This document shows positions 1 through 37,281 of a stretch of DNA of 37,281 nt, one piece after another. How positions within the stretch are numbered: position 1 is the first letter of the stretch; every line of letters starts with the position of its first letter. A program made the position numbers and the translations under genes. The stretch comes from an uncultured Verrucomicrobiales bacterium (GTDB lineage: Bacteria > Verrucomicrobiota > Verrucomicrobiia > Verrucomicrobiales > DEV007). Location of the stretch: positions 1 through 37,281 of the forward strand of contig CALLLI010000465.1 in assembly GCA_938082635.1 (NCBI GenBank), read 5' to 3'. The notes beneath the pieces were generated by a model, which worked only from the letters and a program-made list of their open reading frames with translations, searched no databases and was not told the DNA's origin.

Positions 1-2094
1 CGCCAGCTCCATGCCCCACCAGCCTAGCTCCGCCTTCTCGCCGTTCTGCGCTTTCCAGACCGGACGGCACCAGAGATTGCCGGGATCGTCATTCGCGTTG
101 CCTGGCGCACGTCCGTAACTGCGGATCCACTCGCTCGTCTCGGGTGGTGATTTCTCACCGGTGTCTGTGGCGAGCGCGTTCGATTGGCCGTCGATGAGGT
201 AGGCATCGCCGCAGACGAGATCATCGACCGTCTCTAGCACGGTATCGCCCACGCCAAACTCCACTTTATAGTTGATCAGGCCCGGCTTGAGCTTGGTGGA
301 CAATGCATACGACTTGTCCGCGCCGACCTTCGCCGTCTCTGTCTTCACGAGTTTGTCGTTCGCATAGAGTTTGAGGAAAACCGAGTCAGCAGCTTCCGTT
401 AGGGCGCCATTGTAATAGAGCGTGCCTTCGCCTTTCTCATCCCGCGAGTAGAATTGGCCTTCAAGCGGCTTCTCGTCTTTCTCCGGCGTCCGCATCACCC
501 AGGCGTCGTTCGCCGGTTCCGTCACTGCGATTGTCGTGCTCTGCGTGATTGCTTTCCCGCCGTTGCTGATCGTGGCCGTGATCGTGAGCTTCCCGCTTTT
601 CTGCGCGCGCTTTAGAATGAGTTTTCCCGGTGTGATTTCTTTGATCACCGCGAATGGCCCCGCGCTCCACTCCGTCTTCAAATCGCCCACACCCGCCGTT
701 TGCATCGCGCTCAGATTCGTCACCTGCGGCACCACTTCGATCGTCGACCGGCCATCCCATTTCTCTGGCGCGGCGAGGGTGAAGACCGGATCCGGAATCG
801 CCTCCTGGATCGAGATCGCGATGTCCTTCGTCCGCACCCCGTCCGGATAAACGGCCTTGCATTGAAGCGTGACCTCCTGGTCACCAGGCACGCGTCCGGC
901 CTCGAACGTGAATGCGAAGCGATCCACGGCCAGAAGCGATTCTCCGGCTTTGTTCTTCAACGTCCAATACAGCTTCAACGCACCCTCTGCTTTCGCGATC
1001 AGATCCAATTTCTGTCCTTCGGCGACCGTCGCCTTTTCAGGTGTCACTGCGAACGCATCACTCTTTACGAGCGGGCCGACCAGCGTTTGCAGCGGCTTTT
1101 GATTCTCAAATTCAAGCCGCACCCAATCTGCCGACCGCGCCACGTTCGCGATACGCACTTCGTCGAGATCGCCGACGAAATCGTAGTGATGGTACCAACC
1201 TCCCAGCCACAGCCGTGAAGGCGTTTTGATGTCCAACTTCGTCGTCGCTTCGGCGTCGAGCTTGCCATTGATATAGAGACGGCGCGGCTCCTCACCGAAG
1301 ACGTGCGTGACATGCACCCACTCTTTCATTGGCAAACGGCTGGCGCCTTTGATATCTGAAAAGTCGCTATCGATGTTCACGTGCGGTGGGCTGCGGAACT
1401 GCATCCTAACATTGCTGCCACGTCCGCCTCCCTCGTTTCCCCAGCCGATGATCGTCCCGTTCGGCTGCTCGGCGCGGAACCAAAGCGACGTCGTATGCGC
1501 GCTCCCACCCGATGGGTAGTTTGGAATTTCCTCTCCGCCAAAGACGCCTGCTTTCCCCGGAAAATGCCGTGCCTTCCCGATCATCCCGGCTGTCAGTGAG
1601 GTGCCTTTGTCCTTCGATTCCAGCGTGCCCACCTCGTCCCTAACCACATCGCCAAGATGCCACACGCTAACGTAGCCATTGGATTCGTTGAACACCGCCT
1701 TTCCGTCCGACTCGTCTGCAGCGTCGGCCTTGCCCCATAACATCAGGATCATTTGCCGAGCGTCCCCTTTGATCGTCGGCACCCGTACCCAGATGCTCGC
1801 CGCACCCTTGACCGCATTCCAATCCTCGATCTGATACTTCAGCGGCTCGCCTTCCGGTGTGGCAAATCGGATGTCCGCGCCATCCGCTTTCGCCTGAGAG
1901 AAATCGAACCAATCCTTGTCGATCCGCACCAGCACGGGAAAGCCCTCGATCACGGCACCTTCCGGAAGATCCGCGCCGTCTGGCGTGGTGAGAATGGCGA
2001 GTTTGCCGGAGTGTTTCCAGTCATTGATAGTTTCCTGCGCGCTGGTGACGAGCGGGAGGAGCAATGCTAGGATCAGCGAAGCGGTTTGTTTCAT
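1..2094 (-). CDS. Exported DUF2341/LamG/sialate O-acetylesterase-like protein, 3' end cut by window edge
   Basis: The frame is open from an ATG at 2094 to base 1 (698 codons, no stop), so the C-terminus lies outside the window. A signal peptide (MKQTASLILALLLPLVTSAQ) is followed by a DUF2341-like beta domain (about 40-130), a LamG/concanavalin-A-like domain (about 170-315, with SVWHLGD, LYINGKL and GDLDEVRIA), Ig-like spacers, and the start of an SGNH/sialate O-acetylesterase domain. The nucleophile block is CGDAYLIDGQSN, with G636-Q-S638-N. Family knowledge: these enzymes remove O-acetyl groups from glycans, and the DUF2341 and LamG parts probably bind carbohydrate. It lies 30 bases behind the ThuA gene on the same strand, so co-transcription is likely. 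The catalytic Asp/His are not in the window, so activity cannot be judged. Confidence 0.85.
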   Translation of the reverse strand, partial: MKQTASLILALLLPLVTSAQETINDWKHSGKLAILTTPDGADLPEGAVIEGFPVLVRIDKDWFDFSQAKADGADIRFATPEGEPLKYQIEDWNAVKGAASIWVRVPTIKGDARQMILMLWGKADAADESDGKAVFNESNGYVSVWHLGDVVRDEVGTLESKDKGTSLTAGMIGKARHFPGKAGVFGGEEIPNYPSGGSAHTTSLWFRAEQPNGTIIGWGNEGGGRGSNVRMQFRSPPHVNIDSDFSDIKGASRLPMKEWVHVTHVFGEEPRRLYINGKLDAEATTKLDIKTPSRLWLGGWYHHYDFVGDLDEVRIANVARSADWVRLEFENQKPLQTLVGPLVKSDAFAVTPEKATVAEGQKLDLIAKAEGALKLYWTLKNKAGESLLAVDRFAFTFEAGRVPGDQEVTLQCKAVYPDGVRTKDIAISIQEAIPDPVFTLAAPEKWDGRSTIEVVPQVTNLSAMQTAGVGDLKTEWSAGPFAVIKEITPGKLILKRAQKSGKLTITATISNGGKAITQSTTIAVTEPANDAWVMRTPEKDEKPLEGQFYSRDEKGEGTLYYNGALTEAADSVFLKLYANDKLVKTETAKVGADKSYALSTKLKPGLINYKVEFGVGDTVLETVDDLVCGDAYLIDGQSNALATDTGEKSPPETSEWIRSYGRAPGNANDDPGNLWCRPVWKAQNGEKAELGWWGMELA

Positions 2095-2124
2095 AGAGCG
2101 ATTCGGTTCTGAGTGGTGCGGTCT

Positions 2125-3144
2125 CTATTTGTAGGCCGAGGGCGGCTTCGGAATGACACCTAGTGCCTCATAGTTGAACCCGCTTTCGAGCGGCTTGTAG
2201 GTGCCGACGATGTCCACGTTCCTTGTTGCCGTGATAGAAGTTTCCATGCCCATTCCCCAATACGCGGCATTGATGATGAGTCGGCGCAGGCCGGGATTCT
2301 CAAGGTCATGTCCACTGCCCATGGTGGAATGAAACACGCGGGCGATTTTGCCCTTGCTAGTCTGCCAGTTTTTGAACCACGCGACTGGCAACGGCTCGAG
2401 CTCTCTATTCGGCGAATCGTCGCGGTTTCGCCCCGTGAGAGGCTGACCCCAGACCAGCGCGGGGCATCCCTCCGGTAGACTCGTTCCCTCTTTGTAGGTC
2501 CGGTAGACGTCAGAGTTTCCCCAGATGTCGCTCACGCCGACGAGGATGGGATGGGCCTTCTGTTCCGGAACGATGGTGCCGCGCGTGGAGTCCGCGTGCC
2601 AGCGGCCATGGTGACCCATGAAGCTTCCCCCCAACACATCGTTGCCCCAGTCCACCTGCATGCCGTTGATCTTGTAGGGCAGCGTGGCGTGAAAGCCGTG
2701 GTTGGCCGTGCGCAGCGCGATGATCGGTTTGCCGGAGTCGATATACTTCACGATGAGTTCCCGCTCCGGCATGGGGAGCGTCAGCAGGCGCGCAAAGAAG
2801 ATGACCAAATCCGCGGAGGCGAGTTGATCCAGGCCAGGGATGTGGTGTTCTTTGAACTTCTTACCTTTCTCGGGATAAACGGGCATCGTCGGATCCACTT
2901 CGCCCTTCTCATTGACCGCGAAGAGCACCGTGCCGTCGAAGCCGTGATGTGTGCTGAGAATCTTCGCCATCATGGGCATGGACTGCTCGCTGCGATATTC
3001 CTGATCCGCCGCGATAAAGACGATGCGCTTGCCCTTGCCGGGACCGTCACCGCCGGGGTAGTCCAGCCATTGCGGGCTGTCATCAGCGTGGCTAAGAGCG
3101 CTGGGAAAAACGAGTGCGATGAAGCAGAGGAAACGGTGTAGCAT
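2125..3144 (-). CDS. Exported ThuA-like domain protein
   Basis: This 339-residue protein has an N-terminal signal peptide (MLHRFLCFIALVFPSALSHA) and a single ThuA/class I glutamine-amidotransferase-like fold. Family features seen are KRIVFIAADQEYRSEQSMP near the start, SADLVIFFARLL, GKPIIALRTANHGF, GGSFMGHHGRWH and ARVFHSTMGSGHDLENPGLRR. ThuA was named for trehalose utilisation; in Verrucomicrobia and planctomycetes such exported proteins often sit beside sugar oxidoreductases and esterases, and their reaction is unproven. The stop (TAG) is 30 bases before the acetylesterase-like gene, suggesting a two-gene operon. Upstream it is divergent from the lactonase gene across a 379-base gap. Confidence 0.85.
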   Translation of the reverse strand: MLHRFLCFIALVFPSALSHADDSPQWLDYPGGDGPGKGKRIVFIAADQEYRSEQSMPMMAKILSTHHGFDGTVLFAVNEKGEVDPTMPVYPEKGKKFKEHHIPGLDQLASADLVIFFARLLTLPMPERELIVKYIDSGKPIIALRTANHGFHATLPYKINGMQVDWGNDVLGGSFMGHHGRWHADSTRGTIVPEQKAHPILVGVSDIWGNSDVYRTYKEGTSLPEGCPALVWGQPLTGRNRDDSPNRELEPLPVAWFKNWQTSKGKIARVFHSTMGSGHDLENPGLRRLIINAAYWGMGMETSITATRNVDIVGTYKPLESGFNYEALGVIPKPPSAYK

Positions 3145-3523
3145 TGTAAGTAGTTGTTAGTGGGTGTGACGGGCTAGCTCTTCGGTATCTCGTTAACCGT
3201 ATAGTAGGACACACTGCACAGTGTGGGGTGGGCGTTGGAACGTAATCTCATAGTATGGGGTTAAGCTCAGCCGATCTTCCAGAACTGAACCTGTCCTAGC
3301 GAATCACCGCTGACAAGCACGTCGAGGCTGTGTGAGGTTGTCCGACACCTTGGCTGTGCGCGGGAAATTTTCGCTGAGGATTGGTGTTCGCGCTGCATCG
3401 AGTGGTTTAACTAGAGCGGTTCTCAGAAGTCTCATGAAATGTTAGCGAGGCGACGATCCAAGGAGGCAAGACGGCAATTGAAAGTTCGATTTGAGTTGGG
3501 AATTGCCCTAAACAAAGAGAGAA
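3145..3523. other. Divergent intergenic region with one palindrome
   Basis: This 379-base gap separates the ThuA gene (minus) from the lactonase gene (plus) and must hold both promoters. The only structure I see is a 16-base palindrome at 3210-3225. No plausible reading frame, RNA gene or convincing -35/-10 pair was found. Confidence 0.5.
3210..3225. promoter_or_regulatory. 16-base palindrome, candidate operator
   Basis: CACACTG-CA-CAGTGTG is a perfect 7+7 inverted repeat with a 2-base centre. It lies between divergent genes, 65 bases upstream of the ThuA start. The size and symmetry suit a dimeric repressor site. No matching second copy was noticed elsewhere in the window. Confidence 0.3.
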
Positions 3524-4663
3524 ATGAAACGCCTCACGTTCCTGATAGCCCTGATAGCCCTCGCCCTGCCCGCAACTGCGGAGCAGTTTCTCTTTCTAGC
3601 TGCTAAGAAGGACTCGGAACTGGTCTCGTTTCGTGTCGATCCCGCATCAGGAAAGCTCACCGAGCACACCCGCCTAGAACTTCCAGGCGTCGGTGGGCCG
3701 ATGGCGCTGTCGGCTGATGGCGAGATGCTCTATCTCGAGTCGCACATCAAGGCCGAAGGCGAACAGCGAGCAAAGCCTCACATCATCAGCATCGCGATCG
3801 AGGCCGGTGGATTCAAACAGCTCAAGGTCGCACCGGTTGGGATGCGATCGCCGTCGATCCACGTGGATGCCAGCGGCAAGAACCTGCTCGGCGCGCACTA
3901 TGGCGAGGGGAAGGTGAGCGTTTGGAAGATTGACGCAAACCGTCATTGCACCGGCGAACTGACGGACGGGCACACCACTGACAAAACCGCGCATTCCGTC
4001 ACGACCGACCCTAGCAATCGCTTCGTCTATGTGCCACACCCCAAACCGAACGCGGTGTTTCAGTTTGCGCTTGATTCCGAAACGGGGAAGCTCACGCCGC
4101 TTGATCCTCCTTCTGCCGCCGGCCCTGACGCGGATCACCGATACCACGGGCCGCGGCACTACGCCCACCATCCAACGCTCTCGATGGGGTTCACATCGAA
4201 CGAGACTGGCGGAGGAATCAGTTCGTGGAAGTTCGACAACAAGACGGGACAGCTAACGCTGACCGAAACGCTCTCCTCTCTGCCGCTAGGCTGGGAAGGC
4301 GCAAGCTACGCGGCGGACATCAAGATTACGCCGAACGGGCGTTTCGCCTACGTCTCGAATCGCGATGGGCGGAAACTCGATGCGGGCATGCCTTACGGTG
4401 ACACCTTGGCGGCGTTTGAAATCGACTCGAAATCGGGGAAGCTAAACGTGGTTGGTCATTACGCCACGCACCGTTTCCCGCGTTCGTTTTGCATCGACGT
4501 CACAGGAAACTTTCTCTTTGCCGCGAGCGAGTTGGAGCACAAACTCGATGCCTACCGTGTGGATCAGAAGACGGGCGCGCTGAAACGAATCGAAACCTAT
4601 GAAACTGGAATGTCCCCAGTATGGGTGACCTGTTTGCGAAGCGATGCCGCGTCTCAGAAGTGA
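3524..4663 (+). CDS. Exported lactonase family protein, 7-bladed beta-propeller
   Basis: This 379-residue protein has a signal peptide (MKRLTFLIALIALALPATA) and repeated propeller blades of the 6-phosphogluconolactonase/YbhE type: LVSFRVDPASGKLTEHTR, VFQFALDSETGKLTPLD, ISSWKFDNKTGQLTLTE, LAAFEIDSKSGKLNVVG and LDAYRVDQKTGALKRIE. The recurring D-x-x-(S/T)-G-x-L phrase is the family hallmark. Cytoplasmic relatives hydrolyse 6-phosphogluconolactone. An exported copy cannot act on a cytoplasmic phosphorylated intermediate, so the substrate is probably another sugar lactone, or the protein is only a binder. The start is supported by AAAGAGAGAA just upstream and by the signal peptide. Confidence 0.9.
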   Translation: MKRLTFLIALIALALPATAEQFLFLAAKKDSELVSFRVDPASGKLTEHTRLELPGVGGPMALSADGEMLYLESHIKAEGEQRAKPHIISIAIEAGGFKQLKVAPVGMRSPSIHVDASGKNLLGAHYGEGKVSVWKIDANRHCTGELTDGHTTDKTAHSVTTDPSNRFVYVPHPKPNAVFQFALDSETGKLTPLDPPSAAGPDADHRYHGPRHYAHHPTLSMGFTSNETGGGISSWKFDNKTGQLTLTETLSSLPLGWEGASYAADIKITPNGRFAYVSNRDGRKLDAGMPYGDTLAAFEIDSKSGKLNVVGHYATHRFPRSFCIDVTGNFLFAASELEHKLDAYRVDQKTGALKRIETYETGMSPVWVTCLRSDAASQK

Positions 4664-4750
4664 CTCTAACATCATGCTTAATCATTCCCTGCCGAGATAG
4701 CCCTCTTCTTTCGGGAGGGAGATGACTGGGTGTCAACATGCGAAACAGTG

Positions 4751-4774
4751 GGCGGGATCCCAAGGTCCCGCCAC
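4751..4774. repeat. Short palindrome carrying the TCCCGCCAC motif
   Basis: GGCGGGA (4751-4757) pairs perfectly with TCCCGCC (4766-4772) across an 8-base loop, about 90 bases after the lactonase stop. Related TCCCGCCAC or TCCCGGCCAC sequences recur at 5272-5281 and 5567-5576, either side of the small exported gene. There is no U-tract, so this is more likely a dispersed palindromic repeat than an intrinsic terminator, though it may still fold in RNA. Confidence 0.4.
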
Positions 4775-4833
4775 ATGGTGAGTGAAATTCGAGAAATCTT
4801 CTAAGGATCAGTCGCTCACGGCGTCTTCTTTGT

Positions 4834-5268
4834 ATGAGCTACCGTTTCCTGATTACATTCGCGGTCTGCGTTCTCACTTCTACCGCCCACGGCATGATCT
4901 CTTTCGGCTACCTTTCCAAGAACGAGGCCAAAGAACACGGCCTTGAGATCCGCCATCGCGCTGCAGGAGCAGATCATGTGGGGGTGACCGTCACGTTCAG
5001 TCCCAAGGGGAGATGGGCCGCCTTTGAGAAACCCAGTCAGCTCAACTATGTCGAGCTGAGCCTCGAAGGCGACGATGGCAGGCCCAGTTTACGCACCCGA
5101 TTGCGGGAAGATCGCTCCGAGAAAGACCGCGTCTCCGTGTTTTTCACCGTCGAACGCTCGCAGCTCCATCAGATCAGAATCTGGCTGACCCGAAGGATCA
5201 CCGACGTGGCCGACGTCGTTCGGATGGAGGACTTCATTCCACTAGAGAGCATTGCTACGGATTATTAG
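4834..5268 (+). CDS. Small exported protein of unknown function
   Basis: This 144-residue protein has a signal peptide (MSYRFLITFAVCVLTSTAHG) followed by about 125 residues of mixed beta strand, with MISFGYLSKNEAKEHGLEIR at the mature N-terminus. The residue pattern resembles small exported hypothetical proteins I associate with planctomycetes and Verrucomicrobia, but I cannot name a family. No cysteines, metal motifs or membrane segments are visible in the mature part. It stands alone between two gaps that carry TCCCGCCAC-type elements. No Shine-Dalgarno sequence precedes the ATG; the signal peptide decides the start. Confidence 0.65.
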   Translation: MSYRFLITFAVCVLTSTAHGMISFGYLSKNEAKEHGLEIRHRAAGADHVGVTVTFSPKGRWAAFEKPSQLNYVELSLEGDDGRPSLRTRLREDRSEKDRVSVFFTVERSQLHQIRIWLTRRITDVADVVRMEDFIPLESIATDY

Positions 5269-5580
5269 TATGTCCCGCCACGCCCTGCCAAAGCTCAGAC
5301 CGACGAGAGTGTTGGCGAGCCACCCTCTGACGCGCCAGCGAGCAGCAACTAAAGTGAATGAACTCTAGCAAAGCCCAACGAACGTGAGTTGGTGCAATAT
5401 GCTTGGCTCCGATCAAAGCAGCGATGTCGAAGCATCGTCCTTTGTTGTGACAATAATAGTATTGAAATCCTCAGCTCGGTAGTAGACAGGACAGATATGG
5501 GTCGATTGTCATGCGTAAGTGGCGTATTAGGTCCGCAACCATTCTCGAAACGGCTCCGGGACTGAAGTCCCGGCCACTTT
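5269..5580. other. Convergent intergenic region, no gene seen
   Basis: This 312-base stretch lies between the small exported gene and the esterase/beta-lactamase gene, which converge on it. It contains a TGTCCCGCCAC element at 5271-5281 and a perfect palindrome at 5556-5573. Short open frames here lack family resemblance or a believable start. I see no RNA gene. Confidence 0.5.
5556..5573. repeat. Perfect 8-bp palindrome abutting the esterase stop codon
   Basis: CCGGGACT-GA-AGTCCCGG is an 8-bp perfect inverted repeat eight bases beyond the 3' end of the minus-strand esterase/beta-lactamase gene. It is followed by GCCACTTTC rather than a clear T-run on either strand. It could end transcription or be a member of the dispersed palindromes in this window. 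Confidence 0.4.
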
Positions 5581-7713
5581 CTACTCCCCAAAGCGCTTCA
5601 TGGCCCAGTCTTTGAACACGCCTTGAGCGTTTCCGCCTTCACCGGGGAAGCCCCCGTGTTGCACCATCCAAATGAAAGCTAAGCCTTTGTCAGGACGCAT
5701 TTCCATGTTCGTCGCATGCGCGCCGCCGTGGCCGAAGCCGTTAGGGCTGACGGTCAGCCCGAGGCCGTAGCTTTCTTTCACAGAAGTCGGTGTTTGGCGC
5801 TTGGTGAGTTCGGTGGTGGCGGCTTCGCTGAGGTAGCGTTTGCCATCAAGTTCACCGCCATTGAGTAGCATCTGACAGAAACGCACGGTGTCCCGAGCGG
5901 TGGAGAAGAGTCCGCCAGCTGGCATGGGAAATCGGCGTGAGCGATCGGTCAGGGGATAGGTGAGTTGAGAGAAGGGAAACTCTTCGAGGTTAGTCTTGGC
6001 TTTGTCAGGGCGATAGGATTTTGCCAAGCGTACCACTTGCTCTTCGTTCGGCCAGAAGGTGGTGTCCTTCATACCGAGTGGGTCGAAGAAGCGTTGTTGC
6101 ATGAAGTCTTCGTAAGCGAGTCCACTGACAACTTCGAGAATGCGTGCGGCGGTGTTGATCCCAGCGTTGGAGTATTGATAGTGCGTCCCAGGCTCGGTCT
6201 GAAGCGGTGTCATGGCGTAGCTGCGCACGGCGGCGGCCAGTGGTAGTCCGTCGAGGGTGGGCTTCTCGATATCTGATTGGAAGGGCAAGCCGCTCACGTG
6301 ACTGAGCACTTCACGCAGGGTGATGGGATGGTTAGGCTTGCGTAGAAGGAAGTCGCCATTGTTCTGCTTCTCGGCGAGCCTTTGCCCACGAAACTCTGGC
6401 AAATACTTCTCCACTGGATCATCGAGCGCGATCTTGCCTTCGTCGACTAGCATCATCGCGGCGGCTGCGGTCATGCCCTTGGACTGGGAGGCAATCCAGA
6501 ACACCGCGTCTGTCTTCATGGCCTTTGCTTCGCCAATGTCAGAGAAGCCAACGGCCTCGATGGAAAGCACCTTGTCCTTGTTCGCCACCAAAGCCACGGC
6601 GCCAGCGAGTTCGTGCTTGTCCACGAATGGCTGCAGGGTGACGGCGGAGGAAGCCTCTGCCGTCGGTTTCCGGAACGAACGTTCGACCCGATCATTCGGA
6701 TCATTCGGATCAGTGGAAACGGGGTGATCTCGCCAGAGCCAGCGCATCATGGACGGAAAGATCGCGCCGCCCTGTTTCTGACCGTGATTCCCGATGCCCC
6801 AGGTATAGTTCAGGTCGTAGCCCTTGGCCTCCAAGGCTTCTTTCAGTCTGACATTCTGCAAGAACCAGTCTTTGTCAGGATTGTCGGTGCGACGATTGTC
6901 ATTGCGCCCATCCTGAAGGAAGATGCGAATTGGCTTCTTCTCCACAGCCGCGACTAGTTCTGGATAGATGTGTTCCCCACGAATGTCCGTGTAGCTGCCC
7001 ACGAAGGTGATGACCTTGCGGAAATGGTTGGGCCGAAACCACGCCGTGGCAAAGGCTGCGCAACCACCGGAACTCGATCCCATGATGCCGTGCTGATCGG
7101 GATCGGTTGAAATGTTGTATTCCTTCTGCAAGGCAGGCATCAACTCTTCGACGATGACGCGCCCATAGTTCTCGTTAGGCGGATTGTACTCGTTGGCGCG
7201 ATTTGTCGTGCGATCGCCCCAATCACGTGGGGTCGGTTCCGGCTGATCTGGGCGTCTGCCAGGATTGATGAACACACCAAGCATCACCGGGATCTCTCGC
7301 CGATAGATCAAGTTGTCCAACACCCGATGCCCTTGCACATCACCGGGTTCTGCCATCATGGCTTGGCCGTCATTGAAGACCATGACCACCGCTGGCTGCG
7401 AGGGATCATACTGCGCCGGGACATAGACCCAGTAAGTATGCTGCGTGCCGGGAAACACATGGCTAGGGATGATCTTCGCTTCGCTAAACTTCCCCTGCGG
7501 CACGCCTTCCTGCGCCTTCGAGTCCGCGCCTAACTTATAGAATGCATCATTCTGATTGGAACGTCGCCTCCCGCGGCGCTGTTGTCGCTGACGTTCTCGG
7601 CCTGGCTCAGCTTCACGCGCACTTGGCCTTTCTGTGGGAGCCACCGCTTGGCCCTGGGATTCGCCAGGTAGCAGGAGGCTTATGGCCAGACAAATCAGGA
7701 TAGTGTGTTTCAT
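5581..7713 (-). CDS. Exported fusion: alpha/beta-hydrolase esterase plus beta-lactamase-family serine hydrolase
   Basis: This 710-residue protein starts at the ATG at 7713, which gives a signal peptide ([21 protein letters not shown]) and has GGAG upstream; the open frame extends further 5' but without a plausible leader. Residues 30-55 are a basic, Q/R-rich linker. Residues about 75-335 are an enterochelin/ferulate-esterase-like alpha/beta hydrolase with nucleophile GSSSG (S214) and likely partners in LQDGRND (about D268) and GNHG (H310). Residues about 355-710 are a class C beta-lactamase-like domain with SQSK (S409-K412), YSN and HGG motifs. Known members of that family include esterases and D-aminopeptidases, so antibiotic resistance should not be assumed. 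The pairing suggests two ester- or amide-cleaving activities on one extracellular substrate. Confidence 0.88.
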
Positions 7714-7794
7714 AAGAGTTCGTTCTCCATGCGTGAACGGTGGCCGAAATCCGTAACTTTTCTCATTCGAAAGATGTAAGCGAATCCTGGGAGC

Positions 7795-7812
7795 GCCGAC
7801 GTCCTCGTCGGC
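7795..7812. repeat. Short palindrome between divergent genes
   Basis: GCCGAC (7795-7800) and GTCGGC (7807-7812) form a 6-bp perfect inverted repeat with loop GTCCTC, in the 190-base gap between the esterase gene (minus) and the first unknown gene (plus). The adjoining TCGAAGCC resembles the GGCTTCAAGCC cores of the hairpins at 20351 and 28564. It may be a degenerate copy of a dispersed palindrome. Confidence 0.35.
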
Positions 7813-7903
7813 TCGAAGCCAAGGGTGTCGACAGGAGAGCCAGAATGATTTGCCAGACCTCCATCTGGTCGACATCTTCTGGACTTGTGAACGCGCGTTT
7901 CAA

Positions 7904-9043
7904 ATGAGTGAATTTCAGTATGTAAGCTTTCGTGCGATTGATAGTCCTTTGACCGAAGCACAGCTTCAAAGGATGAGGAAACAGTCATCGCGAGCGAAGA
8001 TCACCCAGTGGTCATTTGAGAATACCTACAACTTTGGCGATTTCAGAGGCGACTCACTCATGATGCTTCGGAGCGGGTATGATATTCATCTTCACTACGC
8101 CAATTTCGGAATTCGCACATTGGCCATTCGGTTGCCGCAGGGTCTGCCCATCTCAATGAACGAGTTCTCGCGGTATGTCGACGACGAGACCGTCGTGTGG
8201 AAGAAAGATCCTAAGGGGCCTGCCGGGATCTTGACGATTTCGCCACAGATGGATGGAGGTAGTGCGGATGAGTTGTGGGAGGTGGATGAGCACGTTGAGC
8301 GCTTGGTAGAGGTTAGACAGCAGTTGATCGACGGGGACCTGCGCCCACTCTACTTAAGCTGGTTGTGCGCTTGCCATTACGGTGCACTTGATTCGGAATT
8401 GGCAATTGAACCGCCCGTCCCAGCAGGGCTTGGGAGAGTACCTGATTCCATCAATGCCATGATAGAGTTGTTCGGGCTCGATCCAATGGTAGTGGCAGCC
8501 GCAGCGAAGAGATCGCCCACACATGCTCCCATGCCCGATCAACGGGCCGCCATGACAGAATGGCTAGGAACGATTGATCCTGCGCTATTGCGTCAATGGA
8601 TGCTGCAATCGTTGACGGGCGAGTTCACCGCGATGAAGGCTAGTGGTCTAAAGGCGTTTCGCGATTCAGGTATCGGAGAATCTCAGCAGTCTGCCGCTGA
8701 AGGCACCCGAACGTATTCAGAGTTGCTGGAGCTTGCTGAGACCCTGAGTAAAGAGAAGCAGAAACGCGAGAGGACGCGCAAAGAAGAGGCCCTCGTCAAG
8801 CGCATGGCTGATATAGCGGAGTCGCCCAAGCAGTATCTTGCTGACGTCGAGAAGCATGTGGCCACACGCAGTGTTAGAGGCTACCAACAAGCGGCGCAGT
8901 TGCTGTGTGAGATTCGCGAAGCCGTCGGTGGCAAGAAGGGGGAAAAGATGGCATGCAGTTTCGCCAGTCAGCTTAACAAGAAATATCCCACGCTTCGAAT
9001 GCTGACAGGTGCCTTGCGTCGGCAAGGGTTGCTTTCAAAGTGA
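7904..9043 (+). CDS. Conserved uncharacterised protein with C-terminal coiled coil (first gene of a pair)
   Basis: This 379-residue cytoplasmic protein starts at the ATG at 7904 (MSEFQYVSFRAIDSPLTEAQ); an upstream in-frame ATG would add 18 unrelated residues. I recognise the N-terminal pattern (FxAIDxPLT, SSRAKIT, ENTYNFGDFRGD, ANFGIRTLAIRLP) as a widespread uncharacterised family, from memory only. Residues 1-150 are the conserved beta-rich domain. The middle has ALYLSW-like and PPVPAGLG phrases (here PLYLSWLCA). Residues about 280-325 are a charged coiled coil rich in K/E/R, and the C-terminus is helical (YQQAAQLLCEIREAV). There is no signal peptide or catalytic motif. It is 41 bases ahead of the next gene, with which the family appears to be paired. 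Confidence 0.75.
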   Translation: MSEFQYVSFRAIDSPLTEAQLQRMRKQSSRAKITQWSFENTYNFGDFRGDSLMMLRSGYDIHLHYANFGIRTLAIRLPQGLPISMNEFSRYVDDETVVWKKDPKGPAGILTISPQMDGGSADELWEVDEHVERLVEVRQQLIDGDLRPLYLSWLCACHYGALDSELAIEPPVPAGLGRVPDSINAMIELFGLDPMVVAAAAKRSPTHAPMPDQRAAMTEWLGTIDPALLRQWMLQSLTGEFTAMKASGLKAFRDSGIGESQQSAAEGTRTYSELLELAETLSKEKQKRERTRKEEALVKRMADIAESPKQYLADVEKHVATRSVRGYQQAAQLLCEIREAVGGKKGEKMACSFASQLNKKYPTLRMLTGALRRQGLLSK

Positions 9044-9084
9044 ACATCGTTTTCCTTTGATCCAACAAGTCAATCAAACTCGAC

Positions 9085-9669
9085 ATGCCTCCCAAACCCA
9101 GAAAGAAAGTAAAGAAGCGCGTAAAGCAAACCCAATCGCCAGGCCAGCGACTGGCAATAGCTCTAGCGAAATGCAAGAAGGCGGAATTGATCGATCTGAT
9201 AGTAGATCTTGCTGAAGACGACTCCAACGTGATGCGCTGGTTGGAGTCTGAAGTTGATGTGAAGATGCCAGCGAACGATCTCGCAGAATCCACCCGACTA
9301 GCCATCTCTGACGCCACCGACTTTGACGAACGGCAGATCAACCGAAACTTCGACTACGACTATGGGGCCTACGAAGCTATAGAGCGCAACTTTAAGAAAT
9401 TGATCGATTCGGGGAATCTCAGTGTGGCCATGGACCTCTCGTTAGAACTCATGAAGGAGGGAAGTTATCAAGTGGAGATGAGCGATGAAGGTCTGATGTC
9501 GTATGATATCGAGAAGTGCTTGAACGTTGTCATCAAAGCTCTGATGAAGAAAGGCAGCCATCCACCGAGTAAGGTGATTGAATGGTGCGAAAGGATGGTT
9601 GAGAAGGACCGCATCGGTTGCCACTGTGACGGTGAATTGACACGGCTACGGAAGCGATCCGAATCATGA
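9085..9669 (+). CDS. Uncharacterised helical-repeat protein (second gene of the pair), possibly shortened
   Basis: This 194-residue protein begins with a lysine-rich tail (PPKPRKKVKKRVKQ) and continues with helical segments such as AELIDLIVDLAEDDSNVMRW and YGAYEAIERNFKKLIDSG. The pattern resembles the C-terminal alpha-helical region of SWIM-zinc-finger-associated proteins, in which such helices follow a CxCx(n)CxH motif. No SWIM motif is present; only GCHCD near the C-terminus contains clustered cysteines. Relative to those longer relatives it looks truncated or minimal. It lies directly behind the previous gene on the same strand, so the two are probably co-expressed. The function is unknown. 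Confidence 0.65.
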   Translation: MPPKPRKKVKKRVKQTQSPGQRLAIALAKCKKAELIDLIVDLAEDDSNVMRWLESEVDVKMPANDLAESTRLAISDATDFDERQINRNFDYDYGAYEAIERNFKKLIDSGNLSVAMDLSLELMKEGSYQVEMSDEGLMSYDIEKCLNVVIKALMKKGSHPPSKVIEWCERMVEKDRIGCHCDGELTRLRKRSES

Positions 9670-9754
9670 GCCATCAGGGATTCTACGCTACTGAGACGTA
9701 GACCACCACTGACTTCTATCATTTGCCTAGTACGTGTTTTCAAGTAACATCCTT

Positions 9755-10924
9755 CTACTGTGCTAGCATGTCATCGTGCTTCATGCTGCTAGGCGGCAGA
9801 TCGCAAGTTCTCACATTTCTCAACGCGGCAGTGGCTCCGGCGAAGCGGTCGACGTCGTTGTCTTCCCACTCGATGTTCAATGCGCCGTCGTAGCCGATGC
9901 GATTCAACTCGACGATGATTTCCTCCGTCTTCACCGCGTCTCGGGCACTTGCTGCCGTGGTGAAGTTCCAGCCGTTCGTCGGGTGCCCCATGGGGCGATG
10001 ACCGCCGAGCCGACCGGCCCGCGTGTAGCCGTCGGCGACCCAGACGCCTTTCAGATGCACCGAATGAATGCGCTCGGCAAACTCACGAATGAAGTCAATG
10101 CCAGAGACGCCTTGCCACTCAAGGTGCGAGCAATCGAGATTGAAGCCGATCACATCCGCGAAACCGGCAGCGTCGAGAAACGCGAGATAGTCGTTGGCCG
10201 ATTCGAGGTCGCCCATCGCGCGCTCACCAGGATGGCATTCGAGATCAAAGGTGACGCCAGCACTCTGACAGGCTTCGAAGAATCTCCCAAACCGCTCACC
10301 AAGAAGTTCCAGACTCACGCGGTGAACATTTGGAATCGGGTGGCCGCCGATTTCTGAGGGCAGGGGAGGGAAGGCAAACCAATGGCTCCAGCAACGCGCT
10401 GGCGAGCCAACAAACCCGGTCAGAGGGACTTTCCGTGACTGCTTCTCGCCTAGCGCTTTGGCCAGTCGGACGGCGGCTAACATCTGCCTCTCTGCTTCGG
10501 CATGCAACAAGCGGCCGACTTCTTCAGGAACGAAGAAGGGATCGGTGCGCGGCGGTTCGTTTCCTACAGCGCGCCAGGCACTGTAAGCTTCGGACGCGGC
10601 TCCGCCGATGAATGGCAGGGTCTTGGCGCTGGGTTCGTCGCCCAGCGCTTGCCCTTGCAAATGCACCGAGAGCGCGAAGATCTCCAGCCCGGCCACTTTC
10701 AGATCAGCGAGCCATTCTTCAGCGAACGCTTCTGCGCTAGCATCATCGCCACAACGATCCAAGTCGACCAGCCAGCTGCCTTCTTCGTAGCCATCGAATC
10801 CGGCTTCCTTGAGAAACGCAATCCACTCATGGCGTGACAGGTCCCCGTACTGCCCGCGCACGAGGCCGATCTGGTGGTATGATGCCTTCCCTGCTCGGTG
10901 ATTCGTCGTCTGTCGATGTCCCAT
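9755..10924 (-). CDS. Sugar phosphate isomerase/epimerase (xylose-isomerase-like TIM barrel)
   Basis: This 389-residue protein begins at the ATG at 10924 (MGHRQTTNHRAGKASYHQIG). Beta/alpha-barrel features are IGLVRGQYGDLSRHEWIAFL near the N-terminus, FDLECHPGE, GFNLDCSHLEWQG, SVHLKGV and ALNIEWEDND. The acidic and His residues in these phrases match the usual E/D/H/E metal site of the AP-endonuclease-2-like barrel. There is no signal peptide, so it is cytoplasmic. Family members isomerise or epimerise keto sugars (IolE, hydroxypyruvate isomerase and related enzymes); the substrate cannot be read from the sequence. It is divergent from the dehydrogenase/aldolase pair by 100 bases, suggesting one sugar-acid pathway. 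Confidence 0.85.
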   Translation of the reverse strand: MGHRQTTNHRAGKASYHQIGLVRGQYGDLSRHEWIAFLKEAGFDGYEEGSWLVDLDRCGDDASAEAFAEEWLADLKVAGLEIFALSVHLQGQALGDEPSAKTLPFIGGAASEAYSAWRAVGNEPPRTDPFFVPEEVGRLLHAEAERQMLAAVRLAKALGEKQSRKVPLTGFVGSPARCWSHWFAFPPLPSEIGGHPIPNVHRVSLELLGERFGRFFEACQSAGVTFDLECHPGERAMGDLESANDYLAFLDAAGFADVIGFNLDCSHLEWQGVSGIDFIREFAERIHSVHLKGVWVADGYTRAGRLGGHRPMGHPTNGWNFTTAASARDAVKTEEIIVELNRIGYDGALNIEWEDNDVDRFAGATAALRNVRTCDLPPSSMKHDDMLAQ

Positions 10925-11024
10925 GGCGTGATTATCGATTGGCCAGCGGGATTGTGGAAGTCGAAAGGATGGGAGCGAAGCATTGTCTTGCTCGGGAACG
11001 GGGCGATCTCTAGGCTCGCGCGAA

Positions 11025-12029
11025 ATGTCCTGGAAAGTAATCATCACCGCGCATGCGCCAAGTGTCGAAGCGGTTGGTGGCGAGGCACTTCGGCGCCTGC
11101 AAGAAGAAGGATGCCAAGTCATTCATCCGCCGAAATATGGGCCACTGACTGAGGCCGAATTGCTGCCACAACTGATTGGGATCGATGCGGTGATCGCGGG
11201 AATGGACCCTTTCAATGCGACGGTGCTAGCTTCCAAGGAGGCGGCGACGTTGAAGATCATCTCACGTTGGGGAGTCGGCATCGATGCGGTGGACCTTGCG
11301 GCGGCCGCTGAGCGTGGGATCGTCGTCGCGAACACGCCGGGACTCTTAAACGGAGCCGTCGCTGACTACGCGATGGCCCTTCTGTTAGCCATTGCGCGGC
11401 AGATTCCAGAGGGCAGCGTTTCCCTGCGGGAGAAACGTTGGGACGCCGCGTGGGGACCGGACATGCTCGGCAAGACGCTTGGCTTGGTTGGTTGTGGTGG
11501 CATTGGGCAGGCCGTGGCCAAACGAGCGCGTGGCTTTGAAATGCGCTTGTTAGGCAGTGATCCCGCACCCTCAGAAGAGGCTGTGCAATTAGGCATCGAG
11601 TTTGTCCCTCTCGAACAATTGCTAGCCGAAAGTGACTTCGTTTCGCTGCATTCCGCTCTCACGCCGGAGACGCGTGGGCTGATCGGCGAGCCCGAGTTGC
11701 GCGCCATGAAGCCTGGCGCGTATCTGATCAATACCGCTCGCGGCGGGGTCATCGATGAAGAGGCGCTTGCTAAAGCGTTGCGGGAACAATGGATCGCCGG
11801 GGCGGCTCTTGATGTCTTCGCGGTCGAGCCTCTGCCTACGGATCATCCCTTTCATGAGGTCCCCAATCTCTTGCTCACGCCGCATCTGGCTTCGTTAGGC
11901 TATGACAGCGGTGCCCGCGTGAGCAATGCGGCGACCGATGCCATTCTCGATGTCCGTGCGGGACGTCGACCGCGCTGGGTCGTGAACCCTGACGTTTTCC
12001 AATCTCCCAACCTGCGCATGCCCTCATGA
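11025..12029 (+). CDS. D-isomer-specific 2-hydroxyacid dehydrogenase (SerA-like)
   Basis: This 334-residue protein uses the ATG at 11025 (MSWKVIITAHAPSVEAVGG). It has the two-part formate/glycerate dehydrogenase fold: a catalytic domain at both ends and a central NAD-binding domain with GLVGCGGIGQAVAKRARGF followed by a dinucleotide-sensing Asp (GSDP). The active-site triad is visible as Arg in NTARGGVID, Glu in DVFAVEP and His in LLLTPHLAS. The enzyme would interconvert a 2-keto acid and a D-2-hydroxy acid with NAD(P)H. The stop overlaps the next start as ATGA, so translation of the aldolase is probably coupled. This context favours a glycerate or tartronate-type sugar-acid pathway over serine synthesis, and there is no ACT domain. 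Confidence 0.88.
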   Translation: MSWKVIITAHAPSVEAVGGEALRRLQEEGCQVIHPPKYGPLTEAELLPQLIGIDAVIAGMDPFNATVLASKEAATLKIISRWGVGIDAVDLAAAAERGIVVANTPGLLNGAVADYAMALLLAIARQIPEGSVSLREKRWDAAWGPDMLGKTLGLVGCGGIGQAVAKRARGFEMRLLGSDPAPSEEAVQLGIEFVPLEQLLAESDFVSLHSALTPETRGLIGEPELRAMKPGAYLINTARGGVIDEEALAKALREQWIAGAALDVFAVEPLPTDHPFHEVPNLLLTPHLASLGYDSGARVSNAATDAILDVRAGRRPRWVVNPDVFQSPNLRMPS

Positions 12030-12820
12030 AAACCAACAGCGTTCGCGCCAAACTCAGGGCAGGGGAATCCAGCGTCGGCACATGGCTGGCCCTTCCCGAT
12101 CCCATCTTCGCCAAGCTCATGAGTTCTACTGGCTTCGAGTGGCTTACAGTCGAGCTCGAGCATTCTCATGCGACCATCGAGACGGCGGCCCTTTGTTTCC
12201 CGATCATTGCCGCGTCTGGTTGTGTGCCACTTGCTAGGGTGCCCTACAATAGTGTTGAAAATATCAAACGGGTGCTCGACACGGGAGCTTGGGGAATCGT
12301 CGTGCCCATGGTGAACAGTCGCGCCGAAGCCGAGGCGGTGGTCAAAGCCGCGCGGTATCGACCGTTGGGCGAGCGAAGCGTTGGCGGGCAATTGCACGCC
12401 GCCAATTTCGCGACTGATGCTGGGACCTATTATGCCAAGGCCAATGACGAGATTCTCATTGTGCTCATGGCCGAGCACGTGGATGCCATCGAGAATATCG
12501 ATGACATCTTGAGTGTCCCTGGCATTGATGCCGTCTTCATCGGGCCGAACGATCTTCATGCCTCCATGGACCTCGCCCCCGCCTTTGATAGTGAGGACCC
12601 GACCTTCAACGCCGCGCTCAAGAAAGTCTATGCGAGTGCCGTGGCCCACGGCGTCGCCCCTGGGATCCACGTTGCCAATGCCGCCCAGGCGAAGCGTCGC
12701 CTCGACGAAGGCTGGAAGATGATCGCGGTGGCGAGTGAGGTGGGATTCATGCTAGACAAGGCAGGGGAGATCACCAAGTCACTCGGCCTCGGCGGAAACG
12801 GTACCTTGGCGAAGTATTGA
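12026..12820 (+). CDS. HpcH/HpaI family aldolase (class II, 2-keto-3-deoxy sugar acid type)
   Basis: This 264-residue protein matches the usual family length (about 250-265). Features are GTWLALPDPIFAKLMSSTGF, the catalytic E-H pair in VELEHSH (H46), Arg71 in LARVP, a metal-ligand Glu in LMAEHVDAIENID and the metal-ligand Asp in IGPNDLHASM. Relatives are 2-dehydro-3-deoxyglucarate (GarL) and 4-hydroxy-2-oxoheptanedioate (HpcH) aldolases, which cleave to pyruvate plus an aldehyde. Paired with a D-2-hydroxyacid dehydrogenase, it suggests cleavage of a keto-deoxy sugar acid followed by reduction of the aldehyde or keto product. The ATG overlaps the upstream stop by four bases. Confidence 0.88.
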   Translation: MKTNSVRAKLRAGESSVGTWLALPDPIFAKLMSSTGFEWLTVELEHSHATIETAALCFPIIAASGCVPLARVPYNSVENIKRVLDTGAWGIVVPMVNSRAEAEAVVKAARYRPLGERSVGGQLHAANFATDAGTYYAKANDEILIVLMAEHVDAIENIDDILSVPGIDAVFIGPNDLHASMDLAPAFDSEDPTFNAALKKVYASAVAHGVAPGIHVANAAQAKRRLDEGWKMIAVASEVGFMLDKAGEITKSLGLGGNGTLAKY

Positions 12821-12844
12821 TTTGTCAATAATCCAACGAAACCT

Positions 12845-14145
12845 ATGAGATTTCATCTACTCTTACCACGTCTGTTGGTCGTTCTCGCGATCAATGGAAT
12901 CTCAACTTCATCGATGTTCGCCGAGGATTGGCCGGGCTACCGTGGCCCGACTGGCATGGGGCGATCGGTTGAAACTGGGCTTCCGTTAGAATGGGGCGGT
13001 GAAGGAGACAAGAGTGTTCTTTGGAAGGTCCCGTTGCCTCCGACGATCCATCGTGGAGACGCTGATCACAATCAGTCCAGCCCAGTTGTGATCGATGGCA
13101 AGGTGTTGGTCACGACCTGCCATTGGCCCACAGGGGTGGATAAGGCTTCTCAAGCCCCCGAGCATCGGGTCGCCAGTTATGAAGCAGCCACTGGAAAAGC
13201 ACTCTGGGATACTAAGGTTCCGCCAGGGCCCTGGGTTCTAACCGATCTCCGTGGTGGCTACGCTTCACCGCTCCGGCCGCCGCAGATGGGCGTGTCTTTG
13301 CGCTCTTCGGCTCGTCGATTCTCCACGCACTCGATTTCAATAGGCAACTGCTATGGTCGCACACCATTGCCGATCACGACAAGTTCGACGTCGCTCTCTC
13401 GACGAGCCCCGTGGTCTACAATGAAACGGTGTTTCTCTTGTTAGACAAGAAATCGCCAGCCTCCACGATCATCGCGCTGGACGCGGCAACAGGCAAGGTG
13501 CGTTGGGAAAAGAAGCGACCGGAAACGGAGTTCGGTCACATGACGCCCGTGCTTGCAGAGGTTGATGGGAAAAAGCAATTGCTAGTAACAGCGACCCATA
13601 GTTTGCAGGGCATCGATCCAGAGAATGGTGAGATCCTTTGGTTCTGTAAGTGAGGCCGGTCCATTTGGCCAGTGTCTTCGCCTGTCGTTGCCGATGGTCT
13701 TGTCTACGCAATCGGTGGGCGTGGTGGGCACCCGGGAGTGGTCGTGGATCCGAGTGGTCGTGGCGATGTCACGGACACGCATCTGAAATGGAGAATCGGT
13801 CCGATGTCTGAATGACTCTCTTCGCCCATCGCCTTTGGCGATCTCGTCTTTCGGCTCAACTCTCCTGGGATCTTACGTTGTGTCAGGATCACAAGTGATA
13901 AGGAGCTATTCCGAACACGTTTTCCCGGCGTGGACCCAGCCGTAAGCCCGATCGCCACGGCAGATGGACGCATCTACTTCGCCTCGGCTGGGAAGACCAT
14001 GGTGATTCAGGCAGGTCCAGAATTGAAGATCCTAGCGGAATCCGATTTGGGCGACTCCTCAAGAGCAGCCGTAGCCGTGGCAGACGGAAAGCTCTTTCTC
14101 AAGGGGAAAGCCTTCCTGCACGCGATCGGAAACGAGAAACCCTAA
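12845..14145 (+). pseudogene. Broken PQQ-like beta-propeller protein (one frameshift, two in-frame stops)
   Basis: The N-terminus has a signal peptide (MRFHLLLPRLLVVLAINGIS) and EDWPGYRGPTGMG, the typical opening of exported PQQ-repeat (BamB-like) propellers. Blades can be followed (SSPVVIDGKVLV, LLWSHTI, TIIALDAATGKVRWEKK, GIDPENGEILWF). The frame shifts by one base between about 13260 and 13285, where TDLRGGYASP must switch to a frame reading AAADGRVFALFGSS. That second frame meets TGA at 13651 (FCK-stop-GRSIWPVSSPVV) and TGA at 13813 (GPMSE-stop-LSSPIAFGD), but homologous sequence resumes in frame after each and runs to a TAA at 14145. In intact relatives the second stop site would be Gly. 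Total length of about 433 codons is normal for the family, so this is a recently inactivated gene or contains sequence errors. Confidence 0.85.
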
Positions 14146-14155
14146 GAACCATCCC

Positions 14156-15390
14156 ATGAACCAGTTACCAAGGAGAATCCTACTATGGCTGACCGTCGTT
14201 CTGTCAGTATCCGTCGCCGAGTCTGCAGAGATCAGTGCGGGCTTCGCGCAAGTAGACATCACGCCTCCACTGGGCGGGCAGACGACAGGCTACAGCAACG
14301 CGCCAGTCACGGACGGCATTCACGATCCTGTCATTGCGCAGATCGTGATTCTGAAAACGGCCGAGCAATCGATCGCGGTGGCGGTTTGCGACTTGTGCAT
14401 CTTCAACTCTCCCTGGCTGCACCAAGAAGTGCGTTAGGGATCGACCATTTCTTGTTGGCGAATACCCACACGCACGCCGGCCCCAGCATGCGGCAGGACG
14501 ACTTTCCGTCGCCGGAGAAGCCCTGGCGTCGCACGGTCGAGGAACGCATTCTCGCCGCAGTCGCCGAGGCTCAGAAGAACTTGTTTCCGGCCCACTTCGC
14601 GGTGTCCACTGGCGAACTGCAGTTAGGTTACAACCGATTGGTTAGGCAACCGGAAGGTCATGCCGTCACGCATTTCGACAATCCAGAACGCATTCCTTAC
14701 GGCCCTGTCGACCCGACCGTTACCGTCATGCGCCTCACCGACGCTACGGATGCTGTGCGGCTGGTGTTGGTTGCCTACGCCTGTCATCCGGTGGTGCTGG
14801 GACCGCGAAACAGCAAGATCTCGGCGGGTTACCCAGGCGTCTTGCGCGCCATGATCGAGGATGGCGTTGGCAATGATGCGAAGTGCGTCTCTCTCCAGGG
14901 AGGTGCGGGCGACATCAATCCCCTAATGATTCCGAGGTCGAAAGAACCGCAAGAGGATTTCGCATTCGTGAAGACCATGGGAACGTTGTTAGGCGACAAA
15001 GTGCTCGCCATTCTGGAGCGCATGAAAGCGGTCAAAGGACGTTCCGATAGCCTTGATGTTCGGTCGAAGATCATTGAAGTCGAGCACCGCTTTATCGCGC
15101 AGAACTCGGTCACCCTGGGGGTGTCGTCGCTTCTCATCAATTGCGAGATCGGCATCGTGACGATGCCAGGAGAGCCCTTTCACTTGTTCCAAGAATACCT
15201 CCGCGACCGTGCCGCACTGCCTCACACACTCTTCCTCGGTTACTGCAGCAATGGTGGTTACCCTTGGCCCAGTTACGTGCCCGATTTGATGTCTGCGGCG
15301 CGTGGTGGCTATGGCGCCAGCGATACGACGGATGCGGCTGTTGGGACCGGAGAACGCTTGTTAAATCTTGGCGTGTCTCAGCTCTATTAA
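14156..15390 (+). pseudogene. Broken neutral/alkaline ceramidase-like exported protein (frameshift)
   Basis: The first segment (14156-14437) has a signal peptide (LLWLTVVLSVSVAESAEI) and the ceramidase-family opening AGFAQVDITPPLGGQTTGYS. At about 14425-14437 the frame is lost (LHQEVR-TAG), and the rest continues in another frame: LGIDHFLLANTHTHAGPSM, VAYACHPVVLGP, SLQGGAGDINP and MPGEPFHLFQEYLRD, ending at 15390. ANTHTHAGP and ACHPVVLG carry the His residues of the family metal site. One base (or four) appears to have been lost at the junction. Apart from that break the family is complete at about 410 codons. It follows the broken PQQ gene by ten bases, so the two were probably an operon. 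Confidence 0.85.
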
Positions 15391-15481
15391 ATGCGCGGCA
15401 TGCTCAAGGATAGACCGCAGCGCCATATCTTTGACCAATCTGAGGCCAAGTAACTCGCTCCAATCACCGCCTTCCGATGGA

Positions 15482-16885
15482 TTAAGCGAGTATCTTCTCC
15501 GCGACGTTTCCGTGGACATCGGTCAGGCGGTAGTCGCGTCCGGCATGGCGGAATGTCAGTTTCTCGTGATCGAGGCCCAGGAGATGGAGAATGGTGGCAT
15601 GGAAATCGTGCACGTGAACGGGATCTTCGGCCACGCCTATTCGATGCTCGTCTGATGCGCCATGAATGATGCCTGGCTTGATGCCAGCTCCGGCTAACCA
15701 GGAGGAGAACAACTGGTGATGATGTTCGCGGCCAGGATGATCGAGGTTTTCATGATAGGGCGTGCGCCCGAATTCCGTGGTCCACACCACAAGGGTGTCT
15801 TCAAACATGCCACGTTGTTTGAGACCTTTGATAAGCCCGGCGATGGGTTGATCGACGTTCTTGGCCAACTTGCCGTGATCCTTCATGTTGCCGTGTGAAT
15901 CCCAATTGTTAGACGAGCCCGTGTCGATCAGTTCAATGAATCGCACCCCTTGGTCAGCCAGTCGGCGACCATTGAGACATTGCCAGCCGAATCTCGTCGG
16001 GTTGTCGTGCGTGATGCCATACATGTCGAGCGTGGCGTCGCTTTCATTGGACAGATCCAAGACTTCTGGCGCCACTGCCTGCATGCCAAAGGCTGTCTCA
16101 GGCGACTTGATGCGGGCTTCAAGAGCGGTGTCAGATTCGCGCCTTATCAAGTGACGGCGGTTGGCATCCGCAATCAAGCCCAACTCTAACTGATGCAAAT
16201 GATCAGTTAGGCTACGGCGCTGGAGATTCTCGATCGGATTCTTTCCAGGGCGGATGCGTGTGCCTTGGTGACAACCCGGAAGGAAATCGCTTCCCTAAGT
16301 TTGCGCGCCGGCGTAGGGTTCGTTTGGCGCCACCACCATGAACGCAGGTAGATTCTCATTCGCGCTTCCCAAGCCGTAACTGATCCATGACCCAATGCTA
16401 GTCCGCGCGAACGTCCACGAGCCTCAATGCATGCCTAACGTGCTCTCATAGTGATTGGTATGATCAGTCACCATCGAGCGGATCACACACAGATCATCGA
16501 TCACATTGCGCATGTGGGGAAACAAATCACTGACCATGATTCCAGACTGACCACCAGGTTGAAATCCCCATTTCGGCTGACGAAGGTAGCGTTTAAAATC
16601 GCCGGATTTCCCCTCCTAATTATCCACCGTAATCGCTTTGCCATCATCGGCGAAGAGCCTTGGCTTGTGATCGAAAGACTCCACATGGGAGACACCACCC
16701 GTCATGTAAAGGAAGATGACGCGTTTCGCCTTCGCTTGGAATCGAGGCTTCCGTGGTGCGAGCGGATCCACAAATCCTTGCGAGCCTTCGGCTTGCGCGA
16801 GTTTGCTCAGAATGACATTCAGCGCTATTGCGCCAAAGCCACCACTGGAACGTTGCAGAAATTGACGACGATTGGAGGTGATCAT
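15482..16885 (-). pseudogene. Broken DUF1501 protein with Tat signal (three in-frame stops)
   Basis: A single frame runs from ATG 16885 (MITSNRRQFLQRSSGGFG, a twin-arginine signal) to the stop at 15482, 467 codons, the normal DUF1501 length. It is interrupted by TAG at 16616-16618 (ITVDN-stop-EGKSGDFKRYL), TGA at 16424-16426 (STLGMH-stop-GSWTFAR) and TAG at 16295-16297 (AGAQT-stop-GSDFLPGCHQG). As I recall the family, the third site is usually Trp, and the first is aromatic (often Trp), consistent with TGG to TAG. Sequence between stops remains well conserved (GGQSGIMVSDLFPHMR, VIRSMVTDHTNHYESTLG, FGRTPYHENLDHPGREHH). The PSD1 gene ends ten bases upstream, the usual DUF1501 partner. It is probably non-functional. 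Confidence 0.88.
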
Positions 16886-16895
16886 GTCAGTAGAT

Positions 16896-18818
16896 TTAAT
16901 CGACAAATAGGAATTCGTTTCTCACGAACAAGGTCCGTATGTAGGCAGCCAGGGCTTCCCTGGCACGAGCATCCTGAGCCACCTCGGAGTCGGCCAGGCT
17001 TTCGGTGTAAACCTGAAGAAAGGTCAATCCAGCATCGATTTCCTCCGACGTAGGCTTGCGGTCAAGGATCGTGCTGTGTGCGTTGTTGATGATCTCTGGC
17101 TCTGTTAGCCGAGCTAACTTAACGGCGAACGCCATCGCGTTGTCGTGCACGAAGGGCGCGTTCATGAGATACAGCGCCTGGGTCGGCGTCGTCGTGATGA
17201 GGCGTTCTGCGGTGCTAGCGTTTGGATCCGCCCCGTCAAACAGTGCTAGGAAGGGATGCCGTTTCAATCGCTTCTGCATGAGGTAGACGCTGCGGGTGTT
17301 CGTCTTGTAAACGCCGTAGTAGGGCGCGTGCTGCGTGAAGCCCCAAGTGTCTTCTGCCGGAAATGGGTGTTCGCCGCCCATGTCTAAGGCGAGCTGACCG
17401 CTTAGATAGAGAACGGAGTCACGATACTCTTCGGCACTCAGCCGCCGACGCGGGAAACGCCAGAGGAATCGATCTTCGGGATCGATCTCGGCGTGCTCCG
17501 GCTTCTCCATGGATGCGAGTTGGTAAGTGGCCGAATTCATCATGAGTCGATGCATTGTCTTCACCGACCATCCGCTCTCGATGAATCGCGAGGCTAACCA
17601 ATCAAGCAACTCGGGATGCGTGGGTCTTTCGCCACGCGCTCCAAAGTCATTCTCCGTGCGCACCAGGCCTTGGCCAAAGTGTTTCTGCCAGATCCTATTC
17701 ACCATCACTCGCGCCGAGAGCGGATTGTCCTTCCTAGTGAACCACTCGGCCAGCTGCAAACGTCCACTGCCTTTCTCATGTTCGGGCAAATGGTCGCCAC
17801 CAAGAATGGTCAAGTTTCGCCGCGCAACGGTCTCCCCAAGGCTCTTGTGATCACCCCGCTTGTGTATGCGAGCATCCTTGGGCTCGCCGTCGAATGCTCC
17901 ATAAGCGTGGTCGATCGTCGTTTGCTCAGCACCCTGCGGTGTTAGAGTGACCATGTCGTACGGACGTTTCTTCTCTTCGGAACCTGGAAACGAATACTTG
18001 GTAATCTCAAAGATGCCATAGAGCGCGTAATAGTTGTCCGCATTCACCGGATCATACTTGTGGTCATGACATCTGGCACAGCCTAGTGTGAGTCCCAAGA
18101 CCGATTGGCCCAAGGTATCCAGCGTGTCTTGAATGGTAAGATAGTGATAGTTCTCCACGTCGAATCCGAATCGGCGCGAGATTGCAATGAACCCCGTGGC
18201 CACGATGTGGTTGGCGTAGTCTTCCGGTGACAATTGATTTGCCCGTGCGGCGATGAGGTCCCCGGCCAACTGCAGCCTGACAAACTCATCATAAGGCATG
18301 TCGGCGTTGTAAGCATTGATGACCCAGTTGCTGTATTTATAGGCAAATCGGACAGGGTAATCGCCTGTTTCACCGGCCGTGTCCGCATAACGAACGACAT
18401 CGAGCCAATGTCGTCCTCAATGCTCGCCATAGTGCGAGGATCGAAGAAGTCATTCGACCACCTTCTCGAAAGCGCTTGGTGTGTCATCCGCTAGAAATGC
18501 CTCAACCTCATCAGGGGTCGGTGGTAGGCCGATAAGATCATAAGTCACACGGCGAATCAGAGCCCGCTTGTCGGCGGAGCCAAGCGGTTGCATGCCGCGT
18601 TCCTCCAAAGCATCGAGGATGAAGGCATCGATCGCGTTTCTCGCCCATTTGGAATCAATGTGAGGCGGTGTCTTGTCCTCAATGGGCTGCAAGGACCAAA
18701 GTTGGCGCTCTTCCGGGGTGATCGGTCCCCCTCGGATCTCGGCCCCGCACACGTTGCCAGCCAGCGTGAGGATGAGGAAACCTACGCTAAGCAGAGATTG
18801 GGTGCGCTGGCATGGCAT
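16896..18818 (-). pseudogene. Broken PSD1 protein, DUF1549-DUF1553 (two in-frame stops)
   Basis: One frame runs from ATG 18818 (MPCQRTQSLLSVGFLILTLAG, signal peptide) to TAA at 16896, 640 codons. DUF1549 is at the N-terminal side (RRVTYDLIGLPPTPDEVEAF, later LGLTLGCARCHDHKYDPV with a CxxCH motif), and DUF1553 at the C-terminal side (GRLQLAEWFTRKDNPLSARV, NRIWQKHFGQGLVRTENDFG). Two stops lie 11 codons apart: TGA at 18450-18452 (FEKVVE-stop-LLRSSHYGEH) and TGA at 18417-18419 (HYGEH-stop-GRHWLDVVRYAD). In intact relatives the second site is Trp (GERWGRHW), consistent with TGG to TGA, and the first is normally Arg, consistent with CGA to TGA. The role of this planctomycete/Verrucomicrobia family is unproven; it is thought to act outside the cytoplasm. 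Confidence 0.88.
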
Positions 18819-18963
18819 CGTCAATGCGTACCAGCCTCGTTTCCAACAGTCAATGCAGCTCAGTCTTTGGAAGGTTGGTTGCGGAAAGGCTCTAGCTTTT
18901 ACGCATGGATCTTGGGATTCTCCACGAGTCCTCCAATTTCTTTCCAATAACCAAAGAGTCTCT

Positions 18964-20337
18964 ATGAAACCCGCTGAATCGAACAAGACGAAGAACCTCA
19001 CCTCTAGCATGAGCCGCCGACGCTTCGTGGGGTCTGCGGTCGGCGCGACGATCGGTTTGCAGATCGTTCCTCGGCACGTGATCGGCGGGCAGGGGCAGAC
19101 GCCGCCGAGTGAGCGGCTTCACATTGCAGGCGTCGGTGTCGGCGGGCAGGGCGGGGGAAACATCGGGGAGATGACCAAGCTGAAACAGAATTTCGTTGCC
19201 TTGTGTGATGTGGATTGGAAACGCGCCGTCGGGACATTCAGCCAGCATCCCAAGGCGCAGCGGTTCAAGGACTATCGCGAGATGTTCGATAAAGTGAAAG
19301 ACATCGATGCCGTGGTGGTCTCGACGCCCGATCACATGCATGCGCCCGTTGCCTTGATGGCCATGCGGATGGGCAAGCATGTTTATGTCGAGAAGCCCAT
19401 GGCGCATTCCATTGAGGAAGCGCGCCTGATGACTCAAGTAGCGAAAGCGCAAGGGGTGGTGAGTCAGATGGGGAACAACGGCCACGCCAGCGAGGGGCTG
19501 CGACTAACAAGAGAATGGATTCAAGCAGGGGTGATCGGCAAGGTAAGCGAGATTCACTGTTGGAGTGATCGCCCGGGCAATTTCTGGAGGCAGGATGAAA
19601 TGCGCCCAGCGGAGACCCCTCCGATTCGTGAAGACCTCGATTGGGATCTTTGGTTAGGCGGTGCGCCGAAGCGTCCTTACAATCACATCTACTCTCCAGT
19701 GGCCTGGCGCGGCTGGTTTGATTTCGGCACCGGAGCCATGGGTGACATGGCCATTCACAACATGGATCCCGCGTTTTATGCTTTGGATCTCGATGCTCCT
19801 TACGCGGCAGAGTCCAAAACCAGCCAACCGCTGAAAGCGGAATCCTATCCTGCCTGGCAACGCATCAAGTACTTCTTCAAAGCGAAAGGTGACCGACCCG
19901 AAGTGACCCTAACATGGCATGACGGAGGCAAGATGCCGCCCCGCCCAGAGGGCTTGGAAGAGGGACGAAATTTAGAGGACAATGGGATCTATTTCGTCGG
20001 CGACAAGGGCGTGATGTTGTGCGGTGGCTGGGCCGGGGTGCCGCGATTGATTCCAGAGAGCCGGATGGGTGACTTCACACGTCCCGCCAAGACACTAGCA
20101 CGTTCTCCAGGACATCGGGCGGAATGGATTCAGGGCTGCAAGGAGAACAATCCGGACTTCGCCAAGGCTGGCTTCGCCTACTCTGGACCGTATACAGAAG
20201 CCTTGCTCGTTGGCAATCTAGCCACACGCTTGCAGAAACGCATCGAATGGGATGCCAAGACCATGAAAGCAACCAACGCGCCAGAAGCGGATCCGCTCAT
20301 CCGCAAGAGCTACCGCGAAGGCTTTGGGATCTCTTGA
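18964..20337 (+). CDS. Tat-exported Gfo/Idh/MocA family oxidoreductase
   Basis: This 457-residue protein starts at the ATG at 18964; a downstream ATG at 19009 (MSRRRFVGSAVGATIGLQIV) is possible. The SRRRFVG motif and hydrophobic stretch form a twin-arginine signal. The Rossmann motif is GVGVGGQGGGNIGEM, followed by ALCDVDWKRA, STPDHMHAPV and VYVEKPMAHSIEEA with the family catalytic-region Lys. The second domain has FGTGAMGDMAIHNMDPAFY. Such proteins redox-modify sugars with tightly bound NAD(P), and Tat export of folded, cofactor-loaded enzyme fits. It is divergent from the broken PSD1 gene (145 bases) and is the first intact gene to the right of the decay island. The sugar substrate is unknown. 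Confidence 0.9.
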   Translation: MKPAESNKTKNLTSSMSRRRFVGSAVGATIGLQIVPRHVIGGQGQTPPSERLHIAGVGVGGQGGGNIGEMTKLKQNFVALCDVDWKRAVGTFSQHPKAQRFKDYREMFDKVKDIDAVVVSTPDHMHAPVALMAMRMGKHVYVEKPMAHSIEEARLMTQVAKAQGVVSQMGNNGHASEGLRLTREWIQAGVIGKVSEIHCWSDRPGNFWRQDEMRPAETPPIREDLDWDLWLGGAPKRPYNHIYSPVAWRGWFDFGTGAMGDMAIHNMDPAFYALDLDAPYAAESKTSQPLKAESYPAWQRIKYFFKAKGDRPEVTLTWHDGGKMPPRPEGLEEGRNLEDNGIYFVGDKGVMLCGGWAGVPRLIPESRMGDFTRPAKTLARSPGHRAEWIQGCKENNPDFAKAGFAYSGPYTEALLVGNLATRLQKRIEWDAKTMKATNAPEADPLIRKSYREGFGIS

Positions 20338-20350
20338 ACCACTGCGGCTA

Positions 20351-20379
20351 GAAGCCACAGCTATCGTAGCGGTGGCTTC
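20351..20379. repeat. Intergenic hairpin after the oxidoreductase gene
   Basis: GAAGCCAC (20351-20358) pairs perfectly with GTGGCTTC (20372-20379), and inside them GCTA pairs with TAGC around TCG, giving about 12 bp with one mismatch. It starts 14 bases after the stop at 20337. No T-run follows. It may act as an RNA stabiliser or terminator-like structure, or be a dispersed palindrome. Confidence 0.45.
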
Positions 20380-20423
20380 CAATCGCCGAACTAACATTGC
20401 CTCTTTGGGCTGCCCGAATCGCC

Positions 20424-21461
20424 ATGAAATCAAATCTCCTATCAGCCGTGCGTATACTAGCACTGATCACCTATGCAGCTACGGCGCCAGCCGAGGATGC
20501 TTGGACGGACATCACGGCAGCTTTGCTAGAGCAACTAAAGGCGCCCGATGTCGAGCCAGCCTTCCCGGGAGGATGTTCTGGAGTGGTGGTGAATCGGACG
20601 AACGGCGAGGTTACCATCAAGGTGGTTGGCCACGGATTGTGGCGCAGTGGAGATCAGGGAAAGATTTGGAAGCGGGTGGATCAAGAGGCCGTTTCCGGTC
20701 GAGATGAAACGGGTTGGGCGACCAGCGTCGATCAGAATGCCCCGGCACGAATCGCGACGTTCTCTCTCGACGGCAGCGCTGGCTGGACGCCGGACGGCAA
20801 GAAGTGGTACAAGTTCACCGACCTGGGACGCAACTGGGATTACGGTTCGGTAGATTGGGGTGCTGCCAATCCACAAACTATCATTGCGGCTAAACACGAA
20901 ACGAGTCCGCCGGGAGAAGTCTATGCGACTGCGGATGGCGGCGTGACCTGGAAGCAACTTTCAGTCCATCTCAAGGAAAGCCGCGGAGAGATCTCCATGG
21001 TCGGCGCGCTGGGTGAGACCACCTTTGTTTGTTCGACGGGAGAGGGGATTCATCGCAGTACGGATTTCGGCAATTCGTGGAAGCTGGTTTCTCCGGCCAA
21101 TCCACAGACACGGATTCCTGTGCTCTTCAATGGGGCGCACTATTTGGGAACGGCGACCGGTTTGTTAGTGAGCCGGAATCAGGGAGCCACGTGGAAGAAG
21201 CAGGGCGGCGAGGTGAATGTCTGGCAAGGGCCGTTCTTTGGAAGCGACGATAAGAACATGCTTGTGGTCGGCAAGGAGCACGTTCACCTGACAGAAGATG
21301 GCGGAGAGCATTGGAAACGAGTCGCCGCCGTGAAACCAAAGGAAAGCGGGTTCCTCTTCACCACGAACTGGTTTGGCTGCTATGCGTGGGATCCCGTGAA
21401 CCAGATTCTCTACGCCTCTTCCATGGGGAATCCGGTGTTCAGATTGAAACTGCGGCTTTGA
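20424..21461 (+). CDS. Exported BNR/Asp-box beta-propeller protein
   Basis: This 345-residue protein starts at the ATG at 20424 (MKSNLLSAVRILALITYA signal peptide); an upstream TTG is less likely. At least six Asp-box/BNR-like turns are visible: SGDQGKIWK, TPDGKKWY, TADGGVTWK, STDFGNSWK, SRNQGATWKK and TEDGGEHWKR. These mark a six- or seven-bladed propeller as in sialidases, VPS10 and photosystem-assembly YCF48 proteins. I see no arginine triad or other sialidase catalytic set, so a binding or structural role is more likely than hydrolysis. It follows the Gfo/Idh/MocA gene on the same strand after an 86-base gap containing a hairpin. Confidence 0.8.
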   Translation: MKSNLLSAVRILALITYAATAPAEDAWTDITAALLEQLKAPDVEPAFPGGCSGVVVNRTNGEVTIKVVGHGLWRSGDQGKIWKRVDQEAVSGRDETGWATSVDQNAPARIATFSLDGSAGWTPDGKKWYKFTDLGRNWDYGSVDWGAANPQTIIAAKHETSPPGEVYATADGGVTWKQLSVHLKESRGEISMVGALGETTFVCSTGEGIHRSTDFGNSWKLVSPANPQTRIPVLFNGAHYLGTATGLLVSRNQGATWKKQGGEVNVWQGPFFGSDDKNMLVVGKEHVHLTEDGGEHWKRVAAVKPKESGFLFTTNWFGCYAWDPVNQILYASSMGNPVFRLKLRL

Positions 21462-21508
21462 AAATTCTCCTCCTCATGACCTTGCTCGTTGGCGCACTAC
21501 CTCGATGG

Positions 21509-22687
21509 CTACGTGATCCGTGACGTCCTTGTATCTCGCACTTTAGCGCTGCGTAGCTGCTGCGGCGTCACGCCTCTCTGCCGTTTCAACACGTAGCCGA
21601 GGTAATTGTGGTGCTTAAAGCCGCAGCGCTCGGCGATGTCCGCGAAGGTGAGACCGGTTGTGCGAATCAAGTTCTCGGCCCGGCGCAGTCGTCGCTCTGA
21701 CAAGAACTCACGAAGACTTATCCCGAGAGCCTCACGGAAGCGAATCTGCAATCGGGTCTTGGATAGGCCCGTAGCCTTCGCAATGTCCTCATTGGTGATT
21801 GATTCGGCGAGATGCTCGCGCATGAACTGAATGGCGCTTCGCACTGCCGGATCAGAGATCCCTCGACTGTCAGATGAGTCGCGCACAACGATTTCGTTAG
21901 GCTGGACGCGGATCGAGTTCCCGTCGGGACGTTCGCCCGCGATCAATCGATCTAACAGATTCGCCGCTTCGAAGCCCACCCGATAGTGACCTCCTCGAGC
22001 GCTGGACAGATTCGGTGTGGCCACCTCACAAAGCGTGAGATCGTTGTCGACGCCGACCACGGCCACCTGTTCTGGGACCGTGATGCCGACCGCGCGAGCG
22101 GCCTCTAGCAGAATCAGGCCACGTTGATCGCTGCATACCATGATCGCCGCTGGCTTGGGTAACTCTGTCAGCCACGCCTGCATCTCGACAAAGTGCGCGC
22201 TGTCTCCCTCTGACTTGCCGCGCTGGGTATTGAAGGACGCGAAGCTTTCTCCGCTCGAAATGGATTTACGAAAGGCGATCTCCCTTCGCTGCGACCAGTT
22301 CTCGCCCGAGATTCCGTAGAAGCCGAAGTGAGCGAACTCCCGCTCCAGAAAGTGCCGAGCGACTCGCTGAGAGATCTTCTCATCATCCACGTGAACCAAT
22401 GGAAACTCATTGTCCGTCACCCCGAGCACGTCGACGACCGGTGTTTCCAGTTTCTTCAATCGATCGACCATCCCTTCATCCTGAATACGGGCAATGACCC
22501 CGTCTCCCTCCCAGGAATCGAACCACTCAGGCACCTCATCCTCAAGACCTCGAGCGGCGTGAAAGATCTCCCAGTTCCCCCTTTGTCGCGCAAACTGCGC
22601 AATGCCTTTCAAAATTTCCCGGCCAGACCCGAGAGAAGTTTCGACGAGAAGCGCGATACGCTTGTGTTTGCGAGCCGTGGACTTCAC
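21509..22687 (-). CDS. XylR-type transcriptional regulator (LacI-like sensor plus AraC HTH)
   Basis: This 392-residue protein equals E. coli XylR in length. Residues about 8-275 are a LacI/GalR-like periplasmic-binding fold (IALLVETSLGSGREILKGIA, AIMVCSDQRGLILLEAARA, VPEQVAVVGVDNDLTLCEVA). Residues about 290-385 are an AraC HTH pair (ITNEDIAKATGLSKTRLQIR and LTFADIAERCGFKHHNYLGY, then KRQRGVTPQQLR). The start is GTG at 22687. It would bind a sugar through the sensor domain and activate or repress nearby genes. It is divergent from galactokinase by 84 bases, so the galactokinase to sulfatase block is the obvious target; arabinose, xylose or galactose are candidate effectors. Confidence 0.9.
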   Translation of the reverse strand: MKSTARKHKRIALLVETSLGSGREILKGIAQFARQRGNWEIFHAARGLEDEVPEWFDSWEGDGVIARIQDEGMVDRLKKLETPVVDVLGVTDNEFPLVHVDDEKISQRVARHFLEREFAHFGFYGISGENWSQRREIAFRKSISSGESFASFNTQRGKSEGDSAHFVEMQAWLTELPKPAAIMVCSDQRGLILLEAARAVGITVPEQVAVVGVDNDLTLCEVATPNLSSARGGHYRVGFEAANLLDRLIAGERPDGNSIRVQPNEIVVRDSSDSRGISDPAVRSAIQFMREHLAESITNEDIAKATGLSKTRLQIRFREALGISLREFLSERRLRRAENLIRTTGLTFADIAERCGFKHHNYLGYVLKRQRGVTPQQLRSAKVRDTRTSRIT

Positions 22688-22704
22688 CGGTTCGATTTCT
22701 ACAT

Positions 22705-22720
22705 GATTTGGTCCGAAATC
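22705..22720. promoter_or_regulatory. Imperfect palindrome between regulator and galactokinase, candidate operator
   Basis: GATTTGGTCCGAAATC is a 16-base inverted repeat with six of eight pairs matching, inside the 84-base divergent gap. Position and symmetry suit a site for the adjacent XylR-type regulator, but nothing in the sequence proves it, and short AT-rich palindromes arise by chance. Confidence 0.25.
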
Positions 22721-22771
22721 TCAAGGGCACACTCTTGCTCTTGGTCTCCTTTGGGATTTTCATGGATCGAA

Positions 22772-24010
22772 ATGACAGCCCAAGTAGATCAGTTCCGAGC
22801 GCGGTTTGGCAGCGATCCGACCCTACGGATCGAGGCGCCAGGTCGGGTCAATCTGATTGGTGAGCACATTGACTATCTCGATGGTTGGGTGATGCCCGCA
22901 GCGATCGAATCGCGGATCACGCTCCTCGCCGCTCCAGGGTCAGCGGCTGGCGGCATCGAAATCTGGTCGGCTGAGCAAGGCGATTCCCAGCACGAACTCT
23001 CCGCCAGCGATTTCACCCCAAGGACAAATCCCGAAGAAACCTGGCTCAACTATCCCATCGGCGTCTTGGGCGCCTATGCTGAACATGGGGTCACCCTTGC
23101 TGCCTGCCGAGTCGCCATCTTCTCAACCGTTCCAGCCGGAGGCGGATTGAGCAGCAGCGCTGCTCTGGAGACTGCCATGGCTCTCCTCATTGAGGCGCTC
23201 AGCGGGGAAACTTGCTCCACTCGGGGCCGAGCACTCCGTTGCCAGAAGGCGGAACATGATTGGGTCGGCGTGCCTTGCGGCATCATGGACCAACTGTCGG
23301 TCGGTGCGGGGATCAAGGATCACGTTCTCCATATCGATTGCCTCACTCTCGACGTCGAAGCGATTCCTTTCCCCGCCGACATCCAAATGGTCATCGCGCA
23401 TAGCGGAGTGAACCACGCCCTAGCAGACGGCGAGTATGGCAAGCGGCGGCGAGACTGCGAGGCGGCCCTTGAGGAACTGGGCGCGGCCTCTTGGCGTGAG
23501 GTCACTCTCGAACTTGTGCAACAATGCCGCGACCAACTCGGTGAGCGCCTCTTCCGGAGAGCCAGGCACGCTGTGACCGAAAGGCAACGGGTCGCCGATT
23601 TCGCCACCGCCCTGAGGTCTGGCCATCCCGAGGAACTACCTGCGCTAATGCGAGCGGGGCACGACTCCCTCCGGGAGGACTACGAGGTCACGTGTCCGGA
23701 ACTCGACTTCCTTGTCGATGCCGGTTTCGAGTTCACGCCCTCGGGACACTTCGGCTCCCGAATGACCGGTGCAGGATTCGGCGGGGCGACCATCCATCTT
23801 GTTCACGACTCCGCAGCTTCTACTTACATCGAGCACCTTCGGTCGCGCTATCGTGAGGTCTTTGATCGAGATCTGAACTGCTTCGTCACCTCCGCCTCTG
23901 AAGGCGCCCATTGTACTACATTCACCTCATTGAAACCCACCCTGGAAAAGCGATTTCTTAACAACCGGCCCACTTCATCGATCAGAACCGGAAACTCTTG
24001 CACCGCCTGA
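22772..24010 (+). CDS. galK: Galactokinase
   Basis: This 412-residue protein starts at ATG 22772 (MTAQVDQFRARFG); the frame is open upstream but that sequence is non-homologous. All three GHMP-kinase motifs are visible: the galactokinase signature GRVNLIGEHIDYLDGWVMP, the P-loop-like VPAGGGLSSSAALETA, and GSRMTGAGFGG. The catalytic Asp lies in CGIMDQLSVGAG. The enzyme phosphorylates alpha-D-galactose at C1 with ATP in the cytoplasm, the first step of the Leloir route. About 30 residues follow the usual end (after FVTSASEGAHC), which is unusual. It is divergent from the XylR-type regulator and leads a run of same-strand glycan genes, tying that block to galactose-containing substrates. Confidence 0.93.
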   Translation: MTAQVDQFRARFGSDPTLRIEAPGRVNLIGEHIDYLDGWVMPAAIESRITLLAAPGSAAGGIEIWSAEQGDSQHELSASDFTPRTNPEETWLNYPIGVLGAYAEHGVTLAACRVAIFSTVPAGGGLSSSAALETAMALLIEALSGETCSTRGRALRCQKAEHDWVGVPCGIMDQLSVGAGIKDHVLHIDCLTLDVEAIPFPADIQMVIAHSGVNHALADGEYGKRRRDCEAALEELGAASWREVTLELVQQCRDQLGERLFRRARHAVTERQRVADFATALRSGHPEELPALMRAGHDSLREDYEVTCPELDFLVDAGFEFTPSGHFGSRMTGAGFGGATIHLVHDSAASTYIEHLRSRYREVFDRDLNCFVTSASEGAHCTTFTSLKPTLEKRFLNNRPTSSIRTGNSCTA

Positions 24011-24059
24011 AGTTGACCTCTTCTCCCAATCTAGACCTCCACTAAACGTACCCTCTGCG

Positions 24060-27000
24060 ATGATTTCACTCAATCACTTTCGACTCCGTTCCTTACCGCT
24101 GGCGACCCTGCTTGCGGTCTTCTCTTCACTACTGGGCTTATGGATCGCCTCTGCGCAAGATCCCTTCGTGGATGAGTTTGACGGACCTGAGTTGGATGGG
24201 TCCTGGACGATCCTCGACAATGAGGGCGACACTCACATTGGCTTCAATGCCGCGGGCGAATACGAGATCGTTGATTCGCAATCGACGGCGGATGCGGGAC
24301 TGGCTAGGACCATGTCAGGGTCGGGCGATTTCACCGCTGATGCTTCGATTAGGCTGGAGAATTTCTTCGATGGCAATGTGGATTTCAAATTCCGATTTCT
24401 CGCCCCGAAATTCATGGAGTTGGTTTTCAATCAGAATAATTTCATGCGGGTCTTCTCCGGTGAACGCGGTGGCAATACCGTAACGGTCTCAGACTTCGGC
24501 TATGAGGAGGGCACACCGATGCACATTCGTTACTCATGGTCGGAAGCGGAAGGCACCTTGCGCATTGGTGTTGGGCTGAAAGATGAGCCAATGCGGTTGC
24601 TCACCACCATCGACGGCCTGGAGGGTTTTCAACCGAATCGTGCAGACCTCGTTCTCTTTAAAATTGGCGAGGGCGACCACCAACCGCGTCTCTTCATTGA
24701 CCGTTTCGAAATTCAAGACGTCGCTCTCCCAATCGGCATTCCGCCATTCGTAGACGACTTTTCCGGACCGGCACTCGCTGAAGGTTGGACACCACTCGAT
24801 AACGAAGAGGGTGCAACGCAGATCGGATTCTCCGACGGTATCTACGAGATCAGAGACAACCAAGAGGGTGGCGACGCTGGATTGCGTCGACCTGTTGGCG
24901 GCGTAGGAAGTTTCACTGCTAGTGCCAAGATCAAGTTTCTCGACTTCGCGGGATCCAACACAGATTTCAAATTTCGGTTCATTGGCACCGGCAAGTTCAT
25001 CGAAATCGTCTACAACAGTTTCGATGATATCCGGGTCTTTTCGCAGGAAATTGGCGACAATGTGGCGCGCTTCAACCAGATCGGCTTTGCAGATGGCGAT
25101 GTGTTAGATTTGAAGCTGGCCTTTGATGCTCTCACAGGCACCGCTCAGGTAGGCGTGGCGCAGAATGGTGGGCCGATGATCGTGCTCGCGGAAATTACCG
25201 ATCTGTTCGATTTCACCCCTAACAATGCCGACTTGCTCATGTTCAAATTTGGCGAGGGCAACGGCAATGCGCCTAGGTTGCAACTGGATCACTTTGAGAT
25301 CAGTGACGGCTTTCTTCCTGTGGACGTGCAACCCTTCATCGACGACTTTGACGGGCCCGAGTTGATGTCAGCTTGGATCGCTTTGGGATCGGAAGCAGAT
25401 CAACTGGGATTCAATGAGGACGGACAATACGAGATCAACGCCGCACAGAATCCTGAGAATGCGGGACTCCAGTTACGTCTCCCTGCTCCTGGGAGCATGA
25501 CGGCGGATCTTTCGGTAAAACTCAGCGACTTCGTCGATTCCCAATCGGAATTGCGCCTGTCCTTTCCTGGCCCTGGCGGCATCGACATCATCGTTGGGAG
25601 TACAGGCTCGCTTAAGGTGACCTCCGTAGACAAAGGTGATCTAGCAAACGTCGAGGACTTTACTCTCGCGGATGGCGATACGTTAGACCTTCGCTTTGCT
25701 TGGGATGCCGAGATCGAAGAGCTCGAGGTCGGCGCAGGAAAGAATGGCGAAGGCTTAGAATTGATCGTGGGCGAGTTTGAGTTTGAGAATCTCGATCCGC
25801 GCGTGATGGAGGTCGCTCTTTCGACAAGCGGCGGCGACGATAAATCGCCTAGCATGTTACTTGATAAGTTCAACGTCCGTCAAGGATTTGCCCGAGTCCC
25901 AGCAGAGCGCGTCGAGCCGTTTGCCGACGACTTTGATGGTCCCGCGTTATCCGATCGCTGGACCATTCTTGGCGAAGAAGAAGGAAGAGGATTTACAGAT
26001 GGTGCCTACCAGTTTACCGACCCCTCACAGTCCTCCGACGTCGCTGGCATCAGGACATTCCTACTCGGCGAAGGCAGTTTCACCGTCGATGCGCATGTCA
26101 CCTTCGACATGTTCACTGGCACCGGCTCAGACTTCAAATTCCGCTTCTTTGGCGGCCAGTTCATCGAACTCGTCCATAACAGCTTTGATGACGTCCGCAT
26201 GCACTCGGGTGAAAAGGGAGCGATCAGCCGTGTTGAGAATATTGGCATTGTGGATGTCGAGCCCGTGCAGTTTCGCTTTGTGTGGAATGAATCCTTAGGG
26301 CAAGCCCAGTATGGCGTCTTGATCGGTGAAGGGCCGTGGAAGATCATCGGCTCCGTCGCGGGACTCACAGAGTTCACTCCGAATGAAGTCGATATGGTGT
26401 TCTTTAAATTCGGCGATGGTGAAGCGCCGCAAATGTCGGTCGATCGTTTCGAGATCCGGGCCGGTGTGTTCGAGATGCCAACGGATCCTCCCATTCAGCT
26501 ATTTGTCGACCCGTTCGACGGGCCTGACCTTGAAGAGGGGTGGGCTTTGATTGACGAGAGCCCCGAGGCTCAAGTCGGGTTTGGTGCCAGTGTTTATGAA
26601 ATCCGGGATCCGTCCACTTCAGCGGGAAACTCCGGCATCCGACGCGCGTTCGAAGGCAAGGGCGGCAGCTTCACGGCGGAGCTCGCGCTTACGTTCGACG
26701 GATTCGCGGGCTCGAACACGGATTTCAAATACCGCTTCTTCGGCGGCAAGTTTATCGAAGTGGTCTATAACAGTTTCGACGACATCCGCGTGTTCTCACA
26801 AGAGCGCGGTGAGAATGTGAATAGCATTCAAGGCGTAGGCATCAGTGACGGCGACGCCGTTCGACTACGGTTCATTTGGGATGAATCGGCCAGCACGGCG
26901 ACCATTGGCTTGTCGATCAATGAGAACCCCATGGAAGTCATTGCTAAAATCGATGACTTGCAGGAGTTCGCCCCAGACACCGTCGACTTCGTCATGTTTA

Positions 27001-28553
27001 AGTTCGGTGAGGGCAACGGCAGCATTCCTGGTATATTGGTAGATTCGATAGACATTGCTCCTGGCGTGTTTCCCATCCCCGGTGATGAAGAGCCCATGGT
27101 CGAAGGATTCGCGGAGGCGTTTGATGGCCCCGACCTTCCAGAAGGCTGGTCAGTGCGGGATGACACGGCGGAAGCTCAGATTGGATTCACCGACAACGGT
27201 CAATACCAGGTGAATGAGCCTTCAACGTCAGAAAACGGCGATGCAGGCATCCAACGCGCCTTCACCAGTGGCGGAAGCTTCACTGCCGACCTGGAAATGC
27301 AATTCGAAGACTTCGCGGGATCGAACACCGACTTCAAGTTCCGCTTCTTCGGCGGCCAGTTTATTGAGCTTGTCTACAATAGCTTCGATGACGTTCGCGT
27401 CTTCTCAGGCGAGCTAGGTGACAATGTGAATCGCATCAATGGCGTTGGCATCTCTGATAACACTCCCTTGCATTTCCGCTTCATCTTTGATGCTGATACT
27501 GGCAATGCCACGTTTGGTCTTGCCATCGGTGATCAGCCCATGATGGAGATCGCCACGGCCGAGGGGCTGATGGAGTTCACGCCGAACACGGTCGACTTCG
27601 TGATGTTCAAATTCGGCGAGGGCAATGGCAACACGCCTAAGATGTTGATCGACAACTTTGAGATCCGTCCTGGCGTTTTCGCCATCCCAGAAATACAAAT
27701 GCCCGCAGAGGCCTTTGCTGATACTTTTGATGGTCCCAATCTTGTCGAGGGTTGGAACGTGCGTGATGAGTCGGCCGAGGCGCAGATTGGATTTACCGAG
27801 AACGGTCAGTATCAAGTGAGCGAGCCTTCCACGTCAGAGAACGGCGATGCCGGCATCCAACGTGCCATCACCACCAACGGCTCTAGCTTCACCGCTGACC
27901 TCGAAATGCAATTCGAAGACTTTGCGGGATCGAACACCGACTTCAAATTCCGCTTCTTCGGCGGCCAGTTTATCGAACTCGTCTACAATAGCTTCGACGA
28001 CGTCCGCGTCTTCTCCGGTGAGAAAGGTGAAAACGTCAATCGTATCGCCGGCCTTGGCATCACCGATAGTGTGCCTTTGCATTTCCGCTTCATCTTTGAT
28101 GCTGCGACCGGCAATGCCACGTATGGCGTTTCGATCGATGGAAGTGCGATGCAAGAGATCGCGACGGCTGAGGGCTTGTTGGAGTTCACGCCGAATTCAG
28201 TCGACTTCGTGATGTTCAAGTTTGGCGAAGGCAATGGCAACACCCCCAAGATGTTGATCGACCGCTTCGAAATCCGCACGGGGGTCTTTCCGTTAGATGA
28301 AGGAGGCGGCGATCGTCCCGCCATTCAGATTCTCGGTATCGATGTCTCTGGCGATGCTGGAAGCACGAGCACGATCACGTGGTCGTCCGCTGCTGACGAA
28401 ACCTACGATGTCGAATGGTCAGAGAACCTCGTCGATTGGAACGATCTCGCGGCAGGCGTCGAGTCTGCAGGAGAGGAAACGAGCGTCGACGATGCGGACA
28501 TTCCCGCAGAAGTGACGCAGCGCTACTATCGCATCGGACCAAGCGGCGGCTAA
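24060..28553 (+). CDS. Giant exported protein of seven tandem concanavalin-A-like (LamG-like) units
   Basis: This 1497-residue protein has a signal peptide ending about residue 32 (SLLGLWIASAQ) and seven units of about 195-202 residues beginning at residues 35, 229, 425, 620, 814, 1016 and 1218. Each unit opens with F-x-(D/E)-x-F-(D/S)-G-P-x-L and ends with a D-x-F-E-I strand. The better-conserved units share NTDFKFRFFGGQFIELVYNS, DDVRVFSGE and MFKFGEGNGN. Unit 3 is the most diverged and lacks the FKFRFFGG core. Units 6 and 7 are nearly identical. A C-terminal module (about 1415-1497) has ENLVDW and ends in RYYRIGP, like other Verrucomicrobial exported proteins. The jelly-roll pattern implies glycan binding or adhesion; no catalytic residues are apparent. 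Context between galactokinase and GH127 supports binding of an arabinose/galactose glycan (inference). Confidence 0.85.
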   Translation: MISLNHFRLRSLPLATLLAVFSSLLGLWIASAQDPFVDEFDGPELDGSWTILDNEGDTHIGFNAAGEYEIVDSQSTADAGLARTMSGSGDFTADASIRLENFFDGNVDFKFRFLAPKFMELVFNQNNFMRVFSGERGGNTVTVSDFGYEEGTPMHIRYSWSEAEGTLRIGVGLKDEPMRLLTTIDGLEGFQPNRADLVLFKIGEGDHQPRLFIDRFEIQDVALPIGIPPFVDDFSGPALAEGWTPLDNEEGATQIGFSDGIYEIRDNQEGGDAGLRRPVGGVGSFTASAKIKFLDFAGSNTDFKFRFIGTGKFIEIVYNSFDDIRVFSQEIGDNVARFNQIGFADGDVLDLKLAFDALTGTAQVGVAQNGGPMIVLAEITDLFDFTPNNADLLMFKFGEGNGNAPRLQLDHFEISDGFLPVDVQPFIDDFDGPELMSAWIALGSEADQLGFNEDGQYEINAAQNPENAGLQLRLPAPGSMTADLSVKLSDFVDSQSELRLSFPGPGGIDIIVGSTGSLKVTSVDKGDLANVEDFTLADGDTLDLRFAWDAEIEELEVGAGKNGEGLELIVGEFEFENLDPRVMEVALSTSGGDDKSPSMLLDKFNVRQGFARVPAERVEPFADDFDGPALSDRWTILGEEEGRGFTDGAYQFTDPSQSSDVAGIRTFLLGEGSFTVDAHVTFDMFTGTGSDFKFRFFGGQFIELVHNSFDDVRMHSGEKGAISRVENIGIVDVEPVQFRFVWNESLGQAQYGVLIGEGPWKIIGSVAGLTEFTPNEVDMVFFKFGDGEAPQMSVDRFEIRAGVFEMPTDPPIQLFVDPFDGPDLEEGWALIDESPEAQVGFGASVYEIRDPSTSAGNSGIRRAFEGKGGSFTAELALTFDGFAGSNTDFKYRFFGGKFIEVVYNSFDDIRVFSQERGENVNSIQGVGISDGDAVRLRFIWDESASTATIGLSINENPMEVIAKIDDLQEFAPDTVDFVMFKFGEGNGSIPGILVDSIDIAPGVFPIPGDEEPMVEGFAEAFDGPDLPEGWSVRDDTAEAQIGFTDNGQYQVNEPSTSENGDAGIQRAFTSGGSFTADLEMQFEDFAGSNTDFKFRFFGGQFIELVYNSFDDVRVFSGELGDNVNRINGVGISDNTPLHFRFIFDADTGNATFGLAIGDQPMMEIATAEGLMEFTPNTVDFVMFKFGEGNGNTPKMLIDNFEIRPGVFAIPEIQMPAEAFADTFDGPNLVEGWNVRDESAEAQIGFTENGQYQVSEPSTSENGDAGIQRAITTNGSSFTADLEMQFEDFAGSNTDFKFRFFGGQFIELVYNSFDDVRVFSGEKGENVNRIAGLGITDSVPLHFRFIFDAATGNATYGVSIDGSAMQEIATAEGLLEFTPNSVDFVMFKFGEGNGNTPKMLIDRFEIRTGVFPLDEGGGDRPAIQILGIDVSGDAGSTSTITWSSAADETYDVEWSENLVDWNDLAAGVESAGEETSVDDADIPAEVTQRYYRIGPSGG
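24162..28307 (+). repeat. Seven-fold tandem coding repeat of about 0.6 kb per unit
   Basis: Unit boundaries by codon are 24162, 24744, 25332, 25917, 26499, 27105 and 27711, with the array ending near 28307. Units 6 (27105-27710) and 7 (from 27711) show long stretches of near-identical DNA around the FKFRFF core, with most differences at third codon positions. Units 1 and 3 are the most diverged. This is the expected pattern of stepwise duplication at the 3' end under protein-level selection. Confidence 0.85.
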
Positions 28554-28563
28554 CATAGCGTAG

Positions 28564-28623
28564 CGCTGGCTTCAAGCCGGCGTCCAATCAACTCGTTTCA
28601 CAATACGCCGGCTAAAGCCAGCG
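28564..28623. repeat. Long intergenic hairpin (about 17 paired bases)
   Basis: The left arm 28564-28583 (CGCTGGCTT, CAA, GCCGGCGT) pairs with the right arm 28605-28623 (ACGCCGGC, TA, AAGCCAGCG), giving 9 + 8 perfect pairs separated by a small internal bulge, and a 21-base loop. It lies between the seven-repeat gene stop (28553) and the GH127 start. Its internal GGCTTCAAGCC is itself palindromic. No T-run is seen, so it looks more like a REP/MITE-type element or an mRNA processing hairpin than a classical terminator. Confidence 0.6.
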
Positions 28624-28657
28624 TTCCGGGCTTCGTTTGCCTACGAACACCAGAGCA

Positions 28658-31216
28658 ATGAATCGAGTTGCTCAAAGCAGCCAATCAATGGGACACTTCC
28701 GCAAGATGAAATCGAATCACCATCGAACACCGGGCACCTGCCTTGGCATGCTGATGCTAGCGTGGGCTCATTCGCCGCTCTATGGTGAAGACAAGCCTAA
28801 CCAAAGCGCCGACTATCCGCTAAAGCCCGTTCCCTTCAATAAGGTCGAAATGAAGAGCGACTTCTGGCGGCCACGGCTCGTGACCCAACGTGAAACCCTG
28901 GTGCCGTGGGCGTTCGAGCGCACGCAGCCTGGTGTCGAGCATCTCAAGGCGGCCCGCGACTTTCTCGATGGGAAGAAAGTGGAGGATCACCGTCCGCACC
29001 GCTTCATCGATTCAGATCTCTACAAAGTGATGGAGGGTGCCGCTTACTTGCTACAGCTGAAGCGTGATCCCGAGCTCGAAGCCAAGCTTGACGAACTCGC
29101 TGACATCATCACCAAAGCCCAACACAAGAACGGCTACCTCTATCCTTCCCACACGACGCAGGTTGGCAAGGCCAAGGACATGATGGGGGACACGCCCTAC
29201 ACCTTCGTGGTGCATAGTCATGAACTCTATAACGTGGGGCACCTCTACGAGGCCGCGGTTGCTTACTACCAGGCCACCGGCAAGAAGAAGCTTCTCGACG
29301 TCGTTGAGAAGAGCGCCACGCACATTAACAAAGTCTTCTTCGAAGGCGATCCTGACTACAACGATGGCAAGCCGATCCAGCAGGCTCCGGGTCATCAGGA
29401 ACTCGAACTCGCACTCGTCAAACTCTACCGCGTCACGGGCAAGAAGCTCTATCTAGACATGGCACGAAAATTCCTCGAGGTCCGTGGCATCACCTACGTT
29501 CCAGATGGCGAAGGCGTGATGTCGCCAACCTATGCCCAGCAACACAAGCCTGTCCTGGAGCAGAGCGAAGCCGTCGGCCATGCCGTGCGCGCCACCTATC
29601 TCTATTCAGCCATGGCAGACGTCGGCACCCTTACGGGAGAACCCGGCTACGGCAAAGCGTTAGATCGTATTTGGGGCAACATCACAGACACACGCATGCA
29701 CATCACAGGCGGCCTCGGAGCCGTGCATGGAATCGAAGGCTTCGGCCCGCAGTATGAACTGCCCAATGCCCACGCCTTCAACGAAACCTGCGCTGCCGTG
29801 GGCAATGTCCTGTTCAACTACCGCATGTTTCTCTTCCACAAAGATGCCAAGTACCTCGATGTTGCGGAAGTGGCTTTGCTCAACAATGTCCTGGCTGCCG
29901 TTAACCTGGAGGGGAATCGCTTCTTCTACGTGAATCCGTTAGAAGCTGACGGGAAATACCCCTTCAATCACGGTGTGGCAGAGCGTGCGCCTTGGTTTGG
30001 CACGGCTTGTTGTCCTTCCAATCTAGCACGCGTGATTCCGCAGGTGCCAGGAATGACCTTTGCCCATGACGACGACAATCTCTATGTCACGTTCTACTCA
30101 GAATGCCAAACCACCGTGAACATGGGTGGCGTCGACGTCGGGATCGAGCAGAAGACCGCTTACCCGAATGACGGCGAAATTAGCATTTCCGTCAGTCCTG
30201 ACAAAGCAGCGGAATTTCAGATGCATCTCCGCATCCCGACCTGGGCCCAAGATCGCTTCGTCCCAGGCGATCTCTACCGATACGTCGACTCCGCCCCGAG
30301 TACATTCACGCTTACCGTCAATGGCGATCCCGTGAAGACGGAACTCCAGAATGGGTTCGCCACGATTAAGCGAGAATGGCGCGCTGGTGATCATGTGGTG
30401 TTGAACTTACCCATGCCGCTGCGTGTGAGTGAATGCCATGAATCCGTGGAAGCAAACCGCAACCGCGTGGCTCTAACACGTGGCCCCTTCGTCCTCTGCA
30501 CGGAAGGCATCGACAACGGCGGCCCCACACAACGGTATTTCCTCTCTGAGAATCCAGATTCCTCGAAGACCAAAGTCACCACCAAGACCATCGATTCAGG
30601 CTCGTTCATCCAACTGAACATCCCGGCATCTGCTCTGACCAAAGACGGCGGGACGGAAAGCACCAACTTGGTTCTAACACCCTACTACGCCTGGAACAAT
30701 CGCGGCGTGGGCTCAATGACCGTCTGGTTGCCCCGCGATAAATCACTCGCCATCTTCGACCCACACGCCCTGCCCAAGGAGAGCATCTTCGCATCGCTCA
30801 AAGCCTCACACACCTCACCACTCGATACCGTATCGGCCATCGGTGACGGCATGGAGCCGCAGTGGTCTAGCGGAAACAAAGTGCCACGTTGGACGAGCCG
30901 ACCACAGAAAGGCAATCCGCAGCAGGTGGAAGCTCGTTTCGACAAGACCAAGAACATCCGCAGCGTTGGCGTCTACTGGATGCAGGACCGCGAAGATGTC
31001 CGCTTCCCCAAAGAGTGGTCGCTCGAAGTGGAGAAGGACGGCAAGTGGATCCCCTTCGAACTCTACACCACCGACCGCTACGACACTCGAGCAAATCAAT
31101 ACAACGTCGTTCATCCCGCAGCGCCACTGCAATGTGATGCCATCCGCATTCTCATGACGCCTCAGAAAGACGCCTGCGTCGGGATCCTGGAAGTCCAGGT
31201 CGCATTCGAAGAGTAA
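28658..31216 (+). CDS. GH127 beta-L-arabinofuranosidase with C-terminal discoidin-like domain
   Basis: This 852-residue protein starts at ATG 28658; ATG 28706 (MKSNHHRTPGTCLGMLMLAW) gives a neater signal peptide and may be the true start. The catalytic part (about 50-640) follows the (alpha/alpha)6 GH127/DUF1680 pattern: FWRPRLVTQRETLVPWAFE, QHKNGYLYPSHT, HELYNVGHLYEAAVAYYQAT and GGLGAVHGIEGFGPQYELPN. Numbering from 28658, E376 and C378 (NETCAAVG) plus C451-C452 (TACCPSN) match the Glu/Cys zinc-thiolate set of Bifidobacterium HypBA1, in which a Cys is the nucleophile. The last about 140 residues (VEARFDKTKNIRSVGVYWMQ, DAIRILM, ILEVQV) resemble an F5/8 C-type carbohydrate-binding domain, so the protein is longer than typical. 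It would release L-arabinofuranose outside the cytoplasm. Confidence 0.9.
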   Translation: MNRVAQSSQSMGHFRKMKSNHHRTPGTCLGMLMLAWAHSPLYGEDKPNQSADYPLKPVPFNKVEMKSDFWRPRLVTQRETLVPWAFERTQPGVEHLKAARDFLDGKKVEDHRPHRFIDSDLYKVMEGAAYLLQLKRDPELEAKLDELADIITKAQHKNGYLYPSHTTQVGKAKDMMGDTPYTFVVHSHELYNVGHLYEAAVAYYQATGKKKLLDVVEKSATHINKVFFEGDPDYNDGKPIQQAPGHQELELALVKLYRVTGKKLYLDMARKFLEVRGITYVPDGEGVMSPTYAQQHKPVLEQSEAVGHAVRATYLYSAMADVGTLTGEPGYGKALDRIWGNITDTRMHITGGLGAVHGIEGFGPQYELPNAHAFNETCAAVGNVLFNYRMFLFHKDAKYLDVAEVALLNNVLAAVNLEGNRFFYVNPLEADGKYPFNHGVAERAPWFGTACCPSNLARVIPQVPGMTFAHDDDNLYVTFYSECQTTVNMGGVDVGIEQKTAYPNDGEISISVSPDKAAEFQMHLRIPTWAQDRFVPGDLYRYVDSAPSTFTLTVNGDPVKTELQNGFATIKREWRAGDHVVLNLPMPLRVSECHESVEANRNRVALTRGPFVLCTEGIDNGGPTQRYFLSENPDSSKTKVTTKTIDSGSFIQLNIPASALTKDGGTESTNLVLTPYYAWNNRGVGSMTVWLPRDKSLAIFDPHALPKESIFASLKASHTSPLDTVSAIGDGMEPQWSSGNKVPRWTSRPQKGNPQQVEARFDKTKNIRSVGVYWMQDREDVRFPKEWSLEVEKDGKWIPFELYTTDRYDTRANQYNVVHPAAPLQCDAIRILMTPQKDACVGILEVQVAFEE

Positions 31217-31227
31217 CCGCAGCTCGC

Positions 31228-32670
31228 ATGATTCGTTTCTGCTTCCTTCAATATCTCTGTGTGGCGGCTCTGCTAGCAAAAGCAGTCGCCGAACCATCGT
31301 CTAAACCTAACATCATCTTCGTCCTCGCCGATGATCTTGGCTGGAGCGAGCTAGGTTGCTATGGCAACACCTTCAACGAAACACCCAATCTGGACCGCCT
31401 GGCCAACGAAGGCATGCGGTTCACGCACACTTACGCGGCCGCGCCCGTGTGTTCGCCTTACCGAGCAGCCTTCTTGACCGGCCAGGCTCCAGCGAGATTG
31501 GGAATCACCGACTTCTTGCGAGCCGACGCAAGTGATGGCTTGTCGCTGAAGCAAATGACTCTGCCAGAGATGCTGAAGCCGCATGGTTACGCCACCGGGA
31601 TGATCGGCAAATGGCATCTCACCGGCTACAAGCACCATGGTGCCGAGGTCGAAAGGCGTCCGACCGACCACGGGTTTGATTGGAATACTGGGAGCGAAGT
31701 CAAGTCGGTCGGCAATGGCGCCAACACCTGGCCTTACGTTTTCCGAACCCAGCCCATCCGTTGGATTGATCTCCCAAAGAATCGACTTGGAGATAACGAA
31801 TACCTCACAGATCGACTTAACCTTGAAGCGGTCGACTTCATCGAACGAAACAAGGATCGTCCGTTCTTTCTCTACCTAAGTCACTACGCACCGCACACCA
31901 TTCTCGACGGCCGACCCGATCTCGTCGACAAGTACTGCAAGAAACACGCTCCCGGCCCGTCCACACGAGAGAAGTGCTATCTGTGTGAGGATGCCAGATT
32001 GGGCAAAGGAGACCCTGGCCATCATTGGGCCGGTGACCACAATCCTCATTTAGCAGCCATGCTAGAATCGATCGACGACGGTCTGGGCTTGATCAGCGCC
32101 AAACTCAAGGAACTGGGCCTGACCAAGAACACCCTCGTGATCTTTTCCAGCGACAACGGCGGTGAGACCAACGTGACCTCCAATGCGCCCTTGCGCGGCG
32201 GCAAGAGCCAACTCTACGAAGGCGGCATTCGCGTGCCCATGATCATCCGATGGCCTGCCCGCATCCGGGCCAGCCAAGTGTCTGACATGCCCACCATCAA
32301 CACCGACTTCTACCCGACCCTCTTAGAAGCGACCAGCATTCAACCCGACCCAGCACAAACCCTCGATGGCATCTCAATCCTGAGCCACATAGAGAATGCG
32401 AGTGAAAAGCCAGACCGCGAATTCCTCGCCTGGCATTACCCTCTAGAAAAGCCGCACTTCCTCGGCGGCGTCTCGGCTGGAGCCATTCGGTCCGGTGATT
32501 GGAAACTGATCGAGAAGTTCGAAGCCGGTGATGATGAGCTTTTCCATCTGAAGAACGATCCCACCGAGTCAACCAACGTCGCCTCACAGAACCCAGAAAC
32601 CGTCACCCTGCTGAAGAAGAAGCTCGCCGACTGGCGACGCACTGTTGGGGCGAAAAGACCAAGAACGTGA
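31228..32670 (+). CDS. Exported sulfatase (arylsulfatase A-like, formylglycine type)
   Basis: This 480-residue protein has a signal peptide (MIRFCFLQYLCVAALLAKAVA). Features are NIIFVLADDLGWSELGCYG with metal-ligand Asp35-Asp36, TPNLDRLANEGMRFTHTYAA, and the active-site motif C75-S-P-Y-R79 (CxPxR), whose Cys is converted to formylglycine by an anaerobic or FGE maturase not present in this window. Also seen are MIGKWHLTGY, FSSDNGGETN and GGIRVPMIIRWPARI. It hydrolyses sulfate esters, probably from a polysaccharide. It lies 11 bases after the GH127 stop on the same strand, so the two are almost certainly co-transcribed, implying that the arabinose-containing target is sulfated. Confidence 0.93.
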   Translation: MIRFCFLQYLCVAALLAKAVAEPSSKPNIIFVLADDLGWSELGCYGNTFNETPNLDRLANEGMRFTHTYAAAPVCSPYRAAFLTGQAPARLGITDFLRADASDGLSLKQMTLPEMLKPHGYATGMIGKWHLTGYKHHGAEVERRPTDHGFDWNTGSEVKSVGNGANTWPYVFRTQPIRWIDLPKNRLGDNEYLTDRLNLEAVDFIERNKDRPFFLYLSHYAPHTILDGRPDLVDKYCKKHAPGPSTREKCYLCEDARLGKGDPGHHWAGDHNPHLAAMLESIDDGLGLISAKLKELGLTKNTLVIFSSDNGGETNVTSNAPLRGGKSQLYEGGIRVPMIIRWPARIRASQVSDMPTINTDFYPTLLEATSIQPDPAQTLDGISILSHIENASEKPDREFLAWHYPLEKPHFLGGVSAGAIRSGDWKLIEKFEAGDDELFHLKNDPTESTNVASQNPETVTLLKKKLADWRRTVGAKRPRT

Positions 32671-32696
32671 ACCTAAACGTATCTTCTCAAACGATA

Positions 32697-35600
32697 CTAG
32701 CGGCTTAAGGAGAACCGAATGCGCCAGTAGCCGGGAGTCTCGGGCACGAGATCATAGAGGAGGGTGGCGGTGCCGTCGCCATTGGTTTGAACATCGGTGA
32801 TGGTGATCTGTTCGGGTTCCCAAGCTTTGAGATCTTTCGAAAACTCCAGGGTCTCCGTCACACCGGAGGCGCGGAAGCGGACGCGGAGGGTGGTGCCATC
32901 ATAGACGGGCAACGCTTTGCTCGAAGGCACGCCTTCGGCTAACAAATCCACTCCCATGGCGAAGGCTCCGAAATGCGTGATGCCGTCCTGGTCAGGATCT
33001 CCTTCGGCATCGACAAGGCCGCGATCGGCTAACCAGATGTCGAATCCCGTGAGTTCACGTTCCCCTTCTGGTGCTCCGGGCGTGCCACCCACAGCGGCGC
33101 TGGGCTGCCAAGACCCGACCTCTCCATAGGCATCTGCGCCGACCGTTGTGGGATCGTTCAATGTGAGGGAAAAGCCTTCACCATCAGCAGACACCGGCCA
33201 GGGATCGGCATCGTCGTAGAGAAACTCCAAGATGGCATTGCCCGCGCCAAAGGCGAGCTTGAGGCGTTCGCCGCGATTGCTGAGCGAGAAGTTTGATTCC
33301 CACTCACCGAGAATCGGAAGGTCCGCGCCGTAGCGGGCTACCATGGCCGCGCGATTGGCCACGACGAGGCCGTAGGCGCCAGCCGCCAAGGATGTCCCTT
33401 CGATGAAATCGAAATCAACGCCTTTGGTGAAGCGCAAATCCGTGAGTTCGAGCGACGTGTTCCCGCGATTCCAAACTTCGAGGAATTCGAAATCAGATTC
33501 GTCAAAGCCACTTTCAGCTTCTGTGTCAGAGGCAGGCGCAGGATGGTACATCAATTCTGTCAGAACCAAAGAATCGCGCAAGGCCGCCCCGTCGGTGGGT
33601 TCTTTGGCGATGAAATGCAAGGATTCGGACCAATGGGAGACACGATTGGTGGTGTCCCAATGCCGAACGCGGATCCGATAGGCATGGCCCACTTTGAGGA
33701 GGTTGGTGGGAACTGAGACGGAAAGATCGGTCGAGCCATCGTTCGTCCAGAGAGAGGTGATCTCGTACATGCGCACGGCTTCAGGATTATAACTGGGAGC
33801 ATTGGCGTCTGTGACTTCAGCGACGCGCCACTCCACTTTCGCGAGTTCGGAGGGTGCGAAGATGGAAGCGGCTTTGTAGGCCGTCGATTGCACGGCAACG
33901 GCATCAATGGCCGCACTACTATTATCTGCAAAGGTGATGGTTGGCGTCTTCGCAATGGCCGCGTCCTCCATCATGTCATCGAGATGGGCAGCTCGCCCGC
34001 CAGCGCCCACATTGCCGCCGGGATAACTGAGGTTTCCCTCAAAAGCAAAGAGCTTCATGTCTTCCACCTTCGAAGCCAGGGTACCAGTATCCGTCGTACC
34101 CGTGGCCGTCGGAGCATCCCGCCACCGATCCCAGTCTGCAGGGTGGAAGTCATCGATCACGGCTGTGGCGTCATCGATAAGATTCGCGATCACGTCAGGC
34201 TGCCAGACCAGATCGCGGAATTCGCGGAGGGTGTTTCGAAACTCGACTTGAAATTCGTCTTTCCGTCGGATGGCATTTCCGGCATAGTCGAAGCCCTCAT
34301 TCCAACTCGGCCCCCAACTGGCATCCGAGTCGTAGGGCAATTGCCAGTATTGACCCAATTCATTGTTAGGGCTGGGCGCGAAGTACTGCACCATGTTCTT
34401 ATCCGCATCCGCCCAGTAATCGTAGTGGCGAATCGCTTCCTCCACGGCGGTGTAGCGATACCAGATGTCCCAGTTCACATGGGCTCGAAGCCAAGCGTCA
34501 TCGCGAGTGGGGCGCAGCATGGAAAAGAGGTTGGTGTAGTCTTCCGCATTCTGTGGCGCGTTCGGCGCTTGGTAACGCAATTGCTGGAGACCATCAGACG
34601 AGGAGCCTTTGCTCCCGACGCCTACGAAATTCTCGGACTGGTCGGTGAGTTTGTAGAGATTGCCCTTGGGCAGGCCACGGCTTTCGAGAAAGCGGACGTC
34701 GATGCGTTCTTGGGCCAAGCTCAAGCCATAGAAATCGCCACCATACTGGTCAGGCGCTTCTGCGGCGTCATCGATGACACGGAAATGGAACCAGTGGGTC
34801 CGCACAGCGGGAACCCCGAAGAGTTCCCATATCTGCCCATTCACGGTGTCCACGAGGCCGAAATTTCCGGGGCGATTGCGAATCCCGAACGTGCCGGTCA
34901 GGCGATTGCCTAACATCTTACTAGTCGTAAGCACGCGCCAGGTGGTTTCGTAAGGTTCCCCGCGATTGTTCTTGGCCCGGAAGTAGTTGCCTCGGTTGAA
35001 CTTGAATTTCATCGAGCGTTTGCCTCTAAGCTGATAACGCCCATTTCCGCCGCGCAATCGATACGAGATGTTGTCATAAACGCGCCCATCATAAACGATG
35101 GTGCCGCTCCAATTGTAGTAACTCCTAGCACTCATGGCAGAGCGCGGATGCTGATCGCGACTGTTGTAAGCCAGGCACTGCATCCAATTCTCGTTGGTTG
35201 TGAGCAAGTGATAAGTGGGGAGCTCTTGCAGGAGTTCCGCCGAATAGACATGCCCATTTCCCTGGGAAGAATCTTCTGAGGCAACGTAGTCAGGCACTCC
35301 GTCGTAGACAAAGAAGGCGAAGTTCAGCGAGGGATCATCTTTGAAAGGGGCGCGAACTTCGTTTCCCTCGCCGTCCTCCGCCGTGATGTAGTAGCGGACA
35401 AGGGTGCGGTTCGCCTGGGCTGGCAAGGTCACGGTGTAAATCGCGTCATTGTCAGTATCTTCATGGGCACCCTCTGGATCGAGCGAGGTCATGGGTTCGC
35501 TCGGCCAACTTCCGGTGAAGAGACCCTCTGCGTAACCAGCACTCATCCGACGCTCTATGCTGGGATCAGCCAGAAGTGCAGCAACCGAGTACGGAGTGAA

Positions 35601-36287
35601 GGCTGGGATGTAGTCGCCAGCTTCGACGATGAGGTAATGCAAGACGACATTCGTCACGCCGTCCAGGTCGGTGATCTTGACTGAGATGGTGGTGTCTTCG
35701 CCAGACATAGGAGTGCTGGGATCGTTTGCCACTTGGCGAATGTTAGGCGGCGCGTTGTCTGTCAACACACTGTTCGCGGCTCCTGGGGTGGGTTCGCCAA
35801 GGGACGGTCGCCAGGAACTTCCCAGATCATTGTCCAAGGCGGCGTTGAGCAGTTCCATCGACGGGCCGTCACCCGCCGGCGCAATCGGCCAAGGAAAGCG
35901 GACTTCAAAGTCGACCTCATCGATCACTTTGTCATCGGCACCTCGCAAAACCACACGTTCCCCATCACTGCTCAGTCGACCCGCCCAAGGACCAACGACG
36001 ATGTCAACTCCTTGAAAACGTGGGCTCGACGGTTCAAGCGCCACCACAAGGTAACCGCCAGGATCGATGGGAGCGGAGCCTTCGGGAAAGGTGTAGGTGG
36101 CCGCGCCAGAAAGTCGCCCGCCTGACAGATCAACAGCAGCGTCTCCAGAGTTGTGAAGTTCGATAAACTCGTCATTCAGCCCAGGCGCGATCGGGTCATA
36201 GTGGATCTCATTGATGATGATCTCCGCCCGCAACGAGATGGCGCATGACCACAGCATGGCCGCGAGAAGAAGTGTGAGGGATTTCAT
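32697..36287 (-). CDS. Large exported LTD-CotH-LTD protein
   Basis: This 1196-residue protein starts at ATG 36287 (MKSLTLLLAAMLWSCAISLRA signal peptide), not at the longer frame start at 36329. Order: lamin-tail domain 1 (about 22-150, IIINEIHYDPIAPGLNDEFI), Ig-like linker (VKITDLDGVTNVVLHY), CotH-kinase-like domain (about 380-670; SYRLRGGNGRYQLRGKRSMK, with a DxD-type PYDSDASWG), a fibronectin-like spacer, lamin-tail domain 2 (LVLTELMYHPAPA), and a C-terminal module with LEFSKDLKAW ending GYWRIRFSLSR. CotH-family enzymes are secreted protein kinases in Bacillus and some other organisms; activity here is not established. It converges on the sulfatase gene with only 26 bases between stops. It may be a cell-surface assembly or modification protein. 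Confidence 0.88.
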   Translation of the reverse strand: MKSLTLLLAAMLWSCAISLRAEIIINEIHYDPIAPGLNDEFIELHNSGDAAVDLSGGRLSGAATYTFPEGSAPIDPGGYLVVALEPSSPRFQGVDIVVGPWAGRLSSDGERVVLRGADDKVIDEVDFEVRFPWPIAPAGDGPSMELLNAALDNDLGSSWRPSLGEPTPGAANSVLTDNAPPNIRQVANDPSTPMSGEDTTISVKITDLDGVTNVVLHYLIVEAGDYIPAFTPYSVAALLADPSIERRMSAGYAEGLFTGSWPSEPMTSLDPEGAHEDTDNDAIYTVTLPAQANRTLVRYYITAEDGEGNEVRAPFKDDPSLNFAFFVYDGVPDYVASEDSSQGNGHVYSAELLQELPTYHLLTTNENWMQCLAYNSRDQHPRSAMSARSYYNWSGTIVYDGRVYDNISYRLRGGNGRYQLRGKRSMKFKFNRGNYFRAKNNRGEPYETTWRVLTTSKMLGNRLTGTFGIRNRPGNFGLVDTVNGQIWELFGVPAVRTHWFHFRVIDDAAEAPDQYGGDFYGLSLAQERIDVRFLESRGLPKGNLYKLTDQSENFVGVGSKGSSSDGLQQLRYQAPNAPQNAEDYTNLFSMLRPTRDDAWLRAHVNWDIWYRYTAVEEAIRHYDYWADADKNMVQYFAPSPNNELGQYWQLPYDSDASWGPSWNEGFDYAGNAIRRKDEFQVEFRNTLREFRDLVWQPDVIANLIDDATAVIDDFHPADWDRWRDAPTATGTTDTGTLASKVEDMKLFAFEGNLSYPGGNVGAGGRAAHLDDMMEDAAIAKTPTITFADNSSAAIDAVAVQSTAYKAASIFAPSELAKVEWRVAEVTDANAPSYNPEAVRMYEITSLWTNDGSTDLSVSVPTNLLKVGHAYRIRVRHWDTTNRVSHWSESLHFIAKEPTDGAALRDSLVLTELMYHPAPASDTEAESGFDESDFEFLEVWNRGNTSLELTDLRFTKGVDFDFIEGTSLAAGAYGLVVANRAAMVARYGADLPILGEWESNFSLSNRGERLKLAFGAGNAILEFLYDDADPWPVSADGEGFSLTLNDPTTVGADAYGEVGSWQPSAAVGGTPGAPEGERELTGFDIWLADRGLVDAEGDPDQDGITHFGAFAMGVDLLAEGVPSSKALPVYDGTTLRVRFRASGVTETLEFSKDLKAWEPEQITITDVQTNGDGTATLLYDLVPETPGYWRIRFSLSR

Positions 36288-36350
36288 GATATCGAATGCT
36301 AGAATGCTTGGGCAAGCGTACGGAATCAAGAAAGCATTGACCTAAGTGAG

Positions 36351-36380
<30 letters not shown>
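36288..36380. other. Apparent junction between bacterial DNA and GC-rich eukaryotic-like DNA
   Basis: Up to about 36340 the sequence looks like the promoter side of the LTD/CotH gene (moderate GC). From about 36360 rightward GC rises sharply and every downstream feature is eukaryote-like. No inverted repeat, integrase, tRNA or attachment site is visible here, so the join has no obvious biological mechanism. The exact base cannot be fixed by eye. Confidence 0.7.

Positions 36381-37281
<901 letters not shown>

Follow-up and report, generated by a model that had tools for sequence, protein, structure and literature searches.

A seven-unit array of predicted concanavalin-A-like domains in a putative polysaccharide utilization locus of an uncultured Verrucomicrobiales bacterium

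The analyzed stretch of 37,281 nucleotides from an uncultured Verrucomicrobiales bacterium (hereafter, the window) encodes a large array protein (24060-28553, plus strand) whose seven repeated units, as judged from their sequences, constitute a domain family of Verrucomicrobiota that is absent from the protein-family databases searched; no earlier description of the array or of the unit family was found in the literature searched. We consider it fairly likely that the array protein is exported, has no catalytic activity, and binds polysaccharide multivalently as part of a locus for a sulfated, probably galactose-containing glycan, with six intact sites and with unit 3 acting as a spacer or scaffold. 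The turnover of sulfated glycans by Verrucomicrobiota is poorly annotated. For one domain family of this group that had no annotation, the present analysis defines the signature residues by name and models the fold. It also finds the family in loci that recur together with sulfatases, galactokinase, and glycosidases, and uncovers in the same loci an unannotated family of glycosidase-like enzymes.

The array gene is a single open frame of 1,497 residues with an ATG start. A signal peptide was recognized by eye in its translation (residues 1-32; 24060..24155, plus strand), the N-terminus being MISLNHFRLRSLPLATLLAVFSSLLGLWIASA followed by Q, with predicted cleavage after ASA. The opening-motif search places the seven unit starts at residues 36, 230, 426, 621, 815, 1017, and 1219; by self-alignment, the units are 194-202 residues long (typically ~195) and share 27-80% pairwise identity. 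Unit 1 (24165..24746), unit 2 (24747..25334), unit 4 (25920..26501), unit 5 (26502..27107), and unit 7 (27714..28313), all on the plus strand like the two remaining units, are defined by self-alignment, HMM, and tree, the latter placing unit 1 in a position-specific ortholog group. The degenerate unit 3 (25335..25919) is defined by self-alignment, tree, and signature strings, and unit 6 (27108..27713) by self-alignment, AlphaFold2, Foldseek, and DALI-scale comparison. Units 6 and 7 form the closest pair (80% identical), unit 7 being a close duplicate of unit 6. The units are acidic and have no cysteine. A query of ~1.6 units (27366-28340 of the window) matches other parts of the array ORF with E-values from 1.7e-88 to 6.4e-56, thus the repetition is far beyond chance. 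Comparison of two species indicates purifying selection on all units (dN/dS 0.055-0.11), with a value of 0.11 for unit 3, 0.055-0.074 for the other units, and 0.059 for the adjacent GH127 gene.

An earlier note on this DNA had described a seven-unit array in one exported protein, located beside a glycosidase and assignable to no named Pfam family, and all three points are borne out: the ORF carries a signal peptide and seven units, the next gene is assigned to GH127 by Pfam, and neither Pfam nor NCBIfam offers a family above its cut-off. The same note placed the motifs FDGP, DFKFRFFGG, and GEGNGN in each unit, which is correct for units 6 and 7 only. Unit 5 is nearly complete (DFKYRFFGG, GEGNGS), unit 4 has GDGE in place of GEGNGN, unit 2 opens with FSGP and has DFKFRFIGT, and unit 1 carries DFKFRFLAP and GEGD; in unit 3, most of the noted motifs are gone (ELRLSFPGP, no GEGN). 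Pfam-A searches with the whole array and with every single unit gave best scores far below the cut-off, and the NCBIfam search with the array returned nothing above it. The profile of 40 units matches peanut lectin in the PDB weakly (E 0.0055 over 61 positions), followed by a GH43-type beta-xylosidase (E 0.11). A PHROGs search gave short, weak matches only, and the matches in a viral structure library include ConA/LamG-like phage proteins, with specificity no better than that of the PDB search. Profile-profile comparison with single-sequence templates detected no relation of the units to the window protein 1-2094, which contains a Laminin_G_3 domain, or to the DUF1080-like end of the GH127 protein from genome G001.

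Arrays were identified in three of the 75 genomes of the family, namely the window's genome, G001 with seven units, and G023, where two units lie at the end of a contig; a fourth genome, G693, encodes one single-unit protein. Other genome collections add three six-unit arrays (L031, L032, and L033) and single-unit proteins in L034, L035, L046, G414, G1003, G1006, G1010, G1038, G1052, and G1053, where G1003 corresponds to L134 and G1006 to L132. This survey of copy number, which had been proposed in the earlier note, thus yields arrays of six or seven units as well as single-unit proteins. No array other than those of the window's genome and G001 was seen to have a seventh unit. On the phylogenetic tree, units 1-5 cluster by position across species, suggesting that the array is old and that its positions have separate histories.

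The units are characterized by a conserved polar signature of seven residues, six of which (D75, K77, R79, E87, N91, and R97 in the numbering of unit 6) fall within the segment D75-R97 (27330..27398, plus strand), whereas the seventh, K168, lies outside it. Signature strings were computed for 40 units and for 14 further ones. In all 49 units other than unit 3, which come from arrays, single-unit proteins, and enzyme-fused proteins and diverge down to ~24% identity, D75, K77, R/K79, E87, N91, and R97 are invariant, with one masked X at position 91; position 168 is occupied by K in 43 of these units, R in three, and E in three. The alternation of these residues along neighboring strands, rather than coordinates, places them probably on one face of the unit. 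The signature is mostly lost from unit 3 in all five full-length orthologs (ERSDGKT, EHRENST, DRRQGRN, QTREGET, and AIREGES), yet these units keep F5, L10, W14, G26, Y33, G47, and mostly P159. The loss of most of the signature from unit 3, whose fold residues are retained, is more suggestive of a ligand role of the signature than of a structural role. Unit 3 would thereby provide a natural site-loss unit, a negative control built into the array for any binding test. The putative site has many charged residues and few invariant aromatics, unlike most sugar-binding modules of the stacking type.

The AlphaFold2 model of unit 6, built with 40 related units, is all beta (pLDDT 94.2, pTM 0.90). Foldseek retrieved 388 PDB matches for this model at E <= 0.001, headed by legume lectins (2gnb, E 3.9e-8) and by a C-terminal GH43 domain (5jox) and also including GH131 and lichenase structures. 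In the DALI-scale comparison, the highest scores belong to BT_1020 residues 416-614 (Z 18.9), GH43A (18.3), and an engineered lichenase (18.0), with ERGIC-53 at 17.5; the first few of these are less than one Z unit apart and are regarded as tied. Based on the model and on both sets of matches, the predicted fold of the unit is a concanavalin-A-like two-sheet beta jelly roll. The single-unit prediction and fold search called for previously therefore agree with the fold that had been proposed, with Z up to 18.9 to solved members. This fold by itself gives no function. Domains with ConA-like folds are also known as catalysts, as binders of protein, and as purely structural elements.

The genes surrounding the array encode a XylR/AraC-type sugar-responsive regulator (21509..22687, minus strand; Pfam), a galactokinase (22841..24010, plus strand; TIGR00131, 261.5 bits vs. 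the cut-off of 226.65), whose start within the ORF 22328-24010 is uncertain, a GH127 glycosidase with a C-terminal F5/8 type C domain (28637..31216, plus strand, start codon uncertain; Pfam), an S1-type sulfatase (31228..32670, plus strand; PF00884, E 8.5e-65), and a protein combining LTD and CotH-kinase-like domains (32697..36329, minus strand; Pfam). In the window's genome (G000, 6.3 Mb), the sulfatase family PF00884 is matched 108 times, some of the matches being fragments of one gene. GH127 adjoins the array in five of the six orthologous loci (the window, G001, G023, L031, and L032), and the stretch examined around the L033 array contains no GH127. This GH127 is present in eight of the 75 family genomes, including all three with arrays; no array was found in four genomes carrying relatives with 69-73% identity (G716, G707, G012, and G021), so the array is not essential to GH127. 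The G012 locus, with gene identities partly read by eye from N-termini, comprises a regulator, galactokinase, aldose-epimerase-like and transporter-like genes, GH127, sulfatase, and an enzyme of ~740 residues. Similar sets of genes accompany the units in more distant genomes. The stretches of G1003 and G1006 each encode an LTD/CotH protein and two additional proteins with units; G1003 also has a galactokinase, a XylR/AraC regulator, and S1 sulfatases there, and G1006 an aldose 1-epimerase and an MGH1-like glycosidase. LTD and CotH-kinase-like proteins near unit-bearing genes of distant genomes are located at L132 10678-14844, L134 5796-9974, and L135 1774-5430.

The specificity of GH127 is not readable from its family membership. 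The closest solved relative of the window enzyme is 6ex6 (E 4.9e-159). Both beta-L-arabinofuranose and aceric acid were considered as links for this enzyme; the latter is not supported by the NCBIfam aceric acid hydrolase model, whose score is 411 against a cut-off of 950. Three GH127 enzymes from Zobellia act on carrageenan oligosaccharides (PMC5698469). The G001 GH127 protein (L018 7061-10201) has an extra C-terminal domain that by eye resembles DUF1080/3-keto-disaccharide hydrolase and is missing from the window GH127.

The ~740-residue enzyme occurs in 14 of the 75 family genomes. In L032, G1006, G1010, and G1003, it is fused to one N-terminal unit and to the C-terminal module described below, and in G012 and G707 a version without the unit is encoded two genes away from GH127. 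Members of this enzyme family are located at L032 7499-10612 (minus strand), L066 10658-12901, L132 14673-17963, and L134 1287-4499. No sequence relation to a Pfam, NCBIfam, or PDB entry was detected for it. Its AlphaFold2 model (pLDDT 53) is of too low quality for a classification; the Foldseek matches of this model are mostly (alpha/alpha)6 glycosidases and phosphorylases, and the enzyme is a candidate for a new glycosidase family.

Taken together, the glycan loci, the fusion of a unit to an enzyme, and the invariant polar set that is eroded in one unit point indirectly to multivalent glycan binding; the case for an accessory role in it is based chiefly on the catabolic genes that accompany the units. 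We propose that the protein would present seven ConA-like jelly rolls, six of them with a conserved D-K-R-E-N-R-K polar site contacting sugar, whereas unit 3, having mostly lost the site, would probably be a spacer or scaffold. The locus, comprising the XylR/AraC regulator, galactokinase, GH127, S1 sulfatase, and LTD/CotH protein, may serve the utilization of a sulfated, probably galactose-containing polysaccharide, and the array, through avidity, would keep chains of the polymer close to GH127 and the sulfatase. Inferred in this proposal are sugar binding as such, the location of the site, the identity of the substrate, and the notion that the array assists GH127.

Enzymatic units are one of the two leading alternatives. 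Each intact unit could represent a new ConA-fold lyase or hydrolase with the charged residues as its active site, so that the array would be a series of tandem catalytic domains. Invariance of the polar set down to ~24% identity, in single-unit and array proteins alike, is typical of active sites; moreover, many of the top fold matches are GH16-type enzymes, and exported single-unit proteins exist. However, no known catalytic motif was found: the GH16 motif E-x-D-x-(x)-E is absent from all 35 non-unit-3 units scanned, and a single EFDFE turned up in the same scan in G001, where it lies in the degenerate unit 3. The units also resemble accessory modules in that they neighbor other enzyme domains or are joined to them, and six or seven catalytic copies in tandem would be unusual, thus we regard tandem enzymes as unlikely. 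The more specific version, in which the invariant D-K-R-E-N-R site is catalytic on a sulfated polysaccharide and, of the position-specific units of the array, six are active and one is dead, is slightly less probable.

Another alternative is a surface or matrix adhesin or structural protein, whose units would attach to glycans on the surface of the cell itself or of a host and keep cells on particles, nutrition being of secondary importance. Its plausibility depends in part on the ~75-residue C-terminal module of the array protein (its last 79 residues; 28314..28550, plus strand), which is distinct from the units, follows the pattern TITWSS...YDVEWSENLVDW...YYRI, and has no significant Pfam match. 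This module has 57 matches in the window's genome at E <= 0.01; 19 of 30 inspected matches end within two residues of the stop codon, and most of the others precede a further C-terminal segment. It is possibly a sorting or retention module of exported proteins, and, being common to many proteins of the genome, it could be a surface-retention signal in a protein that is indeed a large exported repeat protein. Related single units, in L034, L035, L046, L132, and L133, belong to proteins that by eye end in a PEP-CTERM-like tail; the array protein has no such tail by eye and ends in YYRIGPSGG. Nothing specific favors the surface adhesin suggested in the earlier note, as inspection by eye revealed no motif for anchoring to the cell surface, a role that the C-terminal module could nevertheless have, and the company of a regulator, galactokinase, GH127, and sulfatase is that of a catabolic locus; we therefore consider an adhesin doubtful. 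Least probable of all is a purely structural repeat in which the charged residues stabilize the sandwich without any ligand: the purifying selection on unit 3, which lacks most of the signature, would allow a non-ligand role, but this unit keeps its fold residues without most of the signature, which at the sequence level seemingly is not needed for the fold.

The preferred reading, a multivalent glycan-binding accessory protein, can be compared with several known systems. In GH43 enzymes (B. ovatus GH43A, 5jow/5jox; xylosidases 5z5d and 6ms3), the ConA-like accessory domain shares the jelly roll of unit 6 across 177-178 residues (Z 17.8-18.3, 9-11% identity) and, like the units, accompanies a glycosidase; however, it is fused to the GH43 catalytic domain, whereas the array units match no Pfam family. 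The ConA-like domain of BT_1020 (5mqr, residues 416-614) resembles unit 6 with Z 18.9 over 171 residues at 8% identity, but BT_1020, a GH142 beta-L-arabinofuranosidase (PMC7263609), contains a single such domain inside an enzyme, unlike the array. The legume lectins and the ERGIC-53/Emp46p-type lectins have the fold in common with the units, yet their family profiles are not matched by the units, and the profile match to peanut lectin is weak and covers ~60 residues. Finally, GH16-type glucanases and laminarinases share the fold of unit 6 (Z ~16-18) and are distinguished by their catalytic E-x-D-x-(x)-E motif, which the scanned units other than unit 3 lack.
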